Positions 1 to 64,000 of a DNA stretch of 64,000 bases are shown here, in pieces. The notes below the pieces were generated by a model that was not told where the DNA came from, did not search any database, and saw only the letters and a program-made list of their open reading frames with translations. Position 1 is the first letter of the stretch. Each line of letters starts with the position of its first letter. Both the position numbers and the translations under genes were made by a program. The DNA is from Sphingomonas sp. (lineage in GTDB: Bacteria; Pseudomonadota; Alphaproteobacteria; Sphingomonadales; Sphingomonadaceae). The stretch is from contig NZ_JAQZBC010000006.1 in assembly GCF_029239295.1 (NCBI RefSeq), positions 1 to 64,000 of the forward strand, read 5' to 3'.

Positions 1-672
1 CGTGGTGTCGCCTTCGCCCTGCGAGGTGTTGACGTACATGTTGGCATATTTCTCCACGCCCGGCAGCTTGCCCGACGGGAAGTTGTTCTCGATCGCGTAG
101 AGCGCCTTCTCGAACGATTTCTGGTGCGCCACCTCGCGCGTCATCAGGAAGCCTAGCGCATCCTTGATGCCGGGATCGTCGGTGATGTTGATCAGCCGCT
201 CATAGACGATCTTGGCGCGCGCCTCGGCCGCGATGTTCGATCGCAGGTCGACCGTCGGCTCACCGCGCGAATCCACATAGGCTGCCGTCCATGGCACGCC
301 GGCAGAATCGCACAGCGCCGGCCCGCCGCCGAACAGGATCGATTCCTTGGCGCTTGTCCCCGTGGAGCCGACCAGCTGGTACAGCTCGGCTTCCTTCATC
401 GTTCCTTCGGCCAACTGCGCCTTCACGCCCTTCGTCAGCATGGCGACGATCGATCCGATGATCTCGAGGTGGCTCAGTTCCTCGGTCGCAATGTCGAGCA
501 GCATGTCCTTGCGACCGGGATCGTCCTCGGCCAGCCCCTGCGTGAAGTAACGCATCGCCGCGGCCAGCTCGCCATCGGCGCCGCCGAACTGTTCCATCAT
601 CAAGGTTGCAAGGCGCGGATTGGGCTCGGCCACGCGCACGGTGTATTGCAGGCGCTTGTTATGCATAAACAT
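1..672 (-). CDS. Manganese catalase, C-terminus cut by window edge
   Basis: Non-haem dimanganese catalase that disproportionates hydrogen peroxide in the cytoplasm. The 224 visible residues carry all expected metal ligands at family-typical positions: Glu35, Glu65 and His68 in TEELSH, Glu150 in AAEARAK and His183 in TREVAHQ. The start ATG is at 672; the reading frame is still open at base 1, so the C-terminal tail lies outside the window. A GGAAC-type element about 60 bases upstream suggests general-stress control, which is common for such catalases in this group. The family assignment is firm. Confidence 0.93.
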   Translation of the reverse strand, partial: MFMHNKRLQYTVRVAEPNPRLATLMMEQFGGADGELAAAMRYFTQGLAEDDPGRKDMLLDIATEELSHLEIIGSIVAMLTKGVKAQLAEGTMKEAELYQLVGSTGTSAKESILFGGGPALCDSAGVPWTAAYVDSRGEPTVDLRSNIAAEARAKIVYERLINITDDPGIKDALGFLMTREVAHQKSFEKALYAIENNFPSGKLPGVEKYANMYVNTSQGEGDTT

Positions 673-714
673 AGATTAAACTCCGGCAAACTAAGGCATT
701 TTTCGTCCTGCCAG

Positions 715-739
715 AGCGAACCAGGCGCTCAACCGTTCC
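715..739 (-). promoter_or_regulatory. Candidate EcfG-type (general stress) promoter of the Mn catalase
   Basis: Reading leftward, GGAAC (739-735) is followed after 16 bases by CGCT (718-715). The known alphaproteobacterial EcfG consensus is GGAAC, 16-17 bases, then CGTT, so one -10 base deviates. The distance of about 42 bases to the ATG at 672 is suitable. Confidence 0.35.
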
Positions 740-866
740 CTTCGCCGGAAACATTCCGCATCATCTATTCCGATCCTTTGGCATCCCTTTCCCAACGCGA
801 TGCCGGCCTTGCGCGCACCTGAAGATGGGTCAATGGAGGTGGCGTATTCCACAAGAAGAGTTGTTC

Positions 867-2516
867 GTGACCAAGCACTTCCTTCTCGCGCTCATTGCCA
901 CTTCCGCCCTCTCCTCCACTCCCCTCGCCGCACAGGAAAAATCCGACGCCAAACAGCCACCCGCCCGCCCTTACGCGGAAGTGGTGAAGGCGGAGGCTGA
1001 AGCGAACTGGGCCAAGGCGCCAGTCGAAGAAGCCGAGACGCGCACGCGCGACAGCGTCACGATCAATGGCAAACGCTACAATTACATCGCCTCGGCCGGC
1101 ACGCTCACCACGCGCGACAACGAGGGGAAGCCTACCGCCTCGATGTTCTACACCGCCTATACGCTGGACGGGACGAAGCCCGGCACGAAACGGCCGATCA
1201 CCTTCCTGTTCAACGGCGGCCCTGGCTCGCCCTCTTTCTGGCTGCGCATGGGATCGTTCGCGCCGATCCGCATCCGTACCACCAGCCCCGAATTCGTCCG
1301 TCCGGCGCCGTATGACGTTGGCCCCAACCCGGATTCGCTACTCGACAAGACCGACCTCGTCTTCCTGGATGCGATCGGTTCGGGCTATTCGCGCCCGCTC
1401 GGCGATGCGAAGCCGGGCGACTTCTATGGCGTTGACGAGGATGTCGACGTCTTTGCGCGCGCCATCATGCGCTACGTGACCAAATATGGCCGCTGGATGA
1501 GCCCCAAGTTCATTCTGGGCGAAAGCTACGGCACGCTGCGCGCGGGTGCACTGGCCTATCAGCTGCAGGACCGCGGCATGGCGCTGAACGGCGTGATGCT
1601 GCTCAGTTCGATCATGAACTACGGCTACCGCCAGCCGGGCCTCGATCAGGTGTATATCAACTACCTGCCCAGCTACGCGGCTACCGCCTGGTACCATAAC
1701 CGCATTCAGAACCGCCCCGCCGACGTCGCGACCGTGGTGGCGCAGGCCCGTGCGTTCGCAACCGGCCCGTACATGGCCGCGCTCGCCAAGGGGCAGCTGA
1801 TCTCGCCGCAGGAACGCGATCAGGTCGCCGAGCAGATGAGCCAGCTGACCGGCCTCAGCACCGATTTCATCAAGCGCGCCAATCTGCGCGTTGATCTCGC
1901 CCGCTTCCAGAAGGAGCTGCTGCGCGGCTCCAACCGCACCGTTGGCCGGTTCGACTCGCGCTATCTCGGCATCGACACCGATGCGGTGGGCGAGCGGCCG
2001 GAAACGGATGCTTCGTCGGACGCGGTGTCCGGCGCCTATATCGCCTCGTTCCAGGACTATGTGCACTCGACGCTCGGCTACAAGACCGACCTGCCCTACC
2101 GCCTGTCGGCGCGCGATGGCGCCGGGTTCAAATGGAACTGGGCGCATAAGGCACCGGGCGGCGGCTATGGCAGCCAGAACAATCCCAACACCGCGATCGA
2201 TCTGGCGGGAGCGATGCGCACCAACCCCTATCTGAAGGTGCTGTCGCTCAATGGATATTACGACATGGCGACGCCGTTCTTCGGCACGGAGAACGATCTT
2301 GGCCACATGATGCTGGAGCCGGCGCTTCAGGCGAACCTGAAGTACACTTATTACCCGGCCGGCCACATGACGTATCTGAACCCGGACGCGCTGCGCGACA
2401 TGAAGCGCGACCTGGCCGGCTGGTATGACGAGGCGGTGAGTGACGCACGGTCGTCCACCCCGCCGGTACCGCCCTCGGCGCAGGCCGGTACGGTCAGCGG
2501 CGAAACACCGAACTGA
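867..2516 (+). CDS. Secreted serine carboxypeptidase-like protein, peptidase family S10
   Basis: A 549-residue alpha/beta hydrolase of the S10 carboxypeptidase family, exported by an N-terminal signal peptide ending near LAAQ. The oxyanion-hole block NGGPGSPSFW, the nucleophile Ser220 in GESYG, the Asp in NGYYDMATP and the His in YPAGHMTY complete the triad. I chose the GTG at 867 because it starts directly at the signal peptide and has AAGAAGAG a few bases upstream; the ATG at 825 would add an unlikely leader. It probably trims peptides in the periplasm. It is convergent with the acyl-CoA ligase gene. Confidence 0.9.
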   Translation: MTKHFLLALIATSALSSTPLAAQEKSDAKQPPARPYAEVVKAEAEANWAKAPVEEAETRTRDSVTINGKRYNYIASAGTLTTRDNEGKPTASMFYTAYTLDGTKPGTKRPITFLFNGGPGSPSFWLRMGSFAPIRIRTTSPEFVRPAPYDVGPNPDSLLDKTDLVFLDAIGSGYSRPLGDAKPGDFYGVDEDVDVFARAIMRYVTKYGRWMSPKFILGESYGTLRAGALAYQLQDRGMALNGVMLLSSIMNYGYRQPGLDQVYINYLPSYAATAWYHNRIQNRPADVATVVAQARAFATGPYMAALAKGQLISPQERDQVAEQMSQLTGLSTDFIKRANLRVDLARFQKELLRGSNRTVGRFDSRYLGIDTDAVGERPETDASSDAVSGAYIASFQDYVHSTLGYKTDLPYRLSARDGAGFKWNWAHKAPGGGYGSQNNPNTAIDLAGAMRTNPYLKVLSLNGYYDMATPFFGTENDLGHMMLEPALQANLKYTYYPAGHMTYLNPDALRDMKRDLAGWYDEAVSDARSSTPPVPPSAQAGTVSGETPN

Positions 2517-2523
2517 GCCGTCG

Positions 2524-2559
2524 GGAACCCCTCTCGCCATCGCCGGGGAGAGGGGTTCC
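2524..2559. terminator. Bidirectional terminator hairpin between convergent genes
   Basis: A perfect 12-bp inverted repeat (GGAACCCCTCTC and its complement) with a 12-base loop lies between the ends of the S10 peptidase and acyl-CoA ligase genes. There is no long T-run. Confidence 0.75.
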
Positions 2560-2567
2560 GCCCAGCG

Positions 2568-4076
2568 TCAGGCCGCTTCCTTCAGCGCCCCGACGTAACG
2601 GTCGCGCAATTCGCGCTTCAGCACCTTGCCGATCGGCCCCCGGGGCAATGCGTCGACGATGTGCACATCCGCCACGCGCTGCATCTTGCCCACCCGTGCG
2701 TTGATCCATTCCCTGATCTCGCCCGCATCGCCGCCCGGCGCCACGACGAACGCGACCGGCGTCTCGCCCCAGGTTTCGCTCGGTACGCCCACTACGCTCG
2801 CTTCTGTCACCGCGGGATGCGCTGCCACGACCGCCTCGATGTCGGACGGGTAGATGTTGAACCCGCCAGAAATGATCATGTCCTTCTTGCGGTCGAGGAT
2901 CGTCAGGAACCCATCGGCATCGATCCGGCCGATGTCACCGGTGCGCTGCCACACCCCGCCATCGGGCGCGATCCAGCGGCTCTCGGCGGTCTCGTCGGGG
3001 CGGTTGTGGTAGCCGATCATCATGCCGCCTGACCGCGTGACGATCTCCCCCTGCTCACCCGGCGGCACGTCGCGATCATCGTCGTCCAGCAGCCGCACTT
3101 CGCCGCCGCCCGGCGCGATCCGACCCACCGTGTGCAGCTTGTCGGGATGCTCATGCGCGAACAGGACGAAGCTCGCGCCACCCTCTGTCATGCCATAATA
3201 TTCGACCAGGCCGCCCGGCCAGCGATCCAGCATCTCGCGTTTCATCGCCGGCGCGAACGGCGCGGAGGTGCAATATTTCACCCGAAAGGCACTGAGGTCC
3301 GTGCTGTCGAAATCCGGATGGGCCAGCAGCCGCGCGCACATCACCGGCACCAGCATCGCGTGGGTGGTCTGATGCTGTTCTGCCAACGCCAGCCAGCGCC
3401 TCGCATCGAACTTCGCCATCAGCACGATCGTGCCGCCAGCGCCGATCGTCTGCACCAATGCCGACAGCGTGGTGTTGGAATATAACGGCGTCGCCAGCAG
3501 CGTGACCGCATCGGCGCTATAGCCCCGCGCCCCGCCGCTCTCCAGCATGCGTGCGCGGTATCGGAACGGCTGGACGATCCCCTTGGGGGTGCCTGTCGTG
3601 CCGGAGGAATAGATGATCGTCATGGCTGCATCGCCATCCACCGCAACCGGCGTCGCATCGCCCGTCGCACCGTCGGTGAGCCAGTGCTCGAATTCCTCGT
3701 CCAGCATAATTACGCGGGCGCCGACGGCGAACGGCAGGCTCTCGTCTGCGAAGAGCAAGGCCGCACCCGAATCGCGGATCATCGACTGCTTGGCTGCCGC
3801 CTCGGCGGAGACCGGAATGGCGGCCAGCACGATGCCCGCCCGCGCCGCGCCCACCATCAGCGCCAGATAGCTGAGCCGGTTCGCCGCCAGCACCGCGATT
3901 GTATCACCAGCGCCAAGGCCCGATCGCCGTAGCGCCGCGGCAATGCGCGCTCCTTGTCGGTCCATCTCGCCATAGCTGACCTGCGCCTCGTCAGTGATCA
4001 GCAGGACATGGTCAGGCGCCTCTGCCGCGCGCCGGGCAATCGCACTCGACAGGGTGGACACGTGTTCGTCGCTCAC
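2568..4076 (-). CDS. AMP-forming acyl-CoA synthetase / ligase
   Basis: A 502-residue class I adenylate-forming enzyme that activates a carboxylic acid with ATP and joins it to CoA. The P-loop motif IIYSSGTTGTPKG is at about 154-166, YYGMTEGG follows near 290, TGDIGRID and DRKKDMIISGGFNIYP form the hinge region, and the C-terminal acyl-adenylate lysine sits in GPIGKVLKREL. The substrate cannot be read from sequence. It is divergent from a dienoyl-CoA-reductase-like SDR and a class III CoA-transferase, so the cluster probably degrades an unusual fatty or aromatic acid. Confidence 0.92.
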   Translation of the reverse strand: MSDEHVSTLSSAIARRAAEAPDHVLLITDEAQVSYGEMDRQGARIAAALRRSGLGAGDTIAVLAANRLSYLALMVGAARAGIVLAAIPVSAEAAAKQSMIRDSGAALLFADESLPFAVGARVIMLDEEFEHWLTDGATGDATPVAVDGDAAMTIIYSSGTTGTPKGIVQPFRYRARMLESGGARGYSADAVTLLATPLYSNTTLSALVQTIGAGGTIVLMAKFDARRWLALAEQHQTTHAMLVPVMCARLLAHPDFDSTDLSAFRVKYCTSAPFAPAMKREMLDRWPGGLVEYYGMTEGGASFVLFAHEHPDKLHTVGRIAPGGGEVRLLDDDDRDVPPGEQGEIVTRSGGMMIGYHNRPDETAESRWIAPDGGVWQRTGDIGRIDADGFLTILDRKKDMIISGGFNIYPSDIEAVVAAHPAVTEASVVGVPSETWGETPVAFVVAPGGDAGEIREWINARVGKMQRVADVHIVDALPRGPIGKVLKRELRDRYVGALKEAA

Positions 4077-4230
4077 CGCAACTTCCTCTCGCCGTTTTTT
4101 CCATTCGGTAAAACCGCAGGTGCTTTTCGGCTTGCGGCTCCGCGGCCGGCGTTTTAACGTTCATAAAGAAGATTTGGCAAGGGAGCGGATCGCCAGGGAA
4201 ACGGGCCGCACCGATGTTGGGAGAGAGACG

Positions 4231-5130
4231 ATGACTCGCGACGATCTGATGTTCCGCGACAATCTGCTTCAGGGGCACCGCATCCTGGTCACGGGCGGCG
4301 GCACTGGCCTTGGCAAGGTTATGGCCGAGGCGTTCCTGATCCTGGGCGCGGAAGTGTTCATCTGTGGTCGGCGCGGCAGCGTGCTCGACGAAACGGCCGA
4401 CGAACTGATGACCGCGCATGGCGGCAAGATGGTTGGCCTCGCCTGCGACATTCGCGACGAAGCCGCTATCGAGGATACGCTGGACCGCATCTGGAACAAC
4501 GGCGGCGCGCTCACCGGCCTCGTCAACAATGCGGCGGGCAACTTCGTCAGCCGTACCGAAGACCTGTCGATGCGCGGCTTCGACGCGATTTCCTCCATCG
4601 TGTTCCGTGGCTCGTTCGCGATGACGCTGGCGTGCGGCAAGCGCTGGATCGATCAGGGCGTCTCCGCCTCCGTCCTCTCGATCCTAGCGACCTGGGTTTG
4701 GAACGGTTCGGCCTTCACCGTGCCCAGCGCCATGTCGAAAGCCGGCGTCAACGTGATGTCGCAGAGCCTGGCGGTGGAATGGGCCGATCGCGGCATCCGG
4801 CTGAACTGTATCGCGCCGGGCACCTTTCCGACCGAGGGCATGTCCGCACGCCTCCGCCCAACCGACGGAGATCAGGCGTTCCGCGACACGACCGATTATC
4901 CGATGGGCCGCGTCGGGCGGATGCCCGAACTCGCCAATCTGGCCGCCTTCCTCATGTCGCCGCAGGCTGAATATGTCAGCGGCCAGACCATCGCGATCGA
5001 CGGCGCGCGTTATCTCGCGACCGGCGGAAATTTCTCTTCCATGCGGTCGTGGAGCGATGACCAATGGGCAGCGGCGCGCGATTCGATCCGCGCGACGACG
5101 GCAAAGGATAAGGCGGCCCGTACCGCCTGA
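4231..5130 (+). CDS. SDR oxidoreductase resembling 2,4-dienoyl-CoA reductase
   Basis: A 299-residue Rossmann-fold protein with TGGGTGLG at 21-28 and NNAAG at 99-103. The segment VPSAMSKAGV around Lys170 matches the DECR branch (VPSASAKAGV in the mitochondrial enzyme) rather than classical YxxxK. The classical Tyr position is Ser166, and the residue aligning with the DECR Tyr (15 before Lys) is Trp155. The ATG at 4231 is preceded by GGGAGAGAG. It probably acts on enoyl- or dienoyl-CoA with NADPH, but the missing tyrosine makes the exact chemistry uncertain. Confidence 0.85.
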   Translation: MTRDDLMFRDNLLQGHRILVTGGGTGLGKVMAEAFLILGAEVFICGRRGSVLDETADELMTAHGGKMVGLACDIRDEAAIEDTLDRIWNNGGALTGLVNNAAGNFVSRTEDLSMRGFDAISSIVFRGSFAMTLACGKRWIDQGVSASVLSILATWVWNGSAFTVPSAMSKAGVNVMSQSLAVEWADRGIRLNCIAPGTFPTEGMSARLRPTDGDQAFRDTTDYPMGRVGRMPELANLAAFLMSPQAEYVSGQTIAIDGARYLATGGNFSSMRSWSDDQWAAARDSIRATTAKDKAARTA

Positions 5131-5256
5131 TCTGCGTCCATACGCACGACAAGTTTTACGCCTGTGTTCAGGCTTCGCTTGAACAATCGGAAATCAGCAC
5201 GTTAAGTGGTGCACAAGCGAACGGCGGAAGCCGCGCGAAGGACGGGAGTGGGAATC

Positions 5257-6420
5257 ATGTTGCAGGGCATCCGGGTGGTCGAACTGGCCAGCTATGTCGC
5301 GGCGCCGGGCGCGTGCGGGATCCTGTCCGACTGGGGCGCAGAGGTCATCAAGGTGGAGCCACCTGCCGGCGACCCGTTCCGTCAGTTCTTCGGCTCGATT
5401 GGCCTTGAAAACACCGAAAACCGGGTGTTCGACAACGACAATCGGGGCAAGCGATCGATCGCCCTCGATCTCACGGACGCTGATGATGCCGAGGTGCTTC
5501 GACGGCTGGTCGCGACGGCTGACGTGTTTGTCACCAACACCCGCCCAGCCAGCCTGGAACGGCTCGGCATCGGCTGGGAACAGCTGAAGGCGATCAAGCC
5601 CGATCTGATCTTCGCCAATTTTACTGGCTATGGCAGCGAAGGCGCTGAGGCAGACAAGCCGGGCTTCGACATCACCGCCTTCTGGGCGCGCTCGGGCCTG
5701 TGCTCGCTCACCACGGTGAAGAACGGCGATCCGGCGCAATTGCGGACCGGCATCGGCGATCACATGGCGGCCATGGGCCTCGTCGCTGGTATCATGGGCG
5801 CATTGTTCCACCGCGCGCAGACCGGCGAGGGGCAAAAGCTTGAAACCTCGCTGCTGCGCATGGGCATCTATGCCGCGTCGAGCGAGCACGCCATCCAGCT
5901 TCAGATGAACAAGCTCGCCTCGACCAAGGCCCGGCCAGAGGCGGTCAATCCGCTCAACAATTTCTTCAAGACCGTGGATGGCCAATGGTTCGTCATGGTG
6001 CCGCGCCAGGGCTCCGGCGATTGGCCGCGCATCGCCCGCGCAGTCGGCCGTCCCGAACTGCTGGAGGACAGCCGGTTCACCGGGGTACGTGACCGGCGCA
6101 GCAATGGTCCGGCGCTGGTCGGCATTCTGGACGAGGCGTTCGGCGCCATGACCTGGCCAGAGGTTCAGGTCGCGCTGGAGGCGGAAAAGGTGATCTTCGG
6201 TCCGGTGCAGAGCGTGGCGCAGGCAACGCGCGATCCGCAGGCGCTCGCCGCAGGCTGTTATGTCGATGTCGCAGGTCCGCAGGGTGACATCCGCCTGCCC
6301 GCGACGCCGATCGATTTTGAGGCTCATCGCCCCGCCGCGCGGCTTGCGCCTGCGCTGGATGCCGATGGCAACGCAATCCGGGAAGAACTCGGTATCGAGA
6401 CCGCCAAAACGGCGGCATGA
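5257..6420 (+). CDS. Class III CoA-transferase, CaiB/BaiF family
   Basis: A 387-residue family III CoA-transferase that moves CoA between carboxylic acids. The N-terminal GIRVVELASYVAAPGA and the WGAEVIKVEPPAGDP block are typical, and Asp168 in TGIGDHMA is the predicted catalytic aspartate. I start at ATG 5257, preceded by GGGAGTGGGA; earlier in-frame starts would add residues outside the domain. It lies 30 bases upstream of a TetR gene and downstream of the DECR-like SDR, probably as one catabolic unit with the divergent ligase. The acyl donor is unknown. Confidence 0.9.
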   Translation: MLQGIRVVELASYVAAPGACGILSDWGAEVIKVEPPAGDPFRQFFGSIGLENTENRVFDNDNRGKRSIALDLTDADDAEVLRRLVATADVFVTNTRPASLERLGIGWEQLKAIKPDLIFANFTGYGSEGAEADKPGFDITAFWARSGLCSLTTVKNGDPAQLRTGIGDHMAAMGLVAGIMGALFHRAQTGEGQKLETSLLRMGIYAASSEHAIQLQMNKLASTKARPEAVNPLNNFFKTVDGQWFVMVPRQGSGDWPRIARAVGRPELLEDSRFTGVRDRRSNGPALVGILDEAFGAMTWPEVQVALEAEKVIFGPVQSVAQATRDPQALAAGCYVDVAGPQGDIRLPATPIDFEAHRPAARLAPALDADGNAIREELGIETAKTAA

Positions 6421-6450
6421 CGGCCGTAAAGGCCGAAATAAGGGGACAGA

Positions 6451-7095
6451 ATGGCGAAGGCGGTCGAAGGTAGCCCGGGGGCAAATAACGGGCGGAGCGA
6501 AGGACCGGCGCGGGAGGTGTTGCTACAGGCCGCCAGCGACCTGATGATCGAACTGGGCACGCCGGAGGTTTCGCTACACGCCATTGCGCGGCGCGCGGGG
6601 GTCACCGCGCCGTTGGTCAAATATTACTTCGGCAGCAAGGAAGGCCTGCTGGTGGCGCTGGTGGAACGCGACACCTCGCGCTCGCTGGCCCAACTCGACG
6701 GGTTGAACGCCATGGCGATCGATCCGTTGGCGAAGCTGAAGATTCACATCGCCGGGATCGTGCGGACCTACAGCCGCTATCCCTATCTGGTCGGCCTGCT
6801 GAACCACCTGCTCCGAGAATCTCGGTCGGAGGGCTCGGATCAGATCAAGGCCAATTTCGTGATCCCGCTGATCGATGCGCAGCGCCGCATCATCGAGGAA
6901 GGGATCGCGGCGGGCCAGTTCCGCCCGATCGATCCGGACAAATTGTACTTCATCATCGTTGGCGCCTGCCAATATCTCTTTTCGTCCCGCGTGGCCTTTG
7001 CAGAGATCATGGACGGGAAGCTGAGCGATGAGGCGTTTGCCCATGATTTCCCGTCGGCAGTGCTCGACGTAATCCTGAACGGCCTTCGCGCCTGA
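6451..7095 (+). CDS. TetR/AcrR family transcriptional regulator
   Basis: A 214-residue TetR-type repressor. The helix-turn-helix is at about residues 45-70 (LHAIARRAGVTAPLVKYYF) followed by the usual GSKEGLL. The helical C-terminal half should bind an effector, plausibly an acyl-CoA given the neighbours. It is 30 bases downstream of the CoA-transferase and probably controls the ligase-SDR-CoA-transferase cluster, although no operator was identified. Confidence 0.9.
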   Translation: MAKAVEGSPGANNGRSEGPAREVLLQAASDLMIELGTPEVSLHAIARRAGVTAPLVKYYFGSKEGLLVALVERDTSRSLAQLDGLNAMAIDPLAKLKIHIAGIVRTYSRYPYLVGLLNHLLRESRSEGSDQIKANFVIPLIDAQRRIIEEGIAAGQFRPIDPDKLYFIIVGACQYLFSSRVAFAEIMDGKLSDEAFAHDFPSAVLDVILNGLRA

Positions 7096-7105
7096 TCCTC
7101 ACAAC

Positions 7106-7142
7106 AATCGCGGGTCGCCGGCTGCTGCCGGTACCCGCGATT
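7106..7142 (+). terminator. Hairpin after the TetR gene
   Basis: A perfect 10-bp inverted repeat (AATCGCGGGT and its complement) encloses a second small CCGG hairpin. It sits 11 bases after the TetR stop codon and probably ends that transcript; only a short T-run follows. Confidence 0.6.
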
Positions 7143-7215
7143 TGACCATGCGGCGACGGGGCGATAGACGCCGCGCCGCGGCGACCACGTTCCCGCCCCG
7201 CCATGGGTGTCAAGT

Positions 7216-7229
7216 CCGGGACGGCCCGG
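7216..7229 (+). promoter_or_regulatory. ACGG-loop hairpin ahead of the SMR exporter gene, guanidine-II-like half motif
   Basis: CCGGG, loop ACGG, CCCGG forms a perfect 5-bp stem capped by ACGG, 12 bases before the GGAGG ribosome site of a Gdx-type SMR gene. Guanidine-II (mini-ykkC) riboswitches consist of two such ACGR-capped hairpins upstream of Gdx genes. I find only one here, so this is at most a partial or degenerate match. Confidence 0.3.
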
Positions 7230-7250
7230 CAGTCCAGAATGGAGGCTGCT

Positions 7251-7571
7251 GTGGCGTGGGTTTATCTTGTTATTGCCGGTATTCTTGAAGTGGTCTGGAG
7301 CTTCTTCATGAAGCAATCGGACGGCTTCACCAAATTGCAGCCGACGCTGATCACCTTTGCGACGATGTTCGTCAGCTTCGGGTTGCTGTCGCTTTCGATG
7401 CGTACGCTGCCGCTTGGTACCGCTTATTCGATCTGGACCGGGATCGGCGCGGTCGGCGCCTTTGTCGCCGGCGTTCTCCTGCTCGGCGAACAAGCCAATC
7501 CGATGCGGATCATGGCGGCGGCGATGATCGTCGGTGGCCTCGTGCTGATGAAGCTCTCCTCCCCCGCCTGA
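7251..7571 (+). CDS. SMR family exporter, Gdx (SugE) subtype
   Basis: A 106-residue four-helix small multidrug resistance protein of the inner membrane, exchanging protons for a cation. The essential Glu13 sits in AGILEVVW, and GFTKL plus RTLPLGTAYSIWTGIGAVG match the guanidinium exporter (Gdx) branch more closely than the Qac branch. The GTG at 7251 follows GGAGG (7241-7245) at good spacing; an ATG at 7239 would start inside that ribosome site. An ACGG-loop hairpin lies just upstream. Confidence 0.88.
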   Translation: MAWVYLVIAGILEVVWSFFMKQSDGFTKLQPTLITFATMFVSFGLLSLSMRTLPLGTAYSIWTGIGAVGAFVAGVLLLGEQANPMRIMAAAMIVGGLVLMKLSSPA

Positions 7572-7667
7572 GCCTGAGCCTCAACCGCTTCCCGGACATG
7601 CTTGATCGTGCGGGTGCCGTACGCCATCCTCTCTGCGGATCGGCGCGCCACGCGCGGGAGGCTCCAC

Positions 7668-8135
7668 ATGAAGGTTCATCGCTACGCGGTTGACGTCGAA
7701 TGGACCGGCAACCTTGGCAACGGCACCCGGACGATGGCCGGCTATCACCGCGATCATCGTATCAGCGCGCCCGGCAAGCCGGCGATCGAGGGATCGTCCG
7801 ACCCGGCTTTTCGCGGCGACCCGGCGCGCTGGAACCCGGAAGAACTGCTGCTCGCCTCGCTCTCCGCCTGCCACAAGCTTTGGTATCTAGGCCTTTGTGC
7901 GCAGGCCGGCGTGGTCGTGCTCTCCTATCACGATGCCGCGGAGGGCGTGATGGAGGAGGAGCCGGGCGGCGCGGGCCAGTTCAGCGCGGTCACCCTGCGC
8001 CCTTCGGTCACCATCGCCGCGGACTCCGACCCTTCCCTGGCGGCCGCGTTGCATGAACAGGCGCATGCGATGTGCTTCATCGCCCGCTCGGTGAACTTCC
8101 CCGTCGATCACGCGCCCGTCATCACGCTGGGCTGA
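7668..8135 (+). CDS. OsmC/Ohr family peroxiredoxin-like protein
   Basis: A 155-residue OsmC-fold protein predicted to reduce organic hydroperoxides. The two redox cysteines are Cys68 in LLASLSACHKLWYL and Cys136 in HAMCFIARS, and Glu59 of the family is present. The ATG at 7668 is preceded by GGGAGG. It probably works as a cytoplasmic homodimer. It follows the SMR gene by about 100 bases and could share its transcript. Confidence 0.9.
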   Translation: MKVHRYAVDVEWTGNLGNGTRTMAGYHRDHRISAPGKPAIEGSSDPAFRGDPARWNPEELLLASLSACHKLWYLGLCAQAGVVVLSYHDAAEGVMEEEPGGAGQFSAVTLRPSVTIAADSDPSLAAALHEQAHAMCFIARSVNFPVDHAPVITLG

Positions 8136-8277
8136 TCACTCCTCGCCACGGCCAGATCGGGCCCGTCGCGGGCAGAAATCTGCGACATTTTCATCACGGC
8201 TGCCACCGGTGTCCCCCGATTGCTTTTCCCGGAACAAAGCATGTATCGCTGCTGGTTCATCGATAGGCCAATGCCGA

Positions 8278-11193
8278 ATGTCGCGATCAGAAGAGCTTAG
8301 CCGAGAGCAGTTGCTCGACCGCCAGACATTCCAGCTGGGGCTGCTGGATCAACTGCAAGATCAGAACGACCCGGCGCAGATCGCCGCGAGGGCAACCGCC
8401 GCGCTGGCGCAGAAGCTGGGCGCGGGACGCTGCGGCTTCGCCTCGGTCGCCCCGGACGGCGCGGCGCTGCAGGTCGAGGCCGAGCAGTGCCACGGTATGC
8501 CCGCCCTATTGGGCAAAACCCACGTACACGACGTCGCGGGCGCCGAGGGGTTCGCGGCGCTGTGCCGGGGTGAGGCACTGGTGATCGAGGACACCACCCT
8601 CGCCGCCCCGGCCCGAGGGCAAGCGCCCGACGGCGAAACCCGATCCATGATCGTCTATCCGCTGCTGCGGAACGGCAGCCTCGATGCCCTGCTCTACGTG
8701 CACGAAGCCTCGCCCCGCACCTGGAGTGCGCAGGAGATCACGCTGGTTCAGGACGTCGCCTTCCGCGCCCGCGAAGCCTTTGATCGCGCCAGCGCGCAGG
8801 CACAGCTTCGCACCGGTGAGCAACGCTACCGCGAACTGTTCAATTCGATCGACATCGGCTTTTGCATCATCAAGGTCAGCTTCGCGGAGGATGGCCGCCC
8901 GACCGACTATCTCTTCCTCGAGGTGAACGACGCCTTCGCCGCCCAGAGCGGGATCACCGATGCACCGGGCCGCTGGATGCGCGAGATCGCGCCCGGTCAT
9001 GAGCAGCATTGGTTCGACCTTTACGGGCGCGTGGCGAAAACCGGCATCCCGGAACAGGTGGAGCTTCCGGCGACGGGGCTCGACGGCCGCTGGTTCATGG
9101 TCAATGCCTATCGCATCGATGCGCCGGAGCTGCATCATGTCGCGGTGCTGTTCTCCGACCTGACCGGGCGCAAGGAAACCGAGCGCGCACTCGAACGCAG
9201 CCGGGAGGAATTGGAGGCCGCCGCTGCCGCCGCCGATCTCGGCCGGTATGATTACCGCCCGCGCGAAGGACGGCTGACATGGGACGATCGCTGCCGTGCG
9301 CTCTTCGGCCTCTCTCCCGGTGTCCCCGTCAGCTATGAAGGGTCGTTCCTTGCCGGCCTCCATCCCGACGATCGCGAGTCGGCCAACGCCGCGGTCGCCG
9401 CCGCGCTCGATCCCGCCGGGCCAGGCCGCTTTGACGCGGAATATCGCACGATCGGCATTGAGGACGGCGCCTTGCGCTACGTCAGCGCGCATGGCCTCGC
9501 CTTCTTCGACAATGGCGCTGCATCACGCCTGATCGGCACGGTGCAGGACGTCACCAAGGACCGGGAGGCGACCGCCGCGCTGCGCGAGGTCAGCGAACGC
9601 CTGCGCCTGGCGAGCCGCGCGACGAACGATGCGATCTGGGACTGGGATCTTCGCACCGATCGCGTGACCTGGAACGAAGCCCTTTTTGCCGTCTATGGTC
9701 ATCCGCCGAGCGAAGCCGAGCAGACGAGCCACTGGTGGCTTGACAACATCCACCCCGACGACCGCTCGCGCGTGTATGCCAGCATCCACCTGGTGATCGA
9801 CAGCGATGCGACCGACTGGTCCGACGAATATCGTTTCCGCCGCTACGACGCCAGCTATGCCGACGTGCTCGATCGCGGCTATCTGATCCGTGACGCCGAC
9901 GGCACGCCAATACGCATGGTCGGTGCGCTGCTGGACGTGACCACGCGCAAGGCGACCGAGCGCCTGCTGGAGCAGGAACACGAACGGCTGGTCCATGAGA
10001 TCGAGGAAACCACGGCCGAGCGCGATCGCGCCGAGGAAGCGTTACGGCAATCTCAGAAGATGGAGGCGGTGGGCCAACTGACCGGCGGCTTGGCGCACGA
10101 TTTCAACAATCTGCTGACGGGAATCTCCGGCGCGCTGGAAATGATGCAGCTCCGCATCGCGCAGGGCCGCGTCACCGAATTGGAGAAATATTCGGTCGCG
10201 GCGCAGGGGGCAGTCCGCCGCGCCGCCGCGCTGACCCACCGCTTGCTCGCCTTCTCGCGCCGACAGACGCTCGATCCCCGGCCGACCGACGTCAATCGCC
10301 TGATCTTCGACGTGGAGGAACTGATCCGGCGCACCGTCGGTCCCCATGTCGAGGTGGAGACGGTCGGGAAGGCCGGGCTATGGACCACGCTGGTCGATCC
10401 CAACCAGCTTGAAAACGCCATCATTAACCTGTGCATCAACGCCCGCGACGCGATGCCTGATGGCGGGCGGATCACCATCGAAACCGCCAATTGCACGCTT
10501 GATGAGCGCGAGGCGCGCGAGCGTGATCTGGCACCTGGCGAATATGTCTCGGTATCGGTGACCGACACCGGAACCGGCATGGCGCCGGACGTGGTGTCGC
10601 GCGCATTCGATCCCTTCTTCACCACCAAGCCGATCGGCGAGGGGACGGGCCTCGGCCTGTCGATGATCTACGGCTTCGCGCGCCAATCGGGCGGTCATGT
10701 GCGGATCGACACCCATCTGGGTGCCGGGACCACCATGTGCATCTACCTCCCCCGCCATATGGAGGCACCGGATGTCGAGGCGGAGGCCGGCACCGGATCT
10801 TCGATCCTGGAACAGGATGCCCCCACCGACGCCGGCTGCATCCTGGTCGTCGATGACGAGCCGACCGTTCGGATGCTGGTCGTCGAGGTGGCCGAGGATC
10901 TCGGCTATGATGTGATGGAGGCGTTCGACGGGCAGAGCGCGATGCGGATCATCCAGACCCATGCTGGCATCGACTTGCTGATCACCGATGTTGGGCTGCC
11001 CGGCGGCATGAACGGCCGGCAGATCGCCGACGCCGCGCTCAGCCTGCGGCCAGCGCTCAAGGTGCTTTTCATCACTGGATATGCCGAAAATGCCGTGATC
11101 GGCAGCGGTCAGCTTGCCCCCAACATGGCGTTGGTGACGAAGCCATTCGCAATGGACTCGCTCGCCGCGCGCATCCGCGAGATCATGGACTGA
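8278..11193 (+). CDS. Hybrid sensor histidine kinase (GAF-PAS-PAS-PAS-HisKA-HATPase-REC)
   Basis: A 971-residue hybrid kinase without membrane helices, so it senses an internal signal. In order: a GAF-like domain (about 25-180), PAS repeats near 182-300, 310-430 and 441-565, a coiled coil, the H-box with His607 in GGLAHDFNNLLTGI, an ATPase domain (NLCINARDAMPDGG, TDTGTGM, GTGLGLSMIYGF) and a C-terminal receiver with acceptor Asp904 (DLLITDVGLP) and the KPF lysine. The start at ATG 8278 gives MSRSEEL; an upstream GTG at 8209 is in frame but improbable. No cognate response regulator lies nearby. Confidence 0.93.
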   Translation: MSRSEELSREQLLDRQTFQLGLLDQLQDQNDPAQIAARATAALAQKLGAGRCGFASVAPDGAALQVEAEQCHGMPALLGKTHVHDVAGAEGFAALCRGEALVIEDTTLAAPARGQAPDGETRSMIVYPLLRNGSLDALLYVHEASPRTWSAQEITLVQDVAFRAREAFDRASAQAQLRTGEQRYRELFNSIDIGFCIIKVSFAEDGRPTDYLFLEVNDAFAAQSGITDAPGRWMREIAPGHEQHWFDLYGRVAKTGIPEQVELPATGLDGRWFMVNAYRIDAPELHHVAVLFSDLTGRKETERALERSREELEAAAAAADLGRYDYRPREGRLTWDDRCRALFGLSPGVPVSYEGSFLAGLHPDDRESANAAVAAALDPAGPGRFDAEYRTIGIEDGALRYVSAHGLAFFDNGAASRLIGTVQDVTKDREATAALREVSERLRLASRATNDAIWDWDLRTDRVTWNEALFAVYGHPPSEAEQTSHWWLDNIHPDDRSRVYASIHLVIDSDATDWSDEYRFRRYDASYADVLDRGYLIRDADGTPIRMVGALLDVTTRKATERLLEQEHERLVHEIEETTAERDRAEEALRQSQKMEAVGQLTGGLAHDFNNLLTGISGALEMMQLRIAQGRVTELEKYSVAAQGAVRRAAALTHRLLAFSRRQTLDPRPTDVNRLIFDVEELIRRTVGPHVEVETVGKAGLWTTLVDPNQLENAIINLCINARDAMPDGGRITIETANCTLDEREARERDLAPGEYVSVSVTDTGTGMAPDVVSRAFDPFFTTKPIGEGTGLGLSMIYGFARQSGGHVRIDTHLGAGTTMCIYLPRHMEAPDVEAEAGTGSSILEQDAPTDAGCILVVDDEPTVRMLVVEVAEDLGYDVMEAFDGQSAMRIIQTHAGIDLLITDVGLPGGMNGRQIADAALSLRPALKVLFITGYAENAVIGSGQLAPNMALVTKPFAMDSLAARIREIMD

Positions 11194-11202
11194 TACTTGC
11201 GG

Positions 11203-11237
11203 CCGACGGGTAGGAAGGCGACCTTCCCACCCATCGG
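11203..11237. terminator. Hairpin between convergent kinase and SWIB genes
   Basis: CCGA-GGGTAGGAAGG pairs with CCTTCCCACCC-TCGG around a CGA loop, with single mismatches. It lies between two convergent stop codons and can serve both strands. Confidence 0.65.
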
Positions 11238-11248
11238 CGCTCGCGCGA

Positions 11249-11590
11249 TCAATCCTTCTTGGCGGACAGATGCCGGCTCAGATGCTTGTTCATTTCGAAC
11301 ATGCTGACCGACTTCTTGCCGAAGATCTTCTCCAGCTTTTCGTCGCCGTTGATCTGCCGCCGGTCCTTGGCGTCCTGCAGATCGTGCTTCTTGATATATT
11401 CCCAGACCTTGCTCACCACTTCGCTGCGGGGCAGGTCGTTCTTGCCGACGATCTCGGCCAGCTCGTCCGACGGCGTCACCGGCGCGGTGATGCCGCCACG
11501 CGCGCCGCCAGCCGCCTTGCCGGTCGACTTCACCTTCTTCTCGGCTGCCTTGGTTTCGTCCTTGCCGCGCTTTTCCGCCGTACGGGCCAT
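11249..11590 (-). CDS. SWIB/MDM2-domain protein with basic N-terminal tail
   Basis: A 113-residue protein. Residues 1-33 are a Lys/Ala/Gly-rich tail like a histone H1 tail, and 36-112 form a SWIB domain (SDELAEIVGKNDLPRSEVVSKVWEYIKKH, written here by its range 41-69, then LEKIFGKKSVSMFEM at 86-100). In eukaryotes SWIB is part of chromatin remodellers; stand-alone copies occur in chlamydiae and some proteobacteria with unknown function. The ATG at 11590 follows GGAGAGAG. I infer nucleic-acid binding from the tail. Confidence 0.88.
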   Translation of the reverse strand: MARTAEKRGKDETKAAEKKVKSTGKAAGGARGGITAPVTPSDELAEIVGKNDLPRSEVVSKVWEYIKKHDLQDAKDRRQINGDEKLEKIFGKKSVSMFEMNKHLSRHLSAKKD

Positions 11591-11780
11591 GTTGCTCTCT
11601 CCTCTGCCACTGACCGCGCACCGGCCGGCGGCGACCATCGTCCTTAAGCCCCGTCGCGCGGCATGGTTCCCTCGGCTGCGTCCGGTCGCGGCGGCGGCGC
11701 GGCCATCCGGCTGCCCGCATCGCAGGAAACCATGGGAACGCCGCAGGGCGCCGCCCGTTCGGTGATCTTCATTACAGCGG

Positions 11781-14700
11781 ATGCAATCACCCCACATGCG
11801 CCCCCTATCCGAAGCGGAAATTGCCGTCATGACGCCGCGCGCCGACATGCCCGCTCCCACGCTGAGCATCGCTGAGACAAGTGCGGCCGTTGCGGAGCTT
11901 CTTGCCACCGACAACGTCATCGTCGCAGTCGCTGACGAAACGCGGGCGCTTGCGCTCACCCGGATGGTGGCCGCGCTGGTCCCCTCCGCCACCGTCCTGT
12001 TTTGCCCCGGCAGCGACGCGTTGCCGGGCGACAATGCACCCGCCTCCCCCGCCAATGTGGGTCAGCGCGTATCGGCGCTTCGTGCCGTGCGTCGCGCGCT
12101 GGACGCGAAGGAGGCTGGCCGCGTCGCACTGATCACCTCGGGGGAGGCGCTCGCCCGCGCCTACCCGTCGCCGGCCGCCTTCGATTCCGAACCGCCCTCG
12201 GTCGCCGTCGGCCAGCCGTGCGACCTCGCGCAGCTGCACGACGAACTGCTGTCGCTCGGGTACGACGCCGACGAGCGGGTCGATGAGCCGGGCGAAGTTG
12301 CGCTGCGTGGCCAGGTGCTCGATGTCTTCCCGGCCGACAGCGATCTGCCGCTTCGAATCGAAGTGGCGGACGGGCTCATCACCGGAATCCGCGGCTACGA
12401 TCCGGCGGACCAGCGCAGCACCGACGCGCTCGAACACCATGAACTTGGCCGGGTCATGGAGCCGGCGCTAGATGGCGATCGATCGACGTTGCTCGATCAT
12501 GTCCCCGGTGCCGTAGTTGCCGTTACCACCGCGGCGGACGAGCGCCGTCGCCGCCTGCTCCTGCTCAGTGCCGATACCGCGCGCCGCGGCAGCCGCCGCG
12601 CGCCGGTCGACATGATCGCGGACGCCGCCTGGCAAAAGGCGCTGGGGTCACGCAGTACCGCTTCGCTGGCGCGCGAGGGGGATCCCCCCACCCGCTTCGT
12701 GGAACAACGCGCCCCGCTCGCGGCGTTCGCGCGGGAAGCAAAGGCTACGATCGACAATGGCGAGCGCGTGGTCCTGCTGGGCGGCGAGCGCGACGTGCGG
12801 TTCCTCACGCGCAGGATCGAACAGCGGCTGAAAACGAAGGCGGAGGTGGCGGAGAATTGGTCGGCGGTCAGGGACACCGCGCCGGGCAGCCTCCTGACGC
12901 TCGTCGGTCCCGCCGACCGCGGCTTCCGCCGTGACAGTATTTTCGCGATCGCGGCCGCCGACCTCATCGGCAGCCGGGCCGAGCGGGAGGACGGCAGCCC
13001 TCATCGGGTCGACCTGTCACTCGTCCAGACGGCGGAGATCCGTGTCGGCGATACGGTCATCCACGAGGATCACGGCATCGGCGTTGTCGACGGGATTGAG
13101 GCGCTGCCTGATGCAGAGGGCATCGGGGGAGACACGATCAAGCTGATCTACGCCAAGGACGCGGTGCGCCTCGTGCCCGTTGCTGAGGCCGATCGCCTCT
13201 GGCGCTATGGCGCGGAGGATGATGCCGTCACGCTCGATACGCTGGACGGGAAAAGCTGGCACGATCGCCGCGGTGCGATTGCGGCGGCCATCGCCGAGAC
13301 TGCGCGCGGACTGACCGCGCTGGCGGAGGAGCGGGCGACCCGCACCGCACCGGTGCTCGACCCGCCGGTCGCCGCCTATGAGCGGTTCGCCGCCGGCTTC
13401 CCCTATTCGGAAACCGCTGATCAGCTCACCGCGATCGAGGCAGTGCGCAACGATCTGTCGTCCGGCCGCCCGATGGATCGGCTGGTGATCGGCGACGTCG
13501 GCTTCGGCAAGACGGAGGTCGCGCTGCGCGCGGCCGCGCTCGCCGCCTTGTCGGGTAAGCAGGTCGCCATCGCCGCCCCCACCACCGTTCTCGCGCGCCA
13601 GCACCTTGAAAGCTTCACCGCCCGCTTCGAGGGGACTGATGTCGTCGTCGCCGGGCTCTCGCGCCTCACCAGCGAGGCCGACAAGCGGCGAGTGAAGGCG
13701 GGGCTTGCCGATGGTAGCATCCATGTCGTGATCGGCACCGGCGCGGTTGCCGGCAAGGGAGTCGCGTACAAGGATCTCGCGCTCGTCATCATTGATGAGG
13801 AACAGCGCTTCGGCACTGCCGACAAGAACAAGCTGCAGCAGCTGTCCGCCGGACATGTGCTCACTTTGTCGGCGACTCCGATCCCCCGCACGCTGCAGGC
13901 GGCGTTGGTCGGGCTGCGGCAATTGTCGGTCATCGCCACCCCGCCGGCCCGCCGCCAGCCGATCCGCACCGCGGTATCCGCCTTCGCCCCCGAAACGCTG
14001 CGCGCCGCGCTGCTGCGGGAGCGCGCGCGCGGCGGGCAGAGCTTTGTCGTCGTGCCGCGCATCGCCGACATGGCACCGCTCGCCGAGAAACTGGCAAAGC
14101 TCGTGCCCGAACTCGAGATCCTGCAAGCCCACGGCAAGATGCCAGCCGCCGAGATCGACGACACGATGGTCCGCTTCGGCCACGGCGACGGCGACGTGCT
14201 GCTCGCCACCAACATCATCGAGGCGGGGCTCGACGTGCCCCGCGCCAACACCATGGCGATCATCCACGCCGATCGCTTCGGCCTGTCGCAGCTTCACCAG
14301 CTACGCGGCCGCGTGGGTCGCGGCCACCGCCGCGGGCAGGTGCTGCTGTTCACCGACGCCGATGATGCGATCGCCCCGCGCACGCTGAAGCGGCTGCGTA
14401 CACTGGAAGCGTTCGACCGCCTCGGTGCCGGCTTCGCAATCAGCGCGCGCGATCTCGACATGCGTGGCGCCGGCGATCTGCTTGGCGATACCCAGGCCGG
14501 CCACATGCGGCTGATCGGGGTCGAGTTGTACCAGCAGTTGCTCGAGGATGCGCTGCGCACCGCGCGCGGCGAGACGGTGGAGCGTTGGACGCCCGACCTT
14601 CGCCTCGGCATTGACGGCCGGCTGCCGGCAGAGTGGATCCCGGAGGAAGACCTGCGCATCTCGCTCTACGCCCGCCTCGGCCGGCTGCGCAGCGATGCCG

Positions 14701-14984
14701 AACTCGACGGCTTCGAGGCGGAGCTGGAGGACCGGTTCGGTGAGTTGCCGGAGGAGGCGGCGCTGCTGCTGTCGATCGCGCGCATCCGGGAGCGTGCCCG
14801 CGCGCTCTGTATCGCCCGGATCGACGCTGGCCCCGCCGCCATTGCGCTCACCCCGCGCAGTGATGCGCCGGACACCGTGGCTCAGATCGCGGGGCTCGTG
14901 GAAAAGGACGGGCGCCTGTTGCTGAAGGAGCCGCTGGAGGATCCGGCGGCACGGCTCGAGCGATTGGGCGCGCTCCTCGCCTGA
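11781..14984 (+). CDS. Mfd-like transcription-repair coupling translocase, divergent
   Basis: A 1067-residue RecG-like SF2 translocase. Parts in order: a UvrB-homology N-terminus (about 20-300), an RNA-polymerase-interaction-like segment (VGDTVIHEDHGIGVVDG), Walker A GDVGFGKTEV at 571-580, Walker B IIDEEQRFG at 671-679, LTLSATPIPRTLQ, the second RecA lobe (IIEAGLDVPRAN, QLRGRVGR) and a TRCF C-terminal domain (ELEDRFGELPEEA). It should strip stalled RNA polymerase and recruit UvrA. Compared with canonical Mfd (about 1150 residues) it is shorter, and the DKLYVPVE element reads AVRLVPVAE, so it may be a paralogue. In-frame ATGs at 11796 and 11829 are alternative starts. Confidence 0.8.
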   Translation: MQSPHMRPLSEAEIAVMTPRADMPAPTLSIAETSAAVAELLATDNVIVAVADETRALALTRMVAALVPSATVLFCPGSDALPGDNAPASPANVGQRVSALRAVRRALDAKEAGRVALITSGEALARAYPSPAAFDSEPPSVAVGQPCDLAQLHDELLSLGYDADERVDEPGEVALRGQVLDVFPADSDLPLRIEVADGLITGIRGYDPADQRSTDALEHHELGRVMEPALDGDRSTLLDHVPGAVVAVTTAADERRRRLLLLSADTARRGSRRAPVDMIADAAWQKALGSRSTASLAREGDPPTRFVEQRAPLAAFAREAKATIDNGERVVLLGGERDVRFLTRRIEQRLKTKAEVAENWSAVRDTAPGSLLTLVGPADRGFRRDSIFAIAAADLIGSRAEREDGSPHRVDLSLVQTAEIRVGDTVIHEDHGIGVVDGIEALPDAEGIGGDTIKLIYAKDAVRLVPVAEADRLWRYGAEDDAVTLDTLDGKSWHDRRGAIAAAIAETARGLTALAEERATRTAPVLDPPVAAYERFAAGFPYSETADQLTAIEAVRNDLSSGRPMDRLVIGDVGFGKTEVALRAAALAALSGKQVAIAAPTTVLARQHLESFTARFEGTDVVVAGLSRLTSEADKRRVKAGLADGSIHVVIGTGAVAGKGVAYKDLALVIIDEEQRFGTADKNKLQQLSAGHVLTLSATPIPRTLQAALVGLRQLSVIATPPARRQPIRTAVSAFAPETLRAALLRERARGGQSFVVVPRIADMAPLAEKLAKLVPELEILQAHGKMPAAEIDDTMVRFGHGDGDVLLATNIIEAGLDVPRANTMAIIHADRFGLSQLHQLRGRVGRGHRRGQVLLFTDADDAIAPRTLKRLRTLEAFDRLGAGFAISARDLDMRGAGDLLGDTQAGHMRLIGVELYQQLLEDALRTARGETVERWTPDLRLGIDGRLPAEWIPEEDLRISLYARLGRLRSDAELDGFEAELEDRFGELPEEAALLLSIARIRERARALCIARIDAGPAAIALTPRSDAPDTVAQIAGLVEKDGRLLLKEPLEDPAARLERLGALLA

Positions 14985-15014
14985 TCAGCGCCGCGCGAGC
15001 CCACGGTCAGTCGA

Positions 15015-16217
15015 TCAGGCGGCCGCCACGCTGCCCGGCCGCCGCCGATCGACCCACAGCGATACTGCCCAGATCGCCAGCCCGCCCAGCGCCAGCGCCA
15101 TCCCGACCCATCCGGTGGAGGTCCATCCCAATCCGGCGCTGATCGCCATGCCGCCCACCCAGGGCCCCAGCGCATTGGCGACGTTGAACGCACTGTGGTT
15201 GAGCGCGGCGGCCAGCATCTGCGCCTCGCCCGCGACGTCCATCAGCCGCGTCTGGAGCACGCTGCCCAGCCCGCCGCCCATGCCGATCAGCATCACGATC
15301 CCCAGGATCGACCAGCTCTGCTGCGCCGCCAGCGGGTAAAGCGACAGGGTCACCGCACTGAACGCCAGCGTCAGCCCGGCGGTGGTCATCAGCGCCCGGT
15401 CGGCGCCCCAGGCGCACAGGATCGTGCCCAGCGTCATGCCCACCCCGAACAGCGCCAGCGCCACCGGGATCAGCCCCGGCGCGCCCGTCACCGCCGTCAT
15501 GGTGGAGGCCAGATAGGTGTAGACGCAGAACAACCCGCCAAAGCCGATCGCCCCCGTTGCCAGCGTTAGCCACACCCGCCCGTTGCCCAGCGCGCTCAGC
15601 TCGCGCATCGGATTGGCCGTACGATCAGGCGGGGTGCGCGGCGCGAAGAACAACAGCATCAGCGCCGTCGCCACCGCCAGGATGGCGACGATCCCGAAGC
15701 CCCACCGCCAGCCAAGCGCTCGTCCGACAACATTGGCGAATGGCACGCCCGCCACGGTCGCGATCGTCAGGCCCAGCATCATGCGCGAAATCGCCTGGCT
15801 GCGTCGCTCGTGCGGCACCATGCCCGCGGCGACCAGCGCCCCCACCCCGAAGAAGGCGCCATGCGGCAGCCCGCTGAGAAAGCGGAACACCAGCATCCAG
15901 CCAAGATCCGGCGCCAGTGCCGACAGCCCGTTGGCGAGCGCGAAAAAGGCCATCAGCGCGATCAGCAACGTGCGCCGCGTCATCCGCGCGCCGAGCACCG
16001 CCAGCAGCGGCGCACCCACGACGACCCCCAGTGCATAGGTGCTGATGACATGGCCGGCCGTCGGCTCGTCGATCCCCAGCCCGCCGGCCAGTTGCGGCAG
16101 GAGGCTCATCGACGCGAACTCTGTCGTCCCGATGGCAAAGCCGCCCGTCGCCAGCGCCAGCAGCGCCATCGGCACGTTGACGGGACGGTCGCTGGATGCA
16201 GACACGCTTTGGTCCAT
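15015..16217 (-). CDS. MFS transporter, AraJ/YdhP-type drug-proton antiporter
   Basis: A 400-residue major facilitator with about 12 transmembrane helices. The block ALATGGFAIGTTEFASMSLLP starts helix 1, and GARMTRRTLL is the loop 2-3 signature. FLSGLPHGAFFGVGAL in helix 4-5 is typical of the arabinose-efflux/YdhP branch, so it is probably an efflux pump for drugs or small metabolites. The ATG at 16217 has only a weak ribosome site, and the true start could be a few codons away. The gene is convergent with the Mfd-like gene and divergent from the YihY-like gene. Confidence 0.88.
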   Translation of the reverse strand: MDQSVSASSDRPVNVPMALLALATGGFAIGTTEFASMSLLPQLAGGLGIDEPTAGHVISTYALGVVVGAPLLAVLGARMTRRTLLIALMAFFALANGLSALAPDLGWMLVFRFLSGLPHGAFFGVGALVAAGMVPHERRSQAISRMMLGLTIATVAGVPFANVVGRALGWRWGFGIVAILAVATALMLLFFAPRTPPDRTANPMRELSALGNGRVWLTLATGAIGFGGLFCVYTYLASTMTAVTGAPGLIPVALALFGVGMTLGTILCAWGADRALMTTAGLTLAFSAVTLSLYPLAAQQSWSILGIVMLIGMGGGLGSVLQTRLMDVAGEAQMLAAALNHSAFNVANALGPWVGGMAISAGLGWTSTGWVGMALALGGLAIWAVSLWVDRRRPGSVAAA

Positions 16218-16540
16218 GGTCAGCCGCGCGCCGCTTGATCGGATGATGTCGCGAAACAGCCGCCATGTCGCATCCAGAAGGTAATGACAGAGCGGATCGG
16301 CATCGAACGGCGTCCGCATCGCGGCGTCGGCGACATGCTGTTCTCCGGTGATGGACTGATGGCCGCGGTTCATTGCCGCGGCGGCGCAGCGTTGTGCGTC
16401 GGCCCTTTTATCGTGCTGCTGCGCTGCAAAATCAACGGCCTGCCCGTAGCGACCCTCCACGCATACGTTGCCCAATTTGATGCTCCGCGTGGAACGCGTC
16501 GCGGCCCGACCTGTTCGTCTGGCACACAGGGACGGGACAG
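16218..16540. other. Intergenic region between divergent MFS and YihY-type genes
   Basis: About 320 bases without a convincing gene. It holds the leader of the MFS gene on the left and a GGAAC/TGTT promoter candidate on the right. Confidence 0.5.
16491..16515 (+). promoter_or_regulatory. Candidate EcfG-type promoter of the YihY-like gene
   Basis: GGAAC at 16491-16495, a 16-base spacer, then TGTT at 16512-16515, 25 bases ahead of the ATG at 16541. This is one base from the GGAAC-N16/17-CGTT general stress consensus of alphaproteobacteria. Confidence 0.4.
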
Positions 16541-17863
16541 ATGGCGCAAACGACGATCGAGGGGCAACGGACAGGATCCGGCGCGGGGCATGAGGCGACC
16601 CGCCCCTGGGCGATACCGGCTGGCGGCTGGAAGGACGTCGCGCTGCGCAGCTGGAAGGAGGCCGGGCAGGACAATATCAGCCTGATCGCTTCCGGCGTCG
16701 CCTTTTGCGCGATCCTCGCGATGGTGCCGATGCTGGCGGCGGTCGTCCTCAGTTATGGTCTGATCGCGACGCCGGAGACGGTGATCCAGAACGTCCGCTC
16801 GCTCACCTCCGTGATGCCCGAAGACGCCGCCCGGCTGGTGGGTGAGCAACTCGCCAACATCGTCAGCACCTCCGATGGCAAGAAAGGCTTCGGCCTGATC
16901 CTCGCGCTCGGCGTCGCCTTCTACGGCGCGATGAAGGGCGCCACAGCGATCATCACCGCGCTCAACGTCGCTTACGACGAGGATGAGACGCGCAGTTTCA
17001 TCCGCCTCAACCTGGTGGCGCTGGGGATTACCGCCTGTGCCGTTCTGGTGACGATACTCGCGATCTTCTCGATCACGGCGATGGCAGGGTTCGAGGCGCT
17101 GTTCCCCAACGCGCCCGGCTTCGTCGCGATCACGGGTCGGATCCTGTCCTATCTGTTGATGGCTGCCGTCGGCGCCGCCGCCGCTGCCAGCCTGTACCGT
17201 TTCGCGCCGAACCGCAGCCACGCCCGCTGGGTCTGGCTCACCCCGGGGTCGGCGCTTGCGGCCTTGTCATGGGTGATCATGACCTTCGGCTTCGGGATCT
17301 ATGTTGCCAATTTCGGCAGCTATGACGCGACCTATGGGTCGCTCGGCGCGGCGGTGGTGACACTGACGTGGCTGTATCTGTCCGCCTATGTCCTGCTGCT
17401 CGGCGCCGAGTTCAATTGTGAGCTGGAACGCCAGACGGCGCGGGATACGACCACGGGCGCGGAGCAACCGATCGGCAGCCGCGGCGCCTTCGCCGCCGAT
17501 ACGGTGGTCGAGGGTCCCGAGGCACAGTCCGCGCCTGCGCTCGGTGCGGCGCAGCCGCCGGCGCCGCCACCATCGTCAGCTTCCCCGCAGCGTGCCGCGG
17601 CCGGAGAGGCGACCGGACCGCGCATGCGCGAGGCCCTGTTGGCAGCGAATGGAACGGATCGCGCCCTGCGCCTCACGCGCATTGGAAAGGCCGGGCTGTT
17701 GCCGACAGCGCTCGCGACCTGCGGCCTCGCGCTGATCGGGCGCCGTGACAAGGCGGTGCTGGGCGCCACCCTGCTCGCCACATCGGGCGGGCTGCGCTGG
17801 CTCACGAGCGCGCGTCCCGCAAAGGCGAAGCGTGACCGCCGCGGGGCGCCGGACCGTCGCTGA
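16541..17863 (+). CDS. YihY/BrkB family inner-membrane protein with basic C-terminal tail
   Basis: A 440-residue protein. Residues 20-300 form the YihY/virulence-factor BrkB domain with about six membrane helices (WKEAGQDNISLIASGVAFCA, FYGAMKGATAIITALNVAYDE, GAAVVTLTWLYLSAYVLLLGAEFNCELE given by landmarks). The remaining 140 residues are a Pro/Ala-rich linker, another hydrophobic pair and an Arg/Lys-rich end. The family is conserved but its molecular role is not established. The start follows GGGACGGGACAG. A stress-type promoter precedes it. Confidence 0.88.
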   Translation: MAQTTIEGQRTGSGAGHEATRPWAIPAGGWKDVALRSWKEAGQDNISLIASGVAFCAILAMVPMLAAVVLSYGLIATPETVIQNVRSLTSVMPEDAARLVGEQLANIVSTSDGKKGFGLILALGVAFYGAMKGATAIITALNVAYDEDETRSFIRLNLVALGITACAVLVTILAIFSITAMAGFEALFPNAPGFVAITGRILSYLLMAAVGAAAAASLYRFAPNRSHARWVWLTPGSALAALSWVIMTFGFGIYVANFGSYDATYGSLGAAVVTLTWLYLSAYVLLLGAEFNCELERQTARDTTTGAEQPIGSRGAFAADTVVEGPEAQSAPALGAAQPPAPPPSSASPQRAAAGEATGPRMREALLAANGTDRALRLTRIGKAGLLPTALATCGLALIGRRDKAVLGATLLATSGGLRWLTSARPAKAKRDRRGAPDRR

Positions 17864-17927
17864 CCAGCGCCGGTGCCGCAGTCAGCGACGGGACGGTGTC
17901 GATCGCCGATCCGCCGGTGCGCTTGGC

Positions 17928-18140
17928 TTAGCCCTTGCGCAACTCAGCCGGCTTGTGGATCGCCTCCTTGCCGGACTTGTCGCTCTTCACGCGATATTGC
18001 GGGTCGTCCTTGGTCGCCTTCGCGACGTGTCCGCCCACCTTCGCGGTCGATGTCTCTTTGCGCACGACCTTTCCCTGTGTCTCGCCCTGTGGCGTGTCCC
18101 ATTTCACGTGATCGCCCGACTTGAAGGTCTTCTCGGTCAT
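17928..18140 (-). CDS. DUF2945 (hypervirulence-associated TUDOR-like) small protein
   Basis: A 70-residue basic protein matching the DUF2945/HVA1 TUDOR-type family: FKSGDHVKWDTPQGETQGKV, then YRVKSDKSGKEAIHKP. The ATG at 18140 follows AAGGAGCGG. Such proteins are common stress-linked cytoplasmic proteins in alphaproteobacteria with no proven function. The preceding YihY-like gene ends 65 bases away on the other strand. Confidence 0.85.
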   Translation of the reverse strand: MTEKTFKSGDHVKWDTPQGETQGKVVRKETSTAKVGGHVAKATKDDPQYRVKSDKSGKEAIHKPAELRKG

Positions 18141-19455
18141 GCGCCGCTCCTTGGCAGTGATGATCGCCAAACGCGCCGCCGCCGCTCATTCTCCCGTCCG
18201 CTTCGCTTCCCGTCAGCCATGCCGCGAGCTGCCGGGCGCGACGAGCCGGTCTGTTCGCGCCAGTCCTCCGATCGCGGGTCCTCGCCTTTTGTGAGGATCG
18301 CGCCGGCATAAGGCCCCGGCCGAACACACACTGAATTCGGCGACCTGCCCGGATTGCGCTCCGCTCGCCGCGGCATTGGAGCCGCCCCAGGATCGCCGCC
18401 AGTTCCGGCCTAGGCACAGCGGCTGCACCCCACTCCACGCACGCTGCAAATCGCCGATCCATCGGCAGCCCTCGCGGGGATTGCAGCTGGTCAGGTGGCA
18501 ACGTCGTCCGCCGTAATCCAGCCTACTCCACTGATAGCCGGCTCGGATGCCGGCCTTGTTGTTGCGCCGCTTGGGCCCACGCTCGCCCGGCGCTTCCAGA
18601 CTGCGCTGTGAGCGACCGAATCGCCGCCGCCCTTCGTTGCACTCGCAGCCGGCCATATCGCGTCGAGGCGTTTCGCCTCTGACAGGCCGTCAGCCCAGTA
18701 GCCGGCATCATCAATGTCTCTCTCGTCCCCGCTTTCCGGCAGCCCGCCGGTACCCGCCGCTGCGCTCTAACGGCGGCGAGCGACCGAACGGCCCGAATTC
18801 TGCCGGCCGCGCGATCAGCGCATATGATCGATTGCTGGCTGCAGCCTCCTTGCACACGTGGCGACCGCATCGACGATCCCCTTCGCAACGCTCGCGGATA
18901 CGATGTGACGCTCGCCGCCGTACACGACTGACAGGTGCGCCGCAGCGAGCGTCGCGGTCCCTGCGCCTGCCGCGGCCGCACGACCATCGCGCGCGGCTGC
19001 GAACCACCAGCGGCTCGCACGCGCCCCGCCGAGGGCATCTCGCAGCAGAAGTGGGCGGCTGGCGCAGCATCGCGGTTCGCGCGAACCAAATGTGTTGAAG
19101 GTCGGCCATCTCGACTGCGACGAACACGATCAATCGCGATTGACTCGGGACAGCGATCCGCGGAACATATGATGAACAGCGCGAATCGATACGGCCAAAC
19201 GCATGGTGCGGGGTACTTGATCGACTTGTCTACATGTGGGGCCGACCTGACGATCACCTCACAAGATATTGCATTTTGCCGTGGCACTCACAGGCGAATG
19301 GCGGTATCAAGTCGCTTCGGTTCGGGGTGTGCTACCGGATCATGAGAGTCGCGGTACCGGTTCGGCAAGAGGCGTACGGCGAATGGATCAAATCATGGGC
19401 CGGAGGGCAGCTATGCAACGCGTCGCAGCGCGGCCCACGACGGGCCATGATGATC
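18141..19455. other. Long stretch with no convincing gene
   Basis: About 1.3 kb in which all reading frames give low-complexity or Arg/Cys/Ser-rich translations unlike folded proteins, with lower GC and weaker codon bias than the surroundings. A leftward frame around 18137-18376 contains a KGEDPRSEDWREQTGSS segment that could be the remnant of a small protein. I see no RNA gene, insertion sequence end or terminal repeats. It may be a decayed gene or an island scar. Confidence 0.45.
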
Positions 19456-19493
19456 AAAAGGGGCGCCTCCGGCATCCCGGAACCGCCCCCTTT
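19456..19493 (-). terminator. Terminator of the DUF2171 gene
   Basis: AAAGGGGCG pairs with CGCCCCCTTT (one bulge) around a loop that itself pairs CCGG with CCGG. Read leftward it ends in TTTT. It lies about 55 bases past the DUF2171 stop codon. Confidence 0.7.
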
Positions 19494-19547
19494 ATCGCGA
19501 CCGGCATCAATGCCCGGTCTGTCCCGCGCCGAAGCGCGGGGGCAGCG

Positions 19548-19799
19548 TCATTCCGCTTCTTCGAACATGTCGACCGCGTTCTGCGCCGTCGCCGACAAGC
19601 GCACCGTGTCGCCTTCAATCGACGCCACCAGGCCCGCCGGCAGGTAGTGATGCTTGGCGCCCTGCCCGTCTTCGGTCGCCGGGCTGTCCTGCTTGGTCAG
19701 CTTGATCCGCTCGCCATCGACATGGTCGACCGTCCCGACATGGACGCCGTCGGCGCCGATGACCTTCATGTGTTCCTTGATGTTGCTGTGATCATGCAT
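19548..19799 (-). CDS. DUF2171 family small protein
   Basis: An 83-residue protein with the PRC-barrel-like DUF2171 pattern: IKEHMKVIGADGVHVGTVDHVDG, then RIKLTKQDSP and HHYLPAGLVASIEGDTVRLS. Starts at ATG 19799 (MHDHSNI). Members are widespread in sphingomonads, often near stress genes, and their role is unknown. A hairpin terminator follows at 19456-19493. Confidence 0.85.
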   Translation of the reverse strand: MHDHSNIKEHMKVIGADGVHVGTVDHVDGERIKLTKQDSPATEDGQGAKHHYLPAGLVASIEGDTVRLSATAQNAVDMFEEAE

Positions 19800-19870
19800 C
19801 GTGGATCTCCTGCTGGGCTCGGCAACACAACGACACATCGGCGCTTTGGATGCATTGATCGGATGGCGGC

Positions 19871-20269
19871 ATGAGGCGTCGTGCATCGCCTGCCGCTCGT
19901 CCGACGGCATCCTTCCGAAACTCGCGTTCGCTGACGGCGGCTGGCGCGCGACCTTCCTCTGCATGGGCATCGTGGCGGACGCCGATTGCTGCGCTGGGCC
20001 TTGCCGTTCTGCTGGCCGGCTGCGCCACGCAGGTATCGTCCGCGGTGGCTCACACGCCCGATACGCCGGGCTTCCTGCTCGGGCTGTGGCACGGCTTCAT
20101 TTTTCCCGTGGCCTGGCTGCTCAGCCTGTTCATGCCCGATGTCGCCATCTATGCTGTGCCCAACAATGGCGGCTGGTATGATTTCGGCTACTTTGTCGGG
20201 ATCGTATTCCTGGGCGTCGGCGCACGCAGTACGCGCACCGTCTATGTCACGCGCCGGGTGCGGCGATGA
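19871..20269 (+). CDS. Small membrane lipoprotein, function unknown
   Basis: A 132-residue frame with a lipobox LAVLLAGC near residue 50, followed by a hydrophobic segment (WHGFIFPVAWLLSLFM) and NNGGWYDFGYFVGIVFLGVG. The ATG at 19871 gives an unusually long Arg/Ser-rich leader; no other ATG, GTG or TTG lies in frame just before the lipobox, so the start is uncertain. It overlaps the next gene by four bases (ATGA), which supports a real two-gene unit. I do not recognise a family beyond conserved sphingomonad membrane proteins. Confidence 0.6.
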   Translation: MRRRASPAARPTASFRNSRSLTAAGARPSSAWASWRTPIAALGLAVLLAGCATQVSSAVAHTPDTPGFLLGLWHGFIFPVAWLLSLFMPDVAIYAVPNNGGWYDFGYFVGIVFLGVGARSTRTVYVTRRVRR

Positions 20270-20466
20270 CCTGGCAGGTGCTTGTCATGTATGCGGTGGC
20301 GATTGCGCTGGCGATCGTCGGCGCGGCCTTGCTGGTCGCGCTGGCCCGTCCGCGCACCGCCGGTCAGGTCTATGCCTTCCGCATGGTCGGCATCATGGCC
20401 CTCGCCGGCGGCGCCGTCCTCGCGATGAGCGCCACCGCCATGTGGCAGTGGAGCATGGAGGCATAA
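20266..20466 (+). CDS. Small two-helix membrane protein, function unknown
   Basis: A 66-residue protein with hydrophobic helices at about 5-27 and 40-58 separated by the short charged loop RPRTAGQVYAFR. It starts in the ATGA overlap with the lipoprotein gene, so translation is probably coupled. nrdB follows 64 bases downstream. Confidence 0.6.
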   Translation: MTWQVLVMYAVAIALAIVGAALLVALARPRTAGQVYAFRMVGIMALAGGAVLAMSATAMWQWSMEA

Positions 20467-20530
20467 GCCCCATCTGTTCGTCACACGCGCAATCTTTATG
20501 AACTTTCACCCGTTCCGGTCGGAGTAACCC

Positions 20531-21586
20531 ATGTCCCTCCTCCAAGCCTCCAAGCAGTACAAGCCGTTCGAATACCCTTGGGCCTTCGAATATTGGAAGC
20601 GTCAGCAGCAGCTCCACTGGTTGCCGGAGGAAGTGCCGCTCGGCGAGGATTGCCGTGACTGGGCGCAGAAGCTCACCGATCACGAGCGCAATCTGCTGAC
20701 GCAGATCTTCCGCTTCTTCACGCAGGCCGACGTCGAGGTGCAGGATTGCTACCACGAAAAGTACGGCCGCGTGTTCAAGCCGACCGAAGTCAAGATGATG
20801 CTGACCGCGTTCAGCAACATGGAGACGGTGCATATCGCGGCGTACAGCCACCTGCTCGATACGATCGGCATGCCGGAAAGCGAATACGGCGCCTTCCTCC
20901 AGTACGCCGAACTTAAGGACAAGCACGACTATCTGCAGCAGTTCGGCGTCGACAATGACGAGGACATCGCCCGTACGCTCGCGATGTTCGGCGGATTCAC
21001 GGAAGGTGTGCAGCTGTTCGCCAGCTTCGCGATGCTGATGAACTTCCCGCGCTTCAACAAGATGAAGGGCATGGGACAGATCGTCAGCTGGTCGGTGCGT
21101 GACGAAAGCCTGCACTGCGAAGGCATCATCAAGCTGTTCCACGCCTTTGTGGCGGAACGCAACTGCCTGACCAAGGCGGTGAAGGACGACATTGCCGATC
21201 AGTGCCAGACGACGATCCGGCTGGAGGATGCGTTCATCGATCTCGCGTTCGAAATGGGCCCGGTGAACGGCATGACGCCAAAGGACATCAAGAAGTACAT
21301 TCGCTACATTGCCGATTGGCGGCTGGGGCAGCTGGGGTTGAAGCCGATCTACATGATCGACGAGCATCCGATCCCTTGGCTCACCCCGCTGCTCAACGGC
21401 GTGGAGCATGCGAACTTCTTCGAAACGCGCGCGACCGAATATTCAAAGGCAGCGACCAAGGGCCAGTGGAGCGACGTCTGGGATTCGTTCGACAAGCGGC
21501 AGAAGGTGAAGACGGTGCCCGCGGCCAATGAGGATCCGATCCTCGAAGGCGACATGTTTTCGCGCGCCGGCGTCGCTGCTGAATGA
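20531..21586 (+). CDS. nrdB: Ribonucleoside-diphosphate reductase beta subunit, class I
   Basis: A 351-residue R2 subunit that houses the dimetal-tyrosyl radical needed to make deoxyribonucleotides. Predicted ligands are Asp67, Glu98 and His101 (METVH), Glu158 (FTEG), Glu192 and His195 (DESLH). The radical Tyr105 follows His101 by four residues as in E. coli Tyr122. This makes it a tyrosyl-radical type, not a Phe or Val variant. The large subunit nrdA is not in the window. A terminator follows at 21628. Confidence 0.95.
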   Translation: MSLLQASKQYKPFEYPWAFEYWKRQQQLHWLPEEVPLGEDCRDWAQKLTDHERNLLTQIFRFFTQADVEVQDCYHEKYGRVFKPTEVKMMLTAFSNMETVHIAAYSHLLDTIGMPESEYGAFLQYAELKDKHDYLQQFGVDNDEDIARTLAMFGGFTEGVQLFASFAMLMNFPRFNKMKGMGQIVSWSVRDESLHCEGIIKLFHAFVAERNCLTKAVKDDIADQCQTTIRLEDAFIDLAFEMGPVNGMTPKDIKKYIRYIADWRLGQLGLKPIYMIDEHPIPWLTPLLNGVEHANFFETRATEYSKAATKGQWSDVWDSFDKRQKVKTVPAANEDPILEGDMFSRAGVAAE

Positions 21587-21627
21587 AAGCAGTTGATCGG
21601 CACTGCAGGCGCGGAGGCTGAGTGATC

Positions 21628-21652
21628 AGGCGGGCGGCACTTCCGCCCGCCT
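21628..21652 (+). terminator. Terminator of nrdB
   Basis: A perfect 10-bp stem (AGGCGGGCGG and its complement) with a 5-base loop, 42 bases past the nrdB stop codon and followed by TTCGTT. Confidence 0.8.
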
Positions 21653-21726
21653 TCGTTGCTGGCCTTGGCGGCTAGTTACAGATGTAACGATCTTGCGGGC
21701 TGCCGGTCCTGTGCTATGTCGATCAG

Positions 21727-22599
21727 ATGGCTGATCAATCCTCCGCACTCACGCCGCCGCCAGGTGCTGCTTCGGACTGGACCGTCCCGCAGAACTGGTC
21801 GCACTATACGGCGGAGGATCACGCGACCTGGGACACGCTTTTCGCGCGGCAGTCGAAACTGCTGCCCGGCCGCGCCTCTGACGCCTGGCTGCGCGGGCTC
21901 GATGTCCTGAAGCTTTCGAAGCCCGGCATTCCGGACTTTGAAGAGCTTTCGGATAGGCTGATGAAGCTGACCGGTTGGCAGGTCGTGGCGGTGCCCGGTT
22001 TGGTCCCCGACGAAATCTTTTTTGACCATATGGCTAACCGGCGCTTCGTCGCGGGCAACTTCATTCGTCGCCCCGATCAACTGGATTACCTCCAGGAACC
22101 CGACGTCTTCCACGACGTGTTCGGTCATGTTCCGATGCTCGCCGATCCGGTATTCGCCGACTATCTGGAGGCCTATGGCCGCGGCGGGCAACGCGCGATG
22201 CAGCACGACGCGCTGAAGTATCTCGGCCGGCTATATTGGTACACGGTCGAATTCGGGCTGATCGCGGAACCCGACGGGCTGCGCATCTATGGATCCGGCA
22301 TTGTGTCGAGCTATGCGGAAACCCGATTCGCGCTGGAGGATCCTTCGCCGAACCGCCTACACTTTGATCTCGCACGCGTCATGCGCACCGAGTATCGAAT
22401 CGACGATTTCCAGCAGAACTACTTCGTGATCCCCAGCTTTGACGAACTCCTCCGCGTAACGGTGGAGACGGATTTCGCCCCGCTCTACGAGACGCTGCGC
22501 GAGCAGCCGGACATCCCGGTCGCGCACATCGTCAGCGATGACGAAGTCATCACGCGGGGAACACAGGACTACGCCCGTTCGCGCGAAACGGGAAAATAG
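21727..22599 (+). CDS. phhA: Phenylalanine 4-monooxygenase
   Basis: A 290-residue non-haem iron, pterin-dependent hydroxylase that converts phenylalanine to tyrosine. The iron triad is His129 and His134 in DVFHDVFGHVPML and Glu175 in WYTVEFGL. Length fits the short single-domain bacterial enzymes without an ACT regulatory domain. Its last 31 bases overlap the end of the convergent LysR gene. Confidence 0.95.
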   Translation: MADQSSALTPPPGAASDWTVPQNWSHYTAEDHATWDTLFARQSKLLPGRASDAWLRGLDVLKLSKPGIPDFEELSDRLMKLTGWQVVAVPGLVPDEIFFDHMANRRFVAGNFIRRPDQLDYLQEPDVFHDVFGHVPMLADPVFADYLEAYGRGGQRAMQHDALKYLGRLYWYTVEFGLIAEPDGLRIYGSGIVSSYAETRFALEDPSPNRLHFDLARVMRTEYRIDDFQQNYFVIPSFDELLRVTVETDFAPLYETLREQPDIPVAHIVSDDEVITRGTQDYARSRETGK

Positions 22600-23444
22600 T
22601 CGGCGAGGAAATCGAGCACAACCTTAACCCGAATCGGCAGACGCTCCGCAGGGGCAGCCGTTCCGACGAAGATGGGTATTGCGGGGATATCGGCGTCCTT
22701 CAGCAGCGGCACCAGGCGCCCCGTCATCAGGTCATCCTCCACCTGAAGCCGCGGCAGCAGGGCGATCCCAAGCCCCCCCACGGCCGCACGATGAATTGCC
22801 TCGCTGCTGTTGGAACGCAACCAGGTTCGCGGCCGAACCGTCCCGCCGTCAATAGTCCACCCCGCCGGCTGCGCCGCATAGCCGTAGGTAAGGCAATCGT
22901 GGTGCGACAAGTCTGCGGGTGACCCCGGCGAGCCTCGGCCCTCCAGATAGGTAGGGGCAGCGACTAACAGACGCGGCACCTCTCCTAATCGTCGCGCACC
23001 CGCCTGCTCATCGACCCTCAACCAAAGATCGAGCGCCTCGCTGCTCTCCACATCGCGCCAGTCAGCGACCATCAACTCAATCACAAGGGCAGGATGCGCC
23101 TCCCGCAGGCGAGCTAGATGCCTGGCATAGTGCAGCCCGAGCGCGGTGGTGACCCCGAGGCGGACGAGCCCTCGCGCGGCGACGAGGCCCGCGAGATCCG
23201 CTTCGGCATGCTCTACGTCTTCCAGAATGCGCGCTGCGTGACCGGCCAATCGCTCCCCATCATGCGTCAGCGTCAGGCGCCTTGTTGAGCGATGAAAAAG
23301 GACAACGCCGAACCTATCTTCCAATTCGTCTATCGCACGCGCCACCGTCGTGTGGCTCAGGCGTTGTTGGCGAGCGACGGTGGAAAAGCTTCCCTGATCG
23401 CGCAGGCTCAGAAACAGTCGCAGTGATCGAATAAGGTCGGACAT
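22569..23444 (-). CDS. LysR family transcriptional regulator
   Basis: A 291-residue LysR protein. The winged helix-turn-helix is at 5-62 (FSTVARQQRLSHTTVARAIDELE), followed by a substrate-binding-like effector domain (LVRLGVTTALGLHYARHLARL onward, given by landmark). It is divergent from the acetyl-CoA hydrolase/transferase gene, with palindromic GAAC/GTTC half-sites between them, so it most likely regulates that gene. Confidence 0.9.
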   Translation of the reverse strand: MSDLIRSLRLFLSLRDQGSFSTVARQQRLSHTTVARAIDELEDRFGVVLFHRSTRRLTLTHDGERLAGHAARILEDVEHAEADLAGLVAARGLVRLGVTTALGLHYARHLARLREAHPALVIELMVADWRDVESSEALDLWLRVDEQAGARRLGEVPRLLVAAPTYLEGRGSPGSPADLSHHDCLTYGYAAQPAGWTIDGGTVRPRTWLRSNSSEAIHRAAVGGLGIALLPRLQVEDDLMTGRLVPLLKDADIPAIPIFVGTAAPAERLPIRVKVVLDFLADYFPVSRERA

Positions 23445-23446
23445 CT

Positions 23447-23489
23447 GAACAATAATAGTTCAACTGCTGAACGAACGGTACCTATTGTT
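23447..23489. promoter_or_regulatory. Candidate LysR operator between divergent genes
   Basis: Interlocking palindromes: GAAC-N7-GTTC (23447-23461), GTTCA-ACTGC-TGAAC (23458-23472), and outer arms AACAATA (23448-23454) with TATTGTT (23483-23489). The site lies just beyond the LysR start and ahead of the CoA-transferase gene, where LysR proteins normally bind. Confidence 0.5.
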
Positions 23490-23532
23490 TATCGGATGTG
23501 TTGAGATGATGAAGACGCGACGACCCCTTTGA

Positions 23533-25068
<1,536 letters not shown>

Positions 25069-25108
25069 GGCACTGGTCCGGTCAGAACGGGTGTGGCGCT
25101 GCGAGGGA

Positions 25109-26077
25109 TCAGAGATCCAGCGCCCAACCGTCCCGTCCCTTCGGATCGGGAGGGTTGGCAGGAACGAAGCGCGTTGCGCCAGCAGCCAACCTGAGGATCG
25201 ACCAATCACCTCGACGGTCAACGGCCTCCAGCGAGCAACCGCACGCCTGAAAGGCTTCAACGACCTGCGATCGTTGCGTCTCAAGCAGCCCCGCCAGCAC
25301 GATAGCGCCGCCCGGGGCGGCGATGGCTGCGAGCTCGGGCGCCATCGACACCAGCGGCCCCGCCAGAATGTTTGCGATCACCAGATCATAGGGGCCGCGC
25401 TGAGTGATGTCGTCGTGTAGCGCGCCGTCTGCGACGAGAAGCGCTATATCCTCGATGCCGTTCGCCTCCGCGTTCACGTGGGTGACCTCGACAGCCGCGG
25501 GATCGATATCGGTCGCAACGATGGTGGCCTCGGGCCACAGGAATGCGGCTGCAAAGGCCAGAACGCCCGTACCCGTTCCCACGTCGATGATCCGGTCGAA
25601 ACGACGATCGGCAAGCCCGTCCAGCATGGCTAGGCAACCGCTCGTCGTCGCATGGTGCCCCGTACCAAAAGCTCGACCGGCGTCGATCAACAAGGCACGT
25701 CCGCCATCGGGCGCTTCGGTCGGGTGAGCGCTGGTGTGCACGACGAAGCGGCCCTCGCGGATCGGCTCCAGCCCCTCCTGTGAAAGCGCGACCCAATCCT
25801 GTTCCACTAGCGGGGTAATGGTCGGCGCTGTGCCCGCTGCACTGGGTACAAGCGCCACGATCGCCGCCAACATGGCCGCATCAGGCTCATGTTCCATGTA
25901 GGCGTCGAGCCGCCAGCGTTCCCGATCGTCCTCTGCCTCCTCGGTGGTCATGAGAACGGCGTCGATCACCAGATCATCCGCCGCGTCGATCGCTTCGGCT
26001 TCCAGACGCGTGCACGGCAGGGAAACCCGCCAGCTGTCAACCTCGCTGGCCGTCAAGCCCGATTGATCAGCGGACAT
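25109..26077 (-). CDS. prmA: Ribosomal protein L11 methyltransferase
   Basis: A 322-residue SAM-dependent methyltransferase for ribosomal protein L11. The linker motif AFGTGHHATT is at 136-145, the SAM loop DVGTGTG at 165-171, and the catalytic NILAGPL follows. The ATG at 26077 overlaps the end of the upstream SDR gene; the in-frame ATG at 26089 is an alternative. It is convergent with the CoA-transferase gene. Confidence 0.93.
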   Translation of the reverse strand: MSADQSGLTASEVDSWRVSLPCTRLEAEAIDAADDLVIDAVLMTTEEAEDDRERWRLDAYMEHEPDAAMLAAIVALVPSAAGTAPTITPLVEQDWVALSQEGLEPIREGRFVVHTSAHPTEAPDGGRALLIDAGRAFGTGHHATTSGCLAMLDGLADRRFDRIIDVGTGTGVLAFAAAFLWPEATIVATDIDPAAVEVTHVNAEANGIEDIALLVADGALHDDITQRGPYDLVIANILAGPLVSMAPELAAIAAPGGAIVLAGLLETQRSQVVEAFQACGCSLEAVDRRGDWSILRLAAGATRFVPANPPDPKGRDGWALDL

Positions 26078-26768
26078 AGCTTGCCCCATTCACGTCCAAA
26101 ATCGCGCCGGTCATCGACTCGGGAGCATCTAACGCGAGCCATCGTATCATCTCGCCCACCTCATCCGGCATCGCGACCCGGCCCAGCGGGATATCGGCCA
26201 GCAATTTGTCGCCACCCCTGCTGGCGAGATAATCTTCCGCCATGCCGGTCATGGTAAAACCCGGGCAGATCGCGAAGGCCATGATCCCTTCCTTGGCGTA
26301 GGCGCGCGCAATCGTCTTCGTCATCGCCACCATGCCAGCCTTGGATGCGGCGTAATGCCAGTGTGCAGGACTGTCGCCACGATGAGCGGCTCGGCTGGCT
26401 ACGTTGACAATACGCCCCCCAACCCCGCGCTCCTGCCAGTGCCGCACAGCAGAGCGGCACAGCTGGGCAGCAGCGGTGAGGTTGATCCGCATCGTGCGTT
26501 CCCACCCGGCGAGCCAATCATCATCCTGACCGTCGACTGGATTGGCTTCAAACACCCCGGCATTATTGATGAGAACGTCGACCTCGCCCAGTTGCTCGAT
26601 CGCCCTCGCCCACAGGCTTTCCGCCGCACCCGGAGCGTCCAGATCGACACCAACCACGCCGTCACCGTCCCGTGTCGCCTGCCCCAAAACGACGGCGCTG
26701 CCGGACAGAGCGCTGCGTGCTGCAGCGCCGATGCCCCGCGAGGCACCGGTGAGAAGAATCTTGGTCAT
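26067..26768 (-). CDS. SDR family NAD(P)-dependent oxidoreductase
   Basis: A 233-residue classical short-chain dehydrogenase with cofactor motif TGASRGIG (7-14), NNAG (68-71) and catalytic Ser125, Tyr139 and Lys143 (YAASK). The overall pattern resembles FabG-type 3-oxoacyl reductases, but the substrate is unknown. The ATG at 26768 begins directly before the Rossmann strand. Its end overlaps prmA by 11 bases, so both are probably co-transcribed. Confidence 0.9.
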   Translation of the reverse strand: MTKILLTGASRGIGAAARSALSGSAVVLGQATRDGDGVVGVDLDAPGAAESLWARAIEQLGEVDVLINNAGVFEANPVDGQDDDWLAGWERTMRINLTAAAQLCRSAVRHWQERGVGGRIVNVASRAAHRGDSPAHWHYAASKAGMVAMTKTIARAYAKEGIMAFAICPGFTMTGMAEDYLASRGGDKLLADIPLGRVAMPDEVGEMIRWLALDAPESMTGAILDVNGASYVR

Positions 26769-26836
26769 GCCGCATCTCATAGAAGCTGCAGACAACCGCG
26801 CAATCCGGCGGCGTGCCCTTCAATAGCGGGGAGAGA

Positions 26837-28183
26837 TCAAGCAACCTTCGCGCTGAAGTCGTCCGCCGCACTGCGGAGCGAAGCCAATCGATCGTCAATG
26901 GCGGCGAACTCTGTCCCCAGCGTGTCAACATCACGCGCTAGGCCGGCGCCTTCGCGCATTATCGCCGTCATGTTGCCCGCCGTGGCATCCGCCGCCAATG
27001 CAGTCTGATCGACCGCGGCCGTGATCGCGGTTACGGTTTGCGCCTGCGCCTCCATCGCGCGCCTGATCCTGGTGGCGGACGTTTTCACATCATCGATCGT
27101 TGCCCGCACATTGGCGCTCGATTCCACCGTCACCTGAGTGGCCGCCTGAATCGCGCCGATCTGAGCAGCAATGTCATCGGTGGCGCGGGCTGTTTGGCTG
27201 GCCAGGCTTTTCACTTCCTGCGCCACCACCGCGAAGCCGCGTCCGGCATCCCCTGCACGCGCTGCCTCGATCGTGGCGTTTAGCGCGAGCAGATTCGTCT
27301 GCCCCGCGATCGTGCGGATCAACGCCAGGATGGACTCGATCGACTTGGCGTGAGCGCTGAGCGCCTCGCTGACAGTAACGGCGCGGTCTGCTTGAGTGGC
27401 AGCCTGCGTCGCAATCTCCGCCGCCGCTTCCACTTCAGTACGGGCGTCCTCGATGGCGAGGATCAATCCCGCTGCGGTTGATGCTGCATCGCGCATGGCC
27501 AGCGCCGATTCTTCGGCCGCTGCAGCCACCTCCGCGCTTCGTCCGACCATGGAGCCGGCAGCCTGGGTGGCGCTCGATGCCTGCGCGCGCACCCGCTCGC
27601 CCAACACCGCTGCGCCCTCGATCTCGTCAGCGATGTGCAGCCTGAACGCTGCGGCGTGCGCGGCGCGCTCCTCCGCGACCTGCGCACGCTCGCTGCGGCC
27701 GAGATGTGCCGCCATCACGTCCGCCTCGATCAGCGCAAGCCGCTGGACCACATCGGAGAGGCGCCGCATCCGGCCCACGTCGCTGCCCACCCTTGCTTCA
27801 AGGATTGCAAGCGTACGGGCATGCGCAAAGGCGAGCGCCGACATCAGCGCCGCCAGCGGTACGCCTGTCTCGCGAGTCATCTCGGCATGCTTGGTGGCGG
27901 CGCGCGCCCATTGGTCCTCGAATGGCGCGGAATACTTCATGCGCATGTAGCGCGCGCTTCGAGCAAGCTGTCGCTTGAGCCACGCGTCCTCGACACCTTC
28001 CAGGACTTCCTGGGTTGCCGGAAGACTGCGATAATGGGTCCAGAACGCCTCAGAGATCGCCTCGCAATCCGCGGCCGTCAAAAGCGCATCGATATCCGCC
28101 GCGGCCGACGCAATGACGCCATCCCAGTCATATTCGCGCACCTGCGCCCCAATAGAACGTGCCAGACTGTCCCAGATGGGCAT
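26837..28183 (-). CDS. Soluble methyl-accepting chemotaxis-type receptor with helical sensor domain
   Basis: A 448-residue chemoreceptor-like protein with no membrane helix or HAMP domain. Residues 1-170 are an all-helical sensor resembling globin-coupled sensors; a His in [15 protein letters not shown] is a possible haem ligand, though its spacing to GVP is one helix turn longer than in HemAT. The C-terminal half is a coiled-coil signalling domain with hairpin tip [17 protein letters not shown]. The start is ATG 28183. A paralogue lies immediately upstream. No che genes are nearby. Confidence 0.85.
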
Positions 28184-28256
28184 CGTGGCTTTCCTCCCCC
28201 TGTCTCTTTTCACGTCACCATGCCGCCGATCAGGACCTGTTGCACCCACTCGGTTG

Positions 28257-29648
28257 TCAGGCGGCCACCCTTTCGGCGAAGTCGCCGGCGCTTCGATTGA
28301 GCAGCGCCAACCGCCCGGCGAGCCGGTCAAAGCCCGCGCCGAGTGCATCGATCTCACCCGCGACAGCCTCTGTATCGGTGTGGATCGAAGCGATCGTATT
28401 GGACATCGAATCCGCCGCCAGCGCGGTCTCGTCGACCGCTGCGGTGATGGCGGTAACCGTCTGCGCCTGCGCCTCCATCGCGTCCCGAATACGAGTCGCC
28501 GATACCTGCACTTCGTCTACCGTCGCCCGAATGCCGACGTTGGCGTTAACCGTCACCTGGGTTGCGGTCTGAATGGCGGTGATCTTCGCGGCGATATCGT
28601 CCGTTGCGCGCGCCGTTTGACTCGCCAGACTTTTCACCTCCTGCGCTACGACCGCAAAGCCGCGCCCAGCATCGCCTGCGCGTGCCGCCTCGATCGTGGC
28701 ATTCAGCGCCAGCAGATTGGTCTGCCCGGCAATGTCGCGGATCAGGCCGAGGATCGACTCGATCGATTTGGCATGCTCATTGAGCATCTCGGTCACACCG
28801 ACCGCCTGATCCGCCTGGACCGCAGCGCGCGTGGCGATGTCAGCGGCAGCCTCGACCTCACTTCGTGCATCGCCGATGGCGCGGATCAGCCCCGCTGCGG
28901 TCGAGGCTGCGTCCCGCATCGCGAGGGCAGACTGTTCCGCCGCCGCCGCGACCTCGCTCGCCTTGCCCAGAACACCCCGCGCGGAGAACGACGCGGTTGA
29001 CGCCTGATCGCGCAGCGTCGCGCCCTCGCTGGTCGCGTCCTCAACGGTAGTCGCGATACCGCCACGAAAGTCTGCCGCCAGCCGGTCGCGAGCACTCTGC
29101 GAACTATGCTTCCGATAGTCACCGTAGAGCGCCACGGTGATCTCGCCTTCGAGCGCAGATAGCCGCATCAACGTATCGATCATGGTCGGCAGGCGCGAGT
29201 CAGACGGCTCGCAGCGAGACATCAGGACGTGCAGCGCTGCGCGATCGCTGGCGCTGATCATCGACAGCAGCGCGAGTGGCGACACCTGCGCCTGATATGC
29301 GGCAGCCACCGACCGTTCGATCGATTCGACCCACGCGCGACGATCGGTGCGGAGGAAACGCTCGCGCAGAAACGCGCAGCCGACGTCGATCATCCGGGCG
29401 CTGTCGTGGTCCACCCAGGCCTTGTCGTTATGAAAGCAGCGCTGCCAATGCTTCCAATAAGCCTCGGAAATCTGCCGCACCTCTGGCTCCAGCACCTCCC
29501 ACACCTCTCGCGACGTGGTCGATAGTGTTCCGTCAAAGTCAAAAACCCGCAGCCGAGTATCGAGGTCGATCACGCGGGCCAGTTGGGCCGGAGGTGGCAG
29601 GTCGACGGACAAGTTGTTGCGCTCCCGGTTCATTACCTTCCGGGACAT
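28257..29648 (-). CDS. Second soluble methyl-accepting chemotaxis-type receptor
   Basis: A 463-residue paralogue of the downstream receptor. The signalling domains are nearly identical over the hairpin tip and adaptor-binding region. The helical sensor domain is much more diverged, and the segment aligning with the other copy's possible haem-ligand His reads [12 protein letters not shown] with Ser in its place. No membrane helices are seen. An in-frame ATG at 29633 is an alternative start. The pair probably arose by duplication and transcribes leftward; it is divergent from sdhC. Confidence 0.83.
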
Positions 29649-29793
29649 AGAGCACTGTTCGTTAAGTGCCGGTTAGAGCCAGCACCCTTCAGCACTGCGA
29701 GTGATTCGCAGAAGGGTACTGATGCTTGCAACATCGGGCCACCGGTCTCATAGACCGCGCCAAACCGTCGGCTTACCGCAGGAAACCGCAGCC

Positions 29794-30219
29794 TTGGCCA
29801 CAAAACCAGTCCGCCCCAAAAGTCCGCATCTGTTCAGCGGCCCGCTTGCTCTGCATTACCGCTGGAGCGCGGCGATGACGGTGTCGATCCTGCACCGTGC
29901 CACGGGAAGTGGCATGGCGACCGTGGGATCGCTGCTACTCGTCTGGTTCCTCGCCGCGCTTGCGTCTGGTGCGGAGGCTTATGCCACGTTCCGTGACGTG
30001 TTCACGCTCTCGGATGGCCGATTGAACATCCTTGGTTGGATTATCGGCGTCGGTCTGACCTTCAGCCTTTTCCAGCATATGATGAGCGGCATCCGCCATC
30101 TGGTGCTCGATACCGGCGCGGCTTTCGAGCTGAAGCTGAACCGCAACCTGGCGCGCCTCACCTTTGTCGGCTCGACGCTGCTCACCCTCGCCTTCTGGCT
30201 CTACGTGGGGACCAAGTAA
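29794..30219 (+). CDS. sdhC: Succinate dehydrogenase cytochrome b556 subunit
   Basis: A 141-residue three-helix membrane anchor of complex II. The quinone-site motif SILHRATG and the haem ligand His in SGIRHLVLD are present. I place the start at TTG 29794 because it gives the usual N-terminus (ATKPVRPKSPHL) with AGGA about ten bases before it; no ATG fits. The stop codon overlaps the sdhD ATG by one base. Confidence 0.9.
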   Translation: MATKPVRPKSPHLFSGPLALHYRWSAAMTVSILHRATGSGMATVGSLLLVWFLAALASGAEAYATFRDVFTLSDGRLNILGWIIGVGLTFSLFQHMMSGIRHLVLDTGAAFELKLNRNLARLTFVGSTLLTLAFWLYVGTK

Positions 30220-30599
30220 TGGGAACGGGAACCTCGATCGGCCGCGTTCGTGGCCTGGGTAGCGCGCACGAAGGCCCGCATCACTGGTGGCACCAGAAGA
30301 TCACGGCAGGATCCAATATCCTACTGATGAGCTGGCTGGTGATCTCGCTCGCCCGCCGTCCGGGATATGATTACGGCACGATGCGCGATTGGCTGTCGTC
30401 GGCCTGGGTCGCGATCCCGATGATCCTCCTGGTCGTGTCCGTCTTCTACCACTTCCGTCTCGGGCTTCAGGTCGTGATCGAGGACTATCAGCGTGACGAA
30501 CGTCGTGTCGTCGCGATGGTCCTGCTCAACCTGTTCACCGCTGCCGTGACCGGCACCGCCCTCTTCGCGATCCTGAAGATCGCCTTCGGAGCAAATTGA
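30219..30599 (+). CDS. sdhD: Succinate dehydrogenase hydrophobic membrane anchor subunit
   Basis: A 126-residue second membrane anchor of complex II with three helices. [11 protein letters not shown] precedes helix 1, and [15 protein letters not shown] carries the haem/quinone-site residues including the Asp-Tyr pair. TAATG and TGATG overlaps connect it to sdhC and sdhA, so the three genes are translationally coupled. Confidence 0.92.
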
Positions 30600-32401
30600 T
30601 GCCCGCCGCTTACCAGATCATCGACCATACGTACGACGCGGTCGTCGTCGGCGCCGGCGGCTCGGGCCTCCGCGCCACGATGGGCATCGCGGAGGCGGGG
30701 CTGAAGACCGCCTGCATCACCAAGGTGTTCCCGACCCGCAGCCACACCGTGGCGGCGCAGGGCGGCATCGCGGCTAGCCTGGGCAACAATTCGCCGGACC
30801 ACTGGTCCTGGCACATGTACGATACCGTCAAGGGTTCCGACTGGCTCGGTGACCAGGACGCGATCGAGTACATGGTGCGCGAGGCGCCGGCCGCGGTGTA
30901 CGAGCTGGAGCACGCGGGCGTGCCGTTCAGCCGCAACGAGGACGGGACGATCTACCAGCGCCCGTTCGGCGGCCACATGCAGAACATGGGTGAAGGCCCG
31001 CCGGTGCAGCGCACCTGCGCCGCCGCGGACCGTACCGGCCACGCCATGCTCCACGCGCTGTATCAGCAGTCGCTGAAGTATGACGCGGACTTCTACATCG
31101 AATATTTCGCGCTCGATCTCATCATGGAGAACGGTGCGTGCCACGGCGTAATCGCGCTCAACATGGAAACGGGGCAGATCCATCGCTTCCGTGCCCATGC
31201 AGTGGTGCTGGCGACGGGCGGCGGTGGCCGCGTGTACCAGTCGGCAACCTCGGCACACACCTGCACCGGTGACGGCAACGGCATGGCGCTGCGCGCTGGC
31301 CTGCCGCTGCAGGACATGGAGTTCGTGCAGTTCCACCCAACCGGCATCTACGGCGCGGGCGTCCTCATAACCGAGGGTGCGCGCGGCGAAGGCGGCTACC
31401 TTACCAATTCCGAGGGCGAGCGCTTCATGGAGCGTTACGCGCCGAGCGCGAAGGACCTCGCCTCGCGTGACGTCGTGTCGCGTTCGATGGCGGCGGAAAT
31501 GCGCGAGGGCCGCGGCGTCGGCAAGGACAAGGACCACATCTTCCTTCACCTCGATCATATCGATCCGAAGGTGCTGGCGGAGCGCCTGCCGGGCATCACC
31601 GAGACGGGCAAGATCTTTGCCGGCGTTGACCTCACTCGTCAGCCGCTGCCCGTCACGCCGACTGTCCACTACAACATGGGCGGCATCCCGACGAACTATC
31701 ATGGCGAAGTCGTTCAGCTGAAGAACGGTGATCCGGACGCGATCGTCCCGGGCCTGTTCGCGGTTGGCGAGGCAGCCTGCGTGTCGGTCCATGGCGCGAA
31801 CCGCCTCGGCTCCAACTCGCTGATCGATCTCGTGGTGTTCGGCCGTGCGACGGGCCTACGCCTCAAGGAAACGCTGAAGCCGAACACGCCGCACAATCCG
31901 CTGCCCAAGGGCTCGGAAGAGATGGCGCTCGGCCGGCTCGACCACTTCCGCAACGCAAGCGGCGGCTCGCCCACGGCGAAGATCCGCGCCGAGATGCAGA
32001 AGACGATGCAGCGCCACGCCGCTGTGTTCCGCGACAGCGAGCTGCTGTCCGAGGGCGTGACCAAGATCGACGCGATCTACAAGTCGATGGAAGACGTCGG
32101 CATCAAGGATCGCTCGCTGATCTGGAACACCGACCTCGTCGAGACGCTGGAGCTGGACAACCTCATCAGCCAGGCGGTCGTGACGATGCGCGGCGCGGAA
32201 AACCGCAAGGAAAGCCGCGGCGCGCACATGCACGAGGATTATCCGGAGCGCGACGACGTGAACTGGATGAAGCACACGATCGCGACGTTCGATGGCTGGG
32301 GCGGCAAGGGCGGCAGCTGCTCGCTCGATTATCGTCCGGTGCACGATTACACGCTCACCGACGACGCCGAGTACATCAAGCCGAAGAAGCGGGTGTACTG
32401 A
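30599..32401 (+). CDS. sdhA: Succinate dehydrogenase flavoprotein subunit
   Basis: A 600-residue FAD subunit that oxidises succinate to fumarate. It has the dinucleotide-binding [12 protein letters not shown], covalent FAD attachment at His49 ([11 protein letters not shown]), and active-site segments [21 protein letters not shown] (by landmark) and [13 protein letters not shown]. The start ATG overlaps the sdhD stop. A strong terminator follows, separating it from sdhB 3.3 kb downstream. Confidence 0.97.
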
Positions 32402-32408
32402 TCCGGGT

Positions 32409-32438
32409 GGCGCGGCCGGATGGCCGCGCCCCTCTTTT
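32409..32438 (+). terminator. Strong intrinsic terminator after sdhA
   Basis: A perfect 9-bp GC stem (GGCGCGGCC and its complement) with a GGAT loop, followed by CCTCTTTT. It is placed 8 bases after the sdhA stop codon. Confidence 0.85.
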
Positions 32439-32595
32439 CTCAGTTGTTGATAACCGTGACGGTACCAAACCGTCCCGCAGCAACTTCAGCTTAAGCTACC
32501 CCCGCCCGCAACATCTCGAATGTCGCGCGACTTCAAACTATTGACTTCGATCGCCGATCGCCCCGACACTCTTCCGATTGTGGAGGGGGCTCGCG

Positions 32596-33570
32596 ATGAA
32601 GAGGTGGCTTACCGTCTTTCTTGCCGCATGCGCGGGCTCCGCGTTGGCTCAGAGCTACATTCCACCTCAGCATAGCCGAACGGCGCCGTTGATCGCCCGC
32701 AGTGGCGAGGCCGAACTGGTCCAGCTTGCGGATCAGGGCGGTGCGATCGAATATGATCGCAAGGCTGGCTGGCGACTGGCTGAACATCGCCGCCTCTCCT
32801 CGATGCTCGCCGCCATCCAGCCGCAAAGAAAGGGTGTGACCGACGCCTTCGTCATCAGCGTCGCGCTGGACAGCGATCCGGTGTTCGGTCGCGAGGCGCG
32901 TGAGGCGGCTAAGGTCCTTTCGAGACGCTACGGTGCTGTGGGGCGCACGATCGTTCTCGCCGGTACGGACGGCAAGGCCGACAGCGCGCTGCCGATGGGC
33001 TCCCCTTCCAATCTGGATGTCGCACTGGCTCGGATCGCGGAACTCATGGATGTGAACGAGGACGTGCTTATCCTCTACACCACCAGCCACGGCGCGCGCT
33101 TCGGCATTGTGTACAATGACGGGGATCAGGGGTTCGGCGCCATCTCCCCCGCCAGGCTGTGGCAAACGCTTTCCCAGCTGGGCATTCGCAACCGATTGAT
33201 CATGATCTCAGCCTGTTACGCGGGAGTCTTCGTTCCGCTGCTGTCGAGCGACACCACTGCGATCATCACGGCTGCGTCGTCTGACCGAAGCTCATTCGGT
33301 TGCGTGGCCGATAATGACTGGACCTTCTTCGGCGATGCGTTGGTCAATCGCGCACTTCGCCAGCCAAAGCCGCTTGCTGCTGCGGCGGCAGAAGCGACAA
33401 GGACGATTGCGGGGTGGGAACAGGAAGGTCGGCTGGAGCCATCGCAGCCACAGGTCGCGATCGGTCCCGGGGCGGCGCGTTGGCTTGCCGTGCTCGATGC
33501 CCGTGCCCCGCGCGATGTCATGCCGCCGGTCGGCCGACCCGCCAACTCTGTGCTTCTCGCACAACATTAG
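32596..33570 (+). CDS. Secreted C13 (legumain-like) cysteine peptidase
   Basis: A 324-residue protein with a signal peptide (cleavage near ALAQS). The caspase-fold catalytic pair of family C13 is visible: His165 in TTSHGAR and Cys207 in SACYAG, each after a hydrophobic strand (EDVLILYTT, NRLIMI). It therefore probably works as an asparaginyl-type or GPI-transamidase-like endopeptidase in the periplasm; bacterial members are uncharacterised. The ATG at 32596 follows GGAGGGGG. It is the first of three non-sdh genes between sdhA and sdhB. Confidence 0.85.
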   Translation: MKRWLTVFLAACAGSALAQSYIPPQHSRTAPLIARSGEAELVQLADQGGAIEYDRKAGWRLAEHRRLSSMLAAIQPQRKGVTDAFVISVALDSDPVFGREAREAAKVLSRRYGAVGRTIVLAGTDGKADSALPMGSPSNLDVALARIAELMDVNEDVLILYTTSHGARFGIVYNDGDQGFGAISPARLWQTLSQLGIRNRLIMISACYAGVFVPLLSSDTTAIITAASSDRSSFGCVADNDWTFFGDALVNRALRQPKPLAAAAAEATRTIAGWEQEGRLEPSQPQVAIGPGAARWLAVLDARAPRDVMPPVGRPANSVLLAQH

Positions 33571-33657
33571 GAGCCGGACGCCACCTCCGTCACGGCGGCG
33601 ATCGAGATTTTTCTATATTGCCGGAACCCTCACAGGTCGTTCGCGGTTCGCGTCGCT

Positions 33658-34230
33658 ATGAATTCCAGCAACAATGCCAACAACTATCCGCTTCTCGCGA
33701 GTCCGCATGTGCAGCTCTACGGCACAGTTGACGATGCGATGTACGCAAGCTTCAAGGATCAGGTCGCCGCAGCGCCTGCTGAGGGCCCGTTGATCTTCTC
33801 CATCACTACGCTGGGTGGCGACCCGGAAATGGCTCGGGCGATGGGCGATACCGTGCGCCTGCTGCGCGAATACACTGGTCGCGAGACGCTGTTTCTGGGG
33901 AAGGTCGCGGTGTACTCGGCGGGCGCGACGTTCATGTCGGCCTTCCCCGTCGACAAGCGCTTCCTGACCCGCGGCTCTCGGCTGATGATCCACGAGCGGC
34001 TGATGAACTCCACCATCCAATTGTCCGGGCCGCTCAACACACTGGCGCCCGTTCTGCTCGCGAAGCTCAACGAGATTCAGGATTCAATCCGGATCCAGGA
34101 TGAAGGTTTCGCCGCGTTGGTAGAGGGCTCGCGCGTAACGCTCGAAGAACTCAAGGCGAAAGCACCATCGAACTGGTATGTGGAGGCGGAGGAGGCCCGC
34201 GAACTGGGTCTGGTGTTGGACTTGATCTGA
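33658..34230 (+). CDS. ClpP-like serine protease (S14/crotonase fold), stand-alone
   Basis: A 190-residue ClpP-fold protein. The nucleophile is Ser87 in AVYSAGATF, the base His112 in LMIHE, and ISITTLGG-like strand-turn FSITTLGGDPEMA forms the oxyanion side. The nucleophile environment differs from true ClpP (ASMG), and no ClpX/ClpA partner is adjacent. No signal peptide is seen. The start is ATG 33658 with a poor ribosome site. Function is unknown; it may cleave or bind peptides. Confidence 0.78.
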   Translation: MNSSNNANNYPLLASPHVQLYGTVDDAMYASFKDQVAAAPAEGPLIFSITTLGGDPEMARAMGDTVRLLREYTGRETLFLGKVAVYSAGATFMSAFPVDKRFLTRGSRLMIHERLMNSTIQLSGPLNTLAPVLLAKLNEIQDSIRIQDEGFAALVEGSRVTLEELKAKAPSNWYVEAEEARELGLVLDLI

Positions 34231-34315
34231 CACCCGGTGCCGTAAGCGGCTGCGGTCGTGCCTTGCCACTTACTCGTCGCGCTTGGATAAGGGGTCAGCA
34301 ATCGAGCGAGGCGGA

Positions 34316-35695
34316 ATGACCAAGGCCCCTACCCCCGGGCGTAAGCTTGGGATGGCAATTCTGATCGCCATGTTGTTGGCGATCCCGCTCTTCGCCGTTT
34401 ATCTGTTGGTCTATGATCGTCAGGATCAATCAAGCAGCGCCCGCGCATCGATTGCCAGCGGCTGGGGCGGGCCGCAAACGATCGCCGGGCCGGTACTGGT
34501 CATACCCTATCAAACGGAAGCGACCGAAACCGTCACAGAAGCAGGCCGGCAGGTCTCGCGAACCACACGGGTTTGGCGCGAACTGACGCTGTCGCCGCAG
34601 ATCGCTGATCTGCATACCAAATTGACCCCCGAACGCCGCCGCCGGTCTATCTACGAGGCGGTCCTGTTCGAGGCGGCCGCCGATGGCTCGGCACGCTTCG
34701 ATCTCCCCGCCGATCTTGCTCGGTTCGGCATCACCGCTGATGAACTCGCCTACGACAGGGCAGAGCTTCGGTTCGGCTTGCGGGATCCGCGCGGGCTTTT
34801 TGGTCAACCGCCTGTCGTGCTGGCGGACGGAAAGCGCCTCGGCCTTCAGCCCGGCAAGGGGTCGCCAGCGACCAACAATGCCGGCTTCTTCACCTGGCTT
34901 GATGCCGCGTCCATCCGCACCCGCCCCCTACTGGTGCGGTTCGCATACTCCTTCCGCGGAAATGGCTGGCTCGCGCTGGCGCCACAGGCAGGCGATACGC
35001 GGTGGCGGGTTACTTCCACCTGGCCGCACCCAAGCTTTCAGGGCGGGTTCCTGCCAACGGCGCAGACGGTCAACAAGGACGGATTCGTCGCCACTTGGCG
35101 CATCGGGAACCTGGCGCTGGGCAGAAGCCTGGTCTCGTCCGGAGACGTGGTTCCCGAGTCGCGTCCTGAGGTCATCGATCGTGCGATGGTCGCCACACCG
35201 GCTGATGGATATGAAGCACGCGCCGTGCTGATCTCGCCGGTAGACCTCTACAGTCAGGTCAATCGATCGGTGAAATACGGTTTCCTCTTCATCGGCTTCA
35301 CGTTCCTCGCCTTTCTGCTTTTCGATGTTATCGGCGGGGTGCGGGTTTCGTCGGTCGAGTACCTGCTTGTCGGCGCCGGGCTGGTGCTCTTCTTCGCCCT
35401 CCTACTCGCCTTCGCGGAGGTGGTCGGGTTCACCCCTGCCTACCTAATCGCCGCTGGCGCGATCATCACGCTACTCACCAGCTATTCCGCCGCGGTTCTG
35501 CACAGCTGGCGCCGCGCGGGGTACATTGCCGCCCTGCTCGCCGCGCTGTACGCGATTTTGTACGTGCTACTGAACCTGGAAGCCTATTCGCTGCTCATCG
35601 GATCGCTGCTTCTGTTTGCGGCGCTGGCCGGTGTTATGTATCTGACGCGTAACCTCGACTGGAGCGGTTTTCGCACCCAGTCCTCAACCGACTGA
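34316..35695 (+). CDS. creD: CreD-like inner membrane protein
   Basis: A 459-residue protein of the CreD family. It has an N-terminal helix ([21 protein letters not shown]), a large periplasmic domain beginning with [15 protein letters not shown], and four to five helices after about residue 320 ([22 protein letters not shown] by landmark). In E. coli CreD is linked to envelope integrity under the CreBC system; no creBC is here. The ATG at 34316 follows AGGCGGA. It ends 14 bases before sdhB. Confidence 0.9.
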
Positions 35696-35709
35696 AGCGG
35701 GAACGGAAA

Positions 35710-36492
35710 ATGGCCGAATTCACCCTGCCGGCGAACAGCAAGATCAAGGGCGGTCGCAAGATCCCCTCGCCCGAACCGGGCGGGACGATGCGCAACTTCA
35801 AGGTCTATCGCTACGATCCGGACAACGGCGAGAACCCGCGCTACGACACGTTCGAGGTAAACCTCGACGAGTGCGGCCCAATGGTTCTTGACGCGCTGAT
35901 CAAGATCAAGAGCGAGCAGGATTCGTCGCTGACGTTCCGCCGTTCGTGCCGTGAGGGCATCTGCGGTTCCTGCTCGATGAACATCGACGGCAAGAACGGG
36001 CTCGCCTGCACCACCGCGATCGAGGACGTGAAGGGCGAGGTGAAGATCACGCCGCTGCCGGCGATGGACGTGATCAAGGATCTCGTGCCCGACTTCACGC
36101 ACTTCTACGCGCAATACGCTTCGATCCAGCCCTGGCTGAAGACCGTGACTCCCCCGCCCGCCGGCAAGGAACGCCTGCAGTCGCCGGAAGACCGCGCCAA
36201 GCTCGATGGCCTGTACGAGTGCATCCTGTGCGCCTGCTGCTCCACGTCGTGCCCCAGCTACTGGTGGAATTCTGACAAGTTCCTCGGCCCGGCAATTCTG
36301 CTCCAGGCGTATCGCTGGCTGGCCGACAGCCGCGATGAGATGACCGGCGAGCGGCTCGACAGCCTGGAGGATCCGTTCCGCCTGTATCGCTGCCACACGA
36401 TCATGAACTGCGCCAACACCTGCCCCAAGGGGCTGAACCCGGCGAAGGCCATCGCCGAGATCAAGAAGATGGAAGTCGAGCGCGTCCTCTGA
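35710..36492 (+). CDS. sdhB: Succinate dehydrogenase iron-sulfur subunit
   Basis: A 260-residue subunit that passes electrons from FAD to quinone. The [2Fe-2S] cysteines are 80, 85, 88 and 100. The [4Fe-4S] and [3Fe-4S] clusters are bound by [12 protein letters not shown] and [17 protein letters not shown]. It is separated from sdhCDA by a terminator and three genes, and sits right behind creD, so it must be transcribed separately or with creD. A palindromic repeat follows. Confidence 0.96.
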
Positions 36493-36520
36493 CGCAGGTT
36501 TCCTGATCAGCACATATGTC

Positions 36521-36585
36521 ACCCCGGCGAAAGCCGGGGTCCAGTATCGGGCCGGTCCCCGCTGGACCTCGGCCTTCGCCGGGGT
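36521..36585. repeat. Extragenic palindromic (REP-like) pair
   Basis: Two hairpins, ACCCCGGC-GAAA-GCCGGGGT (36521-36540) and ACCTCGGC-CTTC-GCCGGGGT (36566-36585), are joined by a segment whose ends CCAG and CTGG also pair. This is typical of repeated intergenic elements in sphingomonad genomes. It probably also ends the sdhB transcript. Confidence 0.75.
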
Positions 36586-36592
36586 AAATCGT

Positions 36593-37045
36593 ATGGAAGA
36601 AGCAAAGCCGGAATTCCTCTACGAGGATCACCCGGATCATCCCGGCTGGAAACGCTGGGGCCTGAAGAACTCCGATCGCTACAACACCTTCCTCGGCGAC
36701 ATGATGGTGCGCGTGGACGAGGGCACGTGCCGCGTTCGGATGATGCCCGAACGACGCCACTCCAACCTGGGTAACAACGTTCATGGTGGCGCCATGCTGG
36801 GCTTCATCGATGTTGCCCTGTTCGCAGCGGCGCGCAGCTTCGGACTGATCGAGGCGGGCACGGCCGTAACACTTGATCTCAACACGCACTTCGTCGGCGC
36901 CGGGAAGATCGGTGAGCCTCTCGAGGCGCAGGTGGAGCTGCTTCGTGAAACCGGCCGTCTCCTGTTCATGCGCGGCCTGATTATGCAAGGTGACGGCCCT
37001 GTGGCGGAGTTTTCCGGCACGATCCGGAAGCCCACCAAACGCTGA
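36593..37045 (+). CDS. Hotdog-fold acyl-CoA thioesterase, PaaI family
   Basis: A 150-residue PaaI/YbgC-type hotdog protein predicted to hydrolyse acyl-CoA thioesters. The active-site helix NNVHGGAMLGFIDVAL is at 61-76, and TLDLNTHFVGAGKIGEPL forms the central strand. The ATG at 36593 lies only seven bases after the REP-like hairpin, so its ribosome site may be structurally constrained. The substrate is unknown. Confidence 0.85.
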   Translation: MEEAKPEFLYEDHPDHPGWKRWGLKNSDRYNTFLGDMMVRVDEGTCRVRMMPERRHSNLGNNVHGGAMLGFIDVALFAAARSFGLIEAGTAVTLDLNTHFVGAGKIGEPLEAQVELLRETGRLLFMRGLIMQGDGPVAEFSGTIRKPTKR

Positions 37046-37143
37046 TCTTCCGGCGGGCACGTCCAACGCTTGTCGTGATGCCGCCTTTTCGCCTACCGAC
37101 CACTCGACACGATGTTGGCGGCCGTGTGCCGTACCCATCCAGT

Positions 37144-37240
37144 CCCGGCCAAGAGCCGGGTCCATGCAGCCGAAGGTCGCTTGCGGTCTGGCACCGGGCG
37201 CGCGCGCCCGCCGATCGATGGATCCGGCCTGACGCCGGGA
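37144..37240. repeat. Second, degenerate REP-like pair
   Basis: CCCGGC-CAAGA-GCCGGG (37144-37160) and TCCGGC-CTGAC-GCCGGGA (37223-37240) resemble the hairpins at 36521-36585 in sequence and arrangement. They lie between the thioesterase and zapE genes. Confidence 0.6.
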
Positions 37241-37288
37241 TGATGTGAGGGTCCCGCAACATCCGATGACCTGGACCGGAGTATCTGC

Positions 37289-38383
37289 GTGGCCGCTGTT
37301 CTTACTGCCTACGAAGCCCTGATCACCGCTGGGGAGCTTCGCCCGGATCCTGAGCAGGCGGCGGCGGCCATGCGGCTAGATGCACTTGCGCAGGAGCTCG
37401 AACACCCGCGCACCAGCGGCTTCTTTCGCAAAAAGGTGATCGCACCGCGCGGCATCTACATGTGGGGGGATGTAGGCCGCGGCAAATCGATGCTGATGGA
37501 CCTGTTCTTCGCCAACGTGAACGTCGCCAAGAAGCGCCGCGTTCACTTCGGCGAGTTCATGCTCGAGGTTCACAGTCGCATCGCAGCGGAGCGGCGGAAG
37601 GAAGCAGGTGATCCGATCCTGCCGGTAGCCGCCGCGCTGGCCGAGGAAGCGCGACTGCTCGCGTTTGATGAGATGATCGTCAACAACTCCCCTGACGCGA
37701 TGATCCTCTCGCGCCTGTTTACTGCGATGATCGAGGCTGGCGTCACCGTGGTGACAACCAGCAACCGCGTCCCCACCGATCTCTACAAGAACGGTTTGAA
37801 TCGGGAGCATTTCCTCCCCTTCATTGCCTTGATCCAGGAACGGCTGGACGTCCTCGCGCTCAATGGACCGGTCGACTACCGCCGCGACCGCCTGGGTCAG
37901 CAGAACACCTGGCTGGTACCCAATGGCCCGGAGGCGACAGCGCAACTGTCCGCCGCCTTCTTCAGACTGACCGACTATCCCCCTGAGGACCGCGAGCACG
38001 TCCCCAGCGAGGATCTGGTCATCCAGGGCCGCACACTGCGGGTGCCCAAGTCACTGAAAGGCGTCGCCGTCTTCAGCTTCAAGAAGCTGTGTGGCGAGGC
38101 GCGTGGCAGCGCCGACTATTTGGCGATCGCGCGCCGTTTCCACACGGTAATCCTCGTCGGCATTCCGGTGCTGGGGCCTGAGAACCGTAACGAGGCGGCA
38201 CGGTTCGTCAGCCTGATCGATGCGCTCTACGAATATAAGGTGAAGCTACTCGCCGCAGCGGACGCGGAACCCGAGGACCTCTACCCCAGCGGGGATGGCC
38301 GGTTCGAATTTCAGCGCACAGTGAGCCGATTGGAAGAGATGCGGTCGGAAGCCTATCTTGCCGAAGGCCACGGAACCGGCTGA
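37289..38383 (+). CDS. zapE: Cell division protein ZapE, AFG1-like ATPase
   Basis: A 364-residue AAA-type ATPase of the AFG1/ZapE family, linked in E. coli to Z-ring stability and in mitochondria to protein turnover. Walker A is GDVGRGKS at 60-67, Walker B LLAFDEM follows near 125, and VVTTSNRVPTDLYKNGLNRE carries the sensor region. The start is GTG 37289 with GGAG just upstream. The zapE-mdh-suc order is common in sphingomonads. Confidence 0.9.
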   Translation: MAAVLTAYEALITAGELRPDPEQAAAAMRLDALAQELEHPRTSGFFRKKVIAPRGIYMWGDVGRGKSMLMDLFFANVNVAKKRRVHFGEFMLEVHSRIAAERRKEAGDPILPVAAALAEEARLLAFDEMIVNNSPDAMILSRLFTAMIEAGVTVVTTSNRVPTDLYKNGLNREHFLPFIALIQERLDVLALNGPVDYRRDRLGQQNTWLVPNGPEATAQLSAAFFRLTDYPPEDREHVPSEDLVIQGRTLRVPKSLKGVAVFSFKKLCGEARGSADYLAIARRFHTVILVGIPVLGPENRNEAARFVSLIDALYEYKVKLLAAADAEPEDLYPSGDGRFEFQRTVSRLEEMRSEAYLAEGHGTG

Positions 38384-38419
38384 CGACATTATTGCTATTG
38401 CGAATGGTTATCTTTTTAA

Positions 38420-39475
<1,056 letters not shown>

Positions 39476-39546
39476 CACCGGATTGAATACCCGGCGCGGG
39501 CGGGCATGCAGCCACGTTCGTGCCGGGTTGAGGGATTGGAGAGCCA

Positions 39547-40431
39547 ATGAGCATTCTCGTCGACAAGAATACCAAGGTCATTACCCAAGGCATGACCGGC
39601 AATACCGGCAGCTTCCACACGCAGGCGGCGCTGGATTACGGCACGCAGATGGTGGCTGGCGTCACCCCCGGTAAGGGTGGTGGCACGCACCTCGGCCTGC
39701 CGCTGTTCGATACCGTTGCGGAGGCAGTGGAGAAGACCGGCGCCGACGCCAGCGTGATCTACGTTCCGCCGCCCTTCGCCGCAGATTCGATCCTCGAGGC
39801 GATCGACGCCGAAGTGCCGCTGATCGTTTGCATCACCGAAGGTATCCCGGTGCTCGACATGGTGCGCGTGAAGCGCGCGCTGTCGGGCTCCAAGTCGCGC
39901 CTGATCGGCCCGAACTGCCCGGGCGTGCTGACGCCGGGTGAATGCAAGATCGGCATCATGCCGGGCAACATCTTCAAGAAGGGCTCGGTCGGCGTCGTCT
40001 CGCGCTCCGGCACGCTGACCTATGAGGCAGTGTTCCAGACCTCCAACGCGGGCCTCGGCCAGACCACTGCGGTCGGCATCGGCGGCGACCCGGTCAACGG
40101 CACGAACTTCATCGACGTGCTCGAGCTGTTCCTGGCCGATGATGCGACCGAGTCGATCATCATGATCGGCGAAATCGGCGGCAGCGCCGAGGAAGAAGCA
40201 GCCCAGTTCCTTCGCGACGAAGCGAAGCGCGGCCGCAAGAAGCCAATGGCCGGCTTCATTGCGGGCCGTACGGCGCCTCCGGGCCGCCGCATGGGCCACG
40301 CCGGCGCGATCGTCTCGGGCGGCCAGGGCGGCGCCGAGGACAAGATCGCAGCGATGGAAGCTGCAGGCATCAAGGTGGCGGCAAGCCCGAGCGAGCTCGG
40401 CTCCACGCTGCTGCAGGTGCTGAAGGGTTGA
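39547..40431 (+). CDS. sucD: Succinate-CoA ligase alpha subunit
   Basis: A 294-residue CoA-binding alpha subunit of succinyl-CoA synthetase. The phosphorylated histidine is His251 in [10 protein letters not shown]; CoA contacts lie in [16 protein letters not shown] and [20 protein letters not shown]. The beta subunit gene sucC, usually adjacent, is not found anywhere in the window. It lies 71 bases after mdh and has its own GGAG site. Confidence 0.96.
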
Positions 40432-40499
40432 TCGAACACCCCCTCTTCACGACGGGGAGGGGATATTAAGTCGAGGCAAGTCGTTGCCTAGACGAAGAT

Positions 40500-40535
40500 G
40501 GAGAGGGGCAAGCGCGTCAACGCCTGCCCCTCTCC
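40500..40535 (+). terminator. Hairpin between sucD and sucA
   Basis: A perfect 11-bp stem (GGAGAGGGGCA and its complement) with a 14-base loop, 68 bases after sucD. No T-run follows, so it may act as attenuator, RNA stabiliser or partial terminator rather than a complete stop. Confidence 0.5.
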
Positions 40536-40611
40536 CGGCTTGGACGGCTACCCTCGGGTGTCGTCTTCGCGAGCCCCTCCCTCCCCCGGAGGGAAGGGAG
40601 TGGAGTTGGTG

Positions 40612-43587
40612 ATGGGCTACGAAGGTCAGGATTTCTTGGACGTTGCCGGCGGCGTATCCCCGGCGTTCATCGATGCGCTTTACACGCGCTACAAGGCCTC
40701 GCCCGACAGTGTCGAGCCCGGCTGGCGCGGCTTCTTCGAAGGGCTGGAGAACGGCTCGTCCGGCCCCAGCTGGCGTAATGATCGCTGGCCGCTGAGCACC
40801 ACCGACGATCTGACTGCCGCGCTCGACCCGACCCAGATGGAACCGGCGCCCAAGCCTGCTAAGGGCGGCAAGCCTGCACCCGCTGCGGCGCCGGCAGCGC
40901 CCGCACCGACGCAGGACGAAATCGTTCGCGCGGCTGGCGACGCGATCCGCGCCCAGCTGCTGGTGCGCACCTATCGCGTTCGCGGCCATCTGGCGGCCAA
41001 TCTCGATCCGCTCGGCCTCAACGCGCAGCGCGAGCTGCCCGCGGATCTGCGTACCGAATATCACGGCTTCACCGACGCCGACATCGATCGCCCGGTTTAC
41101 CTCGGCGGTACGATGGGTCTGCAATGGGCCACGATCCGCGAACTCGTGAACATCCTGCGTGCCAATTACTGCGGCAACGTCGGCCTTGAGTACATGCACA
41201 TCGCGGATGTGGAGGAGCGCCGCTTCCTCCAGGACCGCATGGAGGGCAAGGACAAGGCGATCGAATTCACGCCGCAGGGCAAGAAGGCGATCCTGAACAA
41301 GGTCATCGAAGCCGAGCAGTGGGAGAAGTTCCTCGGCCGCAAGTATGTCGGCACGAAGCGCTTCGGCCTCGATGGCGGTGAGTCGATGATCCCGGCGCTG
41401 GAAAGCGTCATCAAGTACGGCGGCGCGGCCGGCGTGAACGAGATCGTGTTCGGCATGGCCCACCGTGGCCGCCTGAATGTGCTCGCCAACGTGATGGGCA
41501 AGCCGCTGCGCGTCATCTTCCACGAATTCGCGGGCGGCTCGGCCAATCCCGATGACATCGGCGGTTCGGGTGACGTGAAGTATCACTTGGGCACCTCCAC
41601 CGATCGCGAGTTCGATGGCGTGAAGGTCCACATGTCGCTCGTCGCCAACCCGTCGCACCTTGAGGCGGCTGACCCGGTGGTGCTCGGCAAGGTGCGCGCG
41701 ATTCAGACGATCGCCGGCGATCTTGAGGATCATTGCAAGTCGCTGCCGGTGCTGATCCACGGCGACGCCGCCTTTGCCGGTCAGGGGATCGTATGGGAGT
41801 GCCTCGGCTTCTCCGGCATCCGCGGCTACAACACCGGTGGCTGCATCCACTTCGTCATCAACAACCAGATCGGCTTCACGACGAGCCCGCAGTTCGCGCG
41901 CTCCTCGCCTTATCCTTCGGATGTCGCTAAGGGCGTCCAGGCGCCGGTCTTCCACGTCAATGGCGACGATCCCGAAGCGGTTACCTTCGCTACGAAGATG
42001 GCAATCGAATTCCGCCAGAAGTTCCACCGCGATGTCGTGATCGACATGTGGTGCTATCGCCGGTTCGGCCACAACGAAGGCGACGAGCCGGGCTTCACCC
42101 AGCCGCTGATGTACAAGGCCATTCGCAGCCACCCGCCAGTCAGCGAGATCTACGGCAAGCGCCTGATCGAGCAGAAGGTCGTGGATCAGGCGTGGGTGGA
42201 CGAGAACGTCAAGCAGTTCACCACGCTGCTCGAGGGCGAGTTCGAAGCGGGCGCGACCTACAAGCCCAACAAGGCTGATTGGTTCGCCGGCCGCTGGTCG
42301 GGCCTGTCGGTTCCGGCCGATCCGGAGACGGCGCGGCGTAGCTTCGACACCGGCATCGAACAGAAGCTGTTTGATTCGATCGGTCGCACGCTGACGACGG
42401 TTCCGGACGACCTTGCGATCCATAAGACGCTGGCGCGCGTGATCGATGCCAAGCGCAACATGTTCGCGACCGGCGAGAATTTCGACTGGGCGACCGGCGA
42501 GGCACTCGCCTTCGGTTCGCTGCTGTCGGAAGGGTTCGGCGTCCGCCTGTCGGGGCAGGATTCCGGCCGCGGCACTTTCTCGCAGCGTCACGCTGTGTGG
42601 GTCGATCAGAACACCGAAAACAAGTACGTGCCGCTGTGGAACATCGAGCACGGCCGGTTCGAGGTGCTCGACAGCCCGTTGTCGGAATATGGCGTCCTCG
42701 GCTTCGAATATGGCTACGCGCTGGCCGATCCTAAGACGCTGGTGTTGTGGGAGGCGCAGTTCGGCGACTTCGTGAACGGCGCGCAGATCATGATCGACCA
42801 GTTCATTGCCAGCGGCGAGGCCAAGTGGCTGCGTGCCAACGGCCTCGTGATGCTGCTGCCGCATGGTTACGAAGGCCAGGGTCCTGAGCACAGCTCGGCG
42901 CGTCCGGAGCGGTTCCTGCAGCTGTGCGCGCAGGACAATATCCAGGTCGCGAACTGCACCACGCCGGCCAACTACTTCCACCTGCTTCGCCGGCAGATGC
43001 ACCGCAGCTTCCGCAAGCCGTTGGTCATCTTCACGCCAAAGTCGCTGCTGCGCCACAAGCTGGCCGTGTCGGCCCGTGAGGATTTCGTCGGCGATTCGCA
43101 CTTCCGCCGCATCCTCTCGGACACGAACGGCGCACCGGACGAGACGACGAAGCGGTTGGTCCTGTGCACCGGCAAGGTCGCATACGATCTGATCGAGGCA
43201 CGCGACGCCGCCGGCGACACCGGTACGCAGATCGTCCGGATCGAGCAGCTGTACCCCTTCCCGACCGAAGCGCTGGCGAAGCGTATCGCCCGGATGCCTA
43301 ATCTGGAGGACGTGGTCTGGGCGCAGGAAGAGCCGCGCAACAACGGCTATTGGTTCTTCGTCGAGCCGTTCATCGAGGACGCACTGGCGGAGGCCGGCTG
43401 CGCGATCAAGCGGGCTCGTTACGCGGGCCGTGCCGCTGCCGCGTCGCCGGCGACGGGCCTGATGAAGCGCCACCAGGCGGAACAGGGTGCCCTGATCGCC
43501 GAGGCGCTTGGCCACAGCGTGCGCGAGGAAATTCGCCGTACGCGATCGGCCGAGACCATCAAGAAGTCGGGCAAGGCTGCAAGCTGA
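40612..43587 (+). CDS. sucA: 2-oxoglutarate dehydrogenase E1 component
   Basis: A 991-residue thiamine-diphosphate E1 that decarboxylates 2-oxoglutarate and loads the succinyl group onto E2. The N-terminal FIDALYTRYKASPDSVEPGW is the E2-binding helix region. GDAAFAGQGIVWE and NNQIGFTT hold the ThDP-Mg site, and the C-terminal half has FSQRHAVWVDQ and LPHGYEGQGPEHSSARPERFLQ (by landmark). The ATG at 40612 follows GGAG; earlier in-frame codons run through the upstream hairpin. Confidence 0.96.
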   Translation: MGYEGQDFLDVAGGVSPAFIDALYTRYKASPDSVEPGWRGFFEGLENGSSGPSWRNDRWPLSTTDDLTAALDPTQMEPAPKPAKGGKPAPAAAPAAPAPTQDEIVRAAGDAIRAQLLVRTYRVRGHLAANLDPLGLNAQRELPADLRTEYHGFTDADIDRPVYLGGTMGLQWATIRELVNILRANYCGNVGLEYMHIADVEERRFLQDRMEGKDKAIEFTPQGKKAILNKVIEAEQWEKFLGRKYVGTKRFGLDGGESMIPALESVIKYGGAAGVNEIVFGMAHRGRLNVLANVMGKPLRVIFHEFAGGSANPDDIGGSGDVKYHLGTSTDREFDGVKVHMSLVANPSHLEAADPVVLGKVRAIQTIAGDLEDHCKSLPVLIHGDAAFAGQGIVWECLGFSGIRGYNTGGCIHFVINNQIGFTTSPQFARSSPYPSDVAKGVQAPVFHVNGDDPEAVTFATKMAIEFRQKFHRDVVIDMWCYRRFGHNEGDEPGFTQPLMYKAIRSHPPVSEIYGKRLIEQKVVDQAWVDENVKQFTTLLEGEFEAGATYKPNKADWFAGRWSGLSVPADPETARRSFDTGIEQKLFDSIGRTLTTVPDDLAIHKTLARVIDAKRNMFATGENFDWATGEALAFGSLLSEGFGVRLSGQDSGRGTFSQRHAVWVDQNTENKYVPLWNIEHGRFEVLDSPLSEYGVLGFEYGYALADPKTLVLWEAQFGDFVNGAQIMIDQFIASGEAKWLRANGLVMLLPHGYEGQGPEHSSARPERFLQLCAQDNIQVANCTTPANYFHLLRRQMHRSFRKPLVIFTPKSLLRHKLAVSAREDFVGDSHFRRILSDTNGAPDETTKRLVLCTGKVAYDLIEARDAAGDTGTQIVRIEQLYPFPTEALAKRIARMPNLEDVVWAQEEPRNNGYWFFVEPFIEDALAEAGCAIKRARYAGRAAAASPATGLMKRHQAEQGALIAEALGHSVREEIRRTRSAETIKKSGKAAS

Positions 43588-43704
43588 GCGCATGTCGCCG
43601 GGGTCGTGCGGCTCCGGCGAGGGAAACGTTGATCAAGCGAGGCGGGTAGCAAGACCCGCATTGCAACAGGGCCCCGGCAATCGACGGGGTGGAAGGAAAC
43701 GGGA

Positions 43705-44958
43705 ATGGCAACCGAAGTTCTGGTCCCCACGCTGGGCGAATCGATCACCGAAGCAACGCTGGGCGAGTGGCTGAAGCAGCCCGGCGACAAGGTCGCCGCG
43801 GATGAGCCGATCGCCAGCCTGGAAACCGACAAGGTGTCGGTCGAAGTGCCGAGCCCGGTGGCCGGCATCATGGGCCAGCATGCGGTCGCAGTTGGTGACA
43901 CGGTGCAGGTCGGAGCCATGCTGGCGACGGTTGAGGCTGGCGACGGCGCGGCAGCGGCAGCAGCCGCGCCCCAGCCGGCGGTGACGCAGTCGCCGGCAGC
44001 AGCGGAAGAGCCTGCTCCGGCAGCAGGCGGCTATGGCAATCATGGCGCGACGCCGATCGACAGCAATGCGCCCGCCGCGCTCAGCCCGTCGGTTCGTCGT
44101 GCGGTGCTCGAACACGGTGTCGACCCGTCCACGATCAAGGGCACGGGGCGCGACGGCCGCATCACCAAGGAAGACGTTGCCACTGCGGCATCCTCGCGTC
44201 CGGCCGCAGCGCCCACCCAGGCGGCGACGCCCACTCCGTCGGTTGCGGCCTCCAGCGGTCGCAAGGAAGAGCGCGTGCGCATGACGCGCCTGCGCCAGAC
44301 GATCGCCAAGCGCCTAAAGGACGCGCAGAATACCGCTGCGATGCTGACGACGTTCAACGACGTCGACATGACCGCGGTGATCGAGGCGCGCGCCAAGTAC
44401 AAGGACCTGTTCGAGAAGAAGCACGGCGTTCGCCTCGGCTTCATGGGCTTCTTCGTGAAGGCCGCGACGATGGCGCTGAAGGACATCCCGTCGGTCAACG
44501 CCTCGATTGAGGGCGATGAGATCGTCTACCACGATTATGCCGACATCTCGGTCGCAGTCTCCTCGCCGGGCGGCCTGGTCGTTCCGGTGATCCGCGATGC
44601 GCAGGACCTGTCGGTCGCGGGCATCGAGAAGACGATTGGCGATTTCGGCAAGCGCGCCAAGGAAGGCACGCTGAAGATGGACGAGATGAAGGGCGGCACC
44701 TTCACCATCTCGAACGGCGGCGTGTTCGGCTCGCTGATGTCGACCCCGATCATCAATCCGCCGCAGTCGGCCGTGCTCGGCCTGCACCGGATCGAGGATC
44801 GCCCAGTCGTCCGCGATGGCCAGGTCGTCGTCCGTCCGATGATGTACCTTGCGCTCAGCTACGATCACCGCCTGATTGATGGCCGCGAGGCGGTGACCTT
44901 CCTCGTCGCGCTCAAGAATGCGATCGAGGATCCGACCCGTATTCTGATCGACCTGTAA
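43705..44958 (+). CDS. sucB: Dihydrolipoamide succinyltransferase, E2 of 2-oxoglutarate dehydrogenase
   Basis: A 417-residue E2. The lipoyl domain carries Lys43 in [13 protein letters not shown]. An Ala/Pro linker follows, then the E3/E1-binding domain at about 118-155 ([21 protein letters not shown] by landmark) and the catalytic domain ending with [13 protein letters not shown], which holds the active His and Asp. The partner lpd (E3) is not seen. A clear terminator follows. Confidence 0.96.
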
Positions 44959-44966
44959 ATCGGTCA

Positions 44967-44993
44967 CTCCCGCCGGTAGGATGCCGGCGGGAG
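44967..44993 (+). terminator. Terminator after sucB
   Basis: A perfect 10-bp stem (CTCCCGCCGG and its complement) with a 7-base loop, 8 bases after the sucB stop, followed by ATTGGGTCTT. Confidence 0.75.
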
Positions 44994-45010
44994 ATTGGGT
45001 CTTGCCGGGG

Positions 45011-45979
45011 ATGAAGATGCGTCGCTTGTTGCCTCTCGCGGCCTTCGCGCTGCTGATTGCCCCGGTCGCCGCCGCGCAGCAGCAGCGTGGCCAGATGGCC
45101 GAACCCGGCGCGATCGAACGGCTGAAACCCGGCGAGTTCTTCTGGGCACCGCAGATCGCGCCCGCGGGCCCGGTCACCATGATCGTCAGCCTGAAGACCC
45201 AGCGCGCCTATGTGTATCGCAACGGCGTGCCGATCGGCGTCACCACGATCTCGTCGGGGAAGCCGGGCCACAAGACGCCCACGGGTGTCTTCACGATCCT
45301 GCAGAAGCGGGTCGATCACAAGTCCAACCTCTACAACAACGCGCCAATGCCCTACATGCAGCGGCTGACCTGGGACGGCATCGCGCTGCACGCCGGCGCC
45401 CTCCCCGGCTACCCCGCCAGCCACGGCTGCGTTCGTCTGCCAATGGCCTTTGCCAAGCTGCTTTACGGCGTCACCAACCTCGGCCTGACGGTGGTCATCA
45501 CCGACGAGAGCCTCGTTCCCGAAGTCTCCCCGGCAGCAAGCCCGGTTCCGTCGGTCACTACCGACGGGCATCGCAATACCGCGGCGTATAGCTGGACGCC
45601 CGAAGTCTCGCCGACCGGGCCGGTGTCGATCATTGTCAGCGGGCGGGATCGCCGCATCGTCGTGTTGCGCAACGGCAAGCAGATCGGCTCTGCTCCGGTG
45701 ATCCTCGACGTACCGGTCCAAAATACGGAGGCCTTCACGCTTCGCGCTGTCGACGCGGACGGCGCACACTGGATGCGCCTGCCGCTGCCGGACGGCACGG
45801 GGAAGGACGGCGGCGAGCTGTCCGCCGATGCGCGGACTAAGGGCCATGTGCCGGAGGAATTTCGCCAGAAGCTGGAGGGGATTCTCGCCCCCGGCGCCAC
45901 GATGTTGGTGACGCGCGAGACGCTCGCGACGAGCGGCACGGGAAGCAAGCTTGCGGTTCTGGTGACCGACTCCAAATAA
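45011..45979 (+). CDS. L,D-transpeptidase (YkuD) with an internal duplicate segment
   Basis: A 322-residue exported protein (signal peptide ends near VAAAQQ). The YkuD catalytic block has His127, then His138 and Cys140 in ASHGCVRLP, so it can crosslink peptidoglycan or attach proteins to it. Residues 194-230 repeat 44-80 with an exact 150-residue offset ([18 protein letters not shown] against [18 protein letters not shown]), but the second copy lacks the SHGC motif. The ATG at 45011 lies 18 bases after the terminator hairpin. Confidence 0.88.
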
Positions 45980-46026
45980 GGGGTCGCTTCTCTCCTCTCA
46001 GGCGCCGTCCTGGCGCAGGAACCTCC

Positions 46027-46959
46027 ATGCAGCCGATCATCTCGATCAAGGGCCTTCAGAAGACTTATGCGTCGGGCCATCGCGCGCTGAAGGGCGTCGA
46101 TCTGGACATTCGCCGGGGCGAGATCTTCGCGCTCCTGGGTCCCAACGGCGCCGGCAAGACGACACTGATCGGTGCCGTCTGTGGCCTTGTCACCGCGACC
46201 GGCGGCACGGTGACCGTCGACGGCTTTGACAATGTACGCGCCTATCGTGAGGCGCGCGCCCGGATCGGCCTTGTCCCGCAGGAGCTGAATACCGACCAGT
46301 TCGAATCCGTCCGGGCAACCGTAGCATTCAGCCGCGGGCTGTTTGGCCGCCCCAAGGATCCCGCGCTGGTCGAACAGGTGCTGCGTGACCTCTCGCTATG
46401 GGACAAGCGCGACAGCGAAATTCGGGAGCTGTCGGGCGGTATGAAGCGGCGCGTGATGATCGCCAAGGCGCTGGCGCACGAACCCGATATCCTCTTCCTC
46501 GACGAGCCCACGGCGGGTGTCGATGTGGAGCTGCGCCGCGATATGTGGGCGATGGTCCGCAAACTTCGCGACCGCGGCGTCACCATCATCCTGACGACCC
46601 ATTATATCGAGGAAGCCGAGGAAATGGCGGACCGCGTTGGTGTGATCATCGGCGGTGAGCTGATCCTGGTCGAGGAAACATCGGTGCTGATGAAGAAGCT
46701 CGGCCGCAAAGAGCTGATCGTTCAGCTGGCCGATCCCCTGGCCGCGATCCCATCCGAGCTGGCGGACTGGCATCTGGAGCTTACCGCAGAGGGGCGCGAA
46801 CTGCGCTATGTGTTCGATCGCCATGCGGAACGCACCGGTGTGCCGTCGCTGCTTGGCAAATTGCGCGATCTGGGGATCAACTTTTCCGACCTCAGCACCC
46901 ACCAAAGCTCGCTTGAGGAAATATTCGTGGATCTCGTTCATGGAAGGCGCGCGGCATGA
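46027..46959 (+). CDS. ABC transporter ATP-binding protein
   Basis: A 310-residue ATPase of the ABC-2 type exporter family. Walker A GPNGAGKT is at 38-45, the signature is LSGGMKRR, Walker B is [12 protein letters not shown], and the switch His is in [12 protein letters not shown]. Length and the C-terminal extension fit the YadG/CcmA-like group. It overlaps the permease gene by four bases (ATGA), so both form one exporter. The substrate is unknown; lipids, polysaccharides or drugs are all possible. Confidence 0.93.
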
Positions 46960-47732
46960 AGGCGCCTCGCTTCAACGCCGCCGGCGTCTGGGCGCTTTAC
47001 CGGTTCGAGATGCACCGCTTTCGGCGGACGCTCTGGACGGGCTTAGCCGTGCCCGTCATCACAACGTCGCTGTATTTCGTCGTGTTCGGCTCTGCGATCG
47101 GATCGCGCATGACGGAGGTGAGCGACATCCCCTACGGCAGCTTCATCGTACCGGGCCTGATGATGCTGTCGCTGTTTCAGGAAAGCACGTTCAACGGCGC
47201 CTTCGGCATCCATATGCCGCGCTTCACTGGCACGATCTATGAGCTGCTCTCCGCGCCCATGTCCGCCTTTGAAACCGTGCTGGGCTATGTCGGCGCGGCT
47301 GCGACGAAGGCGCTGCTCGTCGCTTTGGTGATCCTGCTGACGGCAAACCTCTTCGTCGATGTCAGGATCGCGCATCCCGTGATCATGCTCGCCTATCTGG
47401 TGCTGGTCGCCTGCGCCTTCTCGCTGTTCGGCTTCGTGCTTGGCATATGGGCGAAGGGGTTCGAACAGCTTCAGGTGATCCCGTTGCTGATCGTCACACC
47501 CCTCACCTTCCTCGGCGGCGCCTTCTATTCGCTCGACATGCTGCCCGAGCCATGGCGGACGGTGTCGCTGTTCAACCCGATCGCTTATCTGATCAACGGA
47601 TTCCGCTGGACCTTCTTCGGACAGGCCGATGTGTCGCCGATGGCGAGCCTTGCCGTCACCGCAGGGTTCCTGGCCGTATGCCTCACCGCAGTGTGGTGGA
47701 TCTTCCGCACGGGCTATCGTCTGAAGAACTGA
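46956..47732 (+). CDS. ABC-2 type transporter permease
   Basis: A 258-residue inner-membrane permease with six helices. The ABC-2 signature region reads [34 protein letters not shown] (given by landmarks [13 protein letters not shown] and [13 protein letters not shown]). It is translationally coupled to the ATPase gene and closely resembles YadH/NodJ-type permeases. Confidence 0.92.
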
Positions 47733-47793
47733 TACCGGGCATTGCGCCGGCGGGCGCGTGCGGCAAGAAGCATCTGATCTTTAGGAGATTTCG

Positions 47794-49611
47794 ATGCATC
47801 GTACGCTTGCCCTTATGCTTCTCCCCCTGTTGCCGGTGGCTGCGGCCACCCCGGCGGCGGCGCAGGCGCCGGTCGCGGCGCAGCCCGGTACGCAGGATGC
47901 CGCGCTGCTTCAATTCCTCGACGCCGCCTTCGACGCGCAACTTGCGCTCAGCCCGGAAATGCAGACTCATCTCGGGTTTAAGACGAACTACGACAAGCTT
48001 GACGATTATACTGACGCCGCCGACATTCGGCGGCAGGAGCTGGCCGAACAGCAGCTCAAGGATATGCGCGCGCGCTTCAAGCCGGAGCAGCTGGGCGAAA
48101 GCGCGCGGGTCAGCTACCGCCTGTTCGAATATCAGGTGGAGCGGGATCGTGAATCCTTCCGCTTCCGCAAGCTGCGCTTCCCTGTGTCGACCAACGGCAG
48201 CCCGGCGGGCTCGATTCCCGTCCTGCTGATCAACAATCACAAGGTCGATAATGTCGCCGACGCACAGGCCTATATCGCCCGTCTGCGTGACACCGAGCGG
48301 GTGATGCGCGAAGTGACGGCGACAATGCGCGAGCAGGCAGCGGCCGGGATCATTCCGAACAAGGTAAACTTCGCTCCCGCGCGCGCTGATGCGCGCAAGG
48401 TCATCACTGGCGCGCCGTTCGACACGGGCGCCGATTCGACGCTGATGGCGGATTTCCGCAAGAAGGTCGCCGCACTGAACGCGCCCGACGCGACGAAGCA
48501 GAAGCTGCTGGCCGACGCCAGCGCAGCCCTCACCGGCCCGTTCAAGCGTGGCTATGACATGCTTTTCGTCGCACTCGACGAGATCGAACCGCTGTCGAAG
48601 GGCAATTTCGGCGCCTGGAACCTGCCTGATGGCGCGGCCTATTATAATGATCGGCTGAAGGGTTCGACGACCACCAACCTCACTGCGGACCAGATCCACG
48701 ACATCGGCCTGAAGCAGGTTGCCGCGATCCGCCAGGAGATGGAGGCGATCAAGAAGCAGGTCGGATTCACCGGGACGCTGGAGCAGTTCTTCGACCACAT
48801 CCGAACCGATCCGAAGTTCAAATATCCGAATACGGAGGCCGGCCGCGAGCAATATCTGGCGGATGCACGCAAGATCATCGCATCGGTGATGGAGGTCGCG
48901 CCGCGCTACTTCCGCGTTCTGCCCAAGGCACCGCTTGAGGTCCGCGCGGTCGAGAAATGGCGGGAAGGCACCGCGTCGACCGCCTTCTACAATCCGCCAT
49001 CGGCCGATGGATCGCGGCCGGGCATCTACTACGTCAACCTCGTCGACATGAACCAGACGCAGAAGGTGCAGGTCGCCGGCATCTCGGTGCATGAAGGCGC
49101 GCCCGGCCACCACTTTCAGATCGCGCGGCAGCAGGAACTGACCGGCCTGCCCAAGTTCCGCAAGTTCGGCGGGTTCGGCGCCTATATGGAAGGCTGGGGA
49201 CTCTATACCGAGCGGCTCGGTGACGAGATGGGCGTCATCACCGATCCTTATGATCGCTTCGGGATGCTCTCGCTCCAGGTATGGCGCGCGATCCGACTGG
49301 TGCTCGATACCGGCATCCACTCGAAGCGGTGGACCCGCGAGCAGGCCATTGCCTACTTCAAAGCGAACAGCTCGGTTTCGGACACCGATATCGCGCGTGA
49401 GGTCGACCGCTACTTCAACTGGCCCGGTCAGGCGACCAGCTACATGGTCGGCCAGCTGAAGATCACCGAGTTGCGCCGGAAGGCGGAGCGGGAACTGGGC
49501 AACAAATTCGACATTCGCGACTTCCACGAAGCGGTGCTCAGCCAGGGCGCGCTGCCGCTCGATCTGCTCGAGGCGCAGGTCGACGCCTACATCGCCGCCG
49601 CGCGCGGTTGA
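47794..49611 (+). CDS. Exported DUF885 family protein, putative metallopeptidase
   Basis: A 605-residue protein with a signal peptide (LPVAAATPAAAQA). The DUF885 hallmark HEGAPGHH is at 433-440 and provides a likely zinc site; GAYMEGWGLYTERLG follows, typical of the family. Members are predicted periplasmic or lipoprotein peptidases without a defined substrate. It is 62 bases after the ABC permease and upstream of the M13 peptidase. Confidence 0.88.
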   Translation: MHRTLALMLLPLLPVAAATPAAAQAPVAAQPGTQDAALLQFLDAAFDAQLALSPEMQTHLGFKTNYDKLDDYTDAADIRRQELAEQQLKDMRARFKPEQLGESARVSYRLFEYQVERDRESFRFRKLRFPVSTNGSPAGSIPVLLINNHKVDNVADAQAYIARLRDTERVMREVTATMREQAAAGIIPNKVNFAPARADARKVITGAPFDTGADSTLMADFRKKVAALNAPDATKQKLLADASAALTGPFKRGYDMLFVALDEIEPLSKGNFGAWNLPDGAAYYNDRLKGSTTTNLTADQIHDIGLKQVAAIRQEMEAIKKQVGFTGTLEQFFDHIRTDPKFKYPNTEAGREQYLADARKIIASVMEVAPRYFRVLPKAPLEVRAVEKWREGTASTAFYNPPSADGSRPGIYYVNLVDMNQTQKVQVAGISVHEGAPGHHFQIARQQELTGLPKFRKFGGFGAYMEGWGLYTERLGDEMGVITDPYDRFGMLSLQVWRAIRLVLDTGIHSKRWTREQAIAYFKANSSVSDTDIAREVDRYFNWPGQATSYMVGQLKITELRRKAERELGNKFDIRDFHEAVLSQGALPLDLLEAQVDAYIAAARG

Positions 49612-49814
49612 TCGCCGATCCGCCGCTGCGTGGCGATCACGCGGCGGCGGACAGGTTCAGCGAGCATCAAGACATGGCTCGTTCAGCTTCTGTCACGGTG
49701 GGCTCGGCTAAGACGCGAGCGTCAGTCGCGGCGGGGCCGTCCTTTGCCTCTGTCGACTACACGACCGTCATCAGCGCCGCGGATGGTAATCGCGGCGCCA
49801 TTGGAGATCATTTC

Positions 49815-51923
49815 TTGACGAAAAAGCACATTCTTCTTGCTGCTGCCGGTTCCCTGCTTGTGCTCGGCGCGCCCGCCTTCAGCCGGGGTACGCAAGGCAA
49901 GGCCCAAACGGCACCAGCGGCGCCTACAGCAAACACCCCCGCCTCGCCTTCGGCATCGACGGCCGCTGACAGCTACGGCGCCTGGGGCTTCGACATCGCC
50001 GGCATGGATCGCAAGGTGCGGCCGGGCGACGACTGGTTCCGGTTCGTCAACGGCAGCTGGGCGGACAAGACCGAGATCCCGGCCGACCGTTCCTCTTATG
50101 GCGCGTTCGCGGTGTTGCGCGACCTGTCGGAGCAGCGGCTGCGCAGCCTGCTCGAGAGCTATCGTGCGGACGACGCCGCCAACCCGGATCGGATGAAGGC
50201 AGCGATCCTCTACACCGGCTTCATGGATGAGGCCGCCGCGGAAAAGCTTGATGCGAAGCCGCTCGTGGAGCGTCTCGCAGCGATCAAGGCAGTCCGCGAC
50301 AAGAACGGCATGGCCCAGGTCATGGGTCGTTCGATTGGCGGCTTTGGCGCCAGCTTCTTTGGCCCCGGCGTCGCTGACGACGCGAAGAACCCGGATACTT
50401 ACGCGCTCTACCTGCGCCAGTCCGGCCTCGGGCTCGGCGACCGCGACCTCTATGTCGATCCCAAGTTCCAGCCGCAGGTTGCCCGCTACCGGCAGTATGT
50501 CGCGCAGATGCTGACGATGGCCGGATGGCCCAATCCGGAAAAGGCCGCCAACGACGTGGTCGCCATGGAGACTCAGCTCGCCCAGGCCCATTGGACGCGC
50601 GCCGAGAGCCGAAACCGTGACAAGACCTACAATCTGATGACGCTGGCCGAGCTCAAGGCGCTCGCGCCTGGCTTTGCCTGGGATCCGTTCTGGCAGTCCG
50701 CCGGTATCGGCAAGGCCGAACGCGTGATCGTCGCGCAGAACACCGCCTTCCCGAAGATCGCCAAGGTCTATGCCGACACCAATCTCGATACGCTGAAGGC
50801 ATGGGAAGCCTTCCGCACCGCCGATGCGATCGCGCCGATCCTGTCGAAGCGCTTCGTGGACGCGCATTTCGACTTCCGCTCGAAGTTCCTGAATGGCCAG
50901 CCGCAGCAGCGCGAACGGTGGAAGCGCGCCGTCGCCTTTGCCGAGAACGGCATCGGTGAAGGCATCGGCCGCGATTTCGTCGCACTGTATTTCCCGCCTG
51001 AATCGAAGGCGAAGATGGACACGCTGGTCACCAATCTGCGTGGCGCCTTCGCCGGCCGAATCCGCAATCTCGACTGGATGAGCCCGGCGACCAAGCAGGA
51101 GGCGCTCAAGAAGCTGGACGGCTTCAGCGTGAAGGTTGGCTATCCCAGCAAGTGGCGCGACTATTCCGCGCTGCGCATCGTTCCCGGCGATCTCGTCGGC
51201 AATGCCGAGCGGGCCGCACGGTTCGAGTGGGATTACCGCCGCAACCGCATCGCGCTGCCGGTCGACAAGGCGGAATGGGGCATGACCCCGCAGACGGTGA
51301 ACGCTTATTATAACTCGGTGAAGAACGAGATCGTCTTCCCCGCCGCGATCCTCCAGCCGCCGTTCTTCGATCCCAAGGCAGATGACGCGATCAATTATGG
51401 CGGCATCGGCGGCGTGATCGGTCACGAGATCATCCACGGCTTCGACGATCAGGGCCGCAAGTCCGATGGCGCAGGCGTGCTGCGGGATTGGTGGACCGCC
51501 GATGACGCGCAGAAGTTCGAAGCGCAGGCGGCACGTTACGGCGCGCAATATGAGGCGTATGAATTTGCCGGCCTGCCGGGCCTGCACATCAACGCCAAGG
51601 CATCGATGGGCGAGAATATCGCCGATCTAGGCGGCGTGCTGATGGCGCTGGACGCCTATCACGCATCGCTGGGTGGAAAGCCCGCACCGACGCTCGACGG
51701 CTTCACCGGCGAACAGCGCTTCTTCCTTGGTTGGGGCCAGGTCTGGCGGACGCTGTTCCGTAACGAGGCGCTTCGTCAGCAACTCGTCAGCGACCCGCAT
51801 GCGCCGGGCCAGATCCGTGCGGTCAATCCGCTGCGCAACATCGACGCCTGGTACGCCGCGTGGAAGATCACGCCAGATCAGAAGCAATATGTCGCGCCGG
51901 GCGAGCGCGTCCGCATTTGGTAA
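49815..51923 (+). CDS. M13 family (neprilysin-like) zinc metallopeptidase
   Basis: A 702-residue exported endopeptidase. Zinc ligands are His537 and His541 in GHEIIHGFD and Glu600 in GENIADLGG; NAYYNSVKNEIVFPA is the substrate-binding motif (NAFY in relatives). A signal peptide (KKHILLAAAGSLLVLGAPAFS by landmark) begins at the TTG at 49815, which has GGAG eight bases upstream; longer in-frame forms would bury it. A Thr/Pro/Ala linker precedes the catalytic domain. Confidence 0.92.
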   Translation: MTKKHILLAAAGSLLVLGAPAFSRGTQGKAQTAPAAPTANTPASPSASTAADSYGAWGFDIAGMDRKVRPGDDWFRFVNGSWADKTEIPADRSSYGAFAVLRDLSEQRLRSLLESYRADDAANPDRMKAAILYTGFMDEAAAEKLDAKPLVERLAAIKAVRDKNGMAQVMGRSIGGFGASFFGPGVADDAKNPDTYALYLRQSGLGLGDRDLYVDPKFQPQVARYRQYVAQMLTMAGWPNPEKAANDVVAMETQLAQAHWTRAESRNRDKTYNLMTLAELKALAPGFAWDPFWQSAGIGKAERVIVAQNTAFPKIAKVYADTNLDTLKAWEAFRTADAIAPILSKRFVDAHFDFRSKFLNGQPQQRERWKRAVAFAENGIGEGIGRDFVALYFPPESKAKMDTLVTNLRGAFAGRIRNLDWMSPATKQEALKKLDGFSVKVGYPSKWRDYSALRIVPGDLVGNAERAARFEWDYRRNRIALPVDKAEWGMTPQTVNAYYNSVKNEIVFPAAILQPPFFDPKADDAINYGGIGGVIGHEIIHGFDDQGRKSDGAGVLRDWWTADDAQKFEAQAARYGAQYEAYEFAGLPGLHINAKASMGENIADLGGVLMALDAYHASLGGKPAPTLDGFTGEQRFFLGWGQVWRTLFRNEALRQQLVSDPHAPGQIRAVNPLRNIDAWYAAWKITPDQKQYVAPGERVRIW

Positions 51924-52180
51924 GACGCTTCATATAGGCGCCTGCATCCATTCGGTCGCGCATCGGCACGATCGGGTGGGTGCGGGCGCCCCTCCCTTGC
52001 ACCTGATTGACCCTCCGCCCCCCCCCGTGCCCGTGCTGGCGCAATTTGAGGGTGGACCCGCGCGGCCGACGGCATTATCGGGCCTCCGCTTCGCGACCCA
52101 TGTGTCCGAACCCACGATGTCCGGCCTCTTTCGGGTTTCCGGCCGGCACGTCTGTTTCGAGCCCGCATCAGGAGAAATCT

Positions 52181-52501
52181 ATGGCGTGGCTGATTCTGGC
52201 TGTGGCCGTCGTGACCGAAATCATCTGGGCATTGAGCCTGAAATGGGCTGCCATGCAGGCCAGCCTCGCCGCATCGGCGATCCCGATTGCGCTCAGCTTC
52301 GTGAACATGGGCCTGCTCGCGCTGGCGATGCGCGGATTACCCGCCGGGACCGCTTATGCAGTGTGGACCGGGCTGGGCGCCGTGGGCGTCACCATCTTTG
52401 GCACACTGATCTTCAACGAAAAGGTCAACGCCGTGCAGATAGCCTTTATCGCGCTCATCATCATCGGCGTGGTCGGCACCAAGGCGTTCGCCGACAGTTG
52501 A
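52181..52501 (+). CDS. SMR family exporter, Gdx-like
   Basis: A second 106-residue four-helix SMR protein. Glu13 is in VVTEIIWALSLKW, and RGLPAGTAYAVWTGLGAVG again fits the Gdx/SugE branch. AGGAG lies six bases before ATG 52181. Unlike the copy at 7251, no ACGG-capped hairpin is seen upstream. It is probably a single-gene unit or co-transcribed with the phosphoribosyltransferase. Confidence 0.88.
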   Translation: MAWLILAVAVVTEIIWALSLKWAAMQASLAASAIPIALSFVNMGLLALAMRGLPAGTAYAVWTGLGAVGVTIFGTLIFNEKVNAVQIAFIALIIIGVVGTKAFADS

Positions 52502-52547
52502 TCGCCCGGGTTGATCCTGCGACCCAATTCATCGTCACGAGGCGCCT

Positions 52548-53069
52548 GTGCAGCCAATCTACACCTTCATCAGCCATGACGACTTCGTTGCCGATGTACG
52601 GGCGCTGGCGACCGCATTGGCCGCCTCGCCCGAGTGGCAGCCGACGCTGATCGTCGGCATCGGTCGCGGCGGGCTGGTCCCGGCTGTCTATCTCAGCCAC
52701 GCAACGGGGATCCCGATGGCGTCCTACGATCTCTCGGGACAAACCCCGCAGCCCGGCGACAATCTTCTCGCTCGGCTCGCTGCCCGCACCCGCGCGGGTG
52801 ATCGCCTGCTGTTCGTGGACGACATCAACGACACCGGCCGCACCATCGGCCTGCTGCGTCGCTGGCTGGATGAGGCAGGCGCGCGAGAGGGATCGGTGCG
52901 CTTCGCTACGCTCCTGGACAATCAGGTTTCCGACCAGAAAGTCGCCTATCGCGCCCGCAGCATCGACCGGCGCGTGGTGAAGGACTGGTTCGTCTTCCCG
53001 TGGGAAGCGGTCGCCTCCGCGGCCTCGATCGCGGAAGACGCCGCGGAGGTTCCTGAGCGGACCGGCTGA
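52548..53069 (+). CDS. Phosphoribosyltransferase family protein
   Basis: A 173-residue type I PRT-fold protein. The PRPP-binding loop LLFVDDINDTGRT is at 88-99, and GIGRGGLVPAVYLSHATGIP forms the pyrophosphate loop. It resembles purine (Gpt-like) PRTs, but the hood is too divergent to name a base. The start GTG at 52548 follows ACGAGG. Confidence 0.82.
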   Translation: MQPIYTFISHDDFVADVRALATALAASPEWQPTLIVGIGRGGLVPAVYLSHATGIPMASYDLSGQTPQPGDNLLARLAARTRAGDRLLFVDDINDTGRTIGLLRRWLDEAGAREGSVRFATLLDNQVSDQKVAYRARSIDRRVVKDWFVFPWEAVASAASIAEDAAEVPERTG

Positions 53070-53175
53070 ACCCGCTGCGGGCTCCCGCGCTTCCCTCGGG
53101 CAGGTCACCAGTTCCCCGCATCCGTTCGCCTGCCGGCGCGTTCAGGGCCACAACAGTGGCTCGAAAGGACCAGGC

Positions 53176-53592
53176 ATGGCGATCTTCAACAAGGATATGA
53201 TCGAACTCGCGACCAAGAACACCTTGTGGCAGAAAGAGGTCTACCGCGATCGCAAGATCCAGGTGGTGCTCATGAGTATCCCTGCAGGCGAGGAAATCGG
53301 GCTTGAAACCCACCCCGCCGATCAGACCACCTTTATCGTCGCTGGCGAGGCGCAGGTCACCGTGGACGGACACGGGACCAAGGCGGGCGCAAACCACATG
53401 GTCGTGATCCCCAAGGGGTCGGAACACAATATCGTCAACAAGGGCAGCGGCGCGCTGAAACTGTTCTCGGTCTACGCCCCGCCCGCCGAACCTGAAGGCG
53501 CCGCGTTCAAGACCAAGGAAGAGGCAGAAGAAGCCGAAAAGGGCCTGCTCGCAAAGGCAGCAGACAAGGTGAAGGAAGCAGTCGGCCGGTAA
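53176..53592 (+). CDS. Cupin-domain protein with charged C-terminal helix
   Basis: A 138-residue protein. Residues 25-105 form a single cupin barrel (EIGLETHPADQTTFIVAGEAQVTVDG by range 38-63; HMVVIPKGSEHNIVNKG by range 74-90), with two His motifs that may bind a metal. A Glu/Lys/Ala-rich amphipathic tail of 30 residues follows. The start ATG at 53176 follows AAAGG. Function is unknown. A strong hairpin terminator lies downstream. Confidence 0.83.
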   Translation: MAIFNKDMIELATKNTLWQKEVYRDRKIQVVLMSIPAGEEIGLETHPADQTTFIVAGEAQVTVDGHGTKAGANHMVVIPKGSEHNIVNKGSGALKLFSVYAPPAEPEGAAFKTKEEAEEAEKGLLAKAADKVKEAVGR

Positions 53593-53638
53593 TCGGCTCC
53601 AACCTACGCGCGCCTTACCTGCACGTGCATTTGCGGGA

Positions 53639-53666
53639 GACGAGCCGCCCATCTCGGCGGCTCGTC
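53639..53666. terminator. Hairpin terminator after the cupin gene
   Basis: A perfect 11-bp stem (GACGAGCCGCC and its complement) with a 6-base loop, 46 bases after the cupin stop codon. Confidence 0.7.
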
Positions 53667-53889
53667 AACAGTCTGGCGTGTCAGCCTGCCGTCGGTAAAA
53701 CGGGCAGCTCCTTCTGCCAGCCCCGTACCACCCCCAATGGCAATAGGTCGTCACCTCATCTTCGCGCTTTGCATCCCAGCGTAGGGAGCCGACGTATCCA
53801 CATTGACGACCTACATAGAAACGTGGCACGTGCTCGCCGCGTCGCATGGCAGGCAATTCGGGGCATCGCTCCTTGCCACGTACGACCAA
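53665..53889 (-). CDS. Possible small Cys/Trp-rich protein
   Basis: A 74-residue leftward frame starting at ATG 53889 with the segments RFYVGRQCGYVGSLRWDAK and VTTYCHWGWYGAGRRSCPFY. Its amino-acid mix looks more protein-like than random frames in this GC-rich DNA, and four cysteines could bind metal. No family is recognised. It fills most of the interval between the cupin and tRNA genes, which otherwise holds only the hairpin at 53639. Confidence 0.35.
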   Translation of the reverse strand: MVVRGKERCPELPAMRRGEHVPRFYVGRQCGYVGSLRWDAKREDEVTTYCHWGWYGAGRRSCPFYRRQADTPDC

Positions 53890-53914
53890 GTATCAGCGGC
53901 AAGCCGTTGATCGC

Positions 53915-53988
53915 GCGGGTGTAGCTCAATGGTAGAGCAGAAGCTTCCCAAGCTTACGACGAGGGTTCGATTCCCTTCACCCGCTCCA
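53915..53988 (+). tRNA. tRNA-Gly (anticodon CCC)
   Basis: A complete cloverleaf: acceptor GCGGGTG/CACCCGC, D arm GCTC-GAGC, anticodon loop TTCCCAA giving CCC, and T arm AGGG-TTCGATT-CCCT, with CCA encoded at 53986-53988. The 27-43 pair is G-A, a minor irregularity. The 3' half overlaps the end of the oppositely oriented serine integrase gene and is the probable attachment site of the element to the right. Confidence 0.96.
53950..53988. other. Candidate attachment site (attL) in the tRNA-Gly 3' half
   Basis: The element begins at this tRNA, and the integrase frame terminates inside it at 53954. An intact tRNA after insertion requires the element to carry a copy of the 3' half. The matching end lies beyond the window, so the crossover point cannot be fixed. 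Confidence 0.4.
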
Positions 53989-55573
53989 GCTTTGCAGTAA
54001 GTGGCGGCGGAGCCTCCCTGCCGGTGGCTAGCGCCACGATAGCAGCCAGCCTCCCTTCCACCTGGATCAGCACCCCGCGCCCCTCGGGATTGGGCGTCAG
54101 CACTATTCGGTCGATGAGGTTTCTGACTGCAGGCACCGCCTGGATGCGCGCCTCCGGATCAGCCAGTGCGACGTGCAGCTCCTCCACCTGACGTCGGTAT
54201 TCCGCGGCGATTGTTGGGTGGAGTGCGACCACGGGCAGCGCCTCGACCTCTGCTAGTTGCTCGGCCGCTTGGTCGCGTTCGGCGCGGGCTTTCGCCAGCG
54301 CGCCCTTGAATTCGTCAAACTCACCGGCGCCGGACGCGATCGCCTCAACCAATCGCTCGAGCTTCCGAGATGCTTCTGCGTGACGGCGCTGCAGCTGTGT
54401 ACTGTCGCGCCGTGTTTGAGCGGCGCGGCGCGCGAACTCCTCGTGGTACTCTTTCACGAAGATACTCACGAGCTCGGGATCCAGCATGCGCTCACGCAGC
54501 CCTTCCAGCACCCTCGCCTCGTAGCTATCGGTTGAGACCAGACGATTGTTGGTGCAGCCGCTGCCCTCCTGGCGCGAACCACAGCCCCAGAATTTCGCTG
54601 TCTTGATGTTCCACGGTCCTCCGCAGCTGCCGCAGACACCCAGGCCAGAGAACATGTGGCGTGCACGCCGGGCCTTCGCTGGGGGAATGCCCGAATGGCG
54701 CCGCAGCCCTTCCTGCACTCGTTGCCAGAGCGCCTGCTCGACAATGCGGAGGTGCGGCACCTCCTCGATCACCCATGCGTCGGGAGGATTGGGCCTGATG
54801 CGTGTCTTGCGTGAAATTGGCTCCACGACCTTGGAGGTACGATTGTGGATCAAACGTCCGATGTAGAGCTGGTTCTGCAGCAAGCCGTTGCCACGCGTTC
54901 TGTCCGGGCGGATCGTCGTAGCGCGCCATCGATCGCCGCGCGGGCCAGTGATCCCGTCCGCGTTCAGGCGCTCAGCGATCTTCACCGGGCTCAGACCGCT
55001 CGCATACTCCTCAAAAATGCGCCTGACGATCGCAGCCTGCTCATCGTGGACAACGCGAAGTCCGCGAACCGGTCGTCCTTGCTCGTCGATCCGATTGGCG
55101 GTGCGATAGCCGTAGGCCAGCCCGGCAGGTGATCGACCAGCCGCAACGGTACCGCGCTGGCCGCGCTTGATCTTGGCGCCAAGCTCTTTGCGGAACTGGG
55201 CGTCCATGAGGCCCTTGAAGGTGCCACTAATGTCGGTGACCTCGCCGTCCGATAGAGTGAACAGGCGGGCGCCGGCGAAGCTAAGGCGCTCGCGTATGGC
55301 AAAGCTGTCGCCCTGATGGCGGGCAATACGATCGGTCGCCTCGGCGAGCACTTGTTCGATGCCTCCGGCTTCGACCCGCGCGAGCAACGCCGCAAGTCCT
55401 GGCCGCTGGGCTTCGCTGATCCCGGCCGCGCCACTGATCGCATAGTCGGTGAATATGTCGACGATCTGCCAACCCTCGCGCTCGGCTCGCTCGCGGCAGA
55501 CCGCGATCTGATCGTCGATCGAACGGCTATTTTGAAGCTGGCTGGAAAACCGAGCGTAGATTACCGTTCGCAC
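53954..55573 (-). CDS. Large serine recombinase (integrase)
   Basis: A 539-residue site-specific recombinase. The resolvase domain (1-150) begins with the nucleophile Ser10 in YARFSSQ. A recombinase domain follows (LAYGYRT to YIGRLIHNR), then a zinc ribbon (CGSCGGPW, then CGS and CTNN) and a long coiled coil. The GTG at 55573 starts directly at the catalytic domain and is preceded by GAGGA; an ATG at 55642 would prefix unrelated residues. The last residues, ERVKGIEPSS, are encoded antisense to the tRNA-Gly 3' half. It overlaps the 46-residue gene upstream. Confidence 0.92.
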   Translation of the reverse strand: MRTVIYARFSSQLQNSRSIDDQIAVCRERAEREGWQIVDIFTDYAISGAAGISEAQRPGLAALLARVEAGGIEQVLAEATDRIARHQGDSFAIRERLSFAGARLFTLSDGEVTDISGTFKGLMDAQFRKELGAKIKRGQRGTVAAGRSPAGLAYGYRTANRIDEQGRPVRGLRVVHDEQAAIVRRIFEEYASGLSPVKIAERLNADGITGPRGDRWRATTIRPDRTRGNGLLQNQLYIGRLIHNRTSKVVEPISRKTRIRPNPPDAWVIEEVPHLRIVEQALWQRVQEGLRRHSGIPPAKARRARHMFSGLGVCGSCGGPWNIKTAKFWGCGSRQEGSGCTNNRLVSTDSYEARVLEGLRERMLDPELVSIFVKEYHEEFARRAAQTRRDSTQLQRRHAEASRKLERLVEAIASGAGEFDEFKGALAKARAERDQAAEQLAEVEALPVVALHPTIAAEYRRQVEELHVALADPEARIQAVPAVRNLIDRIVLTPNPEGRGVLIQVEGRLAAIVALATGREAPPPLTAKLERVKGIEPSS

Positions 55574-55667
55574 GTCCTCGTTCCTTTCCACGGGCTGCAA
55601 TGTCCCGCGCGGCAGCAGCGCGCGCAAGCGCTTTAACGACATCGATCAGAGCAGGATCGTGCTTCAC
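55527..55667 (-). CDS. Small protein overlapping the integrase start
   Basis: A 46-residue protein (HDPALIDVVKALARAAAARDIAARG core) starting at a GTG that overlaps the upstream stop codon (GTGA), with GGAGG ahead. It overlaps the first 47 bases of the integrase gene in another frame. Small helical proteins of this kind often precede serine recombinases; an accessory or excision-directionality role is possible but unproven. Confidence 0.65.
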   Translation of the reverse strand: MKHDPALIDVVKALARAAAARDIAARGKERGRANGNLRSVFQPASK

Positions 55668-56131
55668 GCCGGCTGCCTCCCCTTCCCTGCTGATGCGCGC
55701 AGCTGCGCAGTGATGATGCGGGCACCGCTGATCATTTCGACGATCCAGTTGCCCTGCTGCAGCCAGGTGAGCGCCGCATAGCAATCCGCCAGGAGCATAA
55801 GCTGCCTGTCGTCGTCGCGCCGGGCGGCGAGATCCCGCGCGCGGGCGGTCGCGCGTGCCAGATCCGCTGCGATCTCGCTTGCAGGCGCGCCAAAGTGCCC
55901 GCCTGTCGCGTCATCCATCGCCGGAAGCAGCGGGTTCGCGCGATCAATGATCCACCTCCATTGCGCCACCAGCGCGCGGCCGCACCGCAGGCCGGCCTCG
56001 GCCGCGCTGGCCTCCAGCCTTCCGCGCTCGACCAGCGGCGGATAGCTGCGCTCGCGATCGGTGAGCAGGCGGACCGCGGCCGAGGCGAGCAGCTCGCGAT
56101 GCTCGTAGCCGGTAAGTGGCGGTCGCATCAT
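55664..56131 (-). CDS. Hypothetical element protein, helical
   Basis: A 155-residue, Ala/Arg-rich helical protein starting at ATGATG (56131), overlapping the stop of the upstream gene by four bases. Landmarks are LTGYEHRELLASAAVRLL and YAALTWLQQGNWIVEMISGARI. No domain is recognised. The overlap chain places it in the integrase operon. Confidence 0.7.
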   Translation of the reverse strand: MMRPPLTGYEHRELLASAAVRLLTDRERSYPPLVERGRLEASAAEAGLRCGRALVAQWRWIIDRANPLLPAMDDATGGHFGAPASEIAADLARATARARDLAARRDDDRQLMLLADCYAALTWLQQGNWIVEMISGARIITAQLRASAGKGRQPA

Positions 56132-56349
56132 GCGCTGCCATCCGATGGCGCAGCGGACCCATCCCCGTCAGCCAGCACCATCCGTAGCGCGGAGGGGATT
56201 TCACCCAAGCCGAGCGAAAGTGTGGGCACACGAAGGCTTACTGGCGCCCTTCGGGTACGCAACCTGGGCGGCGCAAACTTTAGAGTCAGGATCATCGTCG
56301 GCGCAGGGCCATGCGACCAGAGCACCACGCACAGCGCAGAGCTGCTCAT
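56128..56349 (-). CDS. Small hypothetical element protein
   Basis: A 73-residue protein starting at ATG 56349 with GGAGG upstream, overlapping both neighbours by ATGA-type junctions. It contains MILTLKFAPPRLRTRRAPVSL. No family recognised. Confidence 0.6.
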   Translation of the reverse strand: MSSSALCVVLWSHGPAPTMILTLKFAPPRLRTRRAPVSLRVPTLSLGLGEIPSALRMVLADGDGSAAPSDGSA

Positions 56350-56579
56350 CGAACCCTCCCGACGCCGAGCTCGACCATCAGGCCGAGCCACTGGATGCAG
56401 ATGATCGCGCCGTTGACGCCCTCACGGACAGGGGTTGTGGTCGGACGGCCTGTGGCGATCCGCCAAGCGCGCTCGGGTCCCGCCGGGATCTCGGCACCAC
56501 CACCTGGACGACGCGTGAGCGCCGCGCCGGTCCAGCCGCCCGCTTCTACTCGCGGGATCAAATGACGCAGGATGCTCAT
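56346..56579 (-). CDS. Small hypothetical element protein with hydrophobic C-terminus
   Basis: A 77-residue protein starting at ATG 56579 in an ATGA overlap. The C-terminal GAIICIQWLGLMVELGVG is hydrophobic and may form a membrane helix. The N-terminal part is basic. No family recognised. Confidence 0.6.
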   Translation of the reverse strand: MSILRHLIPRVEAGGWTGAALTRRPGGGAEIPAGPERAWRIATGRPTTTPVREGVNGAIICIQWLGLMVELGVGRVR

Positions 56580-56743
56580 GCGGCACCTGCTTCGCGGAAT
56601 GCGGCGCGGGCGCCTTCGAATGCCGCCTGCCATTGGCGGGCGATCATACCGGCAAGCGTCGGGCTTTCGGCCCGCGCATGCTTGTTTGGCACCAAGCGGT
56701 CCGCGATCGCGGCCGCGCGCTGTTCGATGCTGAGACCTGCCAT
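56576..56743 (-). CDS. Small hypothetical element protein
   Basis: A 55-residue helical protein (LSIEQRAAAIADRLVPNKHA, then MIARQWQAAFEGARAAF), starting at ATG 56743 immediately overlapping the upstream stop codon (TGATG). No family recognised; codon use and overlaps support expression. Confidence 0.62.
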   Translation of the reverse strand: MAGLSIEQRAAAIADRLVPNKHARAESPTLAGMIARQWQAAFEGARAAFREAGAA

Positions 56744-57018
56744 CAGAGCCTCCCCATCGCGAGGGCGACGAGGAAGTGGCCGGCAACGTAGAGCGCCATG
56801 ATCAGGACTACGGCGAGGCTGAACCGGCCGGTCCAAAGCTCATCGATGCTCGGCTGTTCGTCTTCGACGTAGAAACTCACGAACCGCGGCGGTTCAGGCG
56901 CCGTCACTCTCAGGTGCGGCAACTCCGCGGTGGGTGCGCGGTCATTCCAGATCGCCGACACCCACTTGGGTGCAGCGAGACGCTCCAGCTCGGCAGTGTG
57001 TGAAGTGGCAAGCAGCAT
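56743..57018 (-). CDS. Small membrane protein, first gene of the integrase operon
   Basis: A 91-residue protein starting at ATG 57018 with AAAGGAG at good spacing. Residues 1-65 are soluble, and FSLAVVLIMALYVAGHFLVALAMG near the C-terminus is one membrane helix. Repressor-type palindromes lie 25-70 bases upstream, so this leftward operon is probably under repressor control. Confidence 0.68.
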   Translation of the reverse strand: MLLATSHTAELERLAAPKWVSAIWNDRAPTAELPHLRVTAPEPPRFVSFYVEDEQPSIDELWTGRFSLAVVLIMALYVAGHFLVALAMGRL

Positions 57019-57044
57019 GTGCGGCTCCTTTCGGGAGCCATTAA

Positions 57045-57057
57045 TGCCAAAATGGCA
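57045..57057. promoter_or_regulatory. Repressor operator A
   Basis: TGCCAAAATGGCA, within a 17-base palindrome AATGCCA-AAA-TGGCATT, 27 bases upstream of the leftward membrane-protein gene. Same core as sites C to E near the repressor. Confidence 0.65.
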
Positions 57058-57077
57058 TTTGCGATCAACCTAGAAAT

Positions 57078-57090
57078 TTCCGTTATGGCA
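57078..57090. promoter_or_regulatory. Repressor operator B
   Basis: TTCCGTTATGGCA differs by one base from operator D (TGCCGTTATGGCA). It is 33 bases from operator A, between the divergent genes at 57018 and 57158. Confidence 0.55.
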
Positions 57091-57157
57091 TTTTCACAGG
57101 ATCGGCTTGCACGTATGTTCTTTGTCTGTTCCAGAAGGCGAAAGGGGAGTCGAGTCG

Positions 57158-57463
57158 TTGCCGGTTGTCGTGAAGTGGTATCGAGCGCTTTGTTTCGGTA
57201 AGCCGTGCGGGCCTTGGAGGTTCGGTGCGCAGGCGGCGTGCCGCGATCTGATCGCTCAGGATCTCGGCTCGTACGATGAGGAAGGCACGTTCTTCATCAC
57301 CGTGCCCGGTGGCCTGGAGAGCCGCAGCGAATGGATGACGCTCGAGGAAGAGGAAGAGTTAGCGCAGTCGGTAAAGCGCCGTCACTCGGCCGAACACCGT
57401 GAACGCTTGCCCGTCCCCCATCACAATCGGCTTGTGCGCAGGGTTGGTCGAACGCGGTTCTAA
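57158..57463 (+). CDS. Small hypothetical element protein
   Basis: A 101-residue protein containing KWYRALCFGKPCGPWRFG and YDEEGTFFITVPGGLESR, a pattern I associate with small sphingomonad prophage proteins of unknown function. The TTG at 57158 follows GGGGAG; a GTG at 57170 is an alternative. Its last 105 bases run antisense to the end of the repressor gene. The two operators upstream suggest repression. Confidence 0.6.
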   Translation: MPVVVKWYRALCFGKPCGPWRFGAQAACRDLIAQDLGSYDEEGTFFITVPGGLESRSEWMTLEEEEELAQSVKRRHSAEHRERLPVPHHNRLVRRVGRTRF

Positions 57464-57940
57464 CCGCGCCGGATCTGCCTCGAATTGCTTGAAGGTGGTT
57501 TCGCCGTCTTCGTTGATGATAACATAGAGCTTGCCTGGGAAGAGAGCGCGATCGTCCAGGTCGACCACTACTGTACCCCCATCGTCGATCTCCAAATCCA
57601 TGGAGTCGCCATCTACGCGCAACGCAATGGCATTCTTGGGCGCATCGGCCGGTACAGGAAGATGCCCTAGCGGCTGCTGAATGGCTTCCTTGTATGCGCC
57701 AGCGGCAACGCGACCGATGATCGGGACCGTGCGGACCGCCGACGCGGCGAGCGCGCTGGGCGTCGGCGCAGCGCCGAGCCACGACTCAATTTTGATGATC
57801 TCGTTATGTTTGAACGGCCGCTTGCCCGTGAGCCGCTTGGACACGGCGGTTGGATCTATCCCGAGCAACTCGGCAAGGTCCGCCTGGTTGTACCCGCGCT
57901 CCTTCATCAAGCGCCGAATAGTCTCATTTTCCATGCCCAT
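57359..57940 (-). CDS. LexA/CI-type phage repressor with S24 peptidase domain
   Basis: A 193-residue repressor. The helix-turn-helix is at 18-40 (YNQADLAELLGIDPTAVSKRL by range), the Ala80-Gly81 cleavage site is in RVAAGAYKE, and the S24 dyad is Ser113 (VDGDSMD) and Lys151 (TTFKQF), 38 residues apart as expected. RecA-stimulated self-cleavage would induce the element after DNA damage. Start at ATG 57940 (MGMENE) with almost no ribosome site, so a leaderless transcript is possible. Three operators lie upstream. Confidence 0.93.
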   Translation of the reverse strand: MGMENETIRRLMKERGYNQADLAELLGIDPTAVSKRLTGKRPFKHNEIIKIESWLGAAPTPSALAASAVRTVPIIGRVAAGAYKEAIQQPLGHLPVPADAPKNAIALRVDGDSMDLEIDDGGTVVVDLDDRALFPGKLYVIINEDGETTFKQFEADPARLEPRSTNPAHKPIVMGDGQAFTVFGRVTALYRLR

Positions 57941-57957
57941 GGTTAGGCAGCCAACAC

Positions 57958-57970
57958 TGCCATAATGGCA
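57958..57970. promoter_or_regulatory. Repressor operator C
   Basis: TGCCATAATGGCA, 18 bases upstream of the repressor start. Its centre is 15 bases from operator D. Confidence 0.7.
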
Positions 57971-57972
57971 AC

Positions 57973-57985
57973 TGCCGTTATGGCA
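57973..57985. promoter_or_regulatory. Repressor operator D
   Basis: TGCCGTTATGGCA, between operators C and E in the repressor-Cro control region. Confidence 0.7.
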
Positions 57986-58006
57986 TTTTACCCCTTGCTT
58001 TGAACA

Positions 58007-58019
58007 TGCCATTTTGGCA
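58007..58019. promoter_or_regulatory. Repressor operator E
   Basis: TGCCATTTTGGCA inside the 15-base palindrome ATGCCATTTTGGCAT, 11 bases before the Cro-like start codon. Confidence 0.7.
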
Positions 58020-58030
58020 TTTTCATCGGC

Positions 58031-58297
58031 ATGGACACGTTCGCTTCTGATCTGATCAACGCTTTGGGGGGCACCGCGCAGGTCGCGGAGCTGTGCGACG
58101 CCCCAATGTCGACCGTGCATAACATGCGACGCCGGCTCACTGGTTCGCGGCTGAACCACCTCCGCCGGATCGCTGTCATGGAGGGGCTGGCCCATCGGGT
58201 TGCCGAAGTAGCCGTTCAGCATGGCATCGATCTCCCGCCCTTGGCGCGGCGTTCCGAGGTGGGCGAGCAGCAGCATCAACGGGTTGATGCAGCATGA
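58031..58297 (+). CDS. Cro-like DNA-binding protein
   Basis: An 88-residue protein with a helix-turn-helix at about 14-45 (GTAQVAELCDAPMSTVHNMRR by range) in the position of cro, divergent from the CI-type repressor across three shared operators. The ATG at 58031 has no clear ribosome site and lies close to operator E. It is the first gene of the rightward operon and overlaps the next by ATGA. Confidence 0.8.
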   Translation: MDTFASDLINALGGTAQVAELCDAPMSTVHNMRRRLTGSRLNHLRRIAVMEGLAHRVAEVAVQHGIDLPPLARRSEVGEQQHQRVDAA

Positions 58298-58788
58298 GCG
58301 GCCGGAAAATCCACCGGTCTGATCGGACTATTTCGGGTAGTTTTCTGCTCGAAACGATCGGCGACAGCCTGCGCGATATCAAAGGCGAAGATGGCCTGAT
58401 CGATGCGGATCTGGGCCGCGTGCTTGGCAAACATTCTGACAGCGTCGCGACCTATCGCGCCGGAGCCGGCGACATGGGGGCCGTGTCGTTCCTGTTCGGC
58501 TGCAAGGAATGGGACGGCCGGTTCGCCAATCCTGTCCTGCGGCAGCTGGGGCTGCGCCTGGTCCGCATCCCGCAGATGATGGCGACCCAGCAGGATCTGT
58601 TGGCTCTGCTCGCCCGCAAGGCGCGGGAGGCGAGCGACGTGACCACCGCGATCGTCGGCGGACTGGCAGACGGAAAGTTCTCCGCGGCTGATGCGCGCGC
58701 TGCCCTGAGCGAAGCGCACGAGCTGCTCGACGTGCTGCTCGCGATGATCGCCGAACTTGAAGCCATCGAAGCTGGAGAGACACGATGA
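58294..58788 (+). CDS. Hypothetical early-region protein with possible DNA-binding N-terminus
   Basis: A 164-residue protein. Residues 20-60 (GDSLRDIKGEDGLIDADLGRVLGKHSDSVATYRAG by range) look like a helix-turn-helix, and the C-terminal half is a long helix (SAADARAALSEAHELLDVLLAMIAELEAIEAG by range). It starts in the ATGA overlap with the Cro-like gene. It could be a CII-type regulator by position; no family match is evident. Confidence 0.68.
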   Translation: MSGRKIHRSDRTISGSFLLETIGDSLRDIKGEDGLIDADLGRVLGKHSDSVATYRAGAGDMGAVSFLFGCKEWDGRFANPVLRQLGLRLVRIPQMMATQQDLLALLARKAREASDVTTAIVGGLADGKFSAADARAALSEAHELLDVLLAMIAELEAIEAGETR

Positions 58789-59075
58789 ACCGACTGCGTC
58801 TGCCCGTTCGGGTGCCGAATGAAGGCGCGCGCCGGTTGGCTTGGTGGCTCTGTGAACAGCCACGCGATGCCATGAAACGACTGGCCGACACCCTGCCTGT
58901 CGAGCCCACCACGGTCGAGCGCTGGATCTCGGGAGGCATCGAGCCGGGCGCGGAGGTCTCTTATGCGATCTCGCTCTTCACCCAGCATGCAGTAGTCACG
59001 TCGGATTGGCGGTCGCCCCCTGAGGGCGGCTGGTTCGATCGCCCTGCCCCCCGCACCTATCGGAAGGCTGCATGA
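58785..59075 (+). CDS. Small hypothetical protein with HTH-like segment
   Basis: A 96-residue protein with ARRLAWWLCEQPRDAMKRLADTL and VEPTTVERWISGGIEPG, resembling a small winged or Cro-type helix-turn-helix. ATGA overlaps join it to both neighbours. Function is unknown. Confidence 0.66.
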   Translation: MNRLRLPVRVPNEGARRLAWWLCEQPRDAMKRLADTLPVEPTTVERWISGGIEPGAEVSYAISLFTQHAVVTSDWRSPPEGGWFDRPAPRTYRKAA

Positions 59076-59683
59076 TGCGGCCGGCCAACATCATCACGGA
59101 TCACGCGCAGCCTGCCTCCCCCCCGCCGGGTGGCGCGTGCCGGGGAGGAGGAGGGAAAGCCCCCCGCTCTTCCTCCTCCCCGGAAAGCTGGGCCGTCGAC
59201 GTGCCCGCGTTCGATCGCTGGGTCGCGGGTGCCGCGCCGGGCGAGCGCATGCTGTACGCGCGCGGTGAGCAGATCCCGCGGCACGCCCCGGCCTGGTCGC
59301 ATGCGCGCGAGCTGGCCGAGGACGAGGTGATCACGCTGACAAGCGGCCGCGACCCGGAGAACAAGCGCGCGTTCTGCTATTATGCGGTTCGCGTTGCGGC
59401 GCCGATCGCGCAGCCGACCCCGGCTCCCCCAGTCGAGGTCAATGAGGACGATCCGACGGAGCTGGTGCTGCGCGCGATCCGGCGTGCGGCGAACCTTCGC
59501 CTCCCCTGCCCGACGAACGCCTCGCTGGCGACCACCTGCGGGCTGAAGGATGCCGCAGCCGCCAGCTATCGGATTCGCTGCCTGGTGCAATCGGGGCAGC
59601 TGCGGATCGAAGATCAGGGGCCGGGCAAGCCGCGCATCGCGACGATTGTCGGCACTGGCAAGCAAACCCGCCGGGGCGCTTGA
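59072..59683 (+). CDS. Hypothetical protein with C-terminal winged-helix-like domain
   Basis: A 203-residue protein. The first 35 residues are Pro/Gly/Ser-rich. The C-terminal 75 residues (ELVLRAIRRAANLRLPCPTN, then LATTCGLKDAAAASYRIRCLVQSGQLRIE by range 164-192) look like a winged helix. ATGA overlaps suggest co-translation. It may be a replication or regulatory accessory protein. Confidence 0.66.
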   Translation: MMRPANIITDHAQPASPPPGGACRGGGGKAPRSSSSPESWAVDVPAFDRWVAGAAPGERMLYARGEQIPRHAPAWSHARELAEDEVITLTSGRDPENKRAFCYYAVRVAAPIAQPTPAPPVEVNEDDPTELVLRAIRRAANLRLPCPTNASLATTCGLKDAAAASYRIRCLVQSGQLRIEDQGPGKPRIATIVGTGKQTRRGA

Positions 59684-59871
59684 AGCAAGCGCCCGCCTTG
59701 ACCGCTCGCAACCTGCGCAGCGCCTTCGCGAGCTACCGCGCGAACATCGAGATCGCGCGCGATCCCGACGAGCGTCCGATGGTTCGGGATGCTGCTTGGT
59801 CGCGGGCGGCAAAGGCGCGGACGCGGCTGGAGCGCGCATTCACGGCGCTTGAGGCAGGTGCGGCATCATGA
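59680..59871 (+). CDS. Small basic helical protein
   Basis: A 63-residue protein starting at TTG 59680 in a TTGA overlap. The ALTARNLRSAFASYRANIEIARD and AWSRAAKARTRLERAFTALEAG segments are amphipathic and Arg-rich. No family recognised. Confidence 0.55.
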   Translation: MKQAPALTARNLRSAFASYRANIEIARDPDERPMVRDAAWSRAAKARTRLERAFTALEAGAAS

Positions 59872-60101
59872 TGCGCTCGGCCGCTCACCCCTGCCGATCG
59901 GGCTGCGGGCGTCAGCGCCCGACCAGCGCGATGGATTTCTGCCGCACCTGCTTCGACCGGATCCCGCGCGATATCCGCCAACGCATGCGCGCCGCGCGGG
60001 ACGCTAAGGCGGCGCACCTGTCAGCGCGCGCAGTGTCGGACGCAATGACCTGGCTGCGCGAGCACCCCCTCACCTCTGCCGGCCGGGGAGCTGTCGAATG
60101 A
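59868..60101 (+). CDS. Small protein with a possible zinc knuckle
   Basis: A 77-residue protein with Cys at 9, 13, 25 and 28 (HPCRSGCG and DFCRTCFDRIP), an arrangement fitting a zinc ribbon, followed by an Arg/Ala-rich helix. It overlaps both neighbours by ATGA. Confidence 0.62.
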   Translation: MMRSAAHPCRSGCGRQRPTSAMDFCRTCFDRIPRDIRQRMRAARDAKAAHLSARAVSDAMTWLREHPLTSAGRGAVE

Positions 60102-60658
60102 GCGATATCGCCGATTACGCGGCCGAGATCACCGACGAGCACGTCGCCTTGGGCATCGCCCGCGCGCGGGTGCCGATCGCGGCGGGTCAGCCGGGCGAGT
60201 GCGAGGATTGCGGCGAATACATGCCGCGCATCGTCAACGGACAATGCGGCTTCTGCCGCGACGGGCGCACGCCGCCTCCGGGATGGGAGCCCCCGGTTGC
60301 CCGGCCCCTCACGCAAGAGGAACCGACAATGGCCAATGGAAAGTCTGTGATGCTGCCGGGCACGGCAACGGCCGCGATCGGGCTGCTGGAGCGGCATGCG
60401 CGCGACAACGACATCTCGCTCGGCCTCGCGGCCGCACAGCTGATCGAGCGTGGCGAACCCGCCGAACCAGCGGCGCGCGAGGTTGTCACCCTCGATCTGT
60501 TTGCCATCGGTGCCGATGTGCTGCTCGCCCACCTCGGCGAGCGGATCGACCAGTCGGGCGAGCTGGACGCGCTGAAGCGGGAGAACGCGGCGCTCGGGGC
60601 TGAGCTGGAAGCGGCGAAGGCGAAGTTGGCGCAGGTGAGCGCGGCTCTGTCGGCCTGA
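60098..60658 (+). CDS. DksA/TraR-type zinc finger protein with C-terminal coiled coil
   Basis: A 186-residue protein. Cys35, Cys38, Cys50 and Cys53 in CEDCGEYMP and CGFC form a DksA/TraR-like C4 zinc finger, although the loop is shorter than in TraR. The last 60 residues are a coiled coil (ELDALKRENAALGAELEAAKAKLAQ by range). An internal ATG at 60329 has AAGAGGA before it and could give a 109-residue product without the finger. Phage TraR proteins mimic ppGpp/DksA at RNA polymerase; that is only inferred here. Confidence 0.72.
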   Translation: MSDIADYAAEITDEHVALGIARARVPIAAGQPGECEDCGEYMPRIVNGQCGFCRDGRTPPPGWEPPVARPLTQEEPTMANGKSVMLPGTATAAIGLLERHARDNDISLGLAAAQLIERGEPAEPAAREVVTLDLFAIGADVLLAHLGERIDQSGELDALKRENAALGAELEAAKAKLAQVSAALSA

Positions 60659-60686
60659 TCGGCCGGCAGCGGGGGAAGGTTTCATC

Positions 60687-63600
60687 GTGTCAGTATCCAA
60701 GCTGCCGTCGCCGATGGGGCAGGCGGCAATCCAATATGCGCGCCGGGGCTGGACCGTGTTTCCGTGTCGGGAGCGGGAAACGACGGCGTTCGTGCGGGGC
60801 GAAGAGCGCACCTTCCAAGCCAAGGCGCCGTACACCGGCAAGGGGCTGAAGGATGCCACGACGCATGAGCCGACGATCCTCGCCTGGTGGCGGGAGCATC
60901 CGGACGCGCTGATCGGCCTGCCGCTCGGCGAGAACGGCTTCTTTGTGCTGGACTTCGATCCGGAGATCGATCCCGATACGGGCGAAGCCTACACGCTCGA
61001 TCGCCTGAAGGCGGATCTTGAAGAGCAGATGGGCTGCGCGCTGCCGCGATCGGTGACGGCGCTGACGCAATCCGACGGCGTCCATGTGTGGCTGAAGCAA
61101 CCGAAAGACGGCGAGCCGATCCGCAACCGTGGCAACCTGCCCCGTCACGTCGACGTGCGCGGCCAGGGCGGTTACGTGATCGCGCCCCCGTCAGTGATGG
61201 TCGACACCGGCGCCCGCTATCGCTGGCTCGATCGCGGCGACTGGCGCGACGATGATGCCTTTGCCGAGGCGCCGCCTGCCCTGATCGAGATCCTTCGCGC
61301 GCCGAAGCAACGGCCGGCGAACAGCGCGTCCCCTCGGCCGGCCGCACAGCCGCGGCCGCACTCGAACGGGCGCGCGGCCGTCGACGTCGACGCAGACGTG
61401 CGGAGATATGCGCTGTCGGCGCTCGACGGCGAATGCCGATCGATCCGCGAAGCTGGATCCGGCCAGCGCAACGCCACGCTCAATGAAGCCGCGTTCAAGG
61501 TGGCAACTCTCGTCGCGGCCGGCGCGCTCGATGCCGGCGTTGCGCGGGCGAGCGTGGAGGCCGCTGCGCGTGACAATCCCGGCCGCGATGATGCGGGGCA
61601 GCTCGCCGCGACGATCGACAGCGGATGGACAGCCGGGCTCAACAGCCCTCGCGATCTCGGAGAGATCGCGGCTGCATCGCGCTCCCGCAGGGAGCGCACT
61701 GACCGCTCGCGCCCGCCCGCCCGCGCCGCTGCCGCGCGCGAGGAAAAATCCGCATCCTTCCGGTCTGGAAGGATGGATGGCTTGCAAGTGCTGTCGGAGG
61801 GGGAGCGGGAGCGCCTTCGCAAGGTTGCGGCCGGCTGGCTCGCCCGGCGGGTGGAGCATGTCGAGGCCGAACGGGACGCGATCCTGCGGCTTGCCTATGG
61901 TGTCGGCCGGCGCCTCGCGGCCGGGCTGCTCGACGAGCCGGCCGCGCTGGACCAGCTGGCGGCGGTGTGGGCCGACGTTGCCGATGTGAGCCGCGACGAT
62001 ATCGTGAGCGCGATCGATGACGGGTTCGCGCGTGGGTTCGATCTGGGCCCGCTGCTCGTCACCATGCGCTGCCTCGCCCACCCGCTGACCGACTTCGGGA
62101 TTGCCGAACGGTTTCGCGATCGGTTCGGCGAGGATTTCCGGTTCACGACGGCTAAAGGCTGGCTCGGCTGGGACGGCCGGCGCTGGAAGGTGTTGGACCA
62201 GGACGAAAAGACGCCGCCTGCCGAAGTGGTCGCTGCGGTGTTCGAGACGGTTCGTGCCATTCAGGATGAAGCCCGCTTCGTCGCGGACACTGGGGTCAAG
62301 TGGACGCTCGTGGGCGAGGGCAAGGATGCCCGGCTTGATCTGGAGGACGAAGGCAACCCGCACGGGCTCGATCGGTGGATCCCGAAGGGCAAGAGTTTCG
62401 AGCTGCTGTCGACCAAGATCGCGGTGTTCGGCCGCCAGTCGGAAACGACCGGCAAGCCCGTTGCTGTCGCGATGCTGGCGCGGCGCTGGCTCACGGTGCC
62501 GATCGAGGCGTTCGATCACGACAAATATGCGGTCAATGTCCTGAACGGCACGCTGCGCTTCCGCACCGAGGATCTGCCCGACGGCAGCCGGCGCGGCGTG
62601 GTCGAATTGTCGCCCCACGATCGGAGCGACATGCAGACCAAGCTATCGCCGGTCGAATATGATCCTGCCGCCACGGCGCCGCGGTATGACTCCATGATCG
62701 AGTGGGCGCAGCCGGACGCAACGATGCGCCGGTATCTGCACCAGGTGGGCGGCTATGCGCTGACCGGCGACGCTGGCGAGCAGAAGCTGTGGTTCTGGTA
62801 CGGCCGCGGCCGCAACGGCAAGGGCGTGACGATGGAGAGCTGGGCGCACGTCGCCGGCGACTACAGCGGCACGATTCCGATCGGCTCGTTCCTTGATCAA
62901 GGCATCAAGAAACGTGGCGACCAGGCGTCGCCGGATCTCGCGAAGCTTGCCGGCGTCCGCATGCTGCGATCGTCGGAGCCGGGCCGTAACGAGAAGCTGG
63001 ATAGCGGCCTGATCAAGCTGGTGACGGGCGGCGAGCCGATCCCGGTTCGCATGCTGCACCGCGGGTTCTTCGACCTCGATCCGATCTTCAAGTTGATCAT
63101 CCAAGGCAACACCAAGTTCGACATCCCCGATACCGACGACGGGATCTGGGGACGCATGAAGCTGATCCCCTGGCTGCGGAACATCGAGAAGCCCGAGCCT
63201 GGCGTCGCGAACTGGCCGGAGAAAGATCCGAACCTCGCCTCCAAGATCAAGACGCAGGAGGCGTCGGGCGTGCTCAACCGGCTGGTTGCCGGCCTGCTCG
63301 ACTATATGTCGCACGGGCTAGTGGAGCCGAAGAGCGTCACCGAAGCCACCAGCGCCTACCGTGACGCCAGCGACCCGCTCGCCCGCTTCCTGCGGCTGTG
63401 CGTCGTCAGCGATCCGGATTCGCGCGTCCAATCGTCGAAGCTGCACGAGGTGTTCGTCGCGTGGAGCAAGGCGGCCGGCGAACGCGACTGGTCGAACAAG
63501 GGCTTCTCGAACGCGATGGTCGAGAAGGGATATCAGAAAAAGGCGTCCGACGGGATGCAGTGGCTCGGCATCCGCCTGGTGCGTGAGGTCGGCGATTTCG

Positions 63601-63695
63601 TCGACGAGAACGGCAAGCCGCGCACGCTCGACGGCGAGTTCGCGGATCCTCCGGACAATGCGCCGCCCTTCGGCGAGGACGAACTGCCGCCCTGA
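60687..63695 (+). CDS. PrimPol-superfamily 3 helicase replication protein
   Basis: A 1002-residue replication protein. The N-terminal primase-polymerase domain (about 5-205) has Asp89 and Asp91 in DFDPEID, His133 in VHVWLK and VDVRGQGGYVIAPP. A linker of about 160 residues follows, then a D5-type N-terminal segment and an SF3 helicase with Walker A GRGRNGKG (Lys712), LRSSEPGRNEKL and IQGNTKFDIPDTDDGIWGR. The start is GTG 60687. It should prime and unwind DNA at the element's own origin, as P4 alpha does. A copy of the downstream repeat lies inside the linker at 61754-61774. Confidence 0.92.
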   Translation: MSVSKLPSPMGQAAIQYARRGWTVFPCRERETTAFVRGEERTFQAKAPYTGKGLKDATTHEPTILAWWREHPDALIGLPLGENGFFVLDFDPEIDPDTGEAYTLDRLKADLEEQMGCALPRSVTALTQSDGVHVWLKQPKDGEPIRNRGNLPRHVDVRGQGGYVIAPPSVMVDTGARYRWLDRGDWRDDDAFAEAPPALIEILRAPKQRPANSASPRPAAQPRPHSNGRAAVDVDADVRRYALSALDGECRSIREAGSGQRNATLNEAAFKVATLVAAGALDAGVARASVEAAARDNPGRDDAGQLAATIDSGWTAGLNSPRDLGEIAAASRSRRERTDRSRPPARAAAAREEKSASFRSGRMDGLQVLSEGERERLRKVAAGWLARRVEHVEAERDAILRLAYGVGRRLAAGLLDEPAALDQLAAVWADVADVSRDDIVSAIDDGFARGFDLGPLLVTMRCLAHPLTDFGIAERFRDRFGEDFRFTTAKGWLGWDGRRWKVLDQDEKTPPAEVVAAVFETVRAIQDEARFVADTGVKWTLVGEGKDARLDLEDEGNPHGLDRWIPKGKSFELLSTKIAVFGRQSETTGKPVAVAMLARRWLTVPIEAFDHDKYAVNVLNGTLRFRTEDLPDGSRRGVVELSPHDRSDMQTKLSPVEYDPAATAPRYDSMIEWAQPDATMRRYLHQVGGYALTGDAGEQKLWFWYGRGRNGKGVTMESWAHVAGDYSGTIPIGSFLDQGIKKRGDQASPDLAKLAGVRMLRSSEPGRNEKLDSGLIKLVTGGEPIPVRMLHRGFFDLDPIFKLIIQGNTKFDIPDTDDGIWGRMKLIPWLRNIEKPEPGVANWPEKDPNLASKIKTQEASGVLNRLVAGLLDYMSHGLVEPKSVTEATSAYRDASDPLARFLRLCVVSDPDSRVQSSKLHEVFVAWSKAAGERDWSNKGFSNAMVEKGYQKKASDGMQWLGIRLVREVGDFVDENGKPRTLDGEFADPPDNAPPFGEDELPP
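61754..61774. repeat. Palindromic repeat inside the primase-helicase gene
   Basis: ATCCTTCC-GGTCT-GGAAGGAT is a perfect 8-bp inverted repeat. The same element with two base changes recurs at 63714-63734 just after the gene. Confidence 0.6.
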
Positions 63696-64000
63696 CGCTG
63701 GCCTGCATGACTGATCCTTCCGGTTTGGAAGGGTGCCGGAAGGATACCGGAAGGGAAAAGGCGAGGATTTCCGCGGGTTCGGAAGGTTCGGAAGGGTTGT
63801 CGTGATGTTTCTTCGTATCTGTGTGCGCGCATGCGCAGGCGCACGATAGATCACATATACATATCCTTCCGATCCTTCCGATCCTTCCATAGTTGAGAAT
63901 AAAGGGCGTTTCTCCAATGAGTTATGAAGGTCATCGCTGTGGAAGGATGGCAATGGAAGGTTCCAGCGCCGGAAGGATGCCTGTTCGCCCCCGTTGGTTG
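63696..64000. repeat. GGAAGG/CCTTCC repeat array, candidate replication origin
   Basis: Twelve copies of GGAAGG or its complement lie between 63716 and 63976 on both strands. Nearly all are extended as CCGGAAGGAT or ATCCTTCCG. Three occur as GATCCTTCC-type direct repeats with a 9-base period at 63863-63888. One is the palindrome 63714-63734. An AT-rich segment (63840-63905) sits among them. The placement directly downstream of a PrimPol-helicase gene fits an iteron-type origin. An ATG at 63918 opens a frame to the window end (MSYEGHRC), which is too weak to call a gene. Confidence 0.6.

Follow-up and report, generated by a model that had tools for sequence, protein, structure and literature searches.

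Two protease genes, one for a C13 (legumain-fold) cysteine peptidase and one for a ClpP-like protein (ClpPL), lie next to each other among the succinate dehydrogenase genes of a Sphingomonas genome, raising the question of whether the two enzymes form one proteolytic system, serve the dehydrogenase, or simply share a place in the genome. The locus was studied in a stretch of 64,000 nt (the window) from a genome that has Sphingomonas as its closest named relatives.

The gene order on the + strand is sdhC, sdhD, sdhA, C13, ClpPL, creD, sdhB, followed by genes for a 4HBT thioesterase and an AFG1/ZapE-type ATPase, and then mdh, sucD and sucA. (sdhA, sdhB, mdh, sucD and sucA were named by eye; sdhC, sdhD and creD were named by profile search.) A previous sequence-only reading of this DNA had called the setting a respiratory locus, which is a fair label for the run from sdhC to sdhB. 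Both protease ORFs were found where that reading had placed them on the + strand, the C13 gene at 32596–33570 (324 aa) and the ClpPL gene at 33658–34230 (190 aa), and each was characterized by profile, alignment and predicted model. The pair is preceded by sdhA, encoding the succinate dehydrogenase flavoprotein (30596–32401, + strand), and followed by creD (34316–35695, + strand), a neighbour outside the pair, and by sdhB, encoding the iron-sulphur subunit (35710–36492, + strand). An intrinsic terminator with 9 G-C pairs and a T-rich tail (32409–32440, + strand; −25.8 kcal/mol, z −2.73) lies 3' of sdhA. Since this strong terminator directly follows sdhA, sdhCDA and sdhB are probably separate transcripts in this genome. 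Elsewhere in the window, on the − strand, positions 26837–29648 hold two overlapping tandem ORFs whose chemoreceptor-type signalling domains are, by eye, almost the same; the two ORFs have the look of a recent duplication.

Purifying selection acts on both protease genes. In comparisons with one set of four relatives, dN/dS was 0.10–0.13 for ClpPL and 0.11–0.15 for C13, with dS at 0.9–1.5, near saturation; against three relatives it was 0.01–0.06 for sdhB and 0.10–0.14 for creD. These values, and the wide occurrence of ClpPL in the genus, indicate that the two ORFs are not chance reading frames.

The C13 peptidase

The C13 protein matched the family profile PF01650 with 58 bits (cut-off 22.8), and this was the only family matched at E ≤ 0.01 by the 21 aligned C13 sequences, all of which, including that of the window, matched it. 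NCBIfam gave only matches below cut-off, among them a caspase model that scored 19.5 bits where the cut-off is 140. Used alone, the sequence had no match among PDB sequences at E ≤ 1, and a C13 profile gave weak legumain matches there (best E 0.019). The predicted model (pLDDT 85.6) was closest to legumains and asparaginyl ligases, with Z about 20 and 2.9 Å over 220 residues, followed by GPI8 and plant metacaspases (Z about 18); identity to the legumain-type structural matches was 11–18%. The protein thus shares the caspase fold with metacaspases and caspase-like peptidases, but differs from them in its family, since all 21 sequences match PF01650 alone.

The catalytic His165 (codon 33088–33090) and Cys207 (codon 33214–33216), which the sequence-only reading had listed as kept, were present in 21 of the 21 aligned C13 sequences. 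In predicted fold, His/Cys dyad and PF01650 membership, the protein resembles legumain and GPI8. It differs from them in its low identity, its probable periplasmic location and two further respects. First, the residue two before the catalytic Cys is Ser, where legumain has Glu, so legumain specificity is not transferable to it. Second, a C-terminal prodomain of the legumain type would not fit into its 324 aa. A GRPA-like C-terminal tail (33523–33567), in which Gly313 is invariant, follows the folded domain and is kept in the C13 relatives; an inhibitory or a docking function is possible for this tail.

Export of the C13 protein, also suggested by the sequence-only reading, fits its N-terminus, which by eye has a basic start, a hydrophobic stretch and an ALA|Q site, giving a putative signal peptide (32596–32649) with cleavage after ALA. 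Most likely, this is a periplasmic single-domain legumain-fold cysteine endopeptidase, a view that adds a presumed activity, location and specificity to the predicted fold and the conserved residues. Once exported, it would cut exported proteins by means of the Cys207/His165 dyad. As a compact bacterial legumain-fold protease, it would offer a handle on the role of such enzymes in the envelope.

Fold and active site of ClpPL

No signal peptide was seen in ClpPL, consistent with the previous suggestion that this protein is apparently not exported. Its sequence matched PF00574 with 34.8 bits (cut-off 20.2), and 25 of 28 aligned ClpPL sequences, including that of the window, matched this family at E ≤ 0.01; against the NCBIfam ClpP models, ClpPL scored far below the cut-offs. 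The predicted model had a pLDDT of 93.9. Its top VIA-align match was chain A of 4ryf, the Listeria ClpP1/2 complex (Z 20.5, 2.0 Å, 161 residues aligned), with ordinary ClpPs tied to it within one Z unit, and Foldseek placed ordinary ClpPs on top, with 9ndj at rank 33 and 4ryf at rank 45. A ClpPL profile searched against solved structures had the Pseudomonas aeruginosa ClpP2 and Listeria ClpP1 chains at the top; the ClpPL of the window as a lone query had H. pylori ClpP as its top match.

The nucleophile Ser87 (codon 33916–33918) and His112 (codon 33991–33993), both noted before as kept, were found in 29 of 29 ClpPL sequences. The third residue of the triad, overlooked in the sequence-only reading, is Asn172 (codon 34171–34173), which occupies the place of the catalytic Asp of ClpP and is likewise Asn in 29 of 29 sequences. 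The lack of a Ser-His-Asp triad speaks against an ordinary ClpP, but not against membership of the S14 family. The YSAG motif around Ser87 is present as described, but the SAG in it is no peculiarity of this protein, being usual in minor ClpP paralogues such as Listeria ClpP1 and Pseudomonas ClpP2. SAG-type ClpPs are also present in other Alphaproteobacteria, and five of the eight SAG types compared have Asn at the triad. The sequence of 4jcq, which is also found in the Listeria complex, has N aligned at Asn172 of ClpPL, and the mutant 4jcr (ClpP1 N165D) has D there. (By eye, two residues seemed to be inserted before the nucleophile, but the alignment showed no such insertion.)

We considered the possibility that the Asn at the catalytic Asp place marks ClpPL as a pseudo-enzyme, in which the ClpP fold serves for binding. 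However, Ser and His are invariant and the blocks flanking them are strongly conserved. Moreover, a Listeria study (PMC9765437) describes a ClpP1 with Asn172 whose triad is aligned to the active form only in complex with ClpP2. A pseudo-enzyme is quite unlikely.

In a tree of 41 sequences, all 29 ClpPL sequences grouped together with a support of 100 on a branch of 2.84. When the tree was rooted on ordinary ClpP, of which it held four, ClpPL was nested among the SAG types (minor paralogues) with a support of 77–82; the PDB segments in this tree were partial. Kinship with the minor paralogues is suggested by the profile, the motifs and this tree together, and with a branch of 2.84 long-branch attraction is possible. 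Most likely, ClpPL is a cytosolic ClpP-type serine peptidase, akin to the minor paralogues, with a predicted Ser87-His112-Asn172 triad. Like Listeria ClpP1 and P. aeruginosa ClpP2, which belong to S14, it has the ClpP fold (Z 19–20), a SAG nucleophile and the position of second ClpP of the genome, and with Listeria ClpP1 it shares the Asn in place of Asp. Searches of open-access papers gave none on this C13 peptidase or on ClpPL, and, judged from these searches, ClpPL is previously undescribed. What would be new here is ClpPL as a variant of the already known minor ClpP paralogues.

Docking surface and assembly of ClpPL

Two proteins of the genome of the window, ClpPL and one ordinary ClpP, score above the PF00574 cut-off, and a further match falls below it. 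The ordinary, housekeeping ClpP (G000:C32:71216-71755) shares the family profile, Ser and His with ClpPL, but differs from it in having an Asp triad, an SMG nucleophile, a longer N-terminus and a hydrophobic docking pocket. We compared the pocket at eight places that we take, from E. coli ClpP, to line it. Three of the eight are changed in ClpPL. The place of Tyr62 holds small or acidic residues and is non-aromatic in 29 of 29 sequences; that of Met92 is Lys in all 29, and is already Thr or Ser in the eight SAG types; and that of Leu114 is Thr in 27 of 29. The other five are hydrophobic in most ClpPL sequences. The Lys and the Thr at two of these places also set ClpPL apart from the minor ClpPs, as does the HER motif of the ClpPL in the window (Glu in 27 of 29), where the minor ClpPs have HQP.

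The N-terminus differs as well. In ClpPL of the window the conserved core is preceded by 11 residues, compared to 23, 24 and 34 in three ordinary ClpPs. In 30 ClpPL sequences of the genus, the pre-core length from the nearest ATG ranged from 7 to 29 residues, with 25 at 18 or fewer and five at 21–29, close to the ordinary range. The N-terminal residues were unconserved in the alignment, the rows of which were taken from search matches and may lack N-terminal residues. Given three changed pocket places and an N-terminus that is both short and unconserved, ClpPL is probably not by itself a docking partner of a Clp ATPase. The five places that stay hydrophobic, the Thr or Ser at the Met92 place of the minor paralogues and the five longer N-termini tell against this view.

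A further difference from other ClpPs is in the distance between the catalytic His and the Asp or Asn, which is 60 residues in 29 of 29 ClpPL sequences and 49 in 12 of 12 other ClpPs, Listeria ClpP1 and P. aeruginosa ClpP2 included, a lengthening by 11 residues. ClpPL might work as an ATP-independent peptidase ring, or else as a ring of low activity that is activated by pairing with the housekeeping ClpP. We lean slightly towards the stand-alone ring, since the segment that is 11 residues longer than in the other ClpPs compared is the one that holds the ring-joining handle.

The alternative, in which ClpPL is a partner subunit that forms mixed-ring tetradecamers with the housekeeping ClpP and has its Ser-His-Asn triad aligned only in that complex, as in Listeria ClpP1, is a credible one, to which we would give somewhat less than an even chance. 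The profile neighbours of ClpPL are the minor subunits of known heterocomplexes, the triad Asn recurs in Listeria ClpP1, and the single ordinary ClpP above the cut-off in the same genome would provide a partner. There are also precedents in Listeria (PMC9765437) and in P. plecoglossicida, for which a study describes a ClpP1 without the N-terminal part that does not bind ClpX and a mixed complex that is more active (PMC12900304). However, the lengthened His-Asn segment, found in none of the 12 other ClpPs, makes pairing with an ordinary ClpP uncertain.

Our more specific proposal, that ClpPL represents a Sphingomonadaceae-centred class of ClpP rings with a rebuilt handle, a Ser-His-Asn triad and no ATPase docking, acting either free-standing or inside the housekeeping Clp protease as a regulatory inner ring, is put forward tentatively, as less likely than not. 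If docking has been lost and the ring-joining segment rebuilt, then ClpPL, which is kept in 175 of 201 Sphingomonas genomes, would help to show the use of a ClpP ring without an unfoldase. ClpPL is the more unusual of the two proteases, and the pair itself is ordinary.

Distribution of the two genes and the sdhA–sdhB interval

To follow the two genes through the genus, we used a sample of 201 Sphingomonas genomes that were at least 95% complete. ClpPL was present in 175 of these and C13 in 95 (97 before the exclusion of a paralogue-level match in G033 and a 38-residue fragment in G664). Both genes occurred in 80 genomes, ClpPL only in 95, C13 only in 15 and neither in 11. The sequence-only reading had proposed co-occurrence of the pair as a check, and by this measure the presence of one gene was independent of the other (Fisher p = 0.30, odds ratio 0.62). 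The picture was similar in a first sample of 37 genomes of the genus, which contained 16 with the genes adjacent, one with them apart, 14 with ClpPL only (counting G033), four with C13 only and two with neither, the last two being 84% and 79% complete.

Among 247 genomes of the order, ClpPL was found in 38 and C13 in 45, all within one family. Outside the genus, the same set had ClpPL in 21 genomes and C13 in 32, of which four had weaker C13 matches (E 1e-38 to 1e-50) that are perhaps paralogues, one of them in a ClpPL-bearing genome; both genes occurred in two genomes, on different contigs. Strong ClpPL matches outside the order were found in two (L143 and L144) of 289 genomes of the class, where the gene may have arrived through horizontal transfer. 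A further 18 had weak ClpPL matches (E 5e-11 to 9e-4), and those inspected were other ClpPs. ClpPL is a fast-diverged branch found mainly in Sphingomonadaceae. A defence role for either protease was considered and set aside, as neither had a PADLOC match at E ≤ 1.

Adjacency could be counted in the genomes for which both coordinates concerned were listed (n = 67, 115, 111 or 118, depending on the pair of genes). In 62 of 67 such genomes, C13 immediately preceded ClpPL in the same orientation, with 63–475 nt between the profile matches, and the two were apart in the other five, G673 and G713 among them. The sequence-only reading had held that homologues scattered without conserved adjacency would count against a link between the genes; adjacency is kept within the genus, and none was seen outside it. 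The same reading had proposed to look at the pair with or without creD. creD was at the locus of the pair in only five of 80 named loci, these being the best 80 of 393 and biased toward close relatives, and we rejected it as a member of a unit with the pair.

The regular adjacency, together with three genomes (G005, G674 and G687) in which C13 and ClpPL are together although sdhA or sdhB is elsewhere, would be expected if C13 on the outside and ClpPL on the inside formed one proteolytic system across the inner membrane. Against this stand the independent presence of the two genes, the 95 genomes with ClpPL alone and 15 with C13 alone, the five genomes with the two apart, the different contigs on which they lie in the two genomes outside the genus that have both, and the finding that either gene by itself also occurs between sdhA and sdhB. 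In 71 genomes, sdhA and sdhB were within 10 kb of each other on one strand. Both protease genes lay between them in 29 of these, ClpPL without C13 in 31 and C13 without ClpPL in four; five others had C13 and a ClpPL of unlisted coordinate, one had neither, and one had no C13 and a ClpPL of unlisted coordinate. That each gene, even alone, usually sits between sdhA and sdhB would suffice to account for the adjacency of C13 and ClpPL, and a joint system is very unlikely. Given how regular the adjacency is, shared regulation of the two genes is possible.

The attachment to the sdh genes raises another possibility, that one or both proteins are quality-control or maturation proteases of succinate dehydrogenase, tied to complex II. 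Among the listed genomes, 63 of 67 had C13 and 103 of 115 had ClpPL no more than 10 kb downstream of sdhA. Relative to sdhB, ClpPL lay at most 10 kb upstream in 86 of 111, and C13 did so in 46 of 55. C13 adjoined sdhA in six of seven inspected genomes of the genus with C13 only (G071 was the exception) and in five of eight inspected genomes of other genera. In 47 of 118 listed genomes, sdhA and sdhB were not within 10 kb on one strand, 26 having the two on separate contigs, which can be misleading in draft assemblies, and 21 on the same contig. In these 47 genomes, ClpPL was with sdhA in 22, with sdhB in 10 and with neither in one (coordinate unlisted in 14). ClpPL and the sdh genes are neighbours in most genomes of the genus, and a link with succinate dehydrogenase is possible. 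A rule by which C13 stays with sdhA and ClpPL with sdhB, suggested by G028 and G661, fails generally, and in G628 C13 is away from the sdh genes.

However, several observations argue against such a role. The terminator separates sdhA from C13; ClpPL is missing from 26 and C13 from 106 of the 201 genomes, while sdhA and sdhB each gave a strong match in 200; and in the inspected genomes of other genera ClpPL was either near sdhA on the opposite strand or elsewhere. Furthermore, unrelated genes share the interval, and synteny within one genus is the default. We consider a function tied to succinate dehydrogenase unlikely.

Instead, we think it likely that these are two independent proteases in one variable interval between sdhA and sdhB, C13 being probably a periplasmic endopeptidase and ClpPL a cytosolic ClpP-type peptidase that itself probably does not dock an ATPase. 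The pair is a caution that regular adjacency within a genus can arise from a shared landing interval. In Sphingomonas, the sdhA–sdhB interval is a variable landing place. By eye, this interval (32402–35709 in the window; also in L032, L036, L038, L083, L084 and L113) also holds a membrane protein, a dehydrogenase, a deacetylase and other genes.
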